The notes under the pieces: model-generated
What the model was told of the DNA's origin: nothing
The model's database searches: none
Seen by the model: the letters and a program-made list of their open reading frames with translations, nothing else
Translations under genes and position numbers: made by a program
Shown: piece by piece, positions 1-64,000 of the stretch
How the letters are laid out: each line of letters begins with the position of its first letter
Position numbering within the stretch: position 1 is the first letter of the stretch
Source of the DNA: Leptothermofonsia sichuanensis E412
GTDB lineage: Bacteria; Cyanobacteriota; Cyanobacteriia; Leptolyngbyales; Leptolyngbyaceae
Reading direction: 5' to 3'
Length of the DNA: 64,000 bases
Assembly (NCBI RefSeq): GCF_019891175.1
Contig: NZ_CP072600.1
Span: 558,001-622,000, forward strand

Positions 1-643
1 ATGCACCTTCTGCGATCGCCTGAAGTGACGGCGATATGGCTCTCCCTGGGGCGTGTCCCAGAAGAATTTCCGTTTTGCTGCCCCCTGAGAGTGCCCGCAA
101 AAGGATCTCTCCAAATAGGCGGCTGGCGTCTATGCACTCTGCGGCACCGTGAGTCGTTCGAGCACTCTCTCCAGAGAAATGGAGTACCCGATCTCGGTCT
201 GGGAAGTAGAACATTGGCACGGGTGCAAGCCGCATCAGACAACCATTACCGGCAGATCGTGGGTTTGTCGAGCCACTGAATGGATCGCCAGACACTTTGT
301 ACTGGTGTAAAGCCTGACTGACGGTGTTACCGATGTCGAAACATTTCCCGGTGCTACTGAGGTAACCGTGCTCGTACCAGTGGCAGTAACGATTCATTTG
401 ATCAACAGCATCAAATCCCCCAATATTGACCAGACTGGTGGCAAGGCATAATGCCATGGATGTATCGTCGGTCCATTGACCCGGTTTGAGATTAAATGGA
501 CCTCCACCCACCATGCCCTGTACCGGTGAAAATGAACCCCGGGATCGAAACTCAACGGTTGTGCCCACCGCATCCCCGACAGCCAGCCCCAGTAAACATC
601 CCCGGAATCGGTCTGATTCCCTCTGTTCCCTGTTCTCTGCCAC
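1..643 (-). CDS. ADP-ribosylglycohydrolase family protein, C-terminally cut by window edge
   Basis: The reverse strand reads as a DraG/ADP-ribosylglycohydrolase-type protein that runs off position 1. Visible family signatures are the N-terminal RFRGCLLGLAVGDAVG, the metal-binding block GQWTDDTSMAL and the later RSAGNGCLMRLAPVP. Family members hydrolyse ADP-ribose from proteins or small molecules using two metal ions held by the TDD and later Asp residues; the substrate here cannot be told. There is no ATG near the expected start. The open frame begins at 658 and a GTG at 643 gives the best fit, but this start is weak. It lies 15 bp downstream of the coiled-coil gene on the same strand, so the two may be co-transcribed. 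Confidence 0.85.
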   Translation of the reverse strand, partial: MAENREQRESDRFRGCLLGLAVGDAVGTTVEFRSRGSFSPVQGMVGGGPFNLKPGQWTDDTSMALCLATSLVNIGGFDAVDQMNRYCHWYEHGYLSSTGKCFDIGNTVSQALHQYKVSGDPFSGSTNPRSAGNGCLMRLAPVPMFYFPDRDRVLHFSGESARTTHGAAECIDASRLFGEILLRALSGGSKTEILLGHAPGRAISPSLQAIAEGA

Positions 644-658
644 CTGCCACCTGCTATG

Positions 659-1282
659 TCAATTCTTTGAGCGATCGCCTTTTGAACCAGCCGATGGTCG
701 CATGGACGCCCCTGCGTCCCGTCCTCTCATAGGCGGTTCCAGATTGGGCTGGAGTTGCTGGCGACCGTTGCGAACCACCCGCATCATTTCAGTGAGTTGA
801 TGTTCCATTTCCTTCAGTACGCGATCCGCGTACTCATCTGCCCCAGCCTGAATCTCTTCACATTCTTCCATTGCCAGACGGTGCATTTCCTCCAGTTCTT
901 GCTGCGCCTGCCGTCGCATGCGCTCCAATTCTGCAATTGTCTGTTCCTTGGCGGCCTCGCATTCCTGCTGCACTCGTTGGCGAATCTGTTGGGCTTCCAC
1001 CTCCGCCTGCCGTACAATCCCCATTTCGTTGAGGATCTGAGCCGCCTGTCGTTCAGCATTTTCAATTATCTCCTGGGCATATTGCTCGGCATGAAGCAAG
1101 ATCTCTTCCTTATGGCGAACCACATCTTCGGCTTCATGAAATGCCTCCGGTAGACTTAACCGGATCAGGTCAAGCTGTTCCAGCAATTGCTCTTCATCAA
1201 TCAGCGTACGCCGACTTAACGGAATCCGCGGGCTATCCAAGATAATTTCCTCAAGTCGGTTAAGCTCCTGCTGAATGTTCAC
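659..1282 (-). CDS. coiled-coil cyanobacterial protein (DivIVA/ATP synthase b-like)
   Basis: A protein of about 207 residues, dominated by a long charged helix rich in Glu, Gln, Arg and Ala (roughly residues 45-165). Such proteins are often labelled DivIVA- or ATP-synthase-b-like by composition alone, so no function is claimed. It opens with [19 protein letters not shown], a block I recall as conserved in cyanobacterial homologues. A longer open frame extends to 1390, but the GTG at 1282 is preferred because it overlaps the coaD stop by 4 bp (GTGA), the usual sign of translational coupling. The last 35 residues are low complexity and probably disordered. Confidence 0.75.
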
Positions 1283-1851
1283 GTTTCCTGTTCTCGCATG
1301 ATCTCGGTTGACGGTTCCGTTGTGGTGTACTCCGGTACCGGCATTGAGTCCTGGATCGGGGCTGATGCTGGATGAATCTTGGCGTAACATTTGTAGATAT
1401 CTGAAGCGACTTGTTGGGGAACCAAATGGTCAATCGGACCGCCAAACCTGGCGATTTCTTTCACTAGACTACTGCTTAAAAAACTGTATTCATTGGAAGT
1501 TGCCAAAAAAACAGTCTCGACCTGATCAGAAAGGGTTTTATTAGTATGAGCCATTTGCAGCTCCATCTCAAAATCCGAAAGCACCCTTAACCCTCGAAGT
1601 AATACAGTAGCCTGACGCATCCTGGCATAACTGACTGTTAACCCATCAAAGCTATCGACCTCTAAATTAGGAAGGTGATAGGTTGCTCGCTGGATTTGAT
1701 CGATCCGCTCTGCCACGGTAAACAGGGGTGTTTTGTTAGGATTGCGTAAGACTGCCACCACCACTCGATCAAAAAGCTTGCACCCGCGCTCAATAATGTC
1801 GAGGTGCCCCAGGGTGATGGGATCAAAACTACCGGGATAAACTGCAAGCAC
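1279..1851 (-). CDS. coaD: phosphopantetheine adenylyltransferase
   Basis: Catalyses ATP + 4'-phosphopantetheine to dephospho-CoA + PPi, the fourth step of coenzyme A synthesis, in the cytoplasm. The nucleotidyltransferase signature [21 protein letters not shown] is at the N-terminus (the ATP-binding T/HxGH-type motif is the TLGH). [18 protein letters not shown] and the [12 protein letters not shown] block also match the family. The core is about 160 residues, followed by a 30-residue tail with no obvious fold. No ATG is available; GTG at 1851 gives the standard N-terminus, while GTG at 1869 would add six residues. Its stop overlaps the next gene's start, so the two are probably one operon. 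Confidence 0.93.
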
Positions 1852-1869
1852 AGACTGAACCAGAACCAC

Positions 1870-2489
1870 TGAGGCGATTATAAAAGTAATTGTCTTCGGG
1901 GAACCCTCCCATGCATTGTTTAAACCTCAGATACAAACCAACCCCTTCAGGAACCTGGCCGTTTTTTATAGCCCTTTTCAAGGGTGTGAAGTACAGTAAG
2001 AGTGCAAAGCACCCACTGTGCCTCATACTCCCGTACCTGACTCAATTGAGAAACGCTATAACAGGGAAACAACAGGGAAACAGACGACTTCTCAGGTGAT
2101 AGCATCCTTCGACAAAGGACGCTGAAAGGGAGATTCTAAGGATTCAGACCCAACATCAGCGGAGGCCAGGGACTCCCATGAGTGGTAAGCTAACTTGTTT
2201 GACAAATTGATTTGTCAAATTACAAATTATTTTTGATGAATTATCTTTAAATCATCAAGCTTATCGGCTTAACTGATTCAAAGATTTCCTTACTTTATCA
2301 GAACGATAGGATTTCTCAAAAAATAAAGATATCTTTAGCAGTCCCATCCGATACCATTTGGATTTGCAGTTTTAGATTGCGGAAGCCCCACAGCGCAGAG
2401 CATTCAATCAGGACTCTGCCCCGTCCTTGACAGGTGAGAATCCTTCTCTTTATTTTCTATCCAAAAATATATCCAGCCCTTGTGGCGGT
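1870..2489. other. 620-bp intergenic stretch
   Basis: No convincing gene in either direction: the open frames here lack recognisable domains and start signals. The only structured element seen is the perfect palindrome at 2198-2219. The stretch around 2190-2345 is distinctly AT-rich compared with its neighbours. Confidence 0.5.
2198..2219. repeat. perfect 10+2+10 bp palindrome, operator-like
   Basis: TTTGACAAAT, two bases, then ATTTGTCAAA: a perfect inverted repeat in AT-rich DNA. There is no T-tract typical of a terminator. The short two-fold symmetric form resembles a repressor operator, but neither flanking gene starts close by, so the role is open. Confidence 0.5.
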
Positions 2490-3104
2490 TCAGGCGTTGC
2501 GGGAGGGAACATTCATCCCTGTTTGAACGGCAGGGCGAGCCTGAATCGTTTCAAACCAGCGCTTCAGGTTGGGGTGGTGGTTGAGGGTCAGCCCTTGAAA
2601 CTCATAGGCAGCTACCCAGGGAAAAGTGGCGATGTCGGCGATCGAGTAGTCGCCACAAATGAACTCATGCTTTGCCAGTTGGCTATCTAAAACACCATAG
2701 AGTCGCAGGGTTTCTTTCTCATAGCGGTCAATAGCATAGGGAATTTTTTCTGGGGCAAACCGCTTAAAGTGGTTGAGTTGTCCAAACATGGGTCCAATAC
2801 TGGCCATCTGAAACATCAGCCATTCCAGAATCAGAAAGCGATTTTTCTGATCCAGGGGCATCAGCTTGCCAGTCTTTTCTGCCAGATAAATCAGGATTGC
2901 CCCGGATTCAAAGATGGTCATGTCGGTGGTGCGATCGATGATGGCAGGAATTTTGCTGTTGGGATTGATAGCCACAAACGCTGGTGTGAACTGGTCCCCT
3001 TTTGTGATATCGATAACATGCACAGTGTAGGGCAGTTCAACCTCCTCCAGCATAATGGAGACTTTCCGCCCGTTGGGAGTTGTAAACGTGTATAGATCAA
3101 TCAT
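2490..3104 (-). CDS. glutathione S-transferase family protein (YfcG/YghU-like)
   Basis: About 204 residues from the ATG at 3104, with an N-terminal thioredoxin-fold GST domain (IDLYTFTTPNGRKVSIMLEE, NPNSKIPAIID, IFESGAILIYLA) and an all-helical C-terminal domain. The TxPNG/K-V-S motif and the cis-Pro block NSKIPAI are characteristic of the Nu-class/disulfide-bond-oxidoreductase group related to YfcG and YghU. These use glutathione in thiol-disulfide chemistry and lack a classical Tyr nucleophile; the Thr/Asn near residue 7-10 is the likely thiol-stabilising site. The open frame continues 19 codons upstream but without a family-like sequence. It stands alone between an intergenic gap and an IS element. 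Confidence 0.88.
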   Translation of the reverse strand: MIDLYTFTTPNGRKVSIMLEEVELPYTVHVIDITKGDQFTPAFVAINPNSKIPAIIDRTTDMTIFESGAILIYLAEKTGKLMPLDQKNRFLILEWLMFQMASIGPMFGQLNHFKRFAPEKIPYAIDRYEKETLRLYGVLDSQLAKHEFICGDYSIADIATFPWVAAYEFQGLTLNHHPNLKRWFETIQARPAVQTGMNVPSRNA

Positions 3105-3275
3105 GAAGCGACCAGTAAAGGGGTGCTCAGGTGACAACCACTCTACTGTCACACAATTCATGCAAAACGTCTCAACGCTTCTAGCCTGAATAATTCATCA
3201 GAAGGATAGCCCTGGTGTCCAGGCAGAGCCTGGACACCGTTCTAAAAGCCGATCCGAAAACTTCCTCATACCAAT

Positions 3276-3845
3276 TTAAATGGGGTTCAGGGCAGATAGG
3301 GCATTCAGGATGAAGGAATATCCTGTGATCGAAGCAATAACTTCTGGAGTCAATTGAGCCAGGAGTTGATCGACCTTCGCTTGGAGTTGCTCTAGCGTTT
3401 TGAACGAAGCCCACTTCAAATCTGCCTTGAGGTATTCCCACAACCTTTCAATCGGATTTAACTCTGGGCAGTAAGCAGGTTGAAACAATAAAATCACATT
3501 CTCTGGCACCACTAAATCTTTACTGCTGTGAAAACGCCCGTTATCCACTTGTAGAATGTTGAGACTATCGGGGTAGGCTTTGGAGAACTCCTCGAGGAAC
3601 GCTTGATAGCAAGCAGTATCCACATGGGAGAATTGCAAGAAAAACGACTCTCCGGTTGCTGGTTCGACGGCCCCATAGAGCCAAAACGCTTTGAACAACC
3701 ATAGCCATTGCCCAATCGGTTTGATACCACAAGCAGTAATCAAGCGCCCAATCAGGGTTTTGAGTCCAAAGCGACTTTCATCCTGAGCAAAATAACGGAT
3801 AGGACGCTCCTCCTGGATGACTTGCCGAGCATACTGGCTCAACAA
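3276..3845 (-). CDS. IS630-family transposase, catalytic (DDE) part, copy 1
   Basis: The 189-residue frame holds the catalytic domain. The first Asp is in YFAQDESRFGLKT, the second in LQVDNGRFHSS and the Glu in ELNPIERLWEYLKADLKW, the DDE/DDD arrangement of IS630/Tc1 enzymes. It overlaps the upstream frame by 7 bp. The protein would be produced as a fusion by a -1 shift at an A7 run (reverse strand, at about 3865-3871). After the shift the reading continues as KNLADDLELLSQYARQ, joining smoothly to the catalytic domain. The internal ATG used for the stated coordinates is therefore probably not a real start. Confidence 0.85.
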   Translation of the reverse strand: MLSQYARQVIQEERPIRYFAQDESRFGLKTLIGRLITACGIKPIGQWLWLFKAFWLYGAVEPATGESFFLQFSHVDTACYQAFLEEFSKAYPDSLNILQVDNGRFHSSKDLVVPENVILLFQPAYCPELNPIERLWEYLKADLKWASFKTLEQLQAKVDQLLAQLTPEVIASITGYSFILNALSALNPI

Positions 3846-4294
3846 CTCCAGGTCATCTGCAAGGTTTTTTTAAATGATTCGCGCCGTTCACAATCCTGCT
3901 TGATATTTTGCGGACGAGCCACTTTCAGCTTCGCTTGGAGGCGATAGCGCGTCATTTGGTATACCGCATGATACTCCGCTTCGACACCCAACTCCTCCGC
4001 TAACCACTGTTGCACAGCTCCATAACTGGCAAATCCATGTTCCGAGTTCTTTAATCGCTTAGCCAGTGCCTCTTCCGCCCATTGTGGAATCTTGCGGACA
4101 CCGCCAGACGACACTTTACGTTCCAGCATGGCACTCACCCCACCTTCCCGATACTGCAATAACCATCTCCCTACTGTATTGCGATGTTTCCCGATCGCCT
4201 TGGCAATCGCACCAATGCTGGGTGGCTTTTCCTGTTTGAGCCAGTACAGCACTTGCAGGCGTTCCTTGTCCTTTGGTGTTTCCACTTGTTGCAA
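3839..4294 (-). CDS. IS630-family transposase, DNA-binding part, copy 1 (5' end disrupted)
   Basis: N-terminal half of the transposase with a helix-turn-helix (PSIGAIAKAIGKHRNTVGRW). In the intact copy the protein starts 19 residues earlier (MAGVTSVKVKESLDELVQQ). Here that start, equivalent to 4457, is separated from the rest by the 105-bp insertion, which brings in a stop. Translation could still begin at the Met at 4294, so loss of function is likely but not certain. The frame ends just past the A7 run where a shift into the catalytic frame would occur. Confidence 0.75.
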   Translation of the reverse strand: MQQVETPKDKERLQVLYWLKQEKPPSIGAIAKAIGKHRNTVGRWLLQYREGGVSAMLERKVSSGGVRKIPQWAEEALAKRLKNSEHGFASYGAVQQWLAEELGVEAEYHAVYQMTRYRLQAKLKVARPQNIKQDCERRESFKKTLQMTWSC

Positions 4295-4306
4295 TTGTTG
4301 GACTAG

Positions 4307-4411
4307 TGTTCCGTCAGGAAAATTTTGACGGGTCGCAGACCCTCAAAATTTAACTTCAATCAGCCTTTCAGTATTCAGTTACCCGTCAAATTTAATTTGA
4401 CAGACCACTAG
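4307..4411. repeat. 100-bp MITE plus 5-bp target duplication inside the IS
   Basis: Comparing the two IS copies shows this block is an insertion: bases 4302-4306 (ACTAG) are repeated at 4407-4411. The 100-bp insert has imperfect inverted ends of about 25 bp (GTCAGGAAAATTTTGACGGGT at the left; GTCAAATTAAATTTGACGGG at the right, reverse-complemented) and no coding capacity. This is the anatomy of a miniature inverted-repeat element. Confidence 0.85.
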
Positions 4412-4570
4412 CTCATCGAGACTTTCTTTGACTTTAACCGAGGTGACTCCAGCCATTGCAGAGGGAATCTAAACTACCCTCTCAGTCTACTCTATTTGCC
4501 CTATATCCAATTTAAATCGGTATCAGTCTGGATTTGAGCGTTGTCCATTGGGGCTTTTCGGATAAGCTTT

Positions 4571-4895
4571 AATGCGGCTCTGCCGCTGATACGGGAGGCG
4601 GAGCCTCCAGAACCCATTCCCACGCAGAGCATGGGAACGAGAAAAGCATTCAAAAACACCCTGCCGAACTTAAGCAATCGCTCAAAGCTTCTCCAGGTAA
4701 AGAATCTAAGCATTTTTCAGAAAAGTCATGAATAATGCAGGCTAGAATAGTCGAGACAAAAGGGTTTGAAGCTCCCGTCCTTCTATCGAAAGAGAAGTGA
4801 CTGGGGGTTGTAGCTTGTTTCCCACAGGGGGGGAGTTCCTGACCGAGCCACTTCTCTGTGTCCTCTGTGTCTCTGTAGTGAACAGGTGATAAACC
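4571..4895. other. 325-bp intergenic stretch
   Basis: No gene seen. It contains a short hairpin-forming run around 4566-4630 (GCTCTGCC / GGCGGAGCC) and, near 4845-4880, a CTCTGTGTCCTCTGTGTCTC segment that is one arm of the ACCACAGAGG-type hairpin repeats found elsewhere in the window. Confidence 0.45.
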
Positions 4896-5765
4896 TCATC
4901 CCTTAGATTTCATCTTGAAGGTTTCAGTTTTGCGCCTGCGCAGAACCGCAATCCCCACACCAAGAATACCCGGTAGTAGAACAGGAGCCGGAATGGGTGT
5001 GGTGCTGTCGGGAGTGTCTGGGGAATTGGGATCTCCAGGAGAAGTCGAATCGTCAGGAGTTCCATTGTCATCTAAGAATCCCGTTTCACCATTAGTCAGA
5101 CTTGACAGAACTCCAGACCCGCCACCCGAAGAACCAGACCCACCACCCAGTGCGGGTAGCGCTGCCAGCCCAGCTCCTAATACCCCCAGGGGAGGGACCG
5201 TGAAAGCGGCTTCAGTTCTGTCACTGAAATACACTGAAACCTGGGTCAGATCTTGAGGATTTCCTTGTTCATCGGTGCTGACGCCAAGTGTATTCCAGCT
5301 CAGATCACTGGCGCTTTTCAGGGTTCCAGCGGGGATGTAGTAAATGCTAAATGCATTACTGGTTCTCAGAACAATCGCGATCGCCTTTTGAGCCAGGTCA
5401 GTCCGGGAGAATTTCAGGGTTCCTGTAATCGACCCCAGTCCGGTCTGGCTTACACCAAGTATGTTGGGACCAGTTTGATTGGGGTCCAGGTTGACATCAA
5501 AGGTCCAATCGGTAATTCCATCAAATACACCAGAGTTCAGAATTTGATTGGCAGCGGCGGCGGTTTCGCCGGTCATAACCTGACGGGAACCAACGCAGGA
5601 GGAAAATCCGGTGACTCCTCCCATGTTGCAGAGCTGGGCAGGAAGTGAGACAGCCGAGTCCAGAGATGGACTATTGAGGTCAGCGGCATAAGCCAGAGAG
5701 GGAATGATTGGACTAAAGCTTAAAATCGCCAGAGCAAATCCAGACTTGAGCAATGCAGCGTTCAT
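4896..5765 (-). CDS. secreted protein with PTPA-CTERM-like sorting tail
   Basis: A 289-residue protein with a Sec signal peptide (hydrophobic residues about 8-27, cleavage near AYA-AD). A beta-rich middle follows, then a Gly/Ser then Asp/Pro/Thr-rich linker. The C-terminus is TTPIPAPVLLPGILGVGIAVLRRR. A short Pro-rich motif followed by LLPG, a hydrophobic segment and an Arg cluster is the layout of the cyanobacterial PTPA-CTERM variant of PEP-CTERM sorting tails; here the motif is PIPA-P rather than PTPA. Such tails are thought to be processed by exosortase-like enzymes during export. The central domain is not recognised, though its F/YYIPAGTLKS and Ser/Thr-rich strands resemble other small CTERM proteins. 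It stands alone, flanked by repeats. Confidence 0.72.
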   Translation of the reverse strand: MNAALLKSGFALAILSFSPIIPSLAYAADLNSPSLDSAVSLPAQLCNMGGVTGFSSCVGSRQVMTGETAAAANQILNSGVFDGITDWTFDVNLDPNQTGPNILGVSQTGLGSITGTLKFSRTDLAQKAIAIVLRTSNAFSIYYIPAGTLKSASDLSWNTLGVSTDEQGNPQDLTQVSVYFSDRTEAAFTVPPLGVLGAGLAALPALGGGSGSSGGGSGVLSSLTNGETGFLDDNGTPDDSTSPGDPNSPDTPDSTTPIPAPVLLPGILGVGIAVLRRRKTETFKMKSKG

Positions 5766-6579
5766 AGTCTCTTAAACAAGAATGGGGAACAGGGACAGCC
5801 GACAAGGTTCGTCTCATCGAGATGAAAGGGTTTCATGGGTAACGGCTTTAGTGAACAAAGCTGTTAGATGACACCCAAGAGACTCATAGGATTTTCAATA
5901 CAGAGGTCAATACAGATGAATCCCAATTTGGGAAGGTACTGTGGGATTTACCAGGAATCTATTGAAGAAAAATCCACTTGAGGAAAAATCCATTCAGGAT
6001 TATGGGTTGAATCCCTGGAATCACTGGATGAGGGGGTTTAACCGCCCAACCAGCGAGCAATCCCCTAACTCAAAGCCCCCACATGGGGGAACTCAGGGGC
6101 AAATACCTCCACTGGATACGGCTCAAACATCCTCCTGGAAAGATCTGCTTGAAAGACCAGCCTTTTTGAGAGAAATCTACTCAAGTCCTGGATTAAAGAA
6201 CTCCTGATTGCGGCTGGAGGATTTCATAACCTGTAGAGCTGACCACAAAGGTCACCCCACGCGAGCAGTAAAACGCACTGATGCACCTCATCCGGAGGGA
6301 ACTCATGCGTGGTAACTAACACCTGACCAATCCTCCAAAACTGGATGTTATTTAATTTCCATTTCTTAGAGTTAATGAAGCGATAGAGACCCTTCTCCGT
6401 ATTAATAACTAATAAACCATTTTTTTGGAAAAGGGGAATAACCTGTTACTGAAAGTTTACGGTATTTTTACGGTGAGACTGTATTTTGATATCCGGGTGA
6501 AGCTTGCTCCCTGGAAATGGGGATTTTATAGCAGGGGGCAGGGTGAATGTGAATTAATTAAGATGTCGTCCTGAAGCAG

Positions 6580-6640
6580 CACCACAAAAACGCAAAGAGT
6601 ACCAGGCGTTTGCTTTGTGTCCTTTGTGCCTTTTCGGTGA
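6580..6640. repeat. ACCACAAAG-type hairpin repeat
   Basis: ACCACAAAAACGCAAAGAG ... CTTTGTGTCCTTTGTGCCTT...GGTGA. The arms are imperfectly complementary. Same family as 11252-11304 and the interrupted copy at 36145-36274. Confidence 0.6.
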
Positions 6641-6707
6641 GTTTTACAGATTATGACATCCTCGATCCTGAGGACGTAGATTCAATAACCGAAAATCTTA
6701 CTGCTTT

Positions 6708-6748
6708 ACCACAGAGGAATTGCTCTGTGTTCTTCGTGCCTCTGTGGT
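6708..6748. repeat. ACCACAGAGG inverted repeat
   Basis: Perfect 10-bp arms ACCACAGAGG and CCTCTGTGGT separated by 21 bases. Lies 3' of the acetyltransferase gene on the minus strand, where it could form a transcript-end hairpin, but it has no T-tract. Confidence 0.6.
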
Positions 6749-6770
6749 GAAATTTCAGGTTATAAAATTC

Positions 6771-7280
6771 TCATTCCTGAGGATTCACGATGGATGTCTG
6801 AGTCAGTATTTTTACGTAAACCCGATCGCAGCGTGCTGTCTCAACCCCCTCTGCGGGCTGGTAACCGCTGTTCTCGTAAAGTTTGACAGCTTCCTGCAAA
6901 ACACTGGCAGTTTCAATCCAGATTTCGTCAAAACCGCGAGCAGCAATCGTCCCTTCAAGCTGATGCAATAGAAAACGGCCCAGCCCCAGCCCTCTGGAAT
7001 CTGGAAGCAGGTACATTTTGCGAATTTCAACGGCGTTTCGCCCCCGCTGGATGGGGTAATAGGCGGCAGTACCGACCAGTTTCCCGTGCTGCTCAACCAC
7101 CCAAAACTCCCCACCCCTTGACTGGTAGAAAGTCTCAATTTTCAAGACATCCTGGTCGGCTCCGGTGGGTTCCCACCTTAACCCATACTCTGCCAGCACA
7201 GAACCGATGATGGCAGCAGCGGCAGCGCGATCGCCGGGTACCCAATCACGAATCAGGAAATCCTGGTAGAAGGTCTTCAT
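6771..7280 (-). CDS. GNAT family N-acetyltransferase
   Basis: About 169 residues from the ATG at 7280 (a TTG four codons upstream is also in frame). The acetyl-CoA pyrophosphate loop is RGLGLGRFLL, preceded by the beta strand EIRKMYLLPD, and followed by IWIETASVLQEAVKLYENSGYQ, the usual GNAT motif B. The substrate is not predictable. It follows miaE on the same strand with a short gap, so co-transcription is possible. Confidence 0.88.
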   Translation of the reverse strand: MKTFYQDFLIRDWVPGDRAAAAAIIGSVLAEYGLRWEPTGADQDVLKIETFYQSRGGEFWVVEQHGKLVGTAAYYPIQRGRNAVEIRKMYLLPDSRGLGLGRFLLHQLEGTIAARGFDEIWIETASVLQEAVKLYENSGYQPAEGVETARCDRVYVKILTQTSIVNPQE

Positions 7281-7301
7281 CGCCTGAATCAATCGTCTGA
7301 A

Positions 7302-7901
7302 TCAACTGTGAATTCTGGGTTCAGGGTGGAGGGTGGAGAGCAGGCTGCTTTCTACGGCAGCCAGTTCTTCCAGACGTTTTTCGACCACCGAACGGTCACA
7401 GTAGGTGGTTGCCAGTACCCAATAAACACCGTAGTGGCGAGCTTCTGAAGCCATCAAACGCCGGTAAAATTCTGCCAGCTCAGGGTCAGGGCAGCAGGCA
7501 CCCAACAGTCCCAACCGTTCATGACTGCGGGCTTCGATCAAGGCAGATACGAGCAGTGAATCCAGCAGGCGATCGGGTTCCTGGATGCGGATTTGTTTGT
7601 TTAAGCCGGCACCATAGGGTGGGGGAGCCAGGGAGCGGAGGGGGATTCCGCGTGCTTCTAAGATTTGATTGACCTGTTCAAAGTGCTCTAGCTCTTCTCT
7701 GGCAATCGCCGTGAGCGATCGCACCAGTTTTTCACTGGATGGATAGCGAAACATTAAGTTCAAGGCTACTCCTGCGGCTTTCCGCTCGCAATGAGAGTGG
7801 TCCAGCAGAATGATATCTAGATGGCTCAGTGCCTGATGGATCCACGCTTCGGAAGTCGGTTGTTGTAAAAACTTGATGGTTGTGGGAATTGAAGAGATCA
7901 C
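7302..7901 (-). CDS. miaE: tRNA-(ms2io6A37) hydroxylase
   Basis: A di-iron, ferritin-like monooxygenase that hydroxylates the isopentenyl side chain of 2-methylthio-N6-isopentenyladenosine at position 37 of tRNAs reading UNN codons. Visible family blocks are LLDHSHCERKAAGVALNLMF (first Glu ligand), REELEHFEQV (Glu-x-x-His ligands), EARSHERLGLL and SEARHYGVYW (second helix pair). The open frame extends to 7994, but the natural N-terminus SSIPTTIKFLQQPTS follows a GTG at 7901, giving 199 residues, close to family length. The upstream 31 codons look non-coding. Confidence 0.92.
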   Translation of the reverse strand: MISSIPTTIKFLQQPTSEAWIHQALSHLDIILLDHSHCERKAAGVALNLMFRYPSSEKLVRSLTAIAREELEHFEQVNQILEARGIPLRSLAPPPYGAGLNKQIRIQEPDRLLDSLLVSALIEARSHERLGLLGACCPDPELAEFYRRLMASEARHYGVYWVLATTYCDRSVVEKRLEELAAVESSLLSTLHPEPRIHS

Positions 7902-8077
7902 GATTGAGAGATCACAGTCTAAAGTTGAAGTGAAGATCTGGTACCAGGAGTAAGAAACTTGGGTAGAAAGGATTTCAGCGAAATCTTTCCTCACGATCCA
8001 GACTACGATCGCTATCGTAGCTTGCCCGGCATCGCCTGCCCGACACCCTATTCATGATAATGGCTGGTCAGTAAGCT

Positions 8078-8413
8078 ATGGTAGAAACGCTGATTATTCT
8101 TGTAATTGCACTCATCCCAGCACTTTTCTCCTGGCTGTTGATGCGGAAAGCTGAAGTGCAGGCAAGGGAACGGTTGCGGGCGGCGATGAATGCATCGGTC
8201 ACCCATCGTCTTGGCAGGTTTTATGGTTATCCTCAAACACCTGATCATCGTTATGTAGAGGGGATCGGTTATTTATTTGGAGACATCACCTGTCGCTACA
8301 ACGCCCGCTCACCCTACCTTCGATGTGCCGTCAATCCTGCTGGACCCTGTAATGCCTGCCCGCACTATGCGTCAATTGAACGGGGCGCGGGGGATGGGGA
8401 ACAGGAGGTTTAG
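8078..8413 (+). CDS. DUF6464-type small membrane-anchored protein
   Basis: 111 residues: an N-terminal hydrophobic segment (about residues 3-22, LIILVIALIPALFSWLLM), a short basic stretch, then a compact domain with GYLFGDITCRYNARSPYLRC and CAVNPAGPCNACPHY. Four cysteines in the last 40 residues (C-x(n)-C-x(n)-C-x-x-C) could bind a metal or form disulfides. I recall the family as cyanobacterial with unknown function (DUF6464). It lies 71 bp upstream of trpE on the same strand, but nothing else links it to tryptophan synthesis. Confidence 0.75.
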   Translation: MVETLIILVIALIPALFSWLLMRKAEVQARERLRAAMNASVTHRLGRFYGYPQTPDHRYVEGIGYLFGDITCRYNARSPYLRCAVNPAGPCNACPHYASIERGAGDGEQEV

Positions 8414-8484
8414 GATTCATGGATTGGATGGTCAGCCGTTAGTCGTCAGTACACCTGATTTGTTAGTAAAACTTAAACATCGTA

Positions 8485-10047
8485 ATGATTTTTCCCTCTT
8501 TCTCCGAATTTTCCCAGTTAGCCAGCCAGGGTAATTTTGTTCCGGTTTATCAGGAATGGGTTGCAGATTTGGATACGCCGGTATCTGCCTGGTATCGGGT
8601 TTGTGCAGGACAGCCCTACAGCTTTTTGCTGGAGTCAGTAGAAGGGGGCGAAAATTTGGGACGCTATAGTCTGTTGGGATGCGATCCTCTGTGGATTCTG
8701 GAAGCCAGAGGCAATTGCACAACTCAGACATTCCGGGACGGCTCGACTCAGATCTTTGAAGGGAATCCCTTTGATGCCCTGGCTCGTTGTCTGGAACCGT
8801 ACCAGCCGGTCAAACTGCCCCAGTTACCGCCGGGAATTGGCGGACTGTTCGGGTTCTGGGGATATGAGTTAATTCACTGGATTGAGCCTCGCGTACCAAT
8901 CTATCCTGCAACAGAGGATGATTTGCCCGATGGTTTGTGGATGCAGGTAGACAGTTTGTTAATCTTCGACCAGGTGAAACGCAAAATTTGGGCGATCGCC
9001 TACGCCAACCTGCGTGATCCCGGTACGCATCAGGAAGCCGCTTATCAGGATGCCTGCGATCGCGTAACCCAACTGGTCAACAAGCTTCAATCTCCCCTTT
9101 CCGACCAGGCAAGAATGCTGGTCTGGACCTCGCCTGAAGTGCGGCGGCAGGAACCAGGGGATCCCCAGCCACCAGCCGCCAGCCCAACTCTTTCATTCAG
9201 CAGCAATACGTCTAAACAAGAATTCTGTGCCAATGTAGAAAAAGCCAAAGCCCATATCCAGGCAGGCGATATTTTTCAGGTGGTTTTGTCTCAGCGCCTC
9301 ACCGCCGAATATACTGGCGATCCCTTTGCCCTTTACCGATCGCTGAGACTGATCAATCCCTCGCCTTATATGGCATACTTCCACTTTGGCAACTGGCAGA
9401 TTATTGGATCCAGCCCTGAGGTGATGGTAAGAGCAGAACAGGCTGACCCGACATCACCCATGGTAGCGGTTGTTCGTCCGATTGCAGGCACCCGCCCCCG
9501 CGGCAAAACTCCCCATGAAGACGCCGAACTGGCAGAAGATTTGCTGCGAGATCCCAAAGAACTTGCCGAACATGTGATGCTGGTGGACCTGGGGCGGAAC
9601 GATCTGGGTAGAGTTTCCGTCAATGGCACTGTCCGAGTGGATGAACTGATGGTGATTGAACGGTACTCTCACGTCATGCACATTGTCAGCAATGTAGTCG
9701 GAGAGCTGGCTCCAACAAAAACTGCCTGGGACTTGCTCAAAGCCTGTTTTCCAGCAGGTACCGTCAGCGGTGCTCCCAAAATTCGGGCGATGGAAATTAT
9801 TCATGATCTGGAACCCTGCCGTCGGGGTCCCTACTCTGGAGCCTATGGATATTACGACTTTGAAGGGCAGTTGAATACCGCGATCGCCATTCGGACAATG
9901 GTCGTTCGCTCCCTAGAGGGCGATAAACACGCGGTGAGTGTCCAGGCTGGTGCCGGACTGGTGGCTGATTCGATTCCCGAGAAGGAGTATGAAGAAACCC
10001 TGAACAAGGCCAAAGGGATGCTCGAAGCCATCCGCAGCCTTGGTTAA
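8485..10047 (+). CDS. trpE: anthranilate synthase component I
   Basis: Converts chorismate plus glutamine-derived ammonia (from TrpG) to anthranilate, the first committed step of tryptophan synthesis. Its 520 residues match full-length TrpE. The LLES motif at residues 48-51 is the tryptophan feedback site. The chorismate-binding domain contains SPEVMVRAE, PIAGTRPRGKTPHEDAELAEDLL, DLGRNDLGRVS and CFPAGTVSGAPKIRAMEII. No component II gene is nearby and no leader-peptide attenuator was recognised. The ATG at 8485 has no strong Shine-Dalgarno sequence. Confidence 0.95.
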   Translation: MIFPSFSEFSQLASQGNFVPVYQEWVADLDTPVSAWYRVCAGQPYSFLLESVEGGENLGRYSLLGCDPLWILEARGNCTTQTFRDGSTQIFEGNPFDALARCLEPYQPVKLPQLPPGIGGLFGFWGYELIHWIEPRVPIYPATEDDLPDGLWMQVDSLLIFDQVKRKIWAIAYANLRDPGTHQEAAYQDACDRVTQLVNKLQSPLSDQARMLVWTSPEVRRQEPGDPQPPAASPTLSFSSNTSKQEFCANVEKAKAHIQAGDIFQVVLSQRLTAEYTGDPFALYRSLRLINPSPYMAYFHFGNWQIIGSSPEVMVRAEQADPTSPMVAVVRPIAGTRPRGKTPHEDAELAEDLLRDPKELAEHVMLVDLGRNDLGRVSVNGTVRVDELMVIERYSHVMHIVSNVVGELAPTKTAWDLLKACFPAGTVSGAPKIRAMEIIHDLEPCRRGPYSGAYGYYDFEGQLNTAIAIRTMVVRSLEGDKHAVSVQAGAGLVADSIPEKEYEETLNKAKGMLEAIRSLG

Positions 10048-10744
10048 CCGATTCAGGCTTGCATCTCTCTCTTATAAATGTTACATTTCATTACAAATGG
10101 GCGTTCCAATTATTTCTATCAGCTAATGGATTCTGTTAACCGACAGAGTCTGTTAACAGATTTAAGCATGTTGGCTGGTTGAGAGTGGTGTTTGCCTTGA
10201 AGATTTTATCTGACCGAGTATGGGGTCTACATAGTAGAAATACTGGGGCGATTATCTGGGAATATTGAATGGTGATGTTGAAAGCCTGTGCCAGAAGCTG
10301 TAAACGGCTGAACCAGATACCAGTCCCAGGAAGTTTTCGGACAGGCTTTCAGTCAGACTGAGCCAATGGAATGGAAATTAGACCAGAAATCCTCACTTCT
10401 TTCTGTTTGCGTCCTACTCACCGTGATACCTTAGTGGATGGCATTAAAAATTCTGACCTTGCAAAACAGAAGTAGGATGCTGGTTTCCAACCCTGCCGTG
10501 ATGACAAAAAATTCCCACACTAAGGTTTTGACTCCAGGCTTTCTCAGCTTTGACCAGAAGGGGCAAACGATGAGTTCTATGCGAGAGGCTTGTGGTCCGC
10601 AGGTTGTCGTGTCATACCCATTGGCAGGGAGAGGAATGCTGATTCTTTTTTAATAAACAGAATTTTCGCTCGGCTGGCGACAGCCGGATTGGGTTGTGTG
10701 CTTAAGCACGTCTAGTTGAATCACAGTTTGGAGGTTGTATTTCC
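10048..10744. other. 697-bp intergenic region between trpE and the RRM gene
   Basis: Contains one short palindromic element (10281-10349). A 71-codon frame at 10438-10653 has no support. The 90 bp before the RRM gene may be its leader. No promoter was assigned. Confidence 0.45.
10281..10349. repeat. short palindromic element (AAGCC family), copy b
   Basis: AAAGCCTGTGCCAGAAGC ... AGGAAGTTTTCGGACAGGCTTT. The right end is the reverse complement of the AAAGCCTATCCGAAAACTTCCT end of copy d at 36179. More diverged than copies a and d. Confidence 0.65.
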
Positions 10745-11200
10745 ATGTCCGTCCGTCTCTATGTAGGCAATTTACCTGAAGAGCTTAGTCGCCAGGAACT
10801 GGAAGATGTTTTTGCTGACGCCGGCGATTCCATCTCAACCAAAATCATCACCGACCGCAAGACCAACAAGTGTCGCGGTTTTGGCTTTGTCACCGTTAAA
10901 AGTGATGAGCAAGCCGATGAAATCATTGAAAAGTACAATGGCTTCTTGCTGAAAGACAATGCGTTGAAAGTGGAAAGGGCACAACCCCGTACTAAAGAAA
11001 AGGGTGAAGATCAACCTGCCACTGTTACAGAGGCTTCTGCCAGTTTTAATACAGGCAACCGCCGGAAGAACAACAACAACAAATCCAAGCGTTCTTCGAG
11101 CAGCTCTCAAGTGGAGCAGGATGTGCAGCCCGATCCTCGTTGGGCACAGGAGTTAGAAAAACTGAAGCAACTTCTTGCGGCTCAAACTACAAATTCCTGA
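10745..11200 (+). CDS. RRM-type RNA-binding protein (cyanobacterial Rbp)
   Basis: 151 residues. A single RNA-recognition motif fills residues 1-82: RNP2 is LYVGNL (residues 5-10) and RNP1 is CRGFGFVTV (about 39-47). The remaining 70 residues are basic and Ser/Asn/Lys-rich (NRRKNNNNKSKRSSSSS) followed by a short amphipathic helix. Cyanobacterial Rbp proteins of this kind bind RNA in the cytoplasm, and several are cold-induced or involved in mRNA localisation near thylakoids; which applies here is unknown. The tail is longer than in the minimal Gly-rich Rbp proteins. Confidence 0.9.
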   Translation: MSVRLYVGNLPEELSRQELEDVFADAGDSISTKIITDRKTNKCRGFGFVTVKSDEQADEIIEKYNGFLLKDNALKVERAQPRTKEKGEDQPATVTEASASFNTGNRRKNNNNKSKRSSSSSQVEQDVQPDPRWAQELEKLKQLLAAQTTNS

Positions 11201-11251
11201 TCATCCGCTGATTTCGGTGTTGCTGAATTCAGGGAGGTCAATGCATAACAG

Positions 11252-11304
11252 AACCACAAAGAGCACAAAGAACTTACTTTGTGTCCTTTGTGCCTTCGTG
11301 GTTG
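11252..11304. repeat. ACCACAAAG-type hairpin repeat
   Basis: AACCACAAAGAGCACAAAG ... CTTTGTGTCCTTTGTGCCTTCGTGGTT. Near-complementary arms downstream of the RRM gene. A second stem (ATGCGGGTT at 11322-11330, AACCCGCAT at 11345-11353) follows it. Confidence 0.65.
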
Positions 11305-11415
11305 GTTCTATAGCGATGGCCATGCGGGTTAGGACAAATTACCAAACCCGCATCCTGGTCATGCTGACCTTTTGACCCTGTTTCCTGTTCCCTGTCCCCT
11401 GTCCTCTGCTAAAAG

Positions 11416-11814
11416 TCACTCAACATCCAATAGCGGAATTTGGAGCCAGTCCTTCAAGTATGCTCGTATCTGGCGAGAAAAGGCTTCTCGTTGAGCAAAC
11501 TTTTCAGTCCGAATCGGTCTGCGATCGCGATCCAGCACCCAGCCATAGTCACTGCTTAACCGCAGGTTGCCCTGCCAATCTGCTACAGAAAGAATCAACT
11601 GGGGAGCCGGGCTGTTGTCTACATCCTTAACTCGAAATACATAGTTGTAAGTATTCTGGCTGGCAGCCGCGATCGTCGATGGTTGACCATACTTTTCTGC
11701 CAGTCGTTGCTGCACCTGTTCTGCCAGTCCAGGAGTTGCCAGTTCTTCCAGAGTGCGCACTGCCAGTGTCAGGGCAAAGTAAAATTCTTCAACGGGGATA
11801 TATTCAAGCTGCAT
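11416..11814 (-). CDS. conserved hypothetical protein
   Basis: 132 residues, ATG at 11814, not recognised. It is soluble in appearance, with an N-terminal helical half (EFYFALTLAVRTLEELA, EQVQQRLAEKYGQ) and a beta-rich half (YNYVFRVKDVDN, PQLILSVADWQGNLRLSSDYGWVLD) ending in a helix and the hydrophobic LQIPLLDVE. No catalytic motif is evident. It lies about 60 bp downstream of the cyclase gene on the same strand and could be co-transcribed. Confidence 0.65.
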   Translation of the reverse strand: MQLEYIPVEEFYFALTLAVRTLEELATPGLAEQVQQRLAEKYGQPSTIAAASQNTYNYVFRVKDVDNSPAPQLILSVADWQGNLRLSSDYGWVLDRDRRPIRTEKFAQREAFSRQIRAYLKDWLQIPLLDVE

Positions 11815-11871
11815 GAGTGATTCAGTCAGGATTTGACAAGCATCTGACCCATCCCAAAGATTACAGTCTTC

Positions 11872-13473
11872 TCAACTCAGCATCAACCGATAAATACTTA
11901 AGGGTCTGGGCTGTCCTTTTACCCACTGAGGGGGCAACGGCTCGGTTGGGAAGGGATCGGATAGCGCTTTTTGGGTGGCACCGGTGAAGAGGAGGGGTTC
12001 TCCCATGACCTTGGTCAGGGATTCCACCCGGGCAGCGACATTCACCGTGTCACCAATCGCCGTGTATTCCAATCGGCGGTTGGAGCCGATGCTACCCACT
12101 ACGGCAATTCCGGTATGAATTCCAATCCCCATTGCGAGGGGAAGCTGACCCTCACTCTCCAGGTAATGATTTATTTTTTGCAGGCTTTTCAGCATGTCCT
12201 GAGCAGCGGTAACTGCCTGAGTCGCATGATAACAGGGAGAAGCTGGCAGGTCGGTGTCTGGATCGACGACGCCAAATAACGCCATAAACCCATCTCCCAA
12301 AAATTTGTTGACCATTCCGCCGTGGCGCTGCTCTACGATTTCTACCATTTCGGATAAAAATATATTTAGCAAGGTCACAATTTGCTGAGGATGGGCAGTT
12401 GCACAGCGACGAGTGAAGTTACGCAGATCCGCAAACAGGACCGTGAGTTCCTGTTCAGTTCCCTTCAGGTTGGGATCTCGTCTGAGGATCTGGAGAGCAG
12501 CCTGTTCCCCCACATGACGACCAAACATTTCCTGTAATCGTTGCTTTTCCCGAAGTTCGGCAATCATTTGATTAAACTCGTCAATCAAAGGGCCAAACTC
12601 GTCAGCTCGCAATAGTTCAACCCGGAGATTGAGGTTACCGTCTGCCACAGCAGTTGCAACCTGCTGGAGTTCTTTGATCGGTTCAACCACCAGTTGTCCA
12701 TGCATCCAGGCACTGCTCATGCTGAAGGCAATCCCCAGTCCACCCACGGCGATCGCAAACGGGGCATTCCCTCCGCCACCGCTGTGGGGAGCCAGTGCCA
12801 GCAGGAGCAGGGATGCGATTGGGCACACTCCACCACAAAATGCCAGCATCACTCCCCGCGATCGCAGCGTCAGTGGAAAAGCCCCTGGTATTTCAGCCGG
12901 TCGGGCATCCTGAAACAGGATTGGGTAAAGCAACCGCTGGCTCAACAGTTCAATCGTGAAAAAACCGTGGGTCACTGCAATCAGTGCCGCAATAATAAAT
13001 GAAATCGGGAGATCGGAGAGGATGCGCGGATTCAACTCACCGGGCGCCAGCCACAGGGCCAGCAGAAACACCGGAATGCAAAGCAGCCAGATACCACCAG
13101 CGATCACCGTCCCCCACCAGGGCAGGTTAATCACCCGTTGACGGGCCTTCAGCAATTTTTCTGCTCGCGGAGGTTCTCCCTTCTGAATTTGCACACAGGG
13201 CTGTTTAAGTGACCGCACTATCCAGATCCAGAGGGCAACTCCTGCCGGGTATCCAACCAGGTTAAATACCTTCACAGTGTTCAAGAAAACCCCTAGCTGG
13301 GCAGGACTCAATAAGGGCTGGGTGTAGGTGAAGTTATACCAGATATTGAACGCGCTTCCCAATAGTTGAGCCACGACCGGAGCACAGATGACCAGCCACA
13401 GGCGTCGCCCAACAGGGCTATACCACTGCTTTTTAGATGCCAGTTCCTGCATGGGTACTATGGGATTTTTCAT
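11872..13473 (-). CDS. membrane class III adenylate/guanylate cyclase with HAMP domain
   Basis: About 533 residues from the ATG at 13473 (the frame extends to 13536). The N-terminal half has about six membrane segments. A HAMP linker follows (EPIKELQQVATAVADGNLNL...ELREKQRLQEMFG) and then a class III cyclase domain: TVLFADLRNFTRRC (first metal Asp), NKFLGDGFMALFG (second metal Asp and the substrate-selecting Lys) and LEYTAIGDTVNVAARVE. The Thr in YTAIGD where many adenylate cyclases have Asp suggests class IIIb, the bicarbonate-responsive group; that is inference. The product would be cyclic AMP made at the inner face of the membrane. It lies downstream of a FIST sensor gene on the same strand. 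Confidence 0.88.
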   Translation of the reverse strand: MKNPIVPMQELASKKQWYSPVGRRLWLVICAPVVAQLLGSAFNIWYNFTYTQPLLSPAQLGVFLNTVKVFNLVGYPAGVALWIWIVRSLKQPCVQIQKGEPPRAEKLLKARQRVINLPWWGTVIAGGIWLLCIPVFLLALWLAPGELNPRILSDLPISFIIAALIAVTHGFFTIELLSQRLLYPILFQDARPAEIPGAFPLTLRSRGVMLAFCGGVCPIASLLLLALAPHSGGGGNAPFAIAVGGLGIAFSMSSAWMHGQLVVEPIKELQQVATAVADGNLNLRVELLRADEFGPLIDEFNQMIAELREKQRLQEMFGRHVGEQAALQILRRDPNLKGTEQELTVLFADLRNFTRRCATAHPQQIVTLLNIFLSEMVEIVEQRHGGMVNKFLGDGFMALFGVVDPDTDLPASPCYHATQAVTAAQDMLKSLQKINHYLESEGQLPLAMGIGIHTGIAVVGSIGSNRRLEYTAIGDTVNVAARVESLTKVMGEPLLFTGATQKALSDPFPTEPLPPQWVKGQPRPLSIYRLMLS

Positions 13474-13638
13474 CGATTTGAATGCTGGAGTATAGCGGAG
13501 ACTATCCCTAACCTTCCCGCGGGATCCCGATGTCATCCTTTTACCAGATCACACCCTGAATTAATGCCTGTTCATCACTATTCAGTACCCTTTCCATAAC
13601 CTCTCTCAGTACTTCCTTCTGAGGCTCTTTTCCTGGCT

Positions 13639-14907
13639 TCAGGGTTGACGATAAATCCCAAAAACCGAGGTGTAACCATGTAAGAAAGTACTGCCACCCA
13701 CTGGACCAATTTCACCATTGCAAAAGAAACCACTAAGAGATACACCGGGTTGATACTGACTGAACAGATGCGAGTCATAATTAGGCTCACCGTATAGCCC
13801 TTCTCCCCGCCCTAAACAGGAAAACATCAAGGCTCCAGTCGCAGAATGTCTGGATTGTTGGCGATATCGTCTCAAGAGCGTTTCCAGATCCTCAGCAGAA
13901 GCCTGGGCGTCCCGCAGGTGAAACTGAATCCGTTGACCAGGACGAATGTGATCGCCAATCGCGATTGCTCCCACCCGGGGGTCAACTCCCAATAGCTGGC
14001 GGATCAAAAAGTCTCCCTGCTCCAGATTTTGTTTGAACTCATTTTGGGCAATCCCAACAAACAGAGAGTGCTGTGCCAGGGTTCGATCGGCATCGCTCAG
14101 GTTCTGAATTAAATCTTGCAAAACCTCCAGGGGGGTTCGCTTTTGGGAAACCCGCGCCCCACTGCGATAGGGAGAAGGATCAGCACCTGGTTGTTCTTCC
14201 AAACCGAACAAAATATTTCGTTCACCCTCAGTCACCCAGTAGGGTTGACCAATCGGACGGCACCCCTGTGCCACGATAGTTTCCACCACAATATCGCCAC
14301 TTAAGGCAACCCCAACCGTTCCCTTCCGATAAAGTCGATAGTTACAAAACAGCCCGGTCTGGGCATTCCCACCCCCACCGCTGGCTAACCCGCCGACTTT
14401 GACAGCACCGGGGTAAGCAAAGTCAAGCCCCTGCAATAAGTCATTAATCCTGGAAGAAAACGGATCTGCCAGCAAAATGAAATGGGGTTGGGCAGTCACG
14501 GGCACACCAATCTGATTAATCCAGGCATCCGGTGGACTATCCAGGTCTGGCAAATCTTCAGCCCCCAGATAAAATGTCTGGACTTTCACATTGGGGAGGG
14601 ATGCCAGCGTCAGGCTCAGAGCAGGCTGACCCTCGACCTCCTGGGTGATTCCAGATCGATCTGCCCCCACCACACCCCCACCCCCACAACCCAAAATGGG
14701 CAGTGCTGGAAGATACTCTTGCAGCAGGGGCATGAGGCGGGCATATTCGCTGGTAAAGGCAGAGGAAATAAACACCAGAGCCAGGTCAGGTGTTGCCTGT
14801 AGCGATTCTTTTGCCTGCTCCACAACCTCGGCGATCGCGGCTTCCAGGGAAGGGCGCGTAGAAAGGGCACTGGTCCACTTCATTGAGTTGGCGATGGGTT
14901 CTGTCAT
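13639..14907 (-). CDS. FIST sensory domain protein (FIST_N + FIST_C)
   Basis: 422 residues. The N-terminal FIST domain has a Gly-rich strand (ILGCGGGGVVGADRSG) and VKVGGLASGGGG. The FIST_C half contains FLIRQLLGVDPRVGAIAIGDHIRPGQRIQFHLRDA and ends GFFCNGEIGPVGGSTFLHGYTSVFGIYR, the typical FIST_C terminus. FIST proteins are proposed intracellular sensors of small ligands such as amino acids. A GGAGG Shine-Dalgarno precedes the ATG at 14907. The next gene on the strand is a membrane cyclase, so a sensing-to-cAMP link is plausible but unproven. Confidence 0.88.
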   Translation of the reverse strand: MTEPIANSMKWTSALSTRPSLEAAIAEVVEQAKESLQATPDLALVFISSAFTSEYARLMPLLQEYLPALPILGCGGGGVVGADRSGITQEVEGQPALSLTLASLPNVKVQTFYLGAEDLPDLDSPPDAWINQIGVPVTAQPHFILLADPFSSRINDLLQGLDFAYPGAVKVGGLASGGGGNAQTGLFCNYRLYRKGTVGVALSGDIVVETIVAQGCRPIGQPYWVTEGERNILFGLEEQPGADPSPYRSGARVSQKRTPLEVLQDLIQNLSDADRTLAQHSLFVGIAQNEFKQNLEQGDFLIRQLLGVDPRVGAIAIGDHIRPGQRIQFHLRDAQASAEDLETLLRRYRQQSRHSATGALMFSCLGRGEGLYGEPNYDSHLFSQYQPGVSLSGFFCNGEIGPVGGSTFLHGYTSVFGIYRQP

Positions 14908-14962
14908 GAGACCTCCTTGTGCGGAAGGTTACTACCAGGGTAACCGGAAATGCCTCTCTCGT

Positions 14963-15523
14963 TCAGACTACCCCATTTCCGCTGGACCGTTCTGGTTTAA
15001 TCACCTGCCGGAGTTGCGCCATGACTTTGGCGGCAATCTGCTCAGGAGTTTCACCTGTTTCATAGCTTACCTGCACATCTGCCTGGGAGTACAGTGGTCG
15101 GCGCTGGGCAAGTAATGCCTGGAGGCGAGCCATAGGGTCTGTGCCCTGAAGCAGGGGACGGCTTCTATCCCCTGCCAGTCGCGCCTGCAATTGCTCGACC
15201 GGGACATCCAGCCAGATCACAATCCCGTGACGCAGATAACCCCAATTTTCTCGTTTCATGACAATTCCGCCACCTGTGGCGATCGCCAGGCGAGAGTAGG
15301 CCGACAATTCTGACAGCACCTGACTTTCCAGGGTCCGAAATGCTGTTTCCCCTGACTCTGCAAATATCTGGCTGATGGATTGCCCGGCAACGCGTTCAAT
15401 CATAGCATCCGTATCAAAAAACCGATAATCCAGTTGTTCCGCCAGCAACTGTCCTACCGTTGTTTTTCCTGCCCCCATCATGCCAATCAGGTACAGGTTG
15501 ACCCCTTTCAGCCAGTGATTCAC
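14963..15523 (-). CDS. aroK: shikimate kinase
   Basis: Phosphorylates shikimate to shikimate 3-phosphate with ATP in the aromatic amino-acid pathway. 186 residues: Walker A is GMMGAGKTTVG, the shikimate-binding Asp is in FFDTDAMIE, the GGG motif is ATGGGIVMK and the lid Arg lies in DRSRPLLQG. The start codon is GTG at 15523. It follows sqdX by 55 bp on the same strand, so it may share that transcript although its pathway is unrelated. Confidence 0.94.
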   Translation of the reverse strand: MNHWLKGVNLYLIGMMGAGKTTVGQLLAEQLDYRFFDTDAMIERVAGQSISQIFAESGETAFRTLESQVLSELSAYSRLAIATGGGIVMKRENWGYLRHGIVIWLDVPVEQLQARLAGDRSRPLLQGTDPMARLQALLAQRRPLYSQADVQVSYETGETPEQIAAKVMAQLRQVIKPERSSGNGVV

Positions 15524-15578
15524 TTAAATTTGCTCCGCCATTGCCCAACAACCAGTGGTCTACCCTGCTTTGACTGCT

Positions 15579-16709
15579 TCAGGCGGCTGACAGGGACTGG
15601 GCGTCAACCACAGCCTGATAATAGTTTCTAAGCTGGTAGGTAGCTGCCGCCCAGCCCCATCGCTCAGCTTCGCGGCGGGCATTCCGGCGTAACGTTTCCC
15701 GCTCTTCTGGATTGGCAAACAGGCGCCGGGTGGCCGCGATCGCCCCATTCTCATCTGTTGGATCGAACAGAAAGCCATTGACGCCATCTTCCACGATATC
15801 AGGAATACCGCCAGAGCGGGCGGCAACCACGGGGCAACCGGCAGCCATGGCTTCGAGTAAGACTAAACCCAGGGTTTCCGTGCGGGAGGGAAAGACAAAG
15901 GCATCAGCAGAGGCGAAGGCAGAGGCCAGTTCCAGACCCTGTAAATAACCCACGAAATGGGTCGGCGTTCCAGCAAAGTGGGCCTCTAATGCCTGCCGGT
16001 GGGGACCATCCCCTACCAGTGCCAGCCTCGCATTTGGAATTGCCTGCATCACGGGCTTAATTCGTTCAATTTCTTTCTCTGCCGAAAGGCGTCCGACGTA
16101 CAGGAGCAGAGGACTTTCTGGATGTCCCTGGGTCAGCCGCGATCGCATCTCCCGACTTGCCAGATGGGGCTGAAAGGTTTCTGTATCCACACCCCGTTGC
16201 CACAGGTCCACCCGCTCAATTCCGCGCCCTGTCAGGGCTTCCATCATGGCCGTCGAAGTACAGAGATTGAGCGCTGCCTGGTTATGCCCGGCTTTCAGCA
16301 GTTCCCAGAGCAATCCTTCCAACATGCCCAGGCCATAATGCTGCAAATACTCAGGCAGATGGGTATGGTAGGAAGCCACCAGGGGAAGGTTGTGGAGTTT
16401 GCTATAAAATAACCCTGCCAGACCAAGGACAGCAGGGTTCACCACATGAATCAGATCAGGCTTGAAGCGTCGCAAGAAATCGCCGATCGAGGGACGGGGA
16501 AGCGCCAGCTTCAGTTCGGGGTAGAGAGGCAGCGGGAACCCGGACACTCCATAAATTTTGGCTCCCTTGTACTCCGTTAACCCACCATCAGGGGCGACCA
16601 CAACCACCTGATCTCCCATGCGCTGCAAATGGTCAACAGTGTGGCGCAGGCGAGTGACAATGCCATCCACTTTGGGCAAAAAGGTTTCAGTGAATAAGGC
16701 AATCCGCAT
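15579..16709 (-). CDS. sqdX: sulfoquinovosyltransferase (SQDG synthase)
   Basis: Transfers sulfoquinovose from UDP-sulfoquinovose to diacylglycerol, making the thylakoid sulfolipid SQDG. 376 residues from the ATG at 16709; the frame upstream to 16784 has a non-family sequence. It is a GT-B glycosyltransferase: N-terminal RIALFTETFLPKVDGIVTRL, middle SYHTHLPEYLQHYG, and C-terminal LLYVGRLSAEKEIE and the nucleotide-sugar motif PSRTETLGLVLLEAMAAG. These blocks, and the position directly downstream of sqdB, fit SqdX rather than a generic mannosyltransferase. The 181-bp gap to sqdB contains a MITE-like block. Confidence 0.9.
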   Translation of the reverse strand: MRIALFTETFLPKVDGIVTRLRHTVDHLQRMGDQVVVVAPDGGLTEYKGAKIYGVSGFPLPLYPELKLALPRPSIGDFLRRFKPDLIHVVNPAVLGLAGLFYSKLHNLPLVASYHTHLPEYLQHYGLGMLEGLLWELLKAGHNQAALNLCTSTAMMEALTGRGIERVDLWQRGVDTETFQPHLASREMRSRLTQGHPESPLLLYVGRLSAEKEIERIKPVMQAIPNARLALVGDGPHRQALEAHFAGTPTHFVGYLQGLELASAFASADAFVFPSRTETLGLVLLEAMAAGCPVVAARSGGIPDIVEDGVNGFLFDPTDENGAIAATRRLFANPEERETLRRNARREAERWGWAAATYQLRNYYQAVVDAQSLSAA

Positions 16710-16735
16710 AGAGACGAATACAATCCTCGAACTAG

Positions 16736-16840
16736 TGGTTGACCGAAGGAACTTTGCCTGGTTATCTGAACCCAGAAAACCCAACTGGCAGAATTTTGAA
16801 AGGCTGTAAACCCCTCAAAATCTGCCTGGCAGACTCCTAG
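16736..16840. repeat. 105-bp CTAG-bounded MITE-like block between sqdB and sqdX
   Basis: Lies between CTAG at 16732-16735 and CTAG at 16837-16840, the same 105-bp period as the insertion at 4307-4411. Read in the matching orientation both begin CTAGTGGT, and both have TCAAAAT followed by a CCTG block near the far end, but the middles are diverged. Terminal inverted repeats are poor here, so this looks like an old member. Confidence 0.5.
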
Positions 16841-16890
16841 AGACTGCTAAAGATGGCAAAGAATAGAAAAGTCATGGTTTTGCATCATCG

Positions 16891-18378
<1,488 letters not shown>

Positions 18379-19140
18379 ATGACCTATTGCCTTGGCATCC
18401 TGACACGCACCGGCTTAGTCATGGCTGCGGATTCACGCACAAATGCCGGAGTCGATTACGTTTCTACCCACCAAAAGCTGTTCGACTTCTCCAATCCAGG
18501 CGATCGCGTCATTTTACTTTGCACTTCAGGCAATCTTTCTACGACCCAGGGAACCCTGACCCTGCTGCGTCAGGATTTAACTTCCGGGGCAGACACAAAC
18601 TTGCATACACTCTCCAGCATGTATGAGATTGCCCGCTACATCGGCTCCAAATCAAGACAGGTGCAAGAACAGGACCGTCCCTGGCTGGAGCAGGACCGCA
18701 TCGATTTCGCCTGTTCTTTTCTGCTGGGCGGACAAATTAAGGGTGAAGAGCCAGCCCTTTACCTGATTTACAGTCAGGGGAATTGTATTCAGGCCTCAAA
18801 GGATACTCCCTTCCTCCAGATTGGTGAAACGAAGTATGGTAAGCCCATCCTGGATCGCATTCTGGACTTTGATACGCCCCTGGAGGATGCGGCGAAATGT
18901 GCCTTACTTTCTATCGATTCCACCATGAAGTCCAACATTTCCGTCGGACCTCCCATCAACCTGGTGATGTATGAAATAGACACCTATAAAATTCGCTATG
19001 AGTTGCGCCTGAAGATAGGAGCGCCCTATTTACAAAAGATCCGCAATATGTGGGAAGTATCCATCAAAGAAGCGTTTGATCGTATGCCTAACGTTGACTG
19101 GGAGAACTATATGCAGGTTCCAGGCGATCCAGCTCTATAA
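18379..19140 (+). CDS. Anbu-type proteasome-related peptidase
   Basis: 253 residues with an N-terminal-nucleophile hydrolase fold. Met1-Thr2 places a threonine at the mature N-terminus, and Asp18 (AADSRTN) and Lys33 (HQKLF) occupy the positions of the proteasome Asp17 and Lys33. The sequence matches the bacterial Anbu group (ancestral beta-subunit) rather than HslV, which is shorter. Anbu genes often occur with a circularly permuted ATP-grasp, an alpha-E protein and a transglutaminase; none of these is adjacent here. Its substrate is unknown. It is convergent with the Spy-like gene, with 8 bp between the stops. Confidence 0.85.
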   Translation: MTYCLGILTRTGLVMAADSRTNAGVDYVSTHQKLFDFSNPGDRVILLCTSGNLSTTQGTLTLLRQDLTSGADTNLHTLSSMYEIARYIGSKSRQVQEQDRPWLEQDRIDFACSFLLGGQIKGEEPALYLIYSQGNCIQASKDTPFLQIGETKYGKPILDRILDFDTPLEDAAKCALLSIDSTMKSNISVGPPINLVMYEIDTYKIRYELRLKIGAPYLQKIRNMWEVSIKEAFDRMPNVDWENYMQVPGDPAL

Positions 19141-19148
19141 CTAATCAA

Positions 19149-19661
19149 TTAATCGCCCCATCCCAGCCAGTGCCCCCGATCCAATTTGTCTGAGCGCTCC
19201 AGACGTGGGCGCTTGCGATTTTCCCGTTGCTGCTTCATACGTTTCACAAACTGTTGCCGCTGCTCCAGGGTCAGCACTTCTCGAATTTCCAGCAAACTAT
19301 TGAAGCGGTTATCAGCATGTTGCTGCTTTAAAGTCCTCACCTGACGATATTTCTCGCGTACCTGGTCGGCGGAAGCGTCACTTGCCAGCATTTCCCTCAT
19401 TTCTTTCTGAGCCTGCTGCATGGCCTGCCGCTGCTTTGATAAGTCATCTCGATAGCGACTGCGAATCGCCTGAATCTTTTGGATCTGCTCCTGGCTCAGG
19501 TTTAGATTCTCTAACCAGCCTTCCTCTGAACGGCGACCTTTTTGTTCTACCGGACCCTGGGCAAGCGGGTTGGAGAACAGATTGCTTGGGTTGGCAAGGG
19601 CGATCGCCCCTCCCAGGGTAAGGACAGCAGCAGCAACCATAGCAATGCGACGCGCGAACAT
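19149..19661 (-). CDS. Spy/CpxP-like periplasmic LTxxQ protein
   Basis: 170 residues: a signal peptide (VAAAVLTLGGAIALA), then an all-helical charged protein with LSQEQIQKIQAI and LTLEQRQQFVKRM, the paired LTxxQ-like motifs of the Spy/CpxP family. Known members are periplasmic chaperones or stress/metal sensors. AGGAGGT precedes the ATG at 19661. It is the third gene of the sigma-anti-sigma operon, separated from the anti-sigma gene by 5 bp, so it is likely an envelope output or sensor of that system. Confidence 0.82.
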   Translation of the reverse strand: MFARRIAMVAAAVLTLGGAIALANPSNLFSNPLAQGPVEQKGRRSEEGWLENLNLSQEQIQKIQAIRSRYRDDLSKQRQAMQQAQKEMREMLASDASADQVREKYRQVRTLKQQHADNRFNSLLEIREVLTLEQRQQFVKRMKQQRENRKRPRLERSDKLDRGHWLGWGD

Positions 19662-19666
19662 GGGAT

Positions 19667-20104
19667 CTACCTCCTGATGGAAGGGAGCAGGGAATGGGTT
19701 GAAAGGGTTGAAGCGATAACCAATGGGAAACCGGGTACCTGACTCTTCAGAACAGACCAGTCTTCTTCTGAGTCATCGTTGACCGAGGCATCCCAACTAG
19801 TTTCAATGAACGTTTCCAGCACCCTTAGATCAGAAGCACTGGGACTGGAAGGGTACAGGGCACGATAGCTGAATACACCAGCCACGAGACCAGCCGCGAT
19901 CGCCGTTGGCACCCATGCCGACCGATACCATCTGCTTCGGGAAAACGGTCGCACTGTCTGAGAGGGTTCATCTAACTGGGCGATCGCACTCAAAATTTTT
20001 GTCTCCAGATCGGGGGCTGGAGAAGGTGGCTGAGGACGATTTTGTTGTAAAAACCTGACCAGATCGTGGTCGTCATCGGGGGGAAGAATAGGCGGGTGGG
20101 TCAT
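19667..20104 (-). CDS. putative anti-sigma factor, single-pass membrane protein
   Basis: 145 residues with a cytoplasmic N-terminal region (HDLVRFLQQNRPQPPSPAP), one membrane segment at about 66-83 (WVPTAIAAGLVAGVFSY) and a periplasmic tail. No zinc-binding HxxxCxxC motif is seen. The call rests on its position: the ATG overlaps the sigma-factor stop by 4 bp (ATGA). Anti-sigma proteins hold the ECF factor at the membrane until an envelope signal releases it. Confidence 0.7.
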   Translation of the reverse strand: MTHPPILPPDDDHDLVRFLQQNRPQPPSPAPDLETKILSAIAQLDEPSQTVRPFSRSRWYRSAWVPTAIAAGLVAGVFSYRALYPSSPSASDLRVLETFIETSWDASVNDDSEEDWSVLKSQVPGFPLVIASTLSTHSLLPSIRR

Positions 20105-20703
20105 AGTTGGACTCCTTCTTTCTGCAAAAACTGGCGCATCGCAGCACGGGCATGAAACAACCGGGACTTCACTGTTCCGACAGGAATTCCAAGAATTTCA
20201 GCAACCTCCTTTTGAGGCACTTCTTCCAGATCATGCAACACCAGAATGGTGCGGTGATCAAAACTGAGTTGAGTTAATCCGCGCTGTACCAGATCCTGAT
20301 AATGGAAACGCATAACATCAGGAGCATCCTGCTGGGTTGGAGTGTTGTGGGTCAATACCTGAAGCCGGGTGCGCCGCTGAGCCGCTGCCTGGCGCTGGTC
20401 AGAAGCCACATTCCAGGCAATTCGATAGAGCCAGGTTGAAAACTGGGCAGACTGTCGAAACTTTGGCAATCCTTTCCAGGCTCTTAAAAAGACCTCCTGC
20501 ACCAGATCATCCAGTGCTGAGGCGTCACAAAGTTGGAAAAGGATAGACCTTACCCGTTTTTGATGGCGACGGTAGAGACTCTGAAAACTTTGGGAGTCTC
20601 CCTGAAGACACTGCTGCACCAGGTCGCGATCGGAGTTGCCCGTGAAAGGCTGGGACTGATTTTGCTCGGCCGGGTCACGCGATTCTACCGCCACAGATAA
20701 CAC
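20101..20703 (-). CDS. ECF RNA polymerase sigma factor
   Basis: 200 residues, start GTG at 20703. Region 2 is visible as LYRRHQKRVRSILF through DDLVQEVFLRAWKGLPKF and FSTWLYRIAWNVASD (core binding and -10 recognition). Region 4 is TILVLHDLEEVPQKEVAEILGIPVGTVKSRLFHARAAMR (HTH, -35 recognition). The layout sigma, anti-sigma, Spy-like protein indicates an envelope or metal stress regulon. ECF operons are usually autoregulated, but no promoter was assigned. Confidence 0.93.
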   Translation of the reverse strand: MLSVAVESRDPAEQNQSQPFTGNSDRDLVQQCLQGDSQSFQSLYRRHQKRVRSILFQLCDASALDDLVQEVFLRAWKGLPKFRQSAQFSTWLYRIAWNVASDQRQAAAQRRTRLQVLTHNTPTQQDAPDVMRFHYQDLVQRGLTQLSFDHRTILVLHDLEEVPQKEVAEILGIPVGTVKSRLFHARAAMRQFLQKEGVQL

Positions 20704-21475
20704 CTGAAAAGTTCACTCCATTCATTCTCATACCTCTCTGATCAGATAAGACCGGGCCAGTTCAGAAAAGGTTCAAAGTATATAGCGATCCTATCTGGAT
20801 TGTGAGAAAGGATTCCTGGGGAATCCTTTCTCACAAAGCCTCTCACTCTCACAACTGATTTTAGGACTGCTATAGTAACAGGCTGAAGGGGGACCAGTTA
20901 TTCAGACCCAGGAAAACCAGCGGCAGCAGATCTTAAAGTTTTAGTTCCGTGGGTGAAAAGTGCAGCGGTGGGGAAAACTAAAAGCGGCAGCCCCTCTGCC
21001 CAAAAACAACGGAACCAGACCAACAAACAGCAGGAATACAGTGGAAATCACGGATGACAGAACTTTGTTTTTTAGGGTTATGTAAAGTCAGTCCTGGGTT
21101 TGCGATGCTTTCATAAAGTAGGTTTCTGTTAGTCGGCACATCAGGCAGAATGGACTCAGTGATTTGGCTAAAAAGTAACGCTCTGGAGCCTGCTCGGGGC
21201 ATTACTACGATAACCCTGTGGACAACAACACCGCTCAAAATAATTAACAAACCACCACTTCCAGTCCAGGAACTGTCTATGTGGATTTGCTGATAGTGAT
21301 GTAAGGAGAAAAGGTAATGTCTGTTCTATGACAACTACTGCGCGCAAAGGGCTTGCTTGAAGCCGCCAGAAATCTGGAGTCCACGCCTCATCTATTTCGA
21401 TATGGGTGGGGTTGGAAATCACCGGGGTGATTGATGGTATTGATAATGTCCATTTACCGAACTGGTTAAATTGTT
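20704..21475. other. 772-bp intergenic region
   Basis: Lies between two divergent genes. It contains the palindromic element at 20781-20874. The remaining open frames (for example on the minus strand at 20978-21250 and 21168-21422) overlap one another, lack domains and look spurious. Confidence 0.5.
20781..20874. repeat. 94-bp palindromic MITE with a perfect 16-bp hairpin
   Basis: The ends TATAGCGATCCTATCTGGAT and (reverse complement of the right end) TATAGCAGTCCTAAAATCAG are related inverted repeats. Inside, TGTGAGAAAGGATTCC, three bases, then GGAATCCTTTCTCACA form a perfect stem (20801-20835). No T-tract follows, so this is a repeat element rather than a terminator. Confidence 0.7.
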
Positions 21476-22477
21476 GTGACTAGATTTGAAGAACCAGGTA
21501 GTCAAGCGACAATCTTCACCCATGAATGCTTGATTCCTTTACCTGCCTCCTTCACCGTAATTCAGGCGGTTGACTTTAAACAAAAGTTCCAGAAAACCTG
21601 TGAAGATAACCCCGATCTGGCGATTGTTCGATTAGACTTCAAACAGACCATTTTCATGGATAGCAGTGGCATTGGCTCACTGGTTGGCTGCTGGAAAATT
21701 GCCCAAAAGCAGGGGATCCGGTTGATTCTGCAAGATGTTTCTCCTCAGGTCATGTCAATTCTGGCGCTGACCGATCTGGATAAGCTGTTTGAGATTGAGC
21801 AAGCAGGAGCTACACCTCCCCTGCACCGGACAAAAACCATCCCCTCCTCCGATCCTCCCTTCATCACTCATCCCTCTGTCAAATCGCGCACTAAACGACT
21901 GATTGACATTACAGGGGCACTGGTGGGTCTGTTGATCACGGCTGTTTTGTTGATTCCAATTACGATCGCAATTAAGCTGGACAACCCTGGCCCCATTTTT
22001 TTTGGTCAGATCCGGTGTTCCTGGATGGGCAGGCGCTTTCGGATGTGGAAGTTTCGCTCAATGGTATCCGACGCTGAAAAGTTAAAGCATCTGGTCGAAA
22101 ACCAGGCATGTGGAGCTATTTTCAAAAATGCCAATGACCCACGAGTGACCCGGGTTGGTCGCTTTCTTCGCAAAACCAGCCTGGACGAGTTGCCTCAATT
22201 CTGGAATGTCCTTAAGGGAGAAATGAGCCTGGTGGGTACTCGCCCGCCGACCCCGGATGAGGTAGAACGCTATGAAATTCCTCAATGGCAACGGCTGGAT
22301 ATTAAACCTGGAATGACTGGCGAGTGGCAGGTGAATGGGCGATCGTCGGTCAAAAATTTTGAAGATGTTGTCCACCTGGATTTGAAATACCAGGAGAACT
22401 GGAGCCTGCTGTACGATTTAAAATTAATTTTGAAGACAATCTGGATTATTTTCAACAAAAATGCTGGGGCAATGTGA
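21476..22477 (+). CDS. STAS domain fused to bacterial sugar (phosphoglycosyl) transferase
   Basis: 333 residues, GTG start. Residues about 10-115 are a STAS (anti-sigma-factor antagonist) domain, with LDFKQTIFMDSSGIGSLVGCW holding the Ser of the DSSGI motif that is phosphorylated in SpoIIAA-like proteins. A linker follows, then a membrane helix (ITGALVGLLITAVLLIPITI). The polyisoprenyl-phosphate hexose-1-phosphate transferase domain has DNPGPIFFGQIRCSWMGR, WKFRSM, RVTRVGRFLRKTSLDELPQ and MSLVGTRPPTPDEV. The enzyme part would start exopolysaccharide repeat units on undecaprenyl phosphate at the membrane; the STAS part suggests control by partner-switching phosphorylation. The gene stands alone. 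Confidence 0.9.
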   Translation: MTRFEEPGSQATIFTHECLIPLPASFTVIQAVDFKQKFQKTCEDNPDLAIVRLDFKQTIFMDSSGIGSLVGCWKIAQKQGIRLILQDVSPQVMSILALTDLDKLFEIEQAGATPPLHRTKTIPSSDPPFITHPSVKSRTKRLIDITGALVGLLITAVLLIPITIAIKLDNPGPIFFGQIRCSWMGRRFRMWKFRSMVSDAEKLKHLVENQACGAIFKNANDPRVTRVGRFLRKTSLDELPQFWNVLKGEMSLVGTRPPTPDEVERYEIPQWQRLDIKPGMTGEWQVNGRSSVKNFEDVVHLDLKYQENWSLLYDLKLILKTIWIIFNKNAGAM

Positions 22478-22577
22478 GGAACGAACACGTTGTTCATTTC
22501 TTCTACCTGTGGAGCAGGCATCTGCTCCACAGATTTTTAGTCATCCTGAATGCAGCAAAATCCCTTTCTGATGACCT

Positions 22578-23423
22578 TTATGGCGTTCTTACCAGACCCG
22601 TTACCTGATAATGCACACCTGATTTCTTGAAGTGCATGTTGATTGGCAAACCAGCACTACCTGCATTTTGAATCTGCTGATAACTCCACATAGCGAAGTC
22701 TGCTCCAATGTAGTCATCTGGATCGACGACACTGAAAATACCCGAAATACTTCTCAAAGATTCTTGCTTAATTGCCTGACGCATGGCAGAAGCAATTCTG
22801 GTTTTCAGCAAATTGACATCCGGTGAACTGATCGTCCGAATCGCCTGGTCTAATTCCTTTTGCAATACCTTAATCAGGGCCTGCCTGCCTGCGTTGGCAG
22901 CTTTGGTTGGCGTAGCATCTTCTTCCATTGCAATTACAATCAGTCCAACCATGCTTTTTTCTTTGGCAATGTTTTCTGGTAACCCGCCAATCGGCAAAAT
23001 ATTGGTTGAAAAGCGCCCTGTAGAGGGTGGAATGGCAAAGCGGTTACCAGCCTTCACATTTTTACGTCCCAGGTTGCCGTGGGTTTTGCTGGGACTCTGA
23101 ATGCGGACTCTGGCATTTGCCAGATTGGAAAGCTGAATCGTTGTACCATCGGCATAAATTGCAGCCACAAACAGGTATGGCTCATCTCCATTACTGTAAA
23201 AGCTATCTTCATCTGCGTTGTGACAAATAAACTGATTCAGTTGGAGCGTAACTGGCAAAGAACCGACTGGGACAGGTTGGGGAGGACGGGGTGGTTGGGG
23301 AATTCCCGGTCTTTCTGGAATGGGTTCTCGACCATCTTGAGGAATGGCAACCGAAGGACTCACAAAGCCTAATCCCAAAGTCAGTGCGCAAGCTGCCAGA
23401 GAGTGTAAACGAAGCGAGGACAT
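22578..23423 (-). CDS. secreted hypothetical protein
   Basis: 281 residues with a Sec signal peptide (LAACALTLGLGFVSPSVA). A Pro-rich linker follows (ERPGIPQPPRPPQPVPVG), then a domain of about 220 residues that I do not recognise (LQLNQFICHNADEDSFYSNGDEPYLFVAAIY at its start). It has no catalytic motif visible to me. Probably periplasmic or extracellular. It is convergent with the STAS-sugar transferase gene. Confidence 0.65.
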   Translation of the reverse strand: MSSLRLHSLAACALTLGLGFVSPSVAIPQDGREPIPERPGIPQPPRPPQPVPVGSLPVTLQLNQFICHNADEDSFYSNGDEPYLFVAAIYADGTTIQLSNLANARVRIQSPSKTHGNLGRKNVKAGNRFAIPPSTGRFSTNILPIGGLPENIAKEKSMVGLIVIAMEEDATPTKAANAGRQALIKVLQKELDQAIRTISSPDVNLLKTRIASAMRQAIKQESLRSISGIFSVVDPDDYIGADFAMWSYQQIQNAGSAGLPINMHFKKSGVHYQVTGLVRTP

Positions 23424-23936
23424 ATCTCTAATTTCTCCAGAATACAGCGTAGAGTGGAGAGCTTGGATTTTCTTTCATTCCATGCAGTGAAGCGATCGCA
23501 CGTCCTTAGCCTGTAGGGGTTGTATGCTGGTTATGCCAGAGTAGCCATGTAGTCCTTGCTGGCATTGAGTTATGTGCCAGAAGTATGCCAAAGGATTTCA
23601 ACCCAGTCGGCTACGTCTGCAACTTAATAGCGCCCATTTATGGAACAGTGAAAATTAATCAATTTGACATTCATCAATAGGAACCGAGGAAGCGATGAAA
23701 CAATAGATTTTCCAAGCTCAGAATACTCAGAATAGCATCCGTTTAATCAGAGCCGACAGTACCTTCGAGGGTACTGTAGAGCGGGTTACAGCAATTTTCA
23801 GTGTTCAGTTTGCAAAAAATTCAGAGCATCAATGTCAAAGCCTATCCCAAAAGCCCCAACGGTCAAAGCCCAAAACCAAACGGAGCCAGTTTTCGGATAG
23901 GCTTAAGCTGACAGTGGACGAAACCATTGTGACAGA
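23424..23936. other. 513-bp divergent intergenic region
   Basis: No gene seen. It holds palindromic element copy c at 23838-23904, which ends 32 bp before the next start codon and so may lie within that gene's leader. An inverted motif GTACCTTCGAGGGTAC lies near 23760. Confidence 0.45.
23838..23904. repeat. short palindromic element (AAGCC family), copy c
   Basis: AAGCCTATCCCAAAAGCCCC ... GCCAGTTTTCGGATAGGCTT. Inverted ends match copies a, b and d; the interior differs. Confidence 0.7.
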
Positions 23937-25343
23937 ATGACACACTCTCCCTCTGCCAATTACCATCCTCGCTGGCTAGAACGTCTCGTGGCCTTACTGG
24001 CTCTGGCCAACTTTATCCTGGTGATATTTGATTCGAGCTATGTTCGCCTGCGGGGCTTTTACTGGAGAACGATACCCAGCCTGACGCGACTATACGATCC
24101 CGTTAAAGGCATTCAGCCCCATCCCGAAACCCAGAATTACCTGAAACAGCTTGATCGCCTCAGTCAAAACCTTGCCCAGACAGATATAAAGTCCACTGAA
24201 GCACAGAAACTCCTGGCTGAATTGCGGCAATCCAGTCAGCAATTAATTCAGGATAATCCCTTTGAAGATGGGAATCAAAGTCACCTGCTGGCAAAGATCA
24301 ATCAGGAACTCCGGACTCGCACCAGGCAGTTGAACGCCCGGGACGGCTTTGCAACGTTCTGGAGTTCCCCCTATCTGGCTCAAGCTGGCTGGCAATCTGA
24401 ACTTGAATTTTTCAACACCCGCCTACGACCGTTGATTGCCAGTAATTATTACCGGGAAATTGATTCATACGGTCAAATGGTCAATTATTTCTGGATGATC
24501 GATTTGCCCTTTGTCCTGGTCTTTGCGATCGATTTTCTGGTACGCACCTACCGTCTCAGTCACCGTCGCCCTGACCTCAACTGGCTGGAGGCAATTCTGC
24601 GCCGATGGTTTGATCTGTTTTTGCTATTGCCCTTCTGGCGCTGGCTACGAGTCATTCCCGTAACTATTCGTTTATATCAGGCGGAGCTTTTGAACCTGGA
24701 ACCCATCCGGGCACAACTCAATCACGATTTTGCGATTAGTTTTGCCCAGGAACTGACCGAAATGATCGGGGTACAAGTTATTGATCAGCTTCAGGAGACG
24801 ATCCAACGGGGAGATTTCACCCGCTGGCTGCTGCATCCAGAGGGTCGCCGCCCTTACGTGCAGTTGAATAACCGCAATGAAGCCCTTGCGATCGCCCAAC
24901 GCCTGATTCATATCAGTGTCCATGATGTTATGCCCCAGGTGCAACCAGATGTCAACGATCTGATTCACCACACAATCACGAAAACACTGAATCGGCTACC
25001 CCTTTATCAGCAGATTCAGAGTCTTCCAGGATTTGATGGGCTGCCTTCCCAGGTGATTGAAAACCTGGCAAATACCCTTTCACAAACGCTTTACAGCAAC
25101 CTGACAGGCACCATCGATGATCCCAAGGGTGCTGAAATCTCTGCCCGGTTAACCAAAAATTTTCGAGATGCCCTGGAACGGGAACTCCAAAAAAGTCACA
25201 ACTTGCAGGAAATTGAATCCCTTCTGGTAGATATGCTGGAGGAATTCAAAATCAACTACGTCGAGCGCATTGCCGAAGGGGGGCTGGAAAAAGCTGTAGA
25301 GGAAACTGAGAAACTGAGCCGGCAGTACACCCGTTCAGTGTAG
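23937..25343 (+). CDS. large membrane-associated protein of unknown function
   Basis: 468 residues, not recognised. There are hydrophobic segments near residues 15-35 (LVALLALANFILVIFDSSYV) and about 185-205 (MIDLPFVLVFAIDFLVRTY), with a weaker one around 225-245 (WFDLFLLLPFWRWLRV). That pattern is loosely like the first helices of a voltage-gated-channel-type domain, but no pore motif is present. The C-terminal half is helical and soluble (LTEMIGVQVIDQLQETI, LLVDMLEEFKINYVERI). It precedes an Hsp70 homologue by 169 bp in the same orientation, which may indicate partnership. Confidence 0.65.
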   Translation: MTHSPSANYHPRWLERLVALLALANFILVIFDSSYVRLRGFYWRTIPSLTRLYDPVKGIQPHPETQNYLKQLDRLSQNLAQTDIKSTEAQKLLAELRQSSQQLIQDNPFEDGNQSHLLAKINQELRTRTRQLNARDGFATFWSSPYLAQAGWQSELEFFNTRLRPLIASNYYREIDSYGQMVNYFWMIDLPFVLVFAIDFLVRTYRLSHRRPDLNWLEAILRRWFDLFLLLPFWRWLRVIPVTIRLYQAELLNLEPIRAQLNHDFAISFAQELTEMIGVQVIDQLQETIQRGDFTRWLLHPEGRRPYVQLNNRNEALAIAQRLIHISVHDVMPQVQPDVNDLIHHTITKTLNRLPLYQQIQSLPGFDGLPSQVIENLANTLSQTLYSNLTGTIDDPKGAEISARLTKNFRDALERELQKSHNLQEIESLLVDMLEEFKINYVERIAEGGLEKAVEETEKLSRQYTRSV

Positions 25344-25512
25344 GCGATGTCCAAAAATCATCGCCTTCTGCTCACTGGTGAGAACCAATGATTGGTATGG
25401 TCTTTAATAAGGAGTAATGGGTTTAATCCTATTCAAAGGCTGCCTGGTTGTAAGCAAGTCTTGAGCCAGTAGTCTTCGGAGTAGGTTTCTGAGGCGACCT
25501 GTCTGAATTTGC

Positions 25513-27114
25513 ATGGGCATTGCAATCGATTTTGGTACCAGTAATACAGTGATTGCCCGCTGGAACCGGGCAACCCAACACCCGGAAACCCTCAGCTTAC
25601 CGGGCTTGACCTATAAATCAGGGCAGAATCCTCCCCTGATTCCCAGTCTGGTATATGTGGAAGATGCAACTAAAGGGCAGGTGGTCCTGGGACAGTCCGT
25701 CCGCGATCGCGCCCTTGACCTTGCCACTGATTCACGCTTTTTCCGCAACTTTAAGCGTGGTATCGGTGCTCCAGTCCAGGGATTTCTGCCAGAACTGGAT
25801 GGGCAGGTTGTCAGCTTTGAACAGGTAGGGCAATGGTTTCTGACCCAGATCATCCAGCAGTTGAAGGCGATCGCACCTGAGGCCGGGGAATCTCTTGTGT
25901 TTACCGTCCCGGTAGATAGCTTTGAAACCTATCGACTGTGGTTAGGGCGCGTATGCGAGTCCCTCCAGGTTGAGCAGGTACGAATGCTGGATGAACCAAC
26001 GGCTGCTGCCCTGGGATATGGGCTGACCAATCGGCAGACCCTGTTAGTGATTGATTTTGGCGGCGGCACTCTGGATCTGTCCCTGGTTCAACTGGATGTT
26101 GGGGCTGGCGGACAAACCAGACCCCTGGGCTTTATCCTCAAGTGGGGGCAAAAATCCTTTGCAGAGGAGTCGGGGCAGAAACCGAAAGTTGCCCGTGTAC
26201 TGGCAAAAGCCGGGCAAAATCTGGGTGGGTCAGATATTGACAACTGGCTGGCTGACTATTTTGGCTCAACTCAAGGGCTGCCAGTCACCCCCCTGACTAT
26301 TCGACTGGCAGAGCGGCTGAAAATTCAGCTTTCTTTGCAAACGCAGGCGCAGGAGGTGTACTTCAACGATGAAACCTTTGAGAGTTACGAACTCCAACTC
26401 AACCACGCCCAATTTGAGGACATCTTAAAGCAGCACCATTTCTTTGACCGGCTTGACGACTGTATGGCGCAGGTACTTCAGCAGGGTCGCAGGCAGGGTC
26501 TACAGATTGACGACATTGATGCCGTGCTACTGGTCGGTGGAACGGCACAAATTCCCGCCGTGCAACAGTGGGTGCAGCAGTACTTTCCGCCAGAAAAAGT
26601 TCGCTGTGAGCGGCCATTTGAAGCGATCGCCCAGGGTGCCTTGCAACTGAGCCAGGGGGTTGAGCTAAAAGACTTCCTGTACCACAGTTACGGCATTCGC
26701 TACTGGGATCGGCGGAATAACTGCCATAGCTGGCATCCTCTGATTCGGGCAGGGCAGGCATACCCCATGAACAATCCAGTTGAGTTGCTGCTGGGAGCTT
26801 CCCTGGATGATCAGCCCAGCATTGAATTGATTATTGGTGAATTGGGGGCAGAGGCAGAGCAGACAGAAGTATATTTTGATGGGGATCGTCTGGTGACCCG
26901 TCGCCTGGGTGCCGCCCAAACTCAAGTTCAACCCCTCAACGATCGGGAAGGTGCCCGCAGTATTGCTAAGCTTGACCCGCCCGGTCATCCGGGGAGCGAT
27001 CGGATTAAAGTCCTGTTCTGGGTAGACGACCAGCGTTTCCTGCGCATTACCGTAGAAGATTTGCTGGCCCTACGAACATTGCTGGAGAACCAACCAGTGG
27101 TGCAGTTAAGTTGA
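25513..27114 (+). CDS. Hsp70/DnaK-family protein, non-canonical
   Basis: 533 residues. The actin-like ATPase is clear: phosphate-1 AIDFGTSNTVIARWN, phosphate-2 LLVIDFGGGTLDLSLVQL, the adenosine motif VLLVGGTAQIPAVQQW and the linker-side LDEPTAAALGYGL. After about residue 375 the typical DnaK substrate domain and helical lid are replaced by a beta-rich segment of about 150 residues. That places it with the short Hsp70-like proteins of bacteria rather than with housekeeping DnaK. The client is unknown; the membrane protein directly upstream is a candidate partner. Confidence 0.85.
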   Translation: MGIAIDFGTSNTVIARWNRATQHPETLSLPGLTYKSGQNPPLIPSLVYVEDATKGQVVLGQSVRDRALDLATDSRFFRNFKRGIGAPVQGFLPELDGQVVSFEQVGQWFLTQIIQQLKAIAPEAGESLVFTVPVDSFETYRLWLGRVCESLQVEQVRMLDEPTAAALGYGLTNRQTLLVIDFGGGTLDLSLVQLDVGAGGQTRPLGFILKWGQKSFAEESGQKPKVARVLAKAGQNLGGSDIDNWLADYFGSTQGLPVTPLTIRLAERLKIQLSLQTQAQEVYFNDETFESYELQLNHAQFEDILKQHHFFDRLDDCMAQVLQQGRRQGLQIDDIDAVLLVGGTAQIPAVQQWVQQYFPPEKVRCERPFEAIAQGALQLSQGVELKDFLYHSYGIRYWDRRNNCHSWHPLIRAGQAYPMNNPVELLLGASLDDQPSIELIIGELGAEAEQTEVYFDGDRLVTRRLGAAQTQVQPLNDREGARSIAKLDPPGHPGSDRIKVLFWVDDQRFLRITVEDLLALRTLLENQPVVQLS

Positions 27115-27120
27115 TGAGAC

Positions 27121-27268
27121 GGAGGGGAAGAAGTGAGAAGTGAGGGGGAAGAAGTGAGAAGTGAGGGGGAAGAAGTGAGAAGTGAGGGGGAAGAAGTGAG
27201 AAGTGAGGGGGAAGAAGTGAGAAGTGAGGGGGAAGAAGTGAGAAGTGAGGGGGAAGAAGTGAGAAGTG
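27121..27268. repeat. 21-bp tandem repeat, about seven copies
   Basis: Unit AGGGGGAAGAAGTGAGAAGTG: one imperfect copy and six perfect ones beginning 6 bp after the Hsp70 stop codon. Because 21 is a multiple of three, both strands give open frames (EGEEVRS or PHFSLLP repeats), which are artefacts of the repeat. A related degenerate run (CACTTCTCACTTCTCACTCC) precedes the lipoprotein gene near 60320. Confidence 0.9.
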
Positions 27269-27297
27269 AGAAATTGTTGGTTGTGCCTGGAGTCTCC

Positions 27298-27329
27298 AGA
27301 CCTCAGAGGTTTTCAAACCTCTGAAGTCT
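27298..27329. repeat. REP-like palindrome, copy R1
   Basis: AGACCTCAGAGGTTT, two bases, AAACCTCTGAAGTCT. Same family as 53763, 57074, 59642 and 60246, with two substitutions. Confidence 0.7.
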
Positions 27330-27455
27330 TAGCCTGATGAGTTACCGATCATTTTCAACGCTCAAGGCTAAAGCAAAAACAGCCGTCAATGCGGGTACGC
27401 AAACAGCTATTATTTGGATAGCCGATTTTGAAGACGAGTCGGAACCCTTACGCAC

Positions 27456-28304
27456 GTGGATTTAGAACAGATATTCAAGACTCCCAACCCTATTATTGGT
27501 GTGGTTCATCTGCTGCCTTTACCGACCTCAGCCTGCTGGGGAGGCAATTTGAAGGCAGTCATCGATCGCGCTGAGCAGGAAGCTACCGCCCTCGCTTCGG
27601 GCGGGGTCGATGGGATCATGGTGGAAAACTTTTTTGATGCGCCTTTTACAAAAGACCAGGTAGACCCGGCTGTCGTTAGCGCTATGACCCTTGTGGTCAA
27701 CCGCCTGATGAATATGGTGACGCTGCCGATTGGTATTAATGTACTGCGAAATGATGCTCGCAGTTCTCTGGCGATCGCCACCTGTACCCGGGCACAATTC
27801 ATTCGAGTTAACGTTTTGACCGGTGTAATGGCAACTGACCAGGGCCTGATCGAGGGGCGCGCCCATGAATTGCTACGTTATCGGCGCGAACTGGGCAGTC
27901 AGGTCCAGATTTTTGCCGATGTGCTGGTTAAACACGCTCGCCCACTTAGTTCCCCTAACCTGACAGTCGCCGTTCAGGACACCATTGAGCGTGGGCTGGC
28001 TGATGCGATTATCCTTTCTGGCTGGGCAACAGGCAGCCCACCCAGCCAGGAGGACCTGGAACTGGCCAGTGCGGCTGCCAATGGCACCCCTGTCTTGATT
28101 GGTAGTGGAGCAAACTGGGAAAATATTCACACCCTGATGCAGGCAGCCGATGGGGTGATTGTTTCCAGTTCTCTGAAACGGCACGGTCGCCGCGACCAAC
28201 CCATCGATCCCATTCGGGTCAGCCGATTTGTAGAAGCTACCCGCCGTAGCTGTGCTGCCAAGGTTGAACCTCAATCTGTTTCTTCCGTATCCGTACATTC
28301 CTGA
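27456..28304 (+). CDS. btpA: BtpA family photosystem I biogenesis protein
   Basis: 282 residues, GTG start. A TIM-barrel-like protein matching BtpA: N-terminal TPNPIIGVVHLLPLP, GGVDGIMVENFFDAPF, LPIGINVLRNDARSSLAIA, IRVNVLTGVMATDQGLIEG and DAIILSGWATGSPP. In Synechocystis, BtpA is an extrinsic thylakoid protein needed to stabilise photosystem I reaction-centre proteins. The thioredoxin-like gene begins 4 bp after its stop, so the two form an operon. Confidence 0.92.
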   Translation: MDLEQIFKTPNPIIGVVHLLPLPTSACWGGNLKAVIDRAEQEATALASGGVDGIMVENFFDAPFTKDQVDPAVVSAMTLVVNRLMNMVTLPIGINVLRNDARSSLAIATCTRAQFIRVNVLTGVMATDQGLIEGRAHELLRYRRELGSQVQIFADVLVKHARPLSSPNLTVAVQDTIERGLADAIILSGWATGSPPSQEDLELASAAANGTPVLIGSGANWENIHTLMQAADGVIVSSSLKRHGRRDQPIDPIRVSRFVEATRRSCAAKVEPQSVSSVSVHS

Positions 28305-28308
28305 ACCC

Positions 28309-28767
28309 ATGCCTATGCAAACCCGGTTTTCCTGGCTTCGTCCGGTTCATTGTGCAAGCCATATCTTTGCTCTGGCAGGTTTTCTGGCGATCGCCACCAC
28401 CCTTGCCATCAGAACAGCACCCGCCCGTACCGAATCGTCTCCACCTGCTGCCACCATCACCCAGGCAAACTCCAATATCAATGCGCTGGCAAAGCACCTG
28501 CAGGCGATCGGTGCCAAAATGTATGGTGCTTACTGGTGCCCCCATTGCCACCACCAGGTAGATCTGTTTGGGCAAGCAATCTTTGATCGGTACATCCAAT
28601 ACATTGAATGTGATCCCAGAGGCGAGAAAGCCAAACCTGACCTCTGTAAGATGGCCAGAATTCAGGCATATCCTACCTGGGAAATTAAAGGCAAGTTTTA
28701 TGTCGGTGTTCAATCCCTGGAAGAACTGGCAACATTATCTGAATTTAAGGGGACAAGAAAATTTTGA
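28309..28767 (+). CDS. membrane-anchored thioredoxin-like protein paired with BtpA
   Basis: 152 residues from the ATG at 28309, just after btpA. A hydrophobic segment at about 18-34 acts as signal or anchor, with a short linker and a thioredoxin-like domain whose active site is CPHC (Cys77/Cys80) in KMYGAYWCPHC. A further Cys pair (YIECDP, DLCKMA) and the cis-Pro loop AYPTWEI follow. It closely resembles the C-terminal domain of the VKOR fusion 225 bp downstream (GAKMY-AYWCPHC, PTWEI-GK-Y-G-QSL). That similarity and a likely lumenal location suggest a thiol oxidoreductase partner of VKOR. Confidence 0.85.
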   Translation: MPMQTRFSWLRPVHCASHIFALAGFLAIATTLAIRTAPARTESSPPAATITQANSNINALAKHLQAIGAKMYGAYWCPHCHHQVDLFGQAIFDRYIQYIECDPRGEKAKPDLCKMARIQAYPTWEIKGKFYVGVQSLEELATLSEFKGTRKF

Positions 28768-28992
28768 AGCTCAGAATGGGGAAAACTGAGTGTTGCGGCT
28801 TAAAAATTGCACATTCTAAAGCTGCGAGCCAGGTGTAGAGTTCAGAGTCCCCATCATCATATTTTTTGCCTCCCGACTCCTGCCTTCCGCTTCCACTCCC
28901 ACTACCCGATACCTGATGTCCAGCATAGGGCAAAATAGGAGCAGACACCTGTTATCTCCAGGAGAATTGCCGGTTTATTCGAGGATATCCCA

Positions 28993-29976
28993 ATGTCTAG
29001 TCTAGTCAACCGTCGCCGCACGACCCCCTGGATCCATCGCTGGTCTCGCCCACTCATTGGGGCGATCGCGATCCTGGGTGCCATCATCACGGCGTACCTC
29101 ACCTTCGCCAGACTGACCAATACAGATGCTGCCTGCCCTACGGAAGGGTGTTCCCAGGTTCTCGCCAGTTCCTATGCCACAGTTTTTGGGTTGCCGCTTT
29201 CCCTGTTTGGCTTCCTTGCCTATCTTGGCATGGCAACGTTTGCCCTGGGTCCACTGGCAATCAGCCCCGAAAAAAACAGGCAACTCCGCACAAACCTGGA
29301 TCAATGGACTTGGCTCCTGCTGTTCATCGGAGCAACCGCCATGACAGTCTTCAGCGGTTATCTGATGTACATCATGTTTTCCCAATTTGTTTCCCAGTTT
29401 GGAGCCGGGGGAATTTGTTACTTCTGCCTTGCCTCTGCCATTTTTGCCCTCAGTATGTTTGTCCTGACGCTAATTGGGCGTGCCTGGGATGACATTGGAC
29501 AGTTACTGTTCATCGGTGTCATTGTTGTCATGGTGACACTGGTTGGGACGCTGGCAGTCTATTCCGGCGACGGTAGCAATGGTGATCCGGCTGCCCAGAT
29601 CCGCTCAGGCAATGGACAGGTATTTTTCACAATCAAGAACACCTCTGGTCCGGCAGAAATTGAGCTGGTTCGCCATCTCAACCAGGTTGGGGCAAAAATG
29701 TATTCAGCCTACTGGTGCCCCCATTGCTATGAGCAAAAGGAACTGTTGGGTGTCCAGGCGGCCAGACAACTGAACTACATTGAATGTGCTCCGGACGGCA
29801 TCAATTCTCAGACGGCCCTGTGTCAGAAAATTATTCCTGAGGCTGAGAAACAAACGGGTCAGAAATTTGGGTTCCCTACCTGGGAAATCAATGGCAAATA
29901 TTATTCTGGAACCCAGTCCCTCCAGAAACTGGCTGATCTGTCAGGCTATAAGGGACCACGCAATTTCCAGAATTAG
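28993..29976 (+). CDS. VKOR-thioredoxin fusion (LTO1-like disulfide-forming protein)
   Basis: 327 residues. The first about 195 form the vitamin K epoxide reductase domain with four to five membrane helices. The loop cysteines are Cys48 and Cys53 (ACPTEGC) and the redox centre Cys142/Cys145 (GGICYFCLAS) next to the quinone site. Residues about 225-327 are a thioredoxin-like domain with Cys242/Cys245 (YWCPHC). In cyanobacteria and plants (LTO1) this fusion passes electrons from lumenal dithiols to quinone, oxidising cysteines of photosystem and other lumenal proteins. The position next to btpA fits a photosystem-assembly role. Confidence 0.93.
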   Translation: MSSLVNRRRTTPWIHRWSRPLIGAIAILGAIITAYLTFARLTNTDAACPTEGCSQVLASSYATVFGLPLSLFGFLAYLGMATFALGPLAISPEKNRQLRTNLDQWTWLLLFIGATAMTVFSGYLMYIMFSQFVSQFGAGGICYFCLASAIFALSMFVLTLIGRAWDDIGQLLFIGVIVVMVTLVGTLAVYSGDGSNGDPAAQIRSGNGQVFFTIKNTSGPAEIELVRHLNQVGAKMYSAYWCPHCYEQKELLGVQAARQLNYIECAPDGINSQTALCQKIIPEAEKQTGQKFGFPTWEINGKYYSGTQSLQKLADLSGYKGPRNFQN

Positions 29977-29995
29977 TCATTTGATCACAGGATAC

Positions 29996-30274
29996 TCAGT
30001 CCACTCGCTCTAGCTGCCAGAGAATCTGGTTGCCTTCACGGCGAACCCGGGAAACAACCCAGTTGCGCCAGACCCAGTTATCCCCACGGCTGGTAACGGC
30101 ACTGGCGTTAACATCCATCAGATCAGCCAGTTCCGAACTGGTAATCAGATAGCCTTTGCTGGCTATCTCCTCGGCAATATTGAGGGTATCTATCAAATCC
30201 CGAAGTTGACCGACTCTGATTTCACGGGGCAGGTTGTCGAGCGCATCAGCCGAAGAAGGGGGGTGGAAGTCCAT
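29996..30274 (-). CDS. small conserved protein with winged-helix-like C-terminus
   Basis: 92 residues from the ATG at 30274 (the frame extends to 30397 without a plausible N-terminus). EIASKGYLITSSELADLMDVNASAVTSRGDNWVWRNW reads like a helix-turn-helix in which SSELADLMDVNASAV is the recognition pair, followed by VSRVRREGNQILWQLERV, a wing-like strand pair. A DNA-binding role is an inference; I cannot place it in a named family. It is convergent with the VKOR gene. Confidence 0.65.
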   Translation of the reverse strand: MDFHPPSSADALDNLPREIRVGQLRDLIDTLNIAEEIASKGYLITSSELADLMDVNASAVTSRGDNWVWRNWVVSRVRREGNQILWQLERVD

Positions 30275-30997
30275 AGACCAGATTCGGTGCGGTGTAGACT
30301 TCGATGTTAACTTGAGGACTGACCCAGGAGTGAAGCGTGAGCAGGCAAAGTTTTCAAATTGTGCCGGGGAAGGAGAATCTGGCAATCCTCCTCTCACCCA
30401 TCAGAACTGGACGTAGAGTGTATCTTCAGCCTGGAACAATTTCTTGAAAGGTTGAGTAACGGATCAGAAAATTTGGATTTCCTGACTTTTGGTATAGCAG
30501 GGGACAGGGAACAATCATGCAGAGCCTGGTTCTCCCCATAAGATAGCCTGGTTGTCCCCATAAGATAGAGGAACTGGCTCTCCGCAGGAATCGCGGAGAG
30601 CTGGATCCATATCTGTGCGATCGCCTCTCCTATGGTTACGATTAACTCGTTCCCATGCATCGCGGGTAGCATAGCGGGCCTGATCCCAGGCTAAACCTGC
30701 CCTCTTCCGACGAGTTTCATAAATGGAAAAACCTCATCACTAAAAAGAAGGAAGCTGAGTCTGGAAAAACCCTATCCCTGTAGGTAAGCCAACTGTGCTA
30801 CCCTGAAGAAGTTGTCAAAAACCGCACATCCAGGGTTTCGGGTGTCTGCAGGTAGCTGTTAGAGGTTCGTCGTTAGTTGATTAGAGTGCCAGAGCTAAAT
30901 CCTCAGTCCAGTTTCTAACAACCAACAACTAACAACTAAACACTAAACACTCCCAAAGATGCTCCTGGGTGGAGGATAAACCCGAAAGGAGAAAAAT
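30275..30997. other. 723-bp region upstream of rpsB
   Basis: No gene supported. Features seen: a 21-22 bp direct repeat (CTGGTTSTCCCCATAAGATAG, 30526-30568); a perfect 9-bp hairpin GCTCTCCGC / GCGGAGAGC at 30577-30601; and an AAC/CAA-rich simple stretch at about 30917-30950. The rpsB promoter and leader must lie here. AAAGGAG at about 30984-30990 is the rpsB Shine-Dalgarno. Confidence 0.5.
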
Positions 30998-31792
30998 ATG
31001 CCAGTTGTTACGTTGGCTCAGTTATTGGAGTCAGGGGTTCACTTTGGGCATCAGACCCGCCGCTGGAACCCCAAAATGGATCCTTTTATTTACACGTCCC
31101 GTAATGGAGTTCACATCATTGACCTGGTGCAGACCGCCAAGTTGATGGATGAGGCTTACAACTATGTGCGTTCTGCTTCCGAGCAGGGCAAGCGGTTTCT
31201 GTTTATTGGTACCAAGCGGCAGGCAGCCGGAATTGTTGCTCAAGAAGCGTCCCGTTGCGGTGCTTACTATGTGAACCAGCGCTGGCTGGGTGGCATGTTG
31301 ACGAACTGGGTCACAATTAAAACCCGAGTCGAGCGCCTGAAAGAACTGGAACGTCGTGAGGAAACTGGTGCTTTAGATCTGCTGCCCAAAAAGGAAGCCT
31401 CTGTTCTGCGCCGGGAACTGGAAAAGTTGCAAAAGTACCTGGGCGGCATCAAACTGATGCGGAAAGTTCCCGACGTTGTCCTGATCGTGGATCAGCGGCG
31501 CGAATATAACGCGGTTCAGGAATGTCAGAAGTTGGGGATCCCAATTGTGTCCTTACTCGATACCAATTGTGACCCGGATGTAGTAGATGTTCCGATTCCG
31601 GCAAACGATGATGCCATTCGGTCGATTAAGCTAATAGTGGGCAGATTGGCAGATGCGATCTACGAAGGTCGCCACGGTGAACTGGAAATCGAAGACGACT
31701 ATGAGGACTACGAAGGTGCTGAAGAAGAGTTTGATTACGACGACAATGACACCTCTTTCCTTCCAGAGGAAGACGAAGACTCGGACGAATAA
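30998..31792 (+). CDS. rpsB: 30S ribosomal protein S2 (uS2)
   Basis: 264 residues. Family blocks: [38 protein letters not shown]-like [27 protein letters not shown], and [20 protein letters not shown]. The last about 35 residues are an acidic tail ([20 protein letters not shown]), common in cyanobacterial S2. It is part of the 30S platform and interacts with S1. A good AAAGGAG lies before the ATG. It is followed by tsf after 47 bp, the near-universal rpsB-tsf pair. Confidence 0.97.
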
Positions 31793-31839
31793 CTTCTAAC
31801 AGCTAAGTCAACGCAAAGCATAGCAGGAAGTAAAGGGAC

Positions 31840-32649
31840 ATGGCAGAAATTACAGCAAAACTGGTGAGTGAGCTGCGCCAGAAGACGGGCGCAGGTATGA
31901 TGGACTGCAAGAAGGCGCTGACTGAAAATGGTGGCGACCTAGAGAAGGCAACGGAATGGCTCCGTAAAAAGGGAATTGCCTCTGCTGAGAAGAAAGCTGG
32001 TAAAACGGCGGCTGAAGGCTTAGTAGGTAGCTACATCCATACAGGTGGCCGCCTGGGTGTGCTAGTTGAAGTCAATTGTCAAACTGACTTTGTGGCACGG
32101 AATGAAGCATTCAAGAAACTGGTTCAAGATGTTGCCATGCAGGTGGCTGCCAACACCCAGGTGGAGTATGTCAGAGTAAGTGATATTCCAGCGGCGATCG
32201 TCGAAAAGGAGAAGGCGATCGAGATGGGCAAGGATGATCTGGCAGGGAAGCCCGACAATATCAAGGAAAAAATTGTTCAGGGACGGATTGAAAAACGGCT
32301 GCATGAACTCTGTTTATTAAGTCAACCCTACATTCGTGATCAGAATATTACGGTTGAAGAACTGGTGAAACAGCATATCGCCCAACTGGGTGAAAACATT
32401 CAGGTGCGCCGTTTCGTTCGGTTTGTTCTGGGCGAAGGAATTGAGCGGGAAGAAACGGACTTCGCGGCTGAGGTGGCAGCTCAAATGGGAACTCAAACTC
32501 CTGAAAAAACCGCAGAAGCCCCGGTGGCAGAAACCCTAGTGGCAGAAGAAGCTTCGGTAGCAGAAGCCCCTGTGGCAGAAGAAGCTTCGGTAGCGAAGGA
32601 ACCTGCCAAAAAAGAAACGAAAAAGGAAGGCAAAAAGAAGAAAAAGTAG
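31840..32649 (+). CDS. tsf: translation elongation factor Ts with repetitive C-terminal tail
   Basis: 269 residues. EF-Ts catalyses GDP release from EF-Tu. The N-terminal UBA-like domain ([21 protein letters not shown]), the [10 protein letters not shown] block and the core domain are complete by about residue 215. The last about 50 residues are a repeated Ala/Glu/Val stretch ([20 protein letters not shown]) followed by a Lys-rich end ([13 protein letters not shown]). The tail's 23-bp DNA repeat (GGCAGAAGAAGCTTCGGTAG) suggests it grew by slippage. It lies downstream of rpsB in the standard operon. Confidence 0.96.
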
Positions 32650-32698
32650 GGATCTCTCTAGCCTTTAGACTGGCTAATCTACGCATCATGCGGATCAA

Positions 32699-32725
32699 GA
32701 GAGGCAGTTCTTGGGGCTGCCTCTC
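32699..32725 (+). terminator. probable rpsB-tsf terminator hairpin
   Basis: GAGAGGCAG, nine bases, CTGCCTCTC: a perfect 9-bp stem 50 bp after the tsf stop. The following AGCATTTCTA has only a weak T-run, so termination may be partial or the hairpin may protect the transcript end. Confidence 0.6.
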
Positions 32726-32856
32726 AGCATTTCTACATCTCCGAAGTCCCTGATTCAGGTAGATTAGATCTAATGCCAGCCTTCTTGTAAAAAATTGACC
32801 AATTTCCTGGCAGATTATGTTGGACGCGACCCGGGTTGATTTCGGAAGGTTGGGGA

Positions 32857-34362
32857 ATGATTACTGCAATCACTGTTCTGCTTGCGCTGGGCTTCTTAGG
32901 GTGGGGGTTTTACCGCGCCAGACCATTTGGCAGGTTAGGGCTGCTTGCCTGGGCGCAGTCGGTTGTACTGATGGCTCCCTGGATTCTGGCATTTAGTCTG
33001 ACAGCCGTTGGAATTTACCTGAATCTGGTGGCAGTTCTGTTTATGTTTGTTCTGTCAACTGGACTCTACATTTACCTGGGCAAACGGCTCAGAACCCTCA
33101 GTCAGGATGCTGCCCTATCTCGCCGGGTTTCTGAAGTCCCCAGTACGCAACAGTCAGGTTCTTCTGAAAGTCTGCCTCAGGGGGCATCTGCTGAGAATCA
33201 GTCTGAAAATCTGACTCCTGACTTAAAAACGCTCAGTGGAGAGGAGATTGTTCCCATTCCAGCAGACGACCTGCGAATAATTCAGGGCATCTTTGGGATT
33301 GATACTTTCTTTGTAACTGAAACTATCCCTTACCAGGAAGGGGCGGTTTTCCGGGGTAATCTGCGGGGGGAGCCTGAGGCGGTGTACAGCAAACTATCTG
33401 CCAGTTTGCAGGAGCGTTTAGAAGACCGTTATCGGTTGTTTCTGGTTGAAGACCAGAGTAACAAACCCGTTGTGATTGTACTGCCAAGCAGTCGTGACCC
33501 TAAACCCATGACGGTATTCCAGAAAGTGATTGCCGGGGTGTTGCTGCTGGTAACCTTTGCTGCCAGCCTGGAAAGTGCTGGACTGATGCGGAATTTTGAT
33601 TTCTTCAGTACACCAAATCGCTTCGTGGAAGCTTTTCCCCTGTCGCTTGGCATTCTGAGTGTCCTGGCAGTCCATGAAATAGGGCACTGGGTACTGGCAA
33701 AACGCTACAACGTGCGTCTGAGCCTCCCATTTTTTATTCCTACCTGGCAAATTGGGTCTTTTGGTGCCCTGACTCGATTTGAATCTCTGCTCCCCAATCG
33801 CACGGTCTTATTTGATGTTGCATTTGCGGGTCCAGCAGCCGGTGGCTTGCTTTCCCTGGGAATGTTGCTAACCGGGTTGGTGTTATCTCATCAGGGCAGT
33901 GTGTTCCAGTTGCCAACCGAGTTCTTTAAGGGGTCAATCCTGGTGGGAACACTGGCAAGACTTGTCTTGCGGGAATCGCTGCAACAGCCACTGGTGGATG
34001 TGCATCCACTCGTGATTTTGGGCTGGTTGGGACTGGTCATTACAGCACTCAATCTGATGCCAGCGGGGCAATTAGATGGTGGGCGTATTGTGCAGGCGAT
34101 TTACGGTCGCAAAGTGGCGGGACGTACCACGATTGGAACGATTATTGTGCTGGGACTGTTTGCAATTTTTAATCCGCTGGCACTGTACTGGGCAATCGTG
34201 GTGTTGTTCCTGCAACGTGAACTGGAGCGGCCGACCCTGAATGACCTGACAGAACCTGATGATACGAGGGCAGGGCTGGCTCTGCTGGCCCTGTTTTTGA
34301 CGATCGCCACCCTGTTACCCATTACCCCCGGTCTGGCAGGTCGTCTGGGAATTGGTACTTAA
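32857..34362 (+). CDS. site-2 protease family membrane metalloprotease (EGY-like)
   Basis: About 501 residues from the ATG at 32857 (a TTG at 32836 is also in frame). Two N-terminal helices are followed by a soluble segment (about 85-220) with PADDLRIIQGIFGIDTFF. The S2P core has the zinc motif HEIGH at about 273-277 and the third ligand in NLMPAGQLDGGRI at about 399-411. This order, with a cytosolic insert before the core and GALTRFESLLPNR after the first motif, resembles the cyanobacterial/plastid EGY group, which acts on thylakoid or membrane substrates. The substrate is unknown. Confidence 0.9.
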   Translation: MITAITVLLALGFLGWGFYRARPFGRLGLLAWAQSVVLMAPWILAFSLTAVGIYLNLVAVLFMFVLSTGLYIYLGKRLRTLSQDAALSRRVSEVPSTQQSGSSESLPQGASAENQSENLTPDLKTLSGEEIVPIPADDLRIIQGIFGIDTFFVTETIPYQEGAVFRGNLRGEPEAVYSKLSASLQERLEDRYRLFLVEDQSNKPVVIVLPSSRDPKPMTVFQKVIAGVLLLVTFAASLESAGLMRNFDFFSTPNRFVEAFPLSLGILSVLAVHEIGHWVLAKRYNVRLSLPFFIPTWQIGSFGALTRFESLLPNRTVLFDVAFAGPAAGGLLSLGMLLTGLVLSHQGSVFQLPTEFFKGSILVGTLARLVLRESLQQPLVDVHPLVILGWLGLVITALNLMPAGQLDGGRIVQAIYGRKVAGRTTIGTIIVLGLFAIFNPLALYWAIVVLFLQRELERPTLNDLTEPDDTRAGLALLALFLTIATLLPITPGLAGRLGIGT

Positions 34363-34669
34363 TTGTCTTGCCCCCTCCCTTCCTCCTGAACTCAGGATTC
34401 AGCATTCAGAATTTTTCAAACGGCTGGCTGAATTTGTAGCAGTAGCCATCCAGGTCAGGACAACCCAGTGCAAGAAGGCAGCAGAATGTAGAGCGATGCC
34501 CGTGCGCAGCAGGCAGCAGGATGAAGGCAAAATCCCGATAAATTGCACAAGGCATTGTACGGTTATGTCTGCCAACCTGCACTAGAAAGCTCAGAGCCTT
34601 GTCCAGCCATCCTTTCTTTCCTATACCCTGTTCCCTGTCCCCTGCTATATAATCTAAATTAACCATAAT
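34363..34669. other. 307-bp intergenic stretch
   Basis: No gene seen. It contains the simple sequence ACCCTGTTCCCTGTCCCCTG near 34625, a degenerate motif that recurs in intergenic DNA at about 620-655, 11380-11410 and (opposite strand) 30490. Confidence 0.4.
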
Positions 34670-35359
34670 GTGAAGTTTTGTAACGTGAAAATTTCAGAAT
34701 TAGAACAGATCTCCGCTCAACTGGAAAGTAAAAGCACCCGCGATCGCATGTTGGCGCTGGTTGCGCTCAGGGACGTGTCGCCCGCTGATGCAGTGCCATT
34801 GATTAAGAAAGTTCTCTATGATGAGAGTATTCAAATCCGGTCGATGGCAATTTTTGCCCTGGGACTCAAGCCAACGGAAGAATCTTTTCCACTGCTGCTC
34901 AATTTACTGGTCAATGACAAAGACTATGGAGCCAGAGCCGATGCCGCTGGAGCCATGGGTTATTTGTGCGACCCACGCGCATTTGAACCGTTAGTGCGCG
35001 CATTTTATGAAGATACCGATTGGCTGGTACGGTTCAGCGCAGCGGTTTCCCTGGGAAACCTGAAAGATCCCCGTGCCTATGATGTGCTGATTAAGGCGCT
35101 GGATAGCCAGGAGATTGTGTTGCAGCAGGCGGCGATCGCGGCTCTGGGTGAAATCAAAGCTGTAGAAGCTGTTGACCATATCCTGCGGTTCGCCCAGGCT
35201 GAGGACTGGCTGGTACGCCAGCGACTGGCAGAAGCCCTCGGCAACATGCCTACCCCTAAGAGCATTTCGGCGTTGAAGTATTTGAGCAAGGATAGCCACT
35301 ACCAGGTTGCTGAAGCTGCCAGGCTCTCGCTGCAACAACTGGAGAAGGGTGATGGGTAA
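34670..35359 (+). CDS. HEAT-repeat protein
   Basis: 229 residues; both candidate starts are GTG (34670 and 34685), the second giving a KISELEQISAQLES N-terminus. It is built of about six HEAT/PBS-lyase-type repeats: ALVALRDVSPADAVPLIKKVL, MAIFALGLKPTEESFPLLL, ADAAGAMGYLCDPRAFEPLV, FSAAVSLGNLKDPRAYDVLI, AIAALGEIKAVEAVDHIL and AEALGNMPTPKSISALKYL. Such proteins are scaffolds or, in the CpcE/NblB relatives, act on phycobilisomes, but this one lacks anything specific to bilin lyases. Confidence 0.85.
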   Translation: MKFCNVKISELEQISAQLESKSTRDRMLALVALRDVSPADAVPLIKKVLYDESIQIRSMAIFALGLKPTEESFPLLLNLLVNDKDYGARADAAGAMGYLCDPRAFEPLVRAFYEDTDWLVRFSAAVSLGNLKDPRAYDVLIKALDSQEIVLQQAAIAALGEIKAVEAVDHILRFAQAEDWLVRQRLAEALGNMPTPKSISALKYLSKDSHYQVAEAARLSLQQLEKGDG

Positions 35360-35375
35360 AGGGGAATTAACTTCC

Positions 35376-35978
35376 TCACTTGCCACCGACAAAAGGAGTG
35401 CCCCAAAACTCCCAGTTTTCTTTGTTAAAGGGCGATCGCCATTTGTCAATCAAGGCTGACTCAAGCTGCTGGCGATCGCGTGTCTTCACCGGGGCTTGCG
35501 CCCAGAAGCCAATATTAACGGATACAGGCAAACCGTGCGGGCGATGCGCCGCAACATAGTTCAAAATATATCGTTTGCAGTCATGCTCACCTTTCCAGCG
35601 CATGTTTGATTTTACCGTTTCACCCACATAGAGCAGGATGGGCAACACATAATCAATGACAAAATAAAGCGCTGAAACCCCCTCACCACCTTCCTGCCAG
35701 CGCCAGAACTCGATATTTTGCGGTGGTAAGTCAAAGGGATGAATCAGGTCTACCATCTCCCCCACCGTAGGAGCCAGATCAAACAGGGATTTCTGTCTCG
35801 CCGTTTCACGGCCAGCCACATGACGTTGATACTGAAAGACCCGCTGTTTCCAGGACTGCAATGCATCCTGGCTGATCGGTAGCTCTGATGGTTTGTGGAT
35901 GGTGTAACATCCCCGTAACTCTGCGGTTGAAAAGAGGGATGTTTGCTCACCGCCAGTTTGCTCACCGCTAATGGCCAA
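35376..35978 (-). CDS. GIY-YIG nuclease domain protein
   Basis: 200 residues. The C-terminal half has the GIY-YIG-type core, with strand ALYFVIDYVLPILLYVGET, basic helix SNMRWKGEHDCKRYILNYV and the later Glu in RQQLESALIDKWRSPFNKEN. Here the first motif is degenerate (ALYFV...LLYVGET). The N-terminal 90 residues are unassigned. The start is TTG at 35978, supported by GGAGG 6 bp upstream on the coding strand (35985-35989). Function may be DNA repair or defence; nothing nearby decides. Confidence 0.75.
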   Translation of the reverse strand: MAISGEQTGGEQTSLFSTAELRGCYTIHKPSELPISQDALQSWKQRVFQYQRHVAGRETARQKSLFDLAPTVGEMVDLIHPFDLPPQNIEFWRWQEGGEGVSALYFVIDYVLPILLYVGETVKSNMRWKGEHDCKRYILNYVAAHRPHGLPVSVNIGFWAQAPVKTRDRQQLESALIDKWRSPFNKENWEFWGTPFVGGK

Positions 35979-36144
35979 ATCTAACCTCCAATCCGAGGGC
36001 TTAAACCGGATTAGGATACCATGTCTGTCTGAAAGTGGCGCAAGGTGTCAATGCTCACCCGTATGCATCCAAAGATCTGCGGTGATTATTGCCATCCTGT
36101 TACAGATCATGGTTAGGAACGAGGATTTAACAACCTGTAAAACT

Positions 36145-36274
36145 CACCACAAAGACATGAAGGAACACAATGTTTCTTAAAGCCTATCCGAAAACTTCCT
36201 CAGGCTGGAGTTGAGCTTTGTCCATTGGGGCTTTTCGGATAGGCTTTTAGTGTGCTTTGTGTCTTTTTGGTTGG
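36145..36274. repeat. ACCACAAAG-type hairpin repeat, interrupted
   Basis: The left arm CACCACAAAGACATGAAGGA and the right arm GTGCTTTGTGTCTTTTTGGTT are the two halves of the hairpin repeat seen intact at 11252. The 69-bp AAGCC element lies between them. Confidence 0.65.
36179..36247. repeat. short palindromic element (AAGCC family), copy d, intact
   Basis: AAGCCTATCCGAAAACTTCC ... GTCCATTGGGGCTTTTCGGATAGGCTT. Inverted ends of 15 bp or more, flanked by TTA on both sides, consistent with a TA or TTA target duplication. The best-preserved copy in the window. Confidence 0.8.
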
Positions 36275-36326
36275 AGCCAAAACTGGCAGGTTATTTTCGG
36301 CAACCTGCACCAGGAGTGATACCAAT

Positions 36327-36896
36327 TTAAATGGGGTTCAGGGCAGATAGGGCATTCAGGATGAAGGAATATCCTGTGATCGAAGCAATAACTTCTGGAG
36401 TCAATTGAGCCAGGAGTTGATCGACCTTCGCTTGGAGTTGCTCTAGCGTTTTGAACGAAGCCCACTTCAAATCTGCCTTGAGGTATTCCCACAACCTTTC
36501 AATCGGATTTAACTCTGGGCAGTAAGCAGGTTGAAACAATAAAATCACATTCTCTGGCACCACTAAATCTTTACTGCTGTGAAAACGCCCGTTATCCACT
36601 TGTAGAATGTTGAGACTATCGGGGTAGGCTTTGGAGAACTCCTCGAGGAACGCTTGATAGCAAGCAGTATCCACATGGGAGAATTGCAAGAAAAACGACT
36701 CTCCGGTTGCTGGTTCGACGGCCCCATAGAGCCAAAACGCTTTGAACAACCATAGCCATTGCCCAATCGGTTTGATACCACAAGCAGTAATCAAGCGCCC
36801 AATCAGGGTTTTGAGTCCAAAGCGACTTTCATCCTGAGCAAAATAACGGATAGGACGCTCCTCCTGGATGACTTGCCGAGCATACTGGCTCAACAA
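36327..36896 (-). CDS. IS630-family transposase, catalytic part, copy 2
   Basis: Same protein as in copy 1: DDE motifs in YFAQDESRFG, LQVDNGRFHSS and LNPIERLWEYLK. It overlaps the DNA-binding frame by 7 bp. The full enzyme requires a -1 shift (or one added A by transcript slippage) at the A7 run at about 36916-36922, after which the sequence reads KNLADDLELLSQYARQ into this frame. Confidence 0.88.
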   Translation of the reverse strand: MLSQYARQVIQEERPIRYFAQDESRFGLKTLIGRLITACGIKPIGQWLWLFKAFWLYGAVEPATGESFFLQFSHVDTACYQAFLEEFSKAYPDSLNILQVDNGRFHSSKDLVVPENVILLFQPAYCPELNPIERLWEYLKADLKWASFKTLEQLQAKVDQLLAQLTPEVIASITGYSFILNALSALNPI

Positions 36897-37402
36897 CTCC
36901 AGGTCATCTGCAAGGTTTTTTTAAATGATTCGCGCCGTTCACAATCCTGCTTGATATTTTGCGGACGAGCCACTTTCAGCTTCGCTTGGAGGCGATAGCG
37001 CGTCATTTGGTATACCGCATGATACTCCGCTTCGACACCCAACTCCTCCGCTAACCACTGTTGCACAGCTCCATAACTGGCAAATCCATGTTCCGAGTTC
37101 TTTAATCGCTTAGCCAGTACCTCTTCCGCCCATTGTGGAATCTTGCGGACACCGCCAGACGACACTTTACGTTCCAGCATGGCACTCACCCCACCTTCCC
37201 GATACTGCAATAACCATCTCCCTACTGTATTGCGATGTTTCCCGATCGCCTTGGCAATCGCACCAATGCTGGGTGGCTTTTCCTGTTTGAGCCAGTACAG
37301 CACTTGCAGGCGTTCCTTGTCCTTTGGTGTTTCCACTTGTTGCAATTGTTGGACTAGCTCATCGAGACTTTCTTTGACTTTAACCGAGGTGACTCCAGCC
37401 AT
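36890..37402 (-). CDS. IS630-family transposase, DNA-binding part, copy 2
   Basis: 170 residues from the ATG at 37402: a short leader (MAGVTSVKVKESLDELVQQ), an HTH (SIGAIAKAIGKHRNTVGRWL) and a second winged-helix-like region (YGAVQQWLAEELGVEAEYHAV). Ends after the A7 frameshift site. With the catalytic frame it forms one transposase of about 360 residues. Confidence 0.88.
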   Translation of the reverse strand: MAGVTSVKVKESLDELVQQLQQVETPKDKERLQVLYWLKQEKPPSIGAIAKAIGKHRNTVGRWLLQYREGGVSAMLERKVSSGGVRKIPQWAEEVLAKRLKNSEHGFASYGAVQQWLAEELGVEAEYHAVYQMTRYRLQAKLKVARPQNIKQDCERRESFKKTLQMTWSC

Positions 37403-37541
37403 TGCAGAGGGAATCTAAACTACCCTCTCAGTCTACTCTATTTGCCCTATATCCAATTTAAATCGGTATGACACGGTCATTCGTTGTGCGCTCAGCAAAT
37501 GGTGGGCTTGCTCCATACGGTGCGATCGCAGATATACCTTG

Positions 37542-38024
37542 TCAGGGTATAGTTTTTACTTGTTTAAAGGACTGAAAACGCAAGGTTAACAGTGAATCTA
37601 ACTCAGGTTTATACGTCGTATGACACTGGTTGAGACAAGCAGTAATCGCCTCCTTAAATGCAGAGAAGTCAGCATAATAAATCGAATATAAGCATTGCTT
37701 CTTGACAAACTTCCACAAGCGCTCAATCAAGTTGAGATTGGGAGAATAGACCGTTAGATACAACAACTCAATGTTCAATGATTGAGCCAACTCCATCACA
37801 ACCGCACACTTCTGATACCGAGCGTTATCCAACACAAGCGTAATCGGAATGTCTAATCCCAGAGCTGCCAGTTTGTGCAGTAATTCACAGACACTTTGAG
37901 CGTTGATATAAGTCTCATTGGTGACGGTGATTAACGCATGAGTCACGGCGTTGAGGGCCCCTAAGACATTGAACCGTTGCCTTCCTGCCCCCGACTTGAT
38001 AAACAAGCGTTCAAAGCACCACAA
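37542..38024 (-). CDS. IS630-family transposase (second type), catalytic part
   Basis: Contains the second catalytic Asp (ITLVLDNARYQKCAV) and the Glu (SPNLNLIERLWKFVKKQ). The first Asp (FFVDAAHFV) lies upstream of the ATG in the same frame and is only translated if the ribosome or transcript shifts by +1 (net loss of one A) at an A7 run near 38117-38123, giving VKK-LDPRLQEAKAGQRAVFFVDAAHF. Confidence 0.82.
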   Translation of the reverse strand: MWCFERLFIKSGAGRQRFNVLGALNAVTHALITVTNETYINAQSVCELLHKLAALGLDIPITLVLDNARYQKCAVVMELAQSLNIELLYLTVYSPNLNLIERLWKFVKKQCLYSIYYADFSAFKEAITACLNQCHTTYKPELDSLLTLRFQSFKQVKTIP

Positions 38025-38580
38025 AAACCCTAAGTAGGCCCCCAGAACAAAATGGGCAGCATCGACAAAGAAGACGGCTCTCTGACCTGCTTTTGCCTCT
38101 TGCAGTCGTGGGTCTAGTTTTTTTGACGAACTCCTCCTGCGCTTCTACATCAGCTTTGGCGGGCAACATCCCCACTCGCCGACAACGCATCCCCATCGAT
38201 TTGAGAAACACCCTCACTTGCTCCCGACTACGGACAATACCAGTCAGTTCTTCGATCTTGGCGCAAGCCTGCGCTAGGGTCTTTGGAGGATTTGCCCGGA
38301 AGTATGCTTCCAAAGTCTGTTGATGTTGTTTCAGTTCACTCTGGGGTCGATAAAAGGTCAATTCTTTGAGATTGCCGATCCCCCCAGTTTCATAATCTCG
38401 CAGATAGCTCAACAACGTTGGTTTTGTCACCCGAAGCAACCGGGTAATTTCCTGATGCGAGTATCCTTGACTTTTGAGATACAACGCTTCCATTTTTTGT
38501 TGCACACGCGGATGTGGATGGTGAAAGCGTTCGTAATGTAGTTGCTCAATCTCTTCGGCACTAAAGCTCAGTTGGATCAT
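38011..38580 (-). CDS. IS630-family transposase (second type), DNA-binding part
   Basis: 189 residues with an HTH (YSHQEITRLLRVTKPTLLSYL) and a second domain (KTLAQACAKIEELTGIVRSREQVRVFLKSMGMRCRR). The natural frame ends near the A7 run; the last about 35 residues (TRPTTARGKSRSESRLL) are out-of-frame read-through and not part of a functional enzyme. Confidence 0.8.
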   Translation of the reverse strand: MIQLSFSAEEIEQLHYERFHHPHPRVQQKMEALYLKSQGYSHQEITRLLRVTKPTLLSYLRDYETGGIGNLKELTFYRPQSELKQHQQTLEAYFRANPPKTLAQACAKIEELTGIVRSREQVRVFLKSMGMRCRRVGMLPAKADVEAQEEFVKKTRPTTARGKSRSESRLLCRCCPFCSGGLLRVFVVL

Positions 38581-38920
38581 TGGGAGGCACCGTGCTCAAC
38601 ACTCAACGGTCTACCTCATTTCTACTTTATCTAGAGGGTAAAATCTATACCCCGGCAAAGTATAGCTCAACAACGTTGGTTTTGTCACCCGAAGCAACCG
38701 GGTAATTTCCTGATGCGAGTATCCTTGACTTTTGAGATACAACGCTTCCATTTTTTGTTGCACACGCGGATGTGGATGGTGAAAGCGTTCGTAATGTAGT
38801 TGCTCAATCTCTTCGGCACTAAAGCTCAGTTGGATCATTGGGAGGCACCGTGCTCAACACTCAACGGTCTACCTCATTTCTACTTTATCTAGAGGGTAAA
38901 ATCTATACCCCGGCAAAGTA
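38405..38920. repeat. 258-bp tandem duplication of the IS transposase-start end
   Basis: 38405-38662 and 38663-38920 are direct repeats. Each runs from an internal TA (TAGCTCAACAACGTTGG) to the outer end (...CCCCGGCAAAG). The second unit includes a truncated transposase start at 38611-38838. Confidence 0.9.
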
Positions 38921-39852
38921 TAGCCAAAAACCGTAGTGCCAAAAACCTGACGAAAACCCGCCTTGAGTTTGTAGTCGTTCAGTCCTACCTGGTGGGCCAG
39001 GGTCAACAGTGAGGGGGGATGTTCCAGATTGCTGAGTAAAATCTCCCTGGCATGGTAAATTCGCTCAATATCCTGGGGCTTGAGCAGGCGATAGTGGTTA
39101 TTTATTTCTGGTTGATCGGTCATCTGTTCCAGTTTTAACGCAATCAGTTCAAGCGTCTTGCTCTCCAGATACAGGTAGCGAGTGATGCCCTGATAGCCAC
39201 AGTTCAATAGTTGACAGGCAGCCCTTTTCATAGCTGGTGTGAGATCGCCCAGATTTAAGTAGGGTTGCTCCAGGTTCCCCTGCAAAATTCTCTGCAATTC
39301 AGGGGGCAGATCTCGTTCATAATGGTCAGAAAAGCTTTGCAATAGCCAGGATTCCACCCAGACATTGACGATCCTGAACGGTTGATGGGGGACAAATTCC
39401 CAAGCGAGGTGAGTATCAGCACCCCCAAAGGCCAGGTAATTCTGTCCGGGTGTCCGTTCTAGCGTCAGGATGGGAGTAGACTGCTGCTTACAGCGAACCC
39501 GGGAGATCCCTGAAAGATAGAAGCAAAATCTGAATGACCGGGTCTGAACCAGATACTCTTCCAGAATCAGGTCTTCGTGGGGAGTATAGTCTTCAATGCT
39601 GATTTGCAGTCCTGCCCGCAATTGGGTTTCCTGAATCCACCCACTGATGAAGGAGCCGGGCATGGTTATCCAGGTTTCGGGTCCCTGAGCCTGCTGCGTG
39701 AATCCGTAGGTTTTCAGCGCTTTGTACCAGTCGTCGTCGATTTGCGGCAGGGTCAGTTTCATGGTGGTGAATGACAGTTGTGGTGAATGACAATTAGCAG
39801 GGATGCAATGTGGGGAGAGATTAAAATAAAAGGGTGATTTCAAACAAGCGCG

Positions 39853-40527
39853 ATGGTAACGACTCCAGAACCCAGGCTATCAGTTCCCCCATTAGAAAAT
39901 GGCGATCGCCTTTCCCGGTCTGAATTTGAGCGGCGATATGAAGCCATGCCGCACTTAAAGAAAGCTGAACTGGTTGAGGGAGTGGTTTATATGGCATCGC
40001 CGCTGAGAATTAAAAGTCATGGGGAACCGCACGGAGACATTATTGGTTGGTTATGGACTTATAAAACCGCCACTCCGGGCGTGGTTCTGGGCATTGAACC
40101 GACCGTGCGACTGGATCTGGAGAATGAACCTCAACCGGATGCGGTGTTGCTGGTGCCAGGGAGACAGGCAACCATTGGTGCAGATGACTATATTGAAGGG
40201 GCGCCAGAACTGGTGGTGGAAGTGGCGGCGAGTAGTGTGGCGATCGATTTGCATGATAAGAAACGTGCCTATCGTCGGAATCAAGTGCGAGAGTATATTG
40301 TTTGGCGAACATTAGAGGGGCAGTTGGATTGGTTTGTGCTGGAGGCGGATGACTATGTGAATCAGCAACCGGATGTTCAGGGTGTAGTTCGCAGCAAAGC
40401 CTTTCCCGGTTTGTGGTTGGCGGTGTCGGCGCTTTTGTCAGGCGAGATGACAACCGTGTTATCGGTGTTACAGCAGGGATTAAATTCATCGGAGCATCAA
40501 GCGTTTTTACAACAGTTAAGTGATTAG
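39853..40527 (+). CDS. Uma2 family protein (DUF820), copy 1
   Basis: 224 residues. Uma2 proteins have a PD-(D/E)XK nuclease-like fold, are highly amplified in cyanobacteria and have unproven function. Visible core: KKAELVEGVVYMASP (first Glu), EPQPDAVLLVPGRQ (Asp), APELVVEVAASS (E-x-x) and DKKRAYRRNQVREYIVW. Nearly identical to copy 2 at 46423. It is divergent from the broken AraC gene, with 90 bp between their starts. Confidence 0.88.
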   Translation: MVTTPEPRLSVPPLENGDRLSRSEFERRYEAMPHLKKAELVEGVVYMASPLRIKSHGEPHGDIIGWLWTYKTATPGVVLGIEPTVRLDLENEPQPDAVLLVPGRQATIGADDYIEGAPELVVEVAASSVAIDLHDKKRAYRRNQVREYIVWRTLEGQLDWFVLEADDYVNQQPDVQGVVRSKAFPGLWLAVSALLSGEMTTVLSVLQQGLNSSEHQAFLQQLSD

Positions 40528-40591
40528 CGGGAAGGCTTTAGACTTCATGTGGTCAGTCAGATGGTAGAACAATCAACACTCAGGAGAGATC

Positions 40592-40840
40592 ATGAACCGA
40601 CAGGAATTACTTTCTCGTATTGCCATCAATTCCAACATTTGCTTTGGCAAACCTTGTATCAAAGGTCATCGCATCTGGGTTTCTCTAATTTTGGATTTTC
40701 TTGCCAGCGGCATGACCATTCCAGAACTGCTAGAAGAGTATCCACAGTTGCAGGTTGAAGATATTTATGCCTGTATTGCTTACGGGGCTGAAATGTCTCG
40801 TGAACGGTACATTGAAATTCCTTTGGAGAAGCCCGCGTGA
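40592..40840 (+). CDS. DUF433 antitoxin
   Basis: 82 residues, HTH-type: SNICFGKPCIKGHRIWVSLILDFLASGMTIPELLEEYPQL is the DUF433 signature (G-P-x-I-x-G-x-R-I-x-V ... ll..G.s..ell..yP.L). AGGAG precedes the ATG. The downstream toxin starts by a 4-bp overlap (GTGA), the usual antitoxin-first order. Confidence 0.9.
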   Translation: MNRQELLSRIAINSNICFGKPCIKGHRIWVSLILDFLASGMTIPELLEEYPQLQVEDIYACIAYGAEMSRERYIEIPLEKPA

Positions 40841-41202
40841 GGTTGAAGCTTGATGAAAATTTAGGAACGCAGGGAGCAAATTTATTACGGCAAGCAGGGC
40901 ATAATGTGGCAACCGTTGCCGAACAGGGGTTAGAGTCTACAGCTGATTCAACTCTCATTAGAATTTGCCATACAGAAGCACGATGTTTAGTAACGCTCGA
41001 TTTAGACTTTGGCAATCCTCTGCAATTTAACCCGACTGAATACAGTGGCATCGCTGTGTTAAGACTGCCTACCAGAGTAACACCACAGGACTTGGTTAAT
41101 GCAATCCAAACCTTGATAGGAGGTTTAGAGCGTGAGGACATTACTGGAAAATTATGGATAGTCCAACAAGAGCGCATACGCATTTATCAGCCGGATCAGT
41201 GA
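40837..41202 (+). CDS. DUF5615 PIN-like toxin
   Basis: 121 residues, GTG start overlapping the antitoxin stop. MRLKLDENLGTQGANLLRQAGHNVATVAEQGLESTADSTL (first acidic residue in LDEN) and CLVTLDLDFGNP (TLDxDF) are the PIN-like DUF5615 motifs. Predicted ribonuclease. All the acidic positions appear intact, so it may be active. Confidence 0.9.
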   Translation: MRLKLDENLGTQGANLLRQAGHNVATVAEQGLESTADSTLIRICHTEARCLVTLDLDFGNPLQFNPTEYSGIAVLRLPTRVTPQDLVNAIQTLIGGLEREDITGKLWIVQQERIRIYQPDQ

Positions 41203-41205
41203 TGA

Positions 41206-41386
41206 AATTACTACTCATACGGTGAGCAACGCTTTATTACTTTGGGATTGCTACGCGATAAAGTAGCGGTAATTGCCCATACAGAAGTTGGGGATGAAGC
41301 TCGCGTCATTTCAATGAGAGAGGGAACTAAACGTGAGCAAATCATTTTCTTCCAGAGCCTCTCAAACTGATTGGGAGCGGATTGAC
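41206..41386 (+). pseudogene. truncated BrnT/BrnA toxin-antitoxin remnant
   Basis: Encodes only the C-terminal 54 residues of BrnT (EQRFITLGLLRDKVAVIAH to IIFFQSLSN) and the first 18 residues of BrnA (MSKSFSSRASQTDWERID). It is nearly identical to the intact pair at 47255-47792. The BrnA part is cut at a GCGATCGC site, where the 3' end of the PepSY gene begins. Confidence 0.85.
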
Positions 41387-42532
41387 ACTCGTGCGATCGC
41401 CCGTGTTCTTGCGCTTGCGATGCCACCACATGATGAATCCAGTGATGAACAAAACCGATGGGGTCAAACCCACCAATACATAGAGAATCCGCGACGGAAT
41501 TCCCCAGAATGTGCCAAAATGCACCGATCCAAACTGATTGGTAATTGCTTCTGCCCGAGTCGGTTTGAGTCCATCCTGAAATCGGATCACCTCACCAGTG
41601 AATTGATCCAGATAGATGCGCGTATTGCCCCATTTATCCGTTTCCTGCGCCTGTCGTTTGCCCACGCGGAAAGGGTCTTCGGGCTTTTCAGGAAAGGACA
41701 CATAGGTGGTGGTGGCATTGGAAATTACCGCATCTGCCCGTTGGATTAAGTCGGCATAGGTCAGCGGTTGCCTGCCTGGAATGGGTTTGGAAATGGGGTC
41801 AGGCGGCTGAGGGGTGAGGGTAACGGCATGAATGGCTTCGGTCACCTTTGCCTGGGGCACATTCCAGGCAAACCCGGTGAAACCAATGAATGTCAGAAAG
41901 ATGGCAGTAACAATGCCTGCCACCTTGTGAAGGTCAAAACTGGTACGTTTGATATGGGCCTGTTTCCACTTGATTTTGAACCCAGCAATGAGCTTACGCC
42001 AACCGGGCCACAGGACAATTCCGGTAATACTCAAGACCAGCGTCAGCAGGGCAACTATCCCCATCACCAGGGTGCCCACCTCACCCGCCAGCAGTTTGTA
42101 GTGCAGACCATAGATTATGCCAACCCAACTGCTTTCCCACTCGCGATCGCCCATCACCTGCCCCGTATATGGATTGACAAACACCTGCCACCAGTAGTGC
42201 TCTTCTGGCGAGTGGACCCACACAGAATAGGGCTGATTGGCATGGTCTGATAAATTAATGCTGCTCAGAGTCAGACCTTTAGTGGCATAGGTGGCTTTTA
42301 CCGTGTCGGCGATCGTGGCAATGGGTAAAGCCTCTCCAGTGGGAATGAGATGCCCCAATCGCTGGGCAATGACCAGGCGATCGATCTCGTGCCAGAAGAC
42401 CAGAATGCTGCCGGTTAGTCCGGCAATGCACAGGAGAATACCTGCGGTTAGCCCCAACCAGCGATGGGTCTGGAAAAACAGCGATCGCAGTTTGGGACGT
42501 TTCAGTGATTTGAGGCGTTGGAGTGATGGCAT
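41342..42532 (-). CDS. PepSY-domain inner-membrane protein, copy 1
   Basis: 396 residues with four membrane helices (near 24-46, 150-180, 200-225 and 345-370) and PepSY regions between. HRWLGLTAGILLCIAGLTGSILVFWHEID and FDLHKVAGIVTAIFLTFIGFTGFAWN carry the conserved helix histidines. Some PepSY_TM proteins are ferric-siderophore reductases (FoxB is the named precedent). It is downstream of the receptor gene on the same strand with 82 bp between. It is almost identical at DNA level to copy 2, but its last 15 residues (VNPLPISLRGSGRK) are read from the antisense of the brnA remnant, a result of deletion. Confidence 0.86.
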   Translation of the reverse strand: MPSLQRLKSLKRPKLRSLFFQTHRWLGLTAGILLCIAGLTGSILVFWHEIDRLVIAQRLGHLIPTGEALPIATIADTVKATYATKGLTLSSINLSDHANQPYSVWVHSPEEHYWWQVFVNPYTGQVMGDREWESSWVGIIYGLHYKLLAGEVGTLVMGIVALLTLVLSITGIVLWPGWRKLIAGFKIKWKQAHIKRTSFDLHKVAGIVTAIFLTFIGFTGFAWNVPQAKVTEAIHAVTLTPQPPDPISKPIPGRQPLTYADLIQRADAVISNATTTYVSFPEKPEDPFRVGKRQAQETDKWGNTRIYLDQFTGEVIRFQDGLKPTRAEAITNQFGSVHFGTFWGIPSRILYVLVGLTPSVLFITGFIMWWHRKRKNTGDRTSVNPLPISLRGSGRK

Positions 42533-42614
42533 GGAGTCCTCGCGGGTCAGCTAGATGGGTAGAACACAAGCCAGGATAATTCAGGAGTAAACAAAGGAGA
42601 GGGCTGGGATGGGG

Positions 42615-45203
42615 TCAAAACTCCCAACTGATAGAACCTGTAATGGTAAATGGTGCACCTCTGCGGTTAGAGGTTCTACCAAAGGCAAACACTGTATAGT
42701 CTGTGTCAAAAAGGTTGCGGATATTGAGTCCAAGCCTCAAACGATCGCGCTTGTAGAAAAGTGACACATCCGTTCGCAAATAATCTTTCAATTGAAATGA
42801 GTTGGCTAAATCACCTTGTCGCTCACCCACATAAAATAGCCCCAGTCCAAAACCCAAGCCTTTGAGACTGCCCGTTTGAATTTCGTAGGTTGTCCAGAGG
42901 CTGGCTTGATTTGCCGGTACGTTGCTCAAGCGATTGCCAACTGGAAAAGTATTATCTTTCGTCACTTCTGCATCCGTATACGCATAGGAGGCAATCACCT
43001 TCCATCCTGGTAAAAGCTCACCAGCAACATCTAGCTCAATTCCCTGACTCCGCTGCTCTCCGGTTTGAACCGTAAACTGGGGATTGTTTGGATCGGGTGT
43101 TAAAACATTCGTCTTGGTCAGACGATAGGCTGCTAGAGTCGTAGAAAGCTTACCCCCTAGCCAATCGCCCTTAATGCCGACTTCGTACTGCGTTCCCTCG
43201 GTTGGGGCAAACCCTTGGGCACTGGAGCTAAATCCAGTTTGGGCGCGAAACGATCGACTGTAGCTGGCATAGAGGGAAATTGTATCATTGGGCTGATAGA
43301 CCAAACCAATGCGAGGACTGAAGGCACTGCTATTTCGCTCAGGTTCATCAGCGGTGTTGCCAAAAGCCCCAAAATCACCGATTTCAAAAGTACTGGCAAC
43401 CCAATCATATCGACCACCAATCAGCAATTTGAAATTCTTGTCAAAAGCAATTTGATCTTGAATGTAGAGACCATAGGAGCGCACCCGGTTTTCAAACTCT
43501 AAAAATGGTTCATACTCAGGCTCAGATATGGCGTAATTGGGATTACGAATATCGAGTAAGGGTAAGTTGGTATTGAAACGACCTTGATAACTATCGGTAA
43601 AAGAGTTGGCATCAAATCCAATCAGCAATTGGTGGGCAACGGAACCTGTTTTGAACTTGCCAAGTAAGTCAATTTGCCCAAAATAGTTATCGTAGCCATA
43701 GTCAAGGTCATAGGATTCGATGGTCAAAAAGCGATCATCGGCGACACCAACAGCATAGGTTGGAGTTTCGTCGACTTTAGCAATCAAGCCAGAGAAACTG
43801 TTCCGAATTTGCAAGTTATCGTTAAATTTGTGGGTAAAAGCGTAGCCAAACCTTTGAGCAGATTGTTCCGTATCGGCAAAGTTAGGATAGCTGGTATAAA
43901 GGTTACGCGGAGTGAGGCGACCGTCACTCAGCAACAAGCTATAACTGATTGGTGGTTTGGCAGTAAATTCGGTGTACTCGTAGAATACCTTCAACTCCGT
44001 GTTGTCCCCAATTTTCCAGGTGATCGACGGCGCGACAGTGACCTGATTGGTGTTGACAAAATCTTGGAACCCATCCTGGGCTTGATAGCCTGCGATAAAG
44101 CGATAGAGCAAATTTTTATCGGTTAGCGGCCCGGAGAAGTCGAGACTGGGTTGATAGGTAGAGCGATTTCCAATCTCAAAAGCAAAATTATAGGAGGGTT
44201 CGCTCAACGGTTGTTTCGTTATGATGTTAACAATTCCACCCGGTTCTATATCGCCAAATAGAACGGAAGCTGGACCTTTCAGCACTTCTACTTGTTCAAT
44301 CGTGCCAATGGGGCTGCTTAAGATAAATGTATTAGGTGCATCTCGAAAGCCATTACGGAAACTGCCTGCTTGCTCAAATCCTCGAATGGTTCGGCTGGAC
44401 GCAGAAGAACCGTACAGATCTCCAGCATTGCCCACGCCGCTAACAGTTTCTACTGCTTCACTGACGCTTCTCACGTTACGATCGCGCAACACTTCCTGCG
44501 GCACCACCTGAATCGACTGCGGAATATCTCGAATCGGTGTATCCGTCCTTGTCGCTGTACTCGCATTCGGCACCCGATAGCCCCGTTGCCCTTCCCCCGT
44601 CACCACAATTTCCTCATCCGCCTCATCCGCTTCCGGGTTGAGGCTGTAGGCAAAGGCTCCAGTCTTCAGGGTGACCTCGGTTTTGGGTAGCGCATCCTTC
44701 CCTGTAACGCTAATGCGAATACCGCCCCCATCCTGCTGCACCACCTGCACCGTGGCAATATCTGCCGTGGGGTTTTCGGCGGCAAACGGCTGACCTTCCG
44801 GTAATGCCAGCACCGCATTCGGAATCTCGGCAATCAGGCTGGTGCCCTCGTTGCGAAACTTGCTGGCATCGACTTGTAGCGGCTTGCCATCCTGGGTAGT
44901 CAAGACAATTTCCAAGCCAGTATCGGTGCGATCGAGCGTAACGCCAACGACCTGTACTGTAGCCGCTTCGATTTGTGCCATCCATTCTTTGACTGTAGTG
45001 GCGGGGCGATCGCGCTGATTCAGAAGTTTGACAGCGGATGGGACATCGGATGAAACAGATGACTTCAACTTATCCGCTTCATCCGTTCCAAATTCCGTTG
45101 CCCTCCCTGCCAACGCCAATCCATTCACCAAACCGCCAACCAAAACCGCCAACCATCCACAAAACAGAACTTTGCTCATCCGCTGCCCATTGATCTCACT
45201 CAT
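42615..45203 (-). CDS. AMIN-domain TonB-dependent siderophore receptor, copy 1
   Basis: About 862 residues from the ATG at 45203 (a GTG three codons upstream is also possible). Order: signal peptide (LFCGWLAVLVGGLVNGLALA); AMIN domain at about 55-155 (VVGVTLDRTDTGLEIVLTT, SLIAEIPNAVLALPEG); a short TonB-box-like EEIVVTGEG; plug (IRDIPQSIQVVPQEVLRDR, RGFEQAGSFRNGF, EQVEVLKGPASVLFGDIEPG); a 22-strand barrel ending ITGSISWEF with a terminal Phe. AMIN plus TonB receptor is a cyanobacterial arrangement. Probable substrate is a ferric siderophore. Fur-like and AraC-type sites lie upstream. Confidence 0.92.
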   Translation of the reverse strand: MSEINGQRMSKVLFCGWLAVLVGGLVNGLALAGRATEFGTDEADKLKSSVSSDVPSAVKLLNQRDRPATTVKEWMAQIEAATVQVVGVTLDRTDTGLEIVLTTQDGKPLQVDASKFRNEGTSLIAEIPNAVLALPEGQPFAAENPTADIATVQVVQQDGGGIRISVTGKDALPKTEVTLKTGAFAYSLNPEADEADEEIVVTGEGQRGYRVPNASTATRTDTPIRDIPQSIQVVPQEVLRDRNVRSVSEAVETVSGVGNAGDLYGSSASSRTIRGFEQAGSFRNGFRDAPNTFILSSPIGTIEQVEVLKGPASVLFGDIEPGGIVNIITKQPLSEPSYNFAFEIGNRSTYQPSLDFSGPLTDKNLLYRFIAGYQAQDGFQDFVNTNQVTVAPSITWKIGDNTELKVFYEYTEFTAKPPISYSLLLSDGRLTPRNLYTSYPNFADTEQSAQRFGYAFTHKFNDNLQIRNSFSGLIAKVDETPTYAVGVADDRFLTIESYDLDYGYDNYFGQIDLLGKFKTGSVAHQLLIGFDANSFTDSYQGRFNTNLPLLDIRNPNYAISEPEYEPFLEFENRVRSYGLYIQDQIAFDKNFKLLIGGRYDWVASTFEIGDFGAFGNTADEPERNSSAFSPRIGLVYQPNDTISLYASYSRSFRAQTGFSSSAQGFAPTEGTQYEVGIKGDWLGGKLSTTLAAYRLTKTNVLTPDPNNPQFTVQTGEQRSQGIELDVAGELLPGWKVIASYAYTDAEVTKDNTFPVGNRLSNVPANQASLWTTYEIQTGSLKGLGFGLGLFYVGERQGDLANSFQLKDYLRTDVSLFYKRDRLRLGLNIRNLFDTDYTVFAFGRTSNRRGAPFTITGSISWEF

Positions 45204-45223
45204 CTTCCACACACCAAATCGAG

Positions 45224-45247
45224 AGACTTAATAGTAATAACTCTCAA
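45224..45247 (-). promoter_or_regulatory. candidate Fur box upstream of receptor copy 1
   Basis: AGACTTAATAGTAATAACTCTCAA, whose AATAACTCTCAAGA part resembles the cyanobacterial FurA-type AATAAATTCTCAATAA with one gap. It lies 20-45 bp upstream of the receptor start. Confidence 0.35.
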
Positions 45248-45285
45248 GAAGCGTACCGATGATTAGGGGGTGATGGGAAGTTGAT

Positions 45286-45325
45286 TTTTGCCCGAAACGG
45301 AATACTTTGCGCCCAAAACGGATTT
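45286..45325 (-). promoter_or_regulatory. direct-repeat operator candidate for the AraC-type regulator
   Basis: CCCGAAACGGA at 45291 and CCCAAAACGGA at 45312 (each preceded by TTTG/TTTGCG) are 21 bp apart, two helical turns, on one face of the DNA. They lie between the receptor start and the end of the AraC gene. AraC-family proteins typically bind such tandem direct repeats. Confidence 0.5.
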
Positions 45326-46295
45326 AGTGCCAGGGTTGGCTAGAAAACGTCTTCGGGTTCACACCAAATGCCTTGCGAAACGCATTGGCAAACCGACTCT
45401 GGCTGGCATATCCCACCGCTTGCGCCGCCTCATGCACACTCATCTGTCCCTGCATCAACAGCAATCTTGCTCGTTCCATCCGACATTGACGGACATAACC
45501 GAATACGGTGGTATCAAAAACGCGGCGAAACCCTTGCTTCAACGTGCATTCATTTAGCCCCACCTGACGCGCCAGTTGAGCCAAGGAGGGGGGCTGATCC
45601 AAATTCTGCTGCAAAATGGCTTTTGCCTGATGCAGTCGATCGACATCATCCGGCTTCAACTTGGCAACCAGTGGCTTCTCCTGCTGATACTCCAATTCTT
45701 GTTCCAAGATCAGTGCCATCAGTTCCCACACTTTGCTTTCCAAAAACAGGCGTTTGGTGAATCCCTGGTAGGGACATTGGCAAATCTGCTGCAAGATGAT
45801 TTGCATGGCGGCTGTTGCCTGTCCGGAGCGTCCATAAAATTCTTGATTGGGATCTCGAATCAGGTGTTGTAAGGTCGGAGGAATAGGGTCGTTTGGGGTG
45901 CCAGCATAAGACTCAAACACGACTGGTTCGATATGAACACTGACCCATCGAATCGGCTGGTGGGCGATTTGTTGTCTTCGTTCGTTACAAGCCATGCCAC
46001 TGCCAAAAAAAGCATAGGAGGGTGCCTCAGACAAGTTGTGGTTTTGCGGAGAAAGATCAAAGGTGTATTCCAGGGGATGGTTACGATCGCACGATTCGGT
46101 GATGATATCGTCATGAGATTGGTAATCGGCGATCGCCAGTTCCAACCCATCCCGCAGATATGTTTCTCGAAAATATCCTTGCCCCAACGCCTCTGGGTAT
46201 TGCCAAATAACGTCGAATGAATCCAGCGGTGGCACACTCAATTCAGAACTGCACACTAGTGACCAGTAGTCATCCTGAGAAAGGGAAATCGTCAT
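45324..46295 (-). CDS. AraC-family transcriptional regulator, module copy 2 (intact)
   Basis: About 323 residues from the ATG at 46295 (a TTG start at 46310 is also open). The N-terminal half is the effector-binding part; the C-terminal about 100 residues form two HTHs: LAQLARQVGLNECTLKQGFRRVF and VHEAAQAVGYASQSRFANAFRKAFG. By architecture and position it resembles PchR-like regulators that activate siderophore receptor genes when the ferric siderophore is bound. It lies upstream of receptor copy 1 and divergent from Uma2 copy 2. It is the intact paralogue of the pseudogene at 37469-39762. Confidence 0.9.
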   Translation of the reverse strand: MTISLSQDDYWSLVCSSELSVPPLDSFDVIWQYPEALGQGYFRETYLRDGLELAIADYQSHDDIITESCDRNHPLEYTFDLSPQNHNLSEAPSYAFFGSGMACNERRQQIAHQPIRWVSVHIEPVVFESYAGTPNDPIPPTLQHLIRDPNQEFYGRSGQATAAMQIILQQICQCPYQGFTKRLFLESKVWELMALILEQELEYQQEKPLVAKLKPDDVDRLHQAKAILQQNLDQPPSLAQLARQVGLNECTLKQGFRRVFDTTVFGYVRQCRMERARLLLMQGQMSVHEAAQAVGYASQSRFANAFRKAFGVNPKTFSSQPWH

Positions 46296-46422
46296 GACCT
46301 GCTTGAGCAACTATTGAGAATAATTCTTGACTAGTACCATGTTTCTAGCTGCATGGCAAGAAACGATGGGTGAAATCTTATGATTGGCCTAGAATGGAAC
46401 TGACTGAATCGAGAACGCTGCC

Positions 46423-47112
46423 ATGATGACTTCCTCGACTGAGCAACTCAACTCAAAAGCCCAGCATCTTCCGCCATTAGAGAATGGCGATCGCTTGACT
46501 CGTGCTGAGTTTGAGCGGCGTTATAAAGCGATGCCGCATGTGAAGAAAGCTGAACTGCTTGAGGGAATGGTTTATATGGCATCGCCGCTGAGAATTAAAA
46601 GTCATGGGGAACCGCACGGAGATTTAGTAGCCTGGCTGGGAACCTACAAAGCTTTCACTCCAGGCGTAGTTTTGGGCATTGAACCGACCGTGCGCCTGGA
46701 TCTGGAGAATGAACCCCAACCCGATGTGGTGTTGCTGGTGCCCGGTAGACAGGCAACCATCGGTGCAGATGACTATATTGAAGGGGCACCGGAACTCGTG
46801 GTGGAAGTGGCGGCGAGTAGTGTGGCGATCGACCTGCATGATAAGAAACGGGCCTATCGGCGCAATCAGGTGCAGGAGTACATTGTTTGGCGAACATTAG
46901 ATCGTCAGTTGGATTGGTTTGTGCTGGAGGCGGATGACTATGTGAATCAGCAACCGGATGTTCAGGGTGTAGTTCGCAGCAAAGTCTTTCCCGGTTTGTG
47001 GTTGGCGGTGTCAGCACTGTTGTCAGGCGAGATGACAACGGTGTTATCGGTGTTGCAGCAGGGATTAAATTCATCGGAGCATCAGGCATTTGTGCAGCAG
47101 TTGAGTGGTTAA
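46423..47112 (+). CDS. Uma2 family protein (DUF820), copy 2
   Basis: 229 residues. From KAMPHVKKAELLEGMVYMA onward it is almost the same as copy 1 at 39853 (EPQPDVVLLVPGRQATIGAD, DKKRAYRRNQVQEYIVW); the first 20 residues differ. The predicted nuclease-fold acidic residues are conserved. Divergent from the intact AraC gene with 127 bp between starts, as in module copy 1. Confidence 0.88.
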   Translation: MMTSSTEQLNSKAQHLPPLENGDRLTRAEFERRYKAMPHVKKAELLEGMVYMASPLRIKSHGEPHGDLVAWLGTYKAFTPGVVLGIEPTVRLDLENEPQPDVVLLVPGRQATIGADDYIEGAPELVVEVAASSVAIDLHDKKRAYRRNQVQEYIVWRTLDRQLDWFVLEADDYVNQQPDVQGVVRSKVFPGLWLAVSALLSGEMTTVLSVLQQGLNSSEHQAFVQQLSG

Positions 47113-47167
47113 CGGAAAAGTAAAACTTTCTAATAGTTCATCGAATTTGGGTGAGAGTGGTTTCAGG

Positions 47168-47217
47168 AATGCGATCGCCAACTTGTTTCTTGCGCTTGCG
47201 GTACCATCACATCACAA
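47168..47217 (-). pseudogene. short remnant of the PepSY 3' end
   Basis: TGCGATCGCC, then CTTGCGCTTGCGGTACCATCACATCA resembles the PepSY gene end at 47827 (TGCGATCGCCCGTGTCCTTGCGCTTGCGATACCACCACATGA). Only about 50 bp are left; a trace of an older duplication. Confidence 0.45.
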
Positions 47218-47254
47218 CAATATTGGTAAGAGAATAATGGGTGTGAGTTGAGGG

Positions 47255-47530
47255 ATGAAGTTTACTTGGGATGAAAACAAGCGGCAGTCAAACTTGGGTA
47301 AGCATGGATTTGATTTTGCAGATGCTGCTTTGGTTTTTGAAGGAGCAACATTCACGTTTGAGGATGATCGCTACTCATACAGTGAGCAACGCTTTATTAC
47401 TTTGGGATTGCTACACGATAAAGTAGTAGTAATTGCCCATACAGAAGTTGGGGATGAAGTTCGTGTCATTTCAATGAGAGAGGGAACTAAACGTGAGCAA
47501 ATCATTTTCTTCCAGAGCCTCTCAAACTGA
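47255..47530 (+). CDS. BrnT family toxin
   Basis: 91 residues: KFTWDENKRQSNLGKHGFDFADAALVFEG is the BrnT N-terminus (WDExKxxxNxxKHGxxF), followed by SEQRFITLGLLHDKVVVIAHTEVGDEVRVISMREGTKREQ. Ribonuclease toxin, usually neutralised by BrnA. Its 3' end overlaps the antitoxin frame by 38 bp. A partly deleted copy lies at 41206. Confidence 0.92.
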   Translation: MKFTWDENKRQSNLGKHGFDFADAALVFEGATFTFEDDRYSYSEQRFITLGLLHDKVVVIAHTEVGDEVRVISMREGTKREQIIFFQSLSN

Positions 47531-47792
47531 TTGGGAGCGGATTGACGCTATGCAAGATGAGGATATCGATTTGTCTGATATTCCCGAGGTAACCGAAGCC
47601 CAGATGAGGAAAGCTGTGCTTCGGGTTGGTGGAGAACCGGTTGAACGAAATCAGCGTCATGTTGCTCTCGTACTGGATGCTTCTGTCGTGGAATATTTTG
47701 AGGCAAAGGCGGGGGAACAGGGCTATCGAGCGCTGATGAATCAAGTATTGGCAGAGTATGTTCATCTCAAAAAAGTAGAGCCTCGAAGTTAG
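47493..47792 (+). CDS. BrnA family antitoxin
   Basis: 99 residues from a GTG at 47493, or 80 from the ATG at 47550 (MQDEDIDLSDIPEVTEAQM). DxDDIPExT-like DIDLSDIPEVTEAQ and the C-terminal ribbon-helix-helix HVALVLDASVVEYFEAKAGEQGYRALMNQVLAEYV identify BrnA, which binds both BrnT and its operator. Confidence 0.9.
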   Translation: MSKSFSSRASQTDWERIDAMQDEDIDLSDIPEVTEAQMRKAVLRVGGEPVERNQRHVALVLDASVVEYFEAKAGEQGYRALMNQVLAEYVHLKKVEPRS

Positions 47793-47793
47793 T

Positions 47794-48966
47794 TCAGTGC
47801 GATTGAATTGGAATTGGCTCATCTGTGCGATCGCCCGTGTCCTTGCGCTTGCGATACCACCACATGATGAATCCAGTGATGAACAAAACCGATGGGGTCA
47901 AACCCACCAATACATAGAGAATCCGCGACGGAATTCCCCAGAAGGTGCCAAAATGCACCGATCCAAACTGATTCGTAATTGCTTCTGCCCGGGTCGGTTT
48001 GAGTCCATCCTGAAATCGGATCACCTCACCAGTGAATTGATCCAGATAGATGCGCGTATTGCCCCATTTATCCGTTTCCTGCGCCTGTCGTTTGCCCACG
48101 CGGAAAGGGTCTTCGGGCTTTTCAGGAAAGGACACATAGGTGGTGGTGGCATTGGAAATTACCGCATCTGCCCGTTGGATTAAGTCGGCATAGGTCAGCG
48201 GTTGCCTGCCTGGAATGGGTTTGGAAATGGGGTCAGGCGGCTGAGGGGTGAGGGTAACGGCATGAATGGCTTCGGTCACCTTTGCCTGGGGCACATTCCA
48301 GGCAAACCCGGTGAAACCAATGAATGTCAGAAAGATGGCAGTAACAATGCCTGCCACCTTGTGAAGGTCAAAACTGGTACGTTTGATATGGGCCTGTTTC
48401 CACTTGATTTTGAACCCAGCAATGAGCTTACGCCAACCGGGCCACAGGACAATTCCGGTAATACTCAAGACCAGCGTCAGCAGGGCAACTATCCCCATCA
48501 CCAGGGTGCCCACCTCACCCGCCAGCAGTTTGTAGTGCAGACCATAGATTATGCCAACCCAACTGCTTTCCCACTCGCGATCGCCCATCACCTGCCCCGT
48601 ATATGGATTGACAAACACCTGCCACCAGTAGTGCTCTTCTGGCGAGTGGACCCACACAGAATAGGGCTGATTGGCATGGTCTGATAAATTAATGCTGCTC
48701 AGAGTCAGACCTTTAGTGGCATAGGTGGCTTTTACCGTGTCGGCGATCGTGGCAATGGGTAAAGCCTCTCCAGTGGGAATGAGATGCCCCAATCGCTGGG
48801 CAATGACCAGGCGATCGATCTCGTGCCAGAAGACCAGAATGCTGCCGGTTAGTCCGGCAATGCACAGGAGAATACCTGCGGTTAGCCCCAACCAGCGATG
48901 GGTCTGGAAAAACAGCGATCGCAGTTTGGGGCGTTTCAGTGATTTGAGGCGTTGGAGTGATGGCAT
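47794..48966 (-). CDS. PepSY-domain inner-membrane protein, copy 2
   Basis: 390 residues, nearly identical in DNA and protein to copy 1 except at the C-terminus, which here is the natural one (RKRKDTGDRTDEPIPIQSH). Same four-helix PepSY_TM layout and conserved helix histidines. It is convergent with the BrnTA pair, the stops being 3 bp apart. A second BrnT/antitoxin pair separates it from receptor copy 2, so unlike copy 1 it is not directly downstream of its receptor. Confidence 0.88.
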   Translation of the reverse strand: MPSLQRLKSLKRPKLRSLFFQTHRWLGLTAGILLCIAGLTGSILVFWHEIDRLVIAQRLGHLIPTGEALPIATIADTVKATYATKGLTLSSINLSDHANQPYSVWVHSPEEHYWWQVFVNPYTGQVMGDREWESSWVGIIYGLHYKLLAGEVGTLVMGIVALLTLVLSITGIVLWPGWRKLIAGFKIKWKQAHIKRTSFDLHKVAGIVTAIFLTFIGFTGFAWNVPQAKVTEAIHAVTLTPQPPDPISKPIPGRQPLTYADLIQRADAVISNATTTYVSFPEKPEDPFRVGKRQAQETDKWGNTRIYLDQFTGEVIRFQDGLKPTRAEAITNQFGSVHFGTFWGIPSRILYVLVGLTPSVLFITGFIMWWYRKRKDTGDRTDEPIPIQSH

Positions 48967-49084
48967 GAAGTCCCCGGTCAGCTAGATAGGTAGAACACAA
49001 GCCAGGATAATGACGGCTAGACGTCAGGTTATAGTGATCTGGGAGGGTATCTTAAAACTTGGTGATTGCTGATATGGATAAACG

Positions 49085-49354
49085 ATGGAATTTGAGTTTG
49101 ATCCGCACAAAAGTCAGTTGAATCAGGAAAAGCATGGCATCGATTTTTGGGAGGCTCAGCAACTGTGGGCAGACGTAAATCGAATTGAAATTCCTGCTCG
49201 CACAGAGGATGAAGTGCGCTTTTTGGTAATTGGTAAGATCATAAGTAAACATTGGTCAGCGGTGATTACTTATCGAGAGGGTAGAGTTCGAGTTATATCT
49301 GTGCGACGATCACGACCAGAGGAGATTGAGATTTATGAAAGCAACAGCATTTGA
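49085..49354 (+). CDS. BrnT family toxin, second type
   Basis: 89 residues: EFEFDPHKSQLNQEKHGIDFWEAQQLW is a BrnT N-terminus (FDPxKxxxNxxKHGxxF) and VRVISVRRSRPEEIEIYE the C-terminus. Divergent from the BrnT at 47255. Lies on the plus strand between two minus-strand iron-uptake genes. It overlaps the following antitoxin frame. Confidence 0.88.
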   Translation: MEFEFDPHKSQLNQEKHGIDFWEAQQLWADVNRIEIPARTEDEVRFLVIGKIISKHWSAVITYREGRVRVISVRRSRPEEIEIYESNSI

Positions 49355-49568
49355 CCAGCGGTTTGACCAGGGTGATGATGTGAGCGAGTTACTGGATTTG
49401 TCTGCGGCTCGTCGTCCTGGGTATGAGTCTCAAACGGTGGCGATCGACTTTCCTGAGTGGATGCTGAATGGGCTGGATCGCGAAGCTAGACGGTTGGGGG
49501 TAAGTCGTGATGCTTTGGTAAAAGTTTGGTTAGCGGAACGGCTGGAACAATTGCCTCTGACCTCCTGA
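49335..49568 (+). CDS. antitoxin of the second BrnT (CopG/RHH-like)
   Basis: 77 residues from the ATG at 49335. The C-terminal half, TVAIDFPEWMLNGLDREARRLGVSRDALVKVWLAERL, is a ribbon-helix-helix domain; the N-terminal DVSELLDLSAARRPG would wrap the toxin. It overlaps the toxin stop by 20 bp, as in BrnTA operons. Confidence 0.87.
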   Translation: MKATAFDQRFDQGDDVSELLDLSAARRPGYESQTVAIDFPEWMLNGLDREARRLGVSRDALVKVWLAERLEQLPLTS

Positions 49569-49616
49569 TCACGATTACAGTTCTCATTTTGGGATGCATG
49601 TCATCCTGCAAACTCC

Positions 49617-52187
49617 TTAAAAGCTATACGAAATTGTGCCTTTGACTGTAAAGGGCGCACCATAAAACACGCGCAGATCACTTTCTGAGGCTTCAAAATA
49701 CCGAGCATCCAACAAATTTTCGATGTTTAATCCGATGCGCAAATTGTCTCGACGATAAAACAACGATAAATCGGTGCGAACATAACCTGGAATCTGAAAA
49801 GTGTTCCCTAAATCTCCCTCTCGCTGGCCAACATAGAATAGCCCAAGTCCGCCACCTATCCCCTTGAGTGACCCTGTTTGAACTTCATAAGTGGTCCACA
49901 GACTGAATGCATGCTCCGGTACATTATTGAGTCGATTTCCAACCTCAAAGGTGGTGTCCGCTGTGATGCGTGCATTGGTGTAGGCATAGCCACCAGCAAT
50001 TTTCCAGCCTGGTAAGATTTCACCGGCAATATCAAGTTCAATTCCCCGACTTCTCTGTTCCCCTGTTTGAATTGAAAAGTTAGGATTTGCTGGGTCAGAA
50101 GTTAACACGTTAGACCGGGTAATTTGATAAAACGCCAGCGTAGTGGATAATTTGCGATTAAGCCAGTCTGCTTTAACGCCGACTTCATATTGGGTACCGC
50201 GCTCTGGCTTAAAGAGCGTCCGTTCAAATGTGGAGCCGACATTCTGCAAAAAGGAACGACTGTAGCTGGCATAAAACGAGAGCCAATCCGTTGGCTGATA
50301 GACCAATCCAATCCGAGGACTAAACGCTTCATCCTGTTGAAAAGATTCAGAACCATCAGCAAAGTCAATCTTTTGACTGACAATGTCAAACCGCCCTCCC
50401 AGCAATAATTTCAAGTTTGGCAACAGATCAATCTGATCCTGCAAATAAATACCCAACAAGTCTGAAGTAATGGGTTCGCTCGGAAATTCTGCAATCAAGG
50501 TTTTCTCAGATTGGTTATACACAGGATTGAACAAATCAATCGGACTAAGAGCAAACTGAATTCCCCTCCCCCCGTAAATATTACGATTCAGATCAACCCC
50601 AAACAAGACCTTATGTGCAATGGTTCCAGTCTTAAATGTGCCTACGATATTGGTATCCAGGGTGTAATTGTCCTGAAACTGATCATCTGCGACAACCAGC
50701 TCTCTCTCCAGCGTCCGTTCATCATCCAGCAAAGCTTGTGGAAAGAGGGAATTTTGAGGGGTGCGCAGACGGGTGGCACGAAAGGTATTTCGCAATTTTA
50801 AATCAGGGCTAAATTGATGTTCCAATGTGTAACCCAGGCGAAGGGCATAGCGATCGTTTTTATCAAGCTGGTCATCAGGTTCGCCAATAAACCGATTGCG
50901 CGGCAGAGTTCCATTAACATTCGGAAGCACAGTACCTTTGGCAGGTAAACCTCGATCGTTAGGTTGCTGGGAAATCGTGTATTCCCCTTCAAATGTCAGT
51001 TTGGTTGCTTCACCAATTTGCCAGGTCAGGACAGGGGCGATCGCGTAATTGCGGCGATCAAAGAAATCAATAAAAGTTCCACTGGAATAAGCGCCTGCTG
51101 TCAACCGATAGAGCAGCGTTTTAGCATCGTTCAGTGGTCCTGTGAAATCCAATGAACCACGATACGTATCAAAATTACCAATCAAACCTTCCAGGCTATA
51201 GCGAGCATTCGCTAGGGGTTTCTTAGTAATGATATTCACTGTCCCACCGGGACTCCCCTGGCTAAACAAAGCCCCCGCTGGTCCTTTCAATACTTCAATT
51301 TGCTCAATATTGGGGAGAGCAATTCCAGAGGTATTGGTAGCATCCCTTAAACCATTACGCAGAATATTGCCGCCTGAAAAACCACTAGAAAATCCTCGAA
51401 TGGTATATTCCTCAAAAGCAGATTGAGATGACTGACCCGGAGTAACTCCGGCGATCGTTCGGAGGGCTTCATTTACTCTCTGCACTTGCCGGTCTTGAAG
51501 TAGTTCTAGAGGAACAACCTGGACTGAAAAGGGAAGATCTCGGATTGGGGTATCGGTTCTACTGCCAGTAGTCGCATCAGGAACGAAATAACCCCGTTGC
51601 CTCTCACCTGTCACCACAATTTCCTCATCGGGTGCGTCTCCCTCCGGTTTGAGGCTATATACCAGATCTCCCGTTCTCAATGTGACTTCTTGAGTGGGTA
51701 GAGCATTATTGCCTGTAACCGTGACGCGAATATTGGATGGATTGATTTGCGTGACGCGAACACTGGTAATACCCTCTGTTGGGTTGTCGGTGCTGAATTC
51801 CTGACCATCAGGCAAAGCCAGCACAGCATTGGGAATGTCTGCAACTAGGCTATTGCCTTCAGTCCGGAATTGGGTGGCATCGATCAGTAAAGGCTTGCCA
51901 TTCTCGGTTTCTAACGTAATTTCTAATTCATTTCCGGTAGGCGTGACCCTCACGTCTAAAACTCTGACAGAATTTTGAACTTCTGCCTCTCTAACCTGAG
52001 CCAGCCATTCCCTAACCGTCTTTGCAGAGTGCGGAAGTTCTTTCCTGCGGGGGATAGGAGAAGTGGCTTCCTGTTTACTGCCGCGCCCCTGAGGTTCTCC
52101 ATCCTCAGCATTCACTTCCTGGGGTGAGGTGCTGACTAAAAGTGCCCCCGCGATCGCCCCTCCTAACACCAAATGCCATCTATTCAC
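49617..52187 (-). CDS. AMIN-domain TonB-dependent siderophore receptor, copy 2
   Basis: 856 residues. The GTG start is supported by GAGGAG 5 bp upstream. Signal peptide (LVLGGAIAGALLVSTS); AMIN domain at about 70-170 (SVRVLDVRVTPTGNELEIT); EEIVVTGERQRGYFVPD; plug (IRDLPFSVQVVPLELLQDR, RGFSSGFSGGNIL, EQIEVLKGPAGALFSQGSPGG); barrel ending VKGTISYSF. The overall plan is the same as copy 1 at 42615, but the barrel is well diverged, suggesting another ferric siderophore. No AraC gene lies directly upstream; instead it is divergent from exbB. Confidence 0.92.
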   Translation of the reverse strand: MNRWHLVLGGAIAGALLVSTSPQEVNAEDGEPQGRGSKQEATSPIPRRKELPHSAKTVREWLAQVREAEVQNSVRVLDVRVTPTGNELEITLETENGKPLLIDATQFRTEGNSLVADIPNAVLALPDGQEFSTDNPTEGITSVRVTQINPSNIRVTVTGNNALPTQEVTLRTGDLVYSLKPEGDAPDEEIVVTGERQRGYFVPDATTGSRTDTPIRDLPFSVQVVPLELLQDRQVQRVNEALRTIAGVTPGQSSQSAFEEYTIRGFSSGFSGGNILRNGLRDATNTSGIALPNIEQIEVLKGPAGALFSQGSPGGTVNIITKKPLANARYSLEGLIGNFDTYRGSLDFTGPLNDAKTLLYRLTAGAYSSGTFIDFFDRRNYAIAPVLTWQIGEATKLTFEGEYTISQQPNDRGLPAKGTVLPNVNGTLPRNRFIGEPDDQLDKNDRYALRLGYTLEHQFSPDLKLRNTFRATRLRTPQNSLFPQALLDDERTLERELVVADDQFQDNYTLDTNIVGTFKTGTIAHKVLFGVDLNRNIYGGRGIQFALSPIDLFNPVYNQSEKTLIAEFPSEPITSDLLGIYLQDQIDLLPNLKLLLGGRFDIVSQKIDFADGSESFQQDEAFSPRIGLVYQPTDWLSFYASYSRSFLQNVGSTFERTLFKPERGTQYEVGVKADWLNRKLSTTLAFYQITRSNVLTSDPANPNFSIQTGEQRSRGIELDIAGEILPGWKIAGGYAYTNARITADTTFEVGNRLNNVPEHAFSLWTTYEVQTGSLKGIGGGLGLFYVGQREGDLGNTFQIPGYVRTDLSLFYRRDNLRIGLNIENLLDARYFEASESDLRVFYGAPFTVKGTISYSF

Positions 52188-52704
52188 AAAAACTCCTCAC
52201 ACAAACATCAGAAAATTGCCCAAAAAATCCCCTGCTCCTGGGCTACGGTTGCACAAAAACACCACGCTTCTCCCAGGAAGCTACCTTCAGTTAGTTGAGA
52301 TATATTTTCAATAATGATCAAAAACCATAGGGTGCCCGGTACTCAAAGTCAAGTAATGAAAGCAGATCTGGCAATGGGAAGGTTGGGACTGACAATCCGG
52401 TCAAAGCCAGATTTCACAGGCATTTCATCTGGTTTTTGAGGAACAGCCAGCTACTTTTAAATCACAGAATTTCTTAAAAAATGAGATTTTTTATTTGAGA
52501 ATTCAGTCGATCGCATAATAGCTTTGTACATCCTCTTTTTGCTGGCAGCGATCGCTAAAGGTGAATCTGGAGAAAAAGTTTATTTGCCAATCTACTTGAA
52601 ATAGATTCTCAGTAAGTTCTATAGTTCTTTTTGGGTTGATGCAGTCAACCGACTGGTTTAGTACCTGGTAAAATCACCTGCGTCCCAGTATTGAAAGGAG
52701 TTTC
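52188..52704. other. 517-bp divergent control region between receptor copy 2 and exbB
   Basis: No gene. Two candidate control sites: a Fur-like site at 52598-52616 near exbB, and TTTTCAATAATGATCAAAA near 52303-52321 on the receptor side. TTGCCCAAAAAA (52216) and TTGCACAAAAAC (52249), 33 bp apart, faintly resemble the direct repeats upstream of receptor copy 1. The middle (52440-52520) is AT-rich. Confidence 0.45.
52598..52616 (+). promoter_or_regulatory. candidate Fur box upstream of exbB
   Basis: GAAATAGATTCTCAGTAAG closely follows the cyanobacterial FurA-type AATAAATTCTCAATAA and lies about 90 bp upstream of exbB. Iron repression of the whole TonB/ABC cluster would follow. Confidence 0.5.
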
Positions 52705-53367
52705 ATGCAAAGACTTGGGCAAATTCTCATATCGGCAGGGGTTGTTGCCATCCCCCTGCTGGCATTTTCGATTGTGGCGATCGCCCTGATCGTGGAGCGG
52801 ATCGTCTTCTGGTATCGCATTAACCGGCGGCAGGAAAAGGTGATCAAGGAAGCCCTGGCTTTATATCGGGAAGAACCGTCCCTGGCTATTGGTAAGCTGG
52901 AGCAGAATGTCGATCTGCCGATGGCTCGCATTTTTCTGGAAGCGCTGTCACTGAAAGATGCAGAACCGGATGAGCTGGCACTGGCGATCGATGGGGCAAC
53001 TCAGGCAGAAGTCCCCAACTTAAAGCGATTCAACAGTGTATTTGATACGATTGTCACCCTTTCCCCTCTCCTGGGCTTATTGGGCACCGTTCTGGGGTTG
53101 ATTCAGGCGTTTTCGGCACTCAACTTAGGCGATATTGGGGGTACCAAAACCGTTGGCGTGACCACCGGGATCAGTGAAGCGTTGACCTCGACTGCCTTTG
53201 GTTTAGTTGTGGCAGTCGTGACCCTGTTTTTTGCCAACACTTTCCGGGGGTTTTACCTGCGGCAACTGGCCATGATTCAAGAACACTCGGCGGAATTGGA
53301 ATTGCTACATCGCCGTCGCTACAAACAGATAAGGGAGGTTTCCTATGCGACGACGCGCGATCGCTGA
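52705..53367 (+). CDS. exbB: ExbB/TolQ/MotA-type proton channel subunit
   Basis: 220 residues, three membrane helices: about 10-30 (AGVVAIPLLAFSIVAIALIV), about 115-140 (LSPLLGLLGTVLGLIQAFSAL) and about 155-180 (GISEALTSTAFGLVVAVVTLFF). The GLLGTVxG and T-A-x-G-L blocks are the ExbB core that uses the proton gradient to energise TonB. AGGAG precedes the ATG. It overlaps exbD by 23 bp, so the genes are translationally coupled. Confidence 0.94.
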   Translation: MQRLGQILISAGVVAIPLLAFSIVAIALIVERIVFWYRINRRQEKVIKEALALYREEPSLAIGKLEQNVDLPMARIFLEALSLKDAEPDELALAIDGATQAEVPNLKRFNSVFDTIVTLSPLLGLLGTVLGLIQAFSALNLGDIGGTKTVGVTTGISEALTSTAFGLVVAVVTLFFANTFRGFYLRQLAMIQEHSAELELLHRRRYKQIREVSYATTRDR

Positions 53368-53752
53368 ACCAGAAGTTCCCCCCCAGATCAACATTGTGCC
53401 GATGATTGACGTGATCTTTGCTATCCTCACATTTTTCATCATGTCTACCCTCTTTCTGGGACGGTTTGAAGGCTTGACGGTCAATCTGCCCAAAGCTCAA
53501 TCCGCCAAACCCCAACAGTCCGTTCGAGCTACCGTCACCCTGGACAAGCAGGGCAATCTGTATCTGAACAAAACCCTGACCCCGGTTGAGTCATTGTCCA
53601 ATGCGGTTCGCCAGTTGAACAAACCGGGCAAGGATCTGATCGTTGTCCTGAATGCCGATGGCTCCGTTACCCACGATCGCGTTGTGGCCGTGATGGATCA
53701 AATCCGTCAGGTAGACGGCGCGAAGATGGCGATTGCGACAAAACGACAATAG
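53345..53752 (+). CDS. exbD: ExbD/TolR biopolymer transport protein
   Basis: 135 residues: a short cytoplasmic start, one membrane helix carrying the essential Asp (INIVPMIDVIFAILTFFIMST; the Asp of PMID), and a periplasmic domain (LTVNLPKAQSAKP, VVLNADGSVTHDRVVAVMDQIRQ). It works with ExbB in converting the proton gradient. GGGAGG precedes the ATG. The REP-like palindrome starts 10 bp after its stop. Confidence 0.94.
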   Translation: MRRRAIAEPEVPPQINIVPMIDVIFAILTFFIMSTLFLGRFEGLTVNLPKAQSAKPQQSVRATVTLDKQGNLYLNKTLTPVESLSNAVRQLNKPGKDLIVVLNADGSVTHDRVVAVMDQIRQVDGAKMAIATKRQ

Positions 53753-53762
53753 TGTTCCTTTC

Positions 53763-53796
53763 AGACCTCCGAGGTTTTTGGAAACCTCGGAGGTCT
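53763..53796. repeat. REP-like palindrome, copy R2, between exbD and tonB
   Basis: AGACCTCCGAGGTTT, four bases, AAACCTCGGAGGTCT, then TAAGCCCAGTTCAACTCTCAA, an extension shared with copy R5. Confidence 0.85.
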
Positions 53797-53826
53797 AAGC
53801 CCAGTTCAACTCTCAACTTCTTCCCT

Positions 53827-55047
53827 ATGAACAGTTCAGAAGCGGTCAACCAGCAGCGGCAAAAAGAAGGGAAAGCCTTAAAAGTCTTCCTGGTTTCGAG
53901 CCTGGTTGGTTCCCTGGCATTTCATGCAGTGGCTATGACACTTAAGGTCGGAAACTTGTGGAACCCTCTCCCAACTGAACCGGAAGACGAAATGGAATTG
54001 ATTGTGGAGGACGTGCCGACGGAAGAACCTGTACCAGAACAAATAGCCGAAGTAGAGCCACCCCCTGAACCGGAAGCTGTGCCAGAGGAAGTGGCATTTG
54101 CGCCGGAAATTGGTCCCCCGCCCCCTCTGGCACCAGACAGTCAGGCCCCCCAGCCTGTAGGGGAAGATGCCCCCAGTGATCAACCCAATCCTCCCACTGA
54201 TGAGGCCGTCCAGCCGATGACAGGGGACACTGGCAGTGAAAAATTGCAGGTGGGTGGAGGTCCCATCTTCAAACCCTTTGGAATGGGCAGCGGGTTTGGC
54301 ACTGCCACTCGTCCTACCGGGTTTAATCCCCTGGGAAAACCAGGGGGCGATCCCAAAGGTCAGCCGGGAGGAACGGCGGTGAGGACTGCCCCCCCGCCCC
54401 CCCCGGCAAAACCTGCCAGACCAAAGGAACCCGTGTGTATAAGCTGCCCGAAGCCCAAGTATCAGGGATCGGAGGCAAGCCCACGGGTCGATATGGAAGT
54501 TCAGCCGGATGGCAGTGTCAAAGTCCGTCTGCGGAAATCGAGTGGCAATCCTGACCTGGATCGGGCAACCCTGGAAACCATGAGCAAGTGGCGATTCGAT
54601 CCCAAAACGGTACCCGAAGAAGGGGTGCGGAAACGGGTGCGGGTCACCTACGAGGAAGAAGGCTCGAATTTTCAGCGGCAAAACGAAGAACGGCGACGGC
54701 AGGAAGCCAGACGGCGACAGGCGGAAGAACAACGGCAACGGGCAGAGGAAGAACGGCGACAGGCAGAAGAACGGAAGCGTACCCCTGCTGCTGCCACGGT
54801 GGATACTCCCGCTTCCCCCGCTACCGCTTCTCCGCCATTGCCCGCTTCCTCCCCGGCGGCTGCCGAGAAACCAGCCACCCCTCCCCCAGAACCCGCTCCG
54901 GCTCCGGCTCCCGTGATACAAGCCGCCCCTCCGATTGAAGTGCCCCCTGCCCCTCCTGCCCCAGAATTTTTTAGCCCACCGGAGCCAGCCCCCCTAGAAC
55001 CCCCACCAGCCCCCATAGAACCTCCTGCTGCGCCTGCGGAGAATTAA
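53827..55047 (+). CDS. tonB: TonB energy transducer with a post-CTD tail
   Basis: 406 residues from the ATG at 53827 (the frame upstream to 53752 is the REP element). One membrane helix at about 16-38 (VFLVSSLVGSLAFHAVAMTL) and an acidic/Pro-rich periplasmic linker (PVPEQIAEVEPPPEPEAVPE). The TonB C-terminal domain is at about 200-279 (PKYQGSEASPRVDMEV, SSGNPDLDRATLETMSKWRFDP). Unusually the domain is not terminal: about 127 residues follow, first a charged helix of Arg/Gln/Glu repeats, then Pro/Ala-rich sequence. It spans the periplasm to open receptors at their TonB boxes. Confidence 0.9.
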   Translation: MNSSEAVNQQRQKEGKALKVFLVSSLVGSLAFHAVAMTLKVGNLWNPLPTEPEDEMELIVEDVPTEEPVPEQIAEVEPPPEPEAVPEEVAFAPEIGPPPPLAPDSQAPQPVGEDAPSDQPNPPTDEAVQPMTGDTGSEKLQVGGGPIFKPFGMGSGFGTATRPTGFNPLGKPGGDPKGQPGGTAVRTAPPPPPAKPARPKEPVCISCPKPKYQGSEASPRVDMEVQPDGSVKVRLRKSSGNPDLDRATLETMSKWRFDPKTVPEEGVRKRVRVTYEEEGSNFQRQNEERRRQEARRRQAEEQRQRAEEERRQAEERKRTPAAATVDTPASPATASPPLPASSPAAAEKPATPPPEPAPAPAPVIQAAPPIEVPPAPPAPEFFSPPEPAPLEPPPAPIEPPAAPAEN

Positions 55048-55060
55048 GGAACTCGCGCCC

Positions 55061-56086
55061 ATGACCGTCCAACTTTCCAGGTTACAGGCTTATTTCCAGG
55101 CAGGCGATCGCGTCCTGTTTACCCTGCTATTACTGATGGCAGGATTGCTACTGACAATTGCGGTTTCCCTTTGCCAGGGAGCGGTGTCGTTGAGCCTGGG
55201 AGAAGTGTGGCAGGCCGTTCAACACCAGGGAGAACCCTTACATCAAACGATCATCTGGGAACTACGGCTTCCCCGGATTCTAGCGGCTCTGGTGGTGGGA
55301 GCCGCCCTGGGGATGGCAGGGGCACTGCTCCAGGGCATGTTACGCAATGGGCTGGCCGATCCGTTTGTGCTGGGGATTTCCGCCGGAGCGGGACTGGTGG
55401 CGATCGCCCTGATTACCCTGAATGTGTTACAAGCCTGGATACCCCTGGGAGCCTGGATGGGTGCCATCCTGACGGCTGCCATTGTTTATGGTCTGGGCTT
55501 TTCTGGGAGAGGCGTTGCGATTGAACGGCTGGTTCTGGCAGGGGTAGCAGTCAGTTCCCTGTTTGGTGCCATTCAAACGACGCTGCTGCTGCTGGCAGAT
55601 GATGGACGCATTCAAGCGGCCCTCAACTGGCTGATTGGCAGCTTAAACGGACGGGGCTGGTCAGAGGTGACCATGGCAGGACCCTATGTTGGGGTAGCCC
55701 TGATTGCGGGCTGCCTGCTGGCACGGAATTTGAATCTGCTGGCACTGGGAGATGACCTGGCAGTGGGGTTAGGCACCTCCCTGATGCGATCGCGCCTGTT
55801 GATTGGGGCGATCGCCAGTCTACTCGCTGCCAGTGCCGTCAGTATGGCAGGGCTGATTGGCTTTGTGGGACTGGTTGTTCCCCACGGGGTACGGCTCCTG
55901 GTCGGTTCTGATTATCGCTGGGTGCTGCCCCTGTCAGCCATTGGGGGAGCCTGGGTGCTGACCTTTGCGGATTTACTGTCCCGTCTGGGGGCGATCGAAC
56001 TGCCCGTGGGAGCCGTAACCGCTCTACTGGGTTCCCCTCTGTTCATCTGGTTGCTTTATCGAAGAGGCAGGAGAGTAGCCGTATGA
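55061..56086 (+). CDS. FecCD-family ABC transporter permease
   Basis: 341 residues, about nine to ten helices of the BtuC/FecCD type: LPRILAALVVGAALGMAGALLQG (the L-R-P-R-x-L motif), NGLADPFVLGISAGAGLVA and GLIGFVGLVVPHGVRLLVG. It imports ferric siderophore, haem or cobalamin across the inner membrane with the ATPase that overlaps it (ATGA, 4 bp). The neighbouring haem-type receptor favours haem or a related iron complex. Confidence 0.94.
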   Translation: MTVQLSRLQAYFQAGDRVLFTLLLLMAGLLLTIAVSLCQGAVSLSLGEVWQAVQHQGEPLHQTIIWELRLPRILAALVVGAALGMAGALLQGMLRNGLADPFVLGISAGAGLVAIALITLNVLQAWIPLGAWMGAILTAAIVYGLGFSGRGVAIERLVLAGVAVSSLFGAIQTTLLLLADDGRIQAALNWLIGSLNGRGWSEVTMAGPYVGVALIAGCLLARNLNLLALGDDLAVGLGTSLMRSRLLIGAIASLLAASAVSMAGLIGFVGLVVPHGVRLLVGSDYRWVLPLSAIGGAWVLTFADLLSRLGAIELPVGAVTALLGSPLFIWLLYRRGRRVAV

Positions 56087-57057
56087 ACAGGCACCAGGGG
56101 TCAAGGGTCAGGGGTCAGGAGTCTGCTATCCAGAGCCAGGAGTCAGAATTGGCTAACGACCAACCACCAACCAATTGCTCCCCTTACCCCACACCCCGTA
56201 CCCCATCCCCCACTCCTTTTTCTAACAGTTCCCCCCTCTCAACTCACAACCTTTCTGGCGGCTATACCGACTCGTCCATCATTCGAGACATTTATTTGGA
56301 ACTGCATCCGGGGGAATGGCTCAGCCTGGTGGGTGCAAATGGTTCTGGTAAATCCACGCTCTTGCGCTTGCTGAGTCGAATTTTGCCGCCCCAACGGGGA
56401 AAGGTTTTGCTGGATGGCAAAGCGATTCATCATCAGTCGGCTGCGTGGGTTGCCCGCAGGCTGGCGATTTTGCCCCAACAGCAAACCATACCTGCCGGGT
56501 TGACCGTGCGTCAATTAGTAGGACTGGGACGCACGCCCCATCAACCCTGGTGGCAGTGGGAGTTAAATCGTGACGATCACCAGAAAGTCGAGTTGGCGAT
56601 CGCCCACACGCGCCTCAACTCACTAAGCGATCGCCCGATTGAGCACCTCTCTGGGGGAGAGCGGCAACGGGCATTTCTGGCACTGGCACTGGCTCAAGAC
56701 CCTCAGGTGCTGTTGCTGGACGAACCCACCACCTTTCTCGACCTGCGTTACCAATTGGAATTGCTGGAACTTCTGAAGGAACTGAATCAGGAGCGCAATC
56801 TAACCATCATCACCGTACTGCATGACATGAATCTGGCAATCCGATACAGCGATCGCATCGCCATGCTGAAACAGGGATGCATTACGGCGATCGGTGCTCC
56901 AGAAGAAGTAATTACCCCAGCCAACCTTGTCGATGTTTTCGGTGTCGAAGCCACCCTGCTACAAACCCCGATCGGTCTGCAAATCTGCCCTCTGGCATCA
57001 GCCGTGCATCATGCCCACAGTCGGGATGGACCGGGGGAGGGGAAAGTTGAAAGTTGA
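56083..57057 (+). CDS. ABC transporter ATP-binding protein (FecE/HmuV-like)
   Basis: 324 residues. Walker A is GANGSGKSTLLRLL, the Q-loop lies near ILPQQQTIP, the signature LSGGERQRAFLALALAQDP, Walker B VLLLDEPTTFLDL and the switch His TVLHDMNLA. The first about 55 residues (RHQGSRVRGQESAIQSQESE, then Pro/Thr/Ser-rich) are not family-like and are encoded by simple-sequence DNA similar to intergenic runs elsewhere. The true start may be further in, although the 4-bp ATGA overlap with the permease supports this ATG. Confidence 0.92.
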   Translation: MNRHQGSRVRGQESAIQSQESELANDQPPTNCSPYPTPRTPSPTPFSNSSPLSTHNLSGGYTDSSIIRDIYLELHPGEWLSLVGANGSGKSTLLRLLSRILPPQRGKVLLDGKAIHHQSAAWVARRLAILPQQQTIPAGLTVRQLVGLGRTPHQPWWQWELNRDDHQKVELAIAHTRLNSLSDRPIEHLSGGERQRAFLALALAQDPQVLLLDEPTTFLDLRYQLELLELLKELNQERNLTIITVLHDMNLAIRYSDRIAMLKQGCITAIGAPEEVITPANLVDVFGVEATLLQTPIGLQICPLASAVHHAHSRDGPGEGKVES

Positions 57058-57073
57058 GAGTTGAAATGGGCTT

Positions 57074-57106
57074 AGACCTCCGAGGTTTTGAAAACCTCGG
57101 AGGTCT
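57074..57106. repeat. REP-like palindrome, copy R3
   Basis: AGACCTCCGAGGTTTTGAAAACCTCGGAGGTCT, nearly perfect (33 bp). Preceded by GGGCTT, the reverse of the AAGCCC extension found on copies R2, R4 and R5, so this copy is inverted relative to them. Confidence 0.85.
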
Positions 57107-57204
57107 GAACAAACCTCTCTCTAACAACCAACAACCAACAACCAACAACTAACAACCAACAACCCCTCTCCCCTGACCCCTCTCCCCTCACTTCCCACAA
57201 AAAA

Positions 57205-57226
57205 AGGGCAAGCGCCAACTTGCCCT
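57205..57226 (-). terminator. intrinsic terminator facing the minus strand
   Basis: On the minus strand AGGGCAAG, six bases, CTTGCCCT is followed by TTTTTTTG, a good rho-independent terminator. It lies between two plus-strand genes, so it would end antisense transcripts entering from the receptor gene. On the plus strand the hairpin has an upstream A-run only. Confidence 0.6.
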
Positions 57227-57249
57227 GGTCATTATCAACGCCTAACAGT

Positions 57250-59634
57250 ATGAAACTTAATCGATACCTGATCAACAGTGTCCTGTTGACTCTGGTGGCT
57301 GCGCCGATCGCGATCGCCACTCCACCAGCCCCCCAGGACGCAGCCATTTCCCCTCCATCGGTTCCGCGCCTTTCTGACGTTCCCCGCCCCCACACCGATG
57401 CCATCTGGCTGACCCAGGAACCTGCCTCTCCTGAAATACCTGCCACTCAACCGGATGATCCCTTTGAGGACATTGAGGAAGAGGAAATTACGATCACCGG
57501 AACCCGCACTCCTCGTCCTACCCGTCTCTCACCAGCTTCCATCACAGTCATTGATGACAAAAAAATTGATGAATTCCTGATCCGGGATCTGCGGGATTTA
57601 TTCCGCTATGAACCGAATGTTTCTGTGGGGAACAATCGCCGCTATGGCTTGCAGGACATTAACATTCGGGGGTTGGGCGGCAACCGGGTGTTGATTCTCA
57701 ACGATGGCATCCGGATTCCGACTCAGTTTCAGTTTGGCACCCCTTCCCTGGGGCGGGACTACGTGGATATTGAGTCCTTGCAACGGGTAGAGGTGATTCG
57801 GGGTCCGGCGTCTGCCCTCTACGGCAGTGATGCGTTAGGTGGGGTGGTCAGCTTTAGAACGGTTGATCCGTCTTACCTGCTGGAACGGTTCAATCGACAG
57901 GACTCCATCACCAGTCTCTCCACCAATTTTGAAAGCAGCGATCGCAGTTGGGTCACCACCGGGATCACCGCCTTTCGGGTTGGAGCCTTTGAGGCACTCG
58001 TGGGGTACACCCGCCGGGATGGTTACGAGTCCCGCCTGCCCAAAGACAACGAATTTCTTGATTCCCGCTACAACGCCCGCAATAACTGGCTGGGGAAACT
58101 GGTCTATCGCCTCAGCGAAACCAGCCATATTGCCCTGACGACCGAATTTTTCCGCAACGAAGATGATTTCTCCGTTGCCCGTCTCACCGTTCAAAATCTG
58201 GTGGGACCCACCGGATTTCGTGGACAGGATGAGACGCTGGAAGCGAAAACCCAGCGCGATCGCGTCAGTCTCTCCTACACCTTCGACGATCCCAACAGTA
58301 CAGGTTTCTTCAGTGCCGCCCGTGTCCAGTTTTACTACCAGGATGCCAGGGTCAGCGAATTGCGTACCCAGGACTTTGTGCGGACTGGAGCCGGTGCCGA
58401 TCGCCGCCGCTTCCGAAGACTGGAAAATACCTTCCTGGATCGGGTGATTGGTGGCGACCTGCAACTGCAAAACAAATTCACCATTGGGAATGTTCTCAAT
58501 CGCCTCACCTACGGCATCGACATTTCCAGTACGCGCAACGAACGAGTGCGGGATGGGCTGGAAACCCGCTTCAACGCCCTTGGGGTTCCAATCCTGAGAA
58601 CTAATGTCGTTGGTGCAGACAATTTCCCCGTTAAAGATTTTCCTGACTCCGACACCTTTCGTCTGGGGATCTACGTCCAGGACGAAATGGAGTTTGGTGA
58701 AACCTTCAGCCTGATTCCCGGTCTGCGGTTCGATATTTACAGACTCAATACCCGTCCCGATGCTGTCTACTTCCGCAATCCGGGAGCCACCGCCGCCGAT
58801 TTTAAGGACTCAGCCGTGTCACCCAACATCGGCTTTGTCTGGCAGATGAATCCAGAACTGGCACTGACAGGACGCTATGCCCGTGGTTTCCGTGCCCCTC
58901 TGTATAGCGAAATCAACGCCGGATTCACCAACCTCACCAGCCCCTTTTTCCGCTACAAAACCCTGTCCAACCCCGATCTCAAAGCTGAAACCAGCGACAC
59001 CTTTGAACTGGGTCTGCGCGGACGATTCAGTCAATTCAACTTCAGTGTTACAGGTTTCTACAATAACTATGACAACTTCATCGAAACCTTTGCCCCCGCC
59101 GGGATTGACTTTACCCTCGTCCCCGGATTTCCCGTCAACCTGTTTCAATCCCAGAACGTCGCCAAAGCACGTACCTATGGCTTTGAACTGACGGGCGAAT
59201 ATCGCTTCAGCCCAACTCCCCACGGGTTCAGCTTCATTGCTGCCCTCGGCTTAACCAGAGGTGACGACCTCACGGCAAACCAGCCCTTAGAAAGCGTTGA
59301 TCCCTTCAAAGCTGTCCTGGGACTCCGCTACCGCGCCCCCGAAAATCGCTGGGGCACCGATCTGATTGCCACCTTTGCCGGTAGTCCCCGCCTGCGCAGC
59401 GATCGCCCCCCCGGTTCCTACACTCCCACAGGCTATACCGTCATTGACCTGGTGGGCTACTACAACATCACCCCTCTGTTGACCTTCAACATTGGGCTGT
59501 TCAATCTGCTCAACAACCAGTATTTCCTCTACTCGGATGTGCGTCCCCTGATTGAAGCCCCCACCCCTTTTGATATCGGTCGCTTTGCCCAACCCGGTCT
59601 TAGCCTGCGAGCCGGACTGACCTGGCGATTCTAA
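57250..59634 (+). CDS. TonB-dependent haem-type outer-membrane receptor
   Basis: 794 residues from the ATG at 57250. Signal peptide (LINSVLLTLVAAPIAIA), then an acidic linker. TonB box EEEITITGTRTPR. Plug with DLRDLFRYEPNVSV, DINIRGLGGNRVLILNDGIR and RVEVIRGPASALYGSDALGG. The barrel contains YARGFRAPLYSE and NPDLKAETSDTFELG, the FRAP and NPxL boxes of haem/haemoglobin receptors, and ends LRAGLTWRF. The His usually found between these boxes is missing, so the ligand is uncertain. No AMIN domain, unlike the other two receptors. Confidence 0.9.
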   Translation: MKLNRYLINSVLLTLVAAPIAIATPPAPQDAAISPPSVPRLSDVPRPHTDAIWLTQEPASPEIPATQPDDPFEDIEEEEITITGTRTPRPTRLSPASITVIDDKKIDEFLIRDLRDLFRYEPNVSVGNNRRYGLQDINIRGLGGNRVLILNDGIRIPTQFQFGTPSLGRDYVDIESLQRVEVIRGPASALYGSDALGGVVSFRTVDPSYLLERFNRQDSITSLSTNFESSDRSWVTTGITAFRVGAFEALVGYTRRDGYESRLPKDNEFLDSRYNARNNWLGKLVYRLSETSHIALTTEFFRNEDDFSVARLTVQNLVGPTGFRGQDETLEAKTQRDRVSLSYTFDDPNSTGFFSAARVQFYYQDARVSELRTQDFVRTGAGADRRRFRRLENTFLDRVIGGDLQLQNKFTIGNVLNRLTYGIDISSTRNERVRDGLETRFNALGVPILRTNVVGADNFPVKDFPDSDTFRLGIYVQDEMEFGETFSLIPGLRFDIYRLNTRPDAVYFRNPGATAADFKDSAVSPNIGFVWQMNPELALTGRYARGFRAPLYSEINAGFTNLTSPFFRYKTLSNPDLKAETSDTFELGLRGRFSQFNFSVTGFYNNYDNFIETFAPAGIDFTLVPGFPVNLFQSQNVAKARTYGFELTGEYRFSPTPHGFSFIAALGLTRGDDLTANQPLESVDPFKAVLGLRYRAPENRWGTDLIATFAGSPRLRSDRPPGSYTPTGYTVIDLVGYYNITPLLTFNIGLFNLLNNQYFLYSDVRPLIEAPTPFDIGRFAQPGLSLRAGLTWRF

Positions 59635-59641
59635 AGCCCCC

Positions 59642-59674
59642 AGACCTCCGAGGTTTCCAAAACCTCGGAGGTCT
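59642..59674. repeat. REP-like palindrome, copy R4
   Basis: AGACCTCCGAGGTTT, then AAACCTCGGAGGTCT, beginning 8 bp after the receptor stop codon; followed by TAAGCCC. It may form the receptor transcript's 3' hairpin. Confidence 0.85.
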
Positions 59675-59755
59675 AAGCCCGCAGCTCTCAATTTTCCACT
59701 CTCAACTCCCTACCACCTATCCACTTACCACCTATCACTTACCACCTACCAAACC

Positions 59756-60136
59756 ATGAACACTCAATTTCGACACTTAATGCTGATGGTGAAAGACGTT
59801 CCTTCAACCGTAAAGTTCTACAGCGAAGGGCTGGGGCTTGCGGTGACAAAAGCCAGCCCGACCTGGGCAGAACTGGATGCCAGCGGCACCACAATCGCCC
59901 TCCACGGGGTAGAAGAAGCCCCACAGACGGGCAGTTCTCCCATTCTGAGCTTTGTTGTGGAGGATGTGTACGGGGCGATCGCAGCCCTGGAATCCCTGGG
60001 TGCAACCCTGGAAGGGCGAGTGCGGGAACCCTCCTTTGGCAAGGTCGCTGCCGTTCGTACCCCCGATGGGCACATGCTCAGTCTGCTACAACCAGTTGCG
60101 ACATCTGCACCATCCAGCACTGATACCGCTGCCTGA
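59756..60136 (+). CDS. VOC (glyoxalase-fold) family protein
   Basis: 126 residues: FRHLMLMVKDVPSTVKFYSEGLGL is the vicinal-oxygen-chelate N-terminus with the first metal His, FVVEDVYGAIAALESLGATLEG the second repeat, and VRTPDGHMLSLLQ the third. Members bind a divalent metal and act as glyoxalases, dioxygenases or resistance proteins. Here it sits between the receptor and the binding lipoprotein of an iron/haem uptake cluster, so a role in handling the imported ligand is conceivable, but nothing in the sequence proves it. Confidence 0.9.
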   Translation: MNTQFRHLMLMVKDVPSTVKFYSEGLGLAVTKASPTWAELDASGTTIALHGVEEAPQTGSSPILSFVVEDVYGAIAALESLGATLEGRVREPSFGKVAAVRTPDGHMLSLLQPVATSAPSSTDTAA

Positions 60137-60245
60137 GGTTTACCCCCAGTAGAGATGGGATCTGAGGAAGGTTCGTTCCTGTTGCGGCAAAAAATTCCTT
60201 GTTCAGCGATCGCATCTCTACTTTCCTCTTCCCCCCAGGGTTTTC

Positions 60246-60295
60246 AGACCTCGGAGGTTTTCAGACCTCGGAGGTTTTGAAAACCTCCGAGGTCT
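60246..60295. repeat. REP-like palindrome, compound copy R5
   Basis: AGACCTCGGAGGTTTTC, then the same again, then GAAAACCTCCGAGGTCT: two tandem left arms and one right arm, followed by TAAGCCCAGTTCAACT. It lies 66 bp upstream of the lipoprotein start. Confidence 0.85.
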
Positions 60296-60361
60296 AAGCC
60301 CAGTTCAACTCCCCCTCACTCCTCACTTCTCACTTCTCACTCCTCACTCCTCACTCCTCTC

Positions 60362-61249
60362 ATGCACACACGCACCACCGCCCTCATCCTCTCCCTTCTC
60401 CTGGTGGGCTGCAACACCGCCACAATGCAGCAACCCTCTGCTTCCAATGGTTCTCCAACAGAAACCCAGGTGGCTCCTGCTCCGGTTTCCAGAGTCGTGG
60501 CGCTGACTTCCCTTTCAGCCGACATCATTCATCGATTGGACCAATCAAAACTGGTTGGTATTTCGGGTAGTCGCCTGCTGGCTAAAAACCCTGAGTTTGC
60601 CAAACTAACGCGCGTCAGCGAGGGACAGACCCCACCTAACCTGGAAAAAATTGTGGCGTTGAAACCCGATCTGGTCGTAGGAGCCACCGGGTTTCATGAT
60701 CAGATTCTGGAAAAGCTGAACGGAATGGGGATTCGAACCCTGGCAACCCAGGTGACTGGCTGGCGATCGCTGGAAGACCTGACCCGCACCCTGGCGGCTG
60801 AAATTCAGGCAGATCCAGAACCGTTGCTCAAATCCTATCAATCCTTTCTGGCTCCCACTGCCAACCAGAATGCATCTACCCTGGTTCTGGTCAGTCATCA
60901 ACCCATCCTGGCACCCAACAAAACCAGTTGGGCAGGGGATTTGTTAGCACAATTCCAGATCAATAATTTGATTGCGGATTTGCAGGGACAAAGCCCAATG
61001 CGGGGGTATGTTACCCTTTCCCCTGAAAAAGTGCTGGCAGCCGATCCGGAGATTCTGATCCTGGTTGATCCGGGCGATGGAACCGTTGAAAAGCTGAAGT
61101 CTGCCCCATTCTGGAACAAACTGAAAGCGGTGAGCCGCGATCGCGTTTATGTCTTTGACTACTACGGCCTGGTCAACCCCGGTAGTATTGATGCGATTGA
61201 AAAAGCCTGTCAGCAGCTAAAACAGGTCTTTGCGACTCAACCCTCCTGA
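60362..61249 (+). CDS. ABC transporter substrate-binding lipoprotein (FecB/HmuT-like)
   Basis: 295 residues. A lipobox is visible (LILSLLLVGC, Cys at about 17). It is a cluster-A-type binding protein with two lobes and a rigid helix: VVALTSLSADIIHRL, PNLEKIVALKPDLVVGATG, LLAQFQINNLIADL, and LSPEKVLAADPEILILVDPG. It would hand the substrate to the FecCD permease. The order receptor, VOC, lipoprotein with the permease/ATPase upstream completes one import route. Whether it binds haem or another chelate is not determined. Confidence 0.9.
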   Translation: MHTRTTALILSLLLVGCNTATMQQPSASNGSPTETQVAPAPVSRVVALTSLSADIIHRLDQSKLVGISGSRLLAKNPEFAKLTRVSEGQTPPNLEKIVALKPDLVVGATGFHDQILEKLNGMGIRTLATQVTGWRSLEDLTRTLAAEIQADPEPLLKSYQSFLAPTANQNASTLVLVSHQPILAPNKTSWAGDLLAQFQINNLIADLQGQSPMRGYVTLSPEKVLAADPEILILVDPGDGTVEKLKSAPFWNKLKAVSRDRVYVFDYYGLVNPGSIDAIEKACQQLKQVFATQPS

Positions 61250-61310
61250 CGGTTCAATTGATTCAAATTCAATTCACGCAATAAGTCATACCCGCAATCA
61301 ACAACGCCCC

Positions 61311-61583
61311 CTACGACCCAATTCCAGTCCCAGAAAGACGAGAAACAATCGACTGGATCGCTGGGGCAAACGCCTGTAGGACTGGAGAAAGAATCACCGC
61401 TGCTCCTGCCGTAATAATAATCGTCCGGGCAGTGTTAAGGTTGTCGCGACTCAGTTGAAAGAAACGCTCATCCCAGCGTTTGACTTCGGTTTCCAGGCCA
61501 TCAAACCGCTTTTCTAAACTCTGAATCTCTTGCTGAATCTCACTCAGTTGGTGAGCAATATCACCCAGGGTCGGCTCTTGCAT
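61311..61583 (-). CDS. small coiled-coil membrane protein
   Basis: 90 residues: a heptad-like coiled coil at about 8-50 (LSEIQQEIQSLEKRFDGLE) and a hydrophobic segment at about 52-72 (ARTIIITAGAAVILSPVLQAF). No function known. It is convergent with the lipoprotein gene. Confidence 0.7.
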   Translation of the reverse strand: MQEPTLGDIAHQLSEIQQEIQSLEKRFDGLETEVKRWDERFFQLSRDNLNTARTIIITAGAAVILSPVLQAFAPAIQSIVSRLSGTGIGS

Positions 61584-62070
61584 AGGACTGCCCTCGCTTC
61601 TACCTGATTATAAGGTGGGCATTGCTGATTTTGGGTAGGCGTTGCTGAAAAGCGGGATGAATTGAAACTTCGTTTCAAGCATCCAACACCTTTTTCATCC
61701 CCAGATTCAGCAATGCCCTGATTTTGGGTATGAATTCGGCGTTGCAGGAATTGAGGACTTTCAACTCATAAGGACTTATCATGGCTGGCCGCCCCGCCTG
61801 GCGATCGCTACACGGTTCCTCTTCCCAGAAACCATAGAGTTTTTGCGTAGACGTGTAATCATAAAAATTATAGAAGCATGAGTTGAGATACGACCTTCAG
61901 GATAGATAATTTTCTATATTCAGTGCTTCAGGAACGGAAATTCAATCCGTTTGATGGCAGATTTACGGATAAAAGCACCTGGTTAAGGCGCTCAAGTGAT
62001 GAGTGTATCCTTAAATCTGCCCGTGTGGTTTGTGAGGTCATCCGGATCCATAGTCCCAAGGAGTCAGGGG
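61584..62070. other. 487-bp intergenic region before the LysR gene
   Basis: Contains the 102-bp repeat at 61617-61718. The rest carries no gene. The LysR gene's control region presumably lies between 61860 and 62070, where AT-rich DNA (about 61855-61925) is present. Confidence 0.45.
61617..61718. repeat. GGGCATTGCTGA repeat, left copy (inner 81 bp inverted at 63051)
   Basis: GGGCATTGCTGA at the left and TCAGCAATGCCC at the right are inverted ends. Its inner 81 bp (61638-61718) are the reverse complement of 63051-63131. The centre holds the palindrome TTGAAACTTCGTTTCAA. Confidence 0.8.
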
Positions 62071-63024
62071 TTGAAAAACGCAACACTCCATCAGTTAAAA
62101 GTATTTGAAGCCGTTGCCCGCCACAAAAGTTTTACCCGGGCGGCTGAAGAGTTGTTTTTGACTCAACCAACGGTTTCCATGCAGGTCAAGCAACTGTCTA
62201 AAGCGGTGGGTCTGCCTTTGTTTGAGCAGGTGGGTAAACGACTTTATCTAACGGAGGCAGGCAAGGAGCTTTATGCCACCTGCCGGGAAGTTTTTGAACG
62301 GTTATCACAGTTTGAAATCTCCATTGCTAATCTCAAAGGATTAAAGCAGGGAACGCTGCGGCTGGCAGTGGTGACCACCGCAAAATACGTTATTCCCCGG
62401 CTACTGGGTCCATTTTGTCTGCGCTATCCCGGCATTGATGTTTCGTTAACTGTGGATAACCATGAGCGGATTATTGATAGCCTGATCGACAATCGGGATG
62501 ATCTCTACATCTTGAGCCAGCCACCAGAAGATTTAGATGTGGCTATCCATCCATTCCTGGAAAATCCTCTGGTTGTCCTGGCATCCTGCAACCATCCGCT
62601 GGCCCATGAAAAGAATATCGCCCTCAAACGCATCTCGGAAGAACCCTTTATCATGCGAGAACCGGGGTCAGGTACTCGCAAATCCGTTCAGAAACTGTTT
62701 GATGAGCAGGGGTTGACCCTGAATGTAAAGCTTGACCTGGGCAGCAATGAAGCAATCAAGCAGGCGATCGCCGGTGGGCTGGGCATCTCTGTTCTTTCGC
62801 TCCATACCCTGGCGCTGGAGGGAACCAACAGCCCCCTCACCATTCTGGATGTGGAAAGCTTTCCCATTCAGCGCTACTGGTATGTCATCTATCCCGCCGG
62901 AAAGCAACTGTCTATCATCACCCAGGCTTTCTTTGATTATTTATTGAACGAGGGAAAAACCGTTGCAGAGCAAACCGCGTTTCAGGGAATTTTTGGCCAG
63001 GGAAGAACTGTAGAAAACGGGTAA
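62071..63024 (+). CDS. LysR-family regulator, RbcR/CmpR type
   Basis: About 317 residues if the TTG at 62071 is the start. This is supported by AAGGAG 7 bp upstream and by the LKNATLHQLKVFEAVARHKSF N-terminus, which fits cyanobacterial RbcR/CmpR proteins; an ATG at 61996 would add 25 atypical residues. HTH: SFTRAAEELFLTQPTVSMQVKQL. The effector domain follows (GLKQGTLRLAVVTTAKYVIPRLLGPF, EEPFIMREPGSGTRKSV, GSNEAIKQAIAGGLGISVLS). These regulators control Rubisco or inorganic-carbon genes by sensing metabolites; which one applies cannot be decided here, and no target gene is adjacent. Confidence 0.88.
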   Translation: MKNATLHQLKVFEAVARHKSFTRAAEELFLTQPTVSMQVKQLSKAVGLPLFEQVGKRLYLTEAGKELYATCREVFERLSQFEISIANLKGLKQGTLRLAVVTTAKYVIPRLLGPFCLRYPGIDVSLTVDNHERIIDSLIDNRDDLYILSQPPEDLDVAIHPFLENPLVVLASCNHPLAHEKNIALKRISEEPFIMREPGSGTRKSVQKLFDEQGLTLNVKLDLGSNEAIKQAIAGGLGISVLSLHTLALEGTNSPLTILDVESFPIQRYWYVIYPAGKQLSIITQAFFDYLLNEGKTVAEQTAFQGIFGQGRTVENG

Positions 63025-63050
63025 CCCTTCTGGTACCAGTACATCCTGTC

Positions 63051-63131
63051 GGGCATTGCTAAATCTGAGAATGAAAAAGGAGCTGGATGCTTGAAACTTC
63101 GTTTCAATTCATCCCGCTTTTCAGCAACGCC
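63051..63131. repeat. GGGCATTGCT repeat, right copy, inverted
   Basis: 81 bp, inverted relative to 61638-61718, beginning 27 bp after the LysR stop. A further TTAAATTTGACAGAGCACTA at about 63181-63200 resembles the end of the 100-bp MITE at 4307. Confidence 0.8.
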
Positions 63132-63197
63132 TCCTGTCGTAGATAATCCCTCAGCAACGTAGATTGGGTAGAGCGTTAGCTTAAATTTGACAGAGCA

Positions 63198-64000
63198 CTA
63201 TACTTCCGGCAATTGATACTGCTCCACAATCCGCCTGGCATACTCCGGCACATGCGTCTCCAGCTTTTCGGGATGGTTGCGCCTGACATAGAGGTAATTG
63301 CGGGTGAAGTGAGAGTCAATGGAGAAGCGTGCGTATTCCAGTCCTTTGGGACCAATTTTGTCGATGACCACCCCCATTAACCTGGCGGCCCACATGGGTA
63401 AGGTTACCCCTTTGTCGTAGGCAGGGATGCTCTGCTGCACAGCATTGTGGCGATCGCCCTGAGACATCACTGGCTGCATCTCAAGCTGATCCCTGACCAG
63501 ATCCAGCATTGCTTTGCCAGTCTCGTTCCGCACCACAATCCACTGCCAGCCAAAGGGTGCTCCCATATAACCCACGACCAAGTCAGCCAAAGAGTTGACA
63601 TAGTCAAAGCAACTCATGCAAGAAGGGGCAAACACATCCTTGAGCTGGTTAGTCTTCAGCCCAAAAAAGGGTACCGTTTCCACAGAACCATCTTCGTGCT
63701 TAAAGTGAACCCGGAAGTCCTGCATGAATTCGTAGTAAACAACCGTGTCGGGTGATCGGCTGGTGGTATCCAGGAATTTCTGCAATCCAGCACGGGTCAC
63801 ATTATCCACACAGGGAGTGCCCAGCACATAGAGCTTTTCCAGCCCCAGTTCCTGTTCTACACTTCGCAACGCCTGAATCTGACAACCAACCCCAATCACA
63901 AGCAACCGTTTCATTCCAGACTGTTCAATCTGCTCCAGGACAGACAGGTTAGGAGACAGGGTGGGCTTGTTCACACGCGCTGCCAGAATTTCCTCTGGGG
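63198..64000 (-). CDS. bciB: BciB-type ferredoxin-dependent divinyl chlorophyllide reductase, N-terminus beyond window
   Basis: At least 267 residues; the reading frame continues past position 64000 without a stop, and the GTG at 63974 is internal (PEEILAARVNKPTLSP). It belongs to the FrhB (F420-hydrogenase beta) family: LLVIGVGCQIQALRSVE, VLGTPCVDNVTRAGLQKFL, YYEFMQDFRVHFKHEDG, and FAPSCMSCFDYVNSLADLVVGYMG, with Cys residues for [4Fe-4S] clusters. In cyanobacteria such as Synechocystis the homologue reduces the 8-vinyl group of divinyl chlorophyllide. Plant 7-hydroxymethyl chlorophyll reductase is a close relative and cannot be ruled out by sequence alone. Confidence 0.85.
   Translation of the reverse strand, partial: PEEILAARVNKPTLSPNLSVLEQIEQSGMKRLLVIGVGCQIQALRSVEQELGLEKLYVLGTPCVDNVTRAGLQKFLDTTSRSPDTVVYYEFMQDFRVHFKHEDGSVETVPFFGLKTNQLKDVFAPSCMSCFDYVNSLADLVVGYMGAPFGWQWIVVRNETGKAMLDLVRDQLEMQPVMSQGDRHNAVQQSIPAYDKGVTLPMWAARLMGVVIDKIGPKGLEYARFSIDSHFTRNYLYVRRNHPEKLETHVPEYARRIVEQYQLPEV

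What the first reader, a model, noticed from the sequence alone, without database searches (positions are those of the whole stretch)
27456..29976. BtpA, a lumenal thioredoxin-like protein and VKOR-Trx form a likely photosystem disulfide module
The thioredoxin-like gene starts 4 bp after btpA and is a close paralogue of the VKOR fusion's C-terminal domain. VKOR-Trx makes disulfides in the lumen and BtpA supports photosystem I accumulation. The tight arrangement suggests that an extra free thioredoxin carries oxidising equivalents to photosystem I assembly factors.
Basis: partly seen in the sequence, partly recalled or inferred. Interest (0 to 1): 0.55.

Follow-up and report, generated by a model that had tools for sequence, protein, structure and literature searches.

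The report
Free VKOR-type thioredoxin beside its oxidase
A cyanobacterium carries an exported stand-alone copy of the disulfide-making thioredoxin domain between its btpA and VKOR genes, probably one half of a paired oxidising and reducing thiol system and probably not a photosystem I device.

Summary
The three genes are real: btpA, a 152-aa exported thioredoxin-like (Trx) gene 4 bp behind it, then VKOR-Trx after a 225-bp gap. The order btpA-free Trx-VKOR recurs in 11 of 42 genomes of the order (7 genera) and in one other family. The btpA-VKOR pair is much wider (74 of 80 btpA loci, 7 with the free Trx between) and already published. BtpA is now read as a tetrapyrrole-synthesis (GluTR) factor, so the photosystem I reading is not supported. 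The free Trx is not a recent copy of its neighbour's domain (AU p 0.014). It keeps CPHC, the second cysteine pair and the VKOR-Trx fold. Most likely it is a soluble DsbA-like oxidant recharged by VKOR. Its relatives gave a new lead: in 12 genomes, 10 of them with the trio, another copy sits directly before a CcdA-like (DsbD_TM) gene. Those copies look like lipoproteins, some with TPR repeats, and none has CPHC. This suggests an oxidising and a reducing arm built from one Trx family. The association between the arms does not survive a tree-based test, and no activity was tested.

The parts
27456..28304 (+). btpA (GTG start), cytoplasmic-type protein without signal peptide; conserved neighbour of VKOR
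   Evidence: NF045918 equivalog E 2.2e-153, PF03437; VKOR downstream in 74 of 80 btpA loci
28309..28767 (+). free VKOR-type thioredoxin, 152 aa, exported
   Evidence: no Pfam/NCBIfam match at E 0.001; phmmer to PDB 3kp8 2.1e-24; Foldseek 3kp8 E 3.2e-10; orthologues
28309..28425 (+). likely signal peptide (residues 1-39, A-P-A before the presumed cut); no lipobox
   Evidence: read from the sequence and scripts; no dedicated signal-peptide predictor was available
28537..28548 (+). CPHC active site
   Evidence: sequence; first Cys kept in 40 of 40 free homologues, second in 39 of 40
28609..28647 (+). second cysteine pair (C101, C113)
   Evidence: kept in 40 of 40 free and 23 of 23 fused homologues
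28993..29976 (+). VKOR-Trx fusion (VKOR domain about 29053-29472, Trx domain about 29650-29973, CPHC 29716-29727)
   Evidence: PF07884 E 1e-30; aligns with SynVKOR 3kp9/4nv2 over residues 8-320; only VKOR match in the genome

Best explanation
The gene encodes a soluble, exported, DsbA-like disulfide carrier made of the same Trx domain that cyanobacterial VKOR carries at its C terminus. It is most likely recharged by the neighbouring VKOR, directly or through VKOR's own Trx domain, and hands disulfides to lumenal or periplasmic proteins that the membrane-tethered domain does not reach. It is probably the oxidising arm of a two-arm thiol system: other free copies of the same Trx family, as lipoproteins, form a gene pair with a CcdA-like electron importer (predicted reducing or isomerising arm), and 10 of 11 trio genomes of the order have both. 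BtpA is an old neighbour of VKOR on the cytoplasmic side and not a redox partner. Shown: genes, predicted fold, cysteines, export-type N terminus, gene order, separate ancestry, and the contrast in signal type and active site between the two contexts. Inferred: direction of electron flow, partners, lumen rather than periplasm, substrates.
For: VKOR-type Trx by sequence and predicted fold. Signal peptide without lipobox in the 13 VKOR-linked copies. CPHC in 10 of 13 VKOR-linked copies against 0 of 14 DsbD-linked ones. Position between btpA and VKOR in 11 of 42 order genomes and in G008 of another family. One VKOR in the genome. Local duplication rejected. DsbD-linked copies: lipobox-like end in 13 of 14, both importer cysteine motifs in 13 of 14. 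Trio and Trx-DsbD pair together in 10 of 11, against 2 of 31.
Against: No activity or redox state was measured. Free Trx copies away from VKOR are common (14 of 61 genomes with btpA have a short-frame copy elsewhere, two of these being fragments of 60 and 63 aa), so VKOR linkage is not obligatory. Two of 13 VKOR-linked copies have CPYC and one CPHS. The co-occurrence of the two arms has only 3 independent contrasts on a btpA tree and is not significant there. Trx and VKOR are 225 bp apart and no promoter or terminator signal above shuffles decides whether they are co-transcribed. 27 of 42 order genomes have neither trio nor pair at btpA.
Confidence: 0.55

Rival explanations
1. The free Trx is a reductase or isomerase (DsbC- or HCF164-like) kept reduced by CcdA, correcting or removing disulfides that VKOR makes, for example for cytochrome c maturation.
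For: Family members elsewhere are paired with DsbD_TM genes. In trio genomes G157, G161, G184 and G185 a DsbD_TM gene and a ResB gene stand convergent to the trio. Two trio copies have CPYC.
Against: The trio copy itself is next to VKOR, mostly has CPHC (the DsbA motif, recalled) and has no lipoprotein anchor. The convergent ccdA-ResB arrangement was not found in the window.
Confidence: 0.2
2. The free Trx is a dispensable extra copy whose place between btpA and VKOR is inherited passively from an old btpA-VKOR neighbourhood, without a special tie to VKOR.
For: Patchy distribution: 11 of 42 order genomes. Free copies also lie elsewhere. The Trx evolves faster than btpA (window against G170: 61% against 93% identity).
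Against: Purifying selection and conserved cysteines. Same position in 8 genera of two families.
Confidence: 0.18
3. One reading: a photosystem disulfide module in which the free Trx carries oxidising equivalents to photosystem I assembly factors, tied to BtpA.
For: Gene adjacency; earlier BtpA literature on photosystem I (titles seen in reference lists only); the plant photosystem I factor PSA2 was proposed to promote lumenal photosystem I disulfides (PMC11449065, passages).
Against: BtpA redefined as a GluTR stabiliser. LTO1 loss affects photosystem II and leaves photosystem I unchanged. btpA-VKOR linkage is far wider than the free Trx. BtpA lacks a signal peptide.
Confidence: 0.06

Closest known systems
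Trx domain of cyanobacterial VKOR (SynVKOR, PDB 3kp8/3kp9) and of plant LTO1
   Same: Fold, CPHC, second cysteine pair, lumen/periplasm side
   Different: Free-standing with its own signal peptide; separate lineage from the neighbouring fused domain
DsbA with VKOR or DsbB
   Same: Exported CPHC protein next to the membrane oxidase gene
   Different: The modelled domain spans about 95 residues with no large helical insertion; interaction with VKOR untested
CcdA with a Trx-like partner (ResA, CcmG, HCF164 type)
   Same: The second context: a membrane-anchored Trx and a DsbD_TM gene side by side
   Different: The Trx there is VKOR-type and in part joined to TPR repeats
btpA-VKOR-rimO-crhR neighbourhood of cyanobacteria (PMC8190605)
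   Same: btpA followed by VKOR; a RimO-like radical-SAM/TRAM gene divergent upstream in 74 of 80 btpA loci
   Different: The passages seen do not mention a free Trx; no RimO match in this window

Membership tests
VKOR-type Trx domain family | Fold of the SynVKOR Trx domain | tested here: met
   AlphaFold model, Foldseek best hit 3kp8, E 3.2e-10, 48% identity
VKOR-type Trx domain family | CxxC plus second conserved cysteine pair | tested here: met
VKOR-type Trx domain family | Fusion to a VKOR membrane domain (as in SynVKOR/LTO1) | tested here: not met
   No VKOR match in the 152-aa protein; it is free-standing. So it is a relative of the domain, not a VKOR-Trx enzyme
DsbA (as what it works like) | Exported protein with CPHC | tested here: met
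   (export inferred from sequence only)
DsbA (as what it works like) | DsbA-type helical insertion domain | tested here: not met
   Secondary structure of the model shows a short Trx fold; it is not filed as a DsbA
DsbA (as what it works like) | Oxidised by its membrane partner, oxidises substrates | not testable with these tools
   needs biochemistry
BtpA | NCBIfam equivalog above cut-off | tested here: met
   509.1 bits against 400
CcdA / DsbD_TM (gene paired with the other free Trx) | PF02683 over cut-off and two conserved membrane cysteines | tested here: met
   PC motifs both present in 13 of 14, the other cut by a contig end
Photosystem I disulfide module | Effect on photosystem I assembly or thiol substrates in it | not testable with these tools
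   literature passages point away from it

The most novel reading that the evidence does not exclude
Filamentous cyanobacteria of this family have released the Trx domain of VKOR-Trx and split it into two dedicated arms: a soluble CPHC oxidant at the btpA-VKOR locus, and lipoprotein (in part TPR-carrying) CPYC/CSxC/CGYC/CTYC Trx each coupled to its own CcdA-like importer. That would be a complete Dsb-like oxidation and reduction/isomerisation system built from one VKOR-type Trx family.
Probability: 0.35. Interest if true: 0.62.

Novelty: new variant of a known kind. Interest (0 to 1): 0.42.

Why it matters
Cyanobacteria are known for one fused VKOR-Trx enzyme that makes disulfides. A free carrier next to it, together with related copies beside electron importers, would show how a one-enzyme oxidising system grows into an oxidation and isomerisation pair, and gives testable candidates for how lumenal and periplasmic disulfides are made and corrected. 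It also removes a misleading reading, the photosystem I module based on BtpA adjacency.

Tried and rejected
Photosystem I module: rejected on BtpA's revised role and on the general btpA-VKOR synteny.

Recent local duplication of the VKOR Trx domain: rejected by the AU test for the window and its sister G170 (p 0.014); the rows were chosen after the tree was seen. In G118 the free copy (CPHS) is sister to its own fused domain, a true local duplicate. One origin of all free Trx is neither shown nor rejected (p 0.21; deep forks open with 98 columns).

Small ORF 27337-27465 overlapping the btpA start: clear similarity only in the sister genome, no conserved upstream ORF among the 46 loci listed.

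Idea that the roughly 9-residue insertion in the fused Trx domain marks genomes with the free Trx: rejected. It is in 17 VKOR proteins, all of the window's family; 8 of these 17 genomes have no trio, and trio genomes G173 and G060 lack it.

Promoter and terminator scan: no more sites than in shuffles. Thiol control of BtpA: Cys110 is kept in 75 of 80, but the protein has no export signal; not pursued. Lumen or periplasm: the h-region rule of PMC12341915 (passages) was not applied, for lack of calibrated controls in this genome.

Statistics: the co-occurrence of the two arms (Fisher 4.7e-7; genus level 0.006) ignores ancestry; the tree-based test has 3 contrasts and is not significant. The lipobox (7.5e-7) and motif (6e-6) contrasts are likewise uncorrected. 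The lipobox pattern was looser than that (strict: 6 of 9 DsbD-linked, 0 of 13 VKOR-linked, 3 of 18 others). With the looser pattern 1 of 13 VKOR-linked frames matches (L069), upstream of the hydrophobic stretch and of the presumed start, so not as a lipoprotein signal.

Full report
WHAT IS THERE. btpA (27456-28304, GTG start), a 152-aa thioredoxin-like ORF (28309-28767) and VKOR-Trx (28993-29976) lie on the + strand. The gaps are 4 bp and 225 bp. BtpA passes the NCBIfam equivalog. The VKOR gene matches PF07884 and aligns with SynVKOR over residues 8-320. The small ORF has no Pfam or NCBIfam match at E 0.001 but matches the Trx domain of SynVKOR (3kp8) at 2.1e-24. An AlphaFold model from 23 aligned sequences (pLDDT 97-98 by blocks over residues 61-140) finds 3kp8 first (E 3.2e-10, 48% identity), then the full SynVKOR entries, then ordinary thioredoxins and glutaredoxins at E above 0.001. 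CPHC and a second cysteine pair are present; in 40 free homologues (two of them identical over the domain) all four cysteines are kept except for one CPHS. The first 39 residues read as a cleavable signal peptide without lipobox; no dedicated predictor was available. Orthologues in G184 and G185 show dN 0.10 and dS 0.89.

HOW FAR THE ARRANGEMENT REACHES. Of 80 btpA loci from genome contigs (the best 80 of 385, rich in Nostocales), 67 have VKOR downstream without a free Trx between, 7 have btpA-free Trx-VKOR, 5 have no VKOR within 3 kb and 1 is too short to judge. In the phylum sample (146 genomes, 67 with a Trx match, 61 of these with btpA) a long-frame Trx, taken as VKOR-Trx, lies within 3 kb downstream of btpA in 45 of 61, and a free Trx in 4: between the two in G000, G060 and G008, and behind VKOR in G118. 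'Fused' was judged there by an open frame of 290 aa or more; a VKOR profile search over 80 of these and the order's genomes showed that a few long frames away from btpA are not VKOR. Within the order (42 genomes, 19 genera) the trio is in 11 genomes of 7 genera, the pair alone in 4, neither in 27.

THE btpA-VKOR PAIR IS KNOWN. PMC8190605 (passages) reports VKOR and btpA upstream of rimO-crhR in 62.71% of strains (185 CrhR-encoding strains studied). A RimO-like radical-SAM/TRAM gene is divergent upstream of btpA in 74 of the 80 loci but has no match in this window. The passages seen do not speak of a free Trx. Ten literature searches listed no paper whose title or abstract start describes the free Trx or a Trx-importer pair of this kind; the library lacks most subscription journals.

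WHY NOT PHOTOSYSTEM I. The review PMC11449065 (passages) states that BtpA's function was redefined: without it both photosystems are nearly undetectable, it interacts with and stabilises GluTR, and raising GluTR amount or stability restores photoautotrophy (citing Skotnicova et al. 2024, not held). Two primary BtpA papers, one of them on localisation, were not held either; that BtpA sits on the cytoplasmic face is recalled, and fits the missing signal peptide. In Arabidopsis the VKOR-Trx homologue LTO1 is needed for photosystem II accumulation, with no change in photosystem I (PMC3842002, passages).

ANCESTRY OF THE FREE Trx. In a tree of 66 domains, 18 of 19 free domains fall on one side together with 1 fused one, and 46 of 47 fused ones on the other together with 1 free one (91/87 support; 99 columns). 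Holding the window's and its sister's free and fused domains together is rejected (p 0.014); all free ones as one clade is not rejected (p 0.21). With more divergent free copies added (63 rows) the deep forks are open; the window copy groups with G170 and G060, six other trio copies group among themselves with weak support, and G118's free copy is a true local duplicate.

THE SECOND CONTEXT. Following the relatives led outside the window. In this genome another VKOR-type Trx (C1:3006973) stands 2 bp before a DsbD_TM gene. In 58 genomes searched for DsbD_TM (42 of the order, 16 others chosen because they have free or extra Trx matches), 14 of 57 non-VKOR Trx matches, in 12 genomes, all of the window's family, have such a gene directly downstream. 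These 14 differ from the 13 VKOR-linked free Trx in two ways. A lipobox-like signal end is seen in 13 of 14 under a loose pattern; the 14th is this genome's copy, whose lipoprotein-type signal and TPR-Trx lie in different frames, while G170 (L183) has them in one frame. The VKOR-linked ones show none at the signal end. And none of the 14 has CPHC (CPYC 7, CSVC 3, CSSC, CSAC, CGYC, CTYC one each), against CPHC in 10, CPYC in 2 and CPHS in 1 of the 13. Four of the 14 have long frames with TPR-like repeats; Pfam confirms TPR in the one tested, L183. The DsbD_TM proteins keep both PC motifs in 13 of 14; the other is cut by a contig end. One of them has CcdA 5vkv as its only match among solved structures, and this genome holds a second, higher-scoring DsbD_TM gene elsewhere. 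Trio genomes carry such a pair in 10 of 11, other genomes of the order in 2 of 31 (Fisher 4.7e-7; by genus 6 of 7 against 2 of 12, p 0.006). On a btpA tree only 3 independent contrasts exist on supported branches and the test cannot reach significance, so shared ancestry may explain the co-occurrence.

MECHANISM. The simplest reading is that VKOR oxidises its own Trx domain and the free copy, and that the free copy carries disulfides to targets out of reach of the tethered domain, while the lipoprotein copies are kept reduced by their importers and act as reductases or isomerases. That CPHC is the DsbA motif, and that CGYC and CPYC are found in DsbC- and glutaredoxin-type proteins, is recalled. 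In trio genomes G157, G161, G184 and G185 (L163, L166, L168, L169) a DsbD_TM gene and a ResB gene stand convergent to the trio, which fits a thiol-redox neighbourhood but was not found in the window. Compartment, substrates and direction of electron flow are not shown by anything here.

VERDICT. It is a new variant of a known kind; the two-context split of VKOR-type Trx is the most interesting and least certain part.

Noticed in passing
G000:C1 about 3006500-3008300 (L159 3996-5792), outside the window: TPR-Trx protein 2 bp before a DsbD_TM gene; its lipoprotein-type signal and the TPR-Trx part lie in different reading frames here, in one frame in the sister genome G170 (L183)..
   Followed up: partly
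window 27124-27270: Seven perfect copies of a 21-bp unit just upstream of btpA.
   Followed up: no
window 38404-38931: 2.1 tandem copies of a 258-bp unit, 99% matches.
   Followed up: no
window 29996-30397 (-): Free-standing C-terminal part of a longer RNase HI-type protein; the RNase H part has no match in the window.
   Followed up: partly
window 15952-16039 (+): ARAGORN calls a tRNA-Pyl (cta), but Rfam finds nothing at gathering score in the window; probably a false call.
   Followed up: partly
btpA starts in L033-L078: The inferred btpA start codon is GTG in all 46 loci listed.
   Followed up: no
window 29716-29973 (Trx domain of VKOR-Trx): A roughly 9-residue insertion before the P-T-W loop (17 residues after the last cysteine instead of 8) in 17 VKOR proteins of this family; free copies have 8, except two lipoprotein copies (L172, L173) with 13.
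   Followed up: partly
L171 3579-4061 (G118): Free Trx behind VKOR with CPHS instead of CPHC, sister to the fused domain of the same genome.
   Followed up: no
L141, L142, L145: In another family (f11) the free Trx directly follows a gene that in L142 is a SLOG (LDcluster4) protein; a UbiA-type prenyltransferase is near in L141.
   Followed up: no
window 25513-27114 (+): Hsp70-like protein (PF00012) upstream of btpA, where a RimO-like gene stands in 74 of 80 btpA loci.
   Followed up: no
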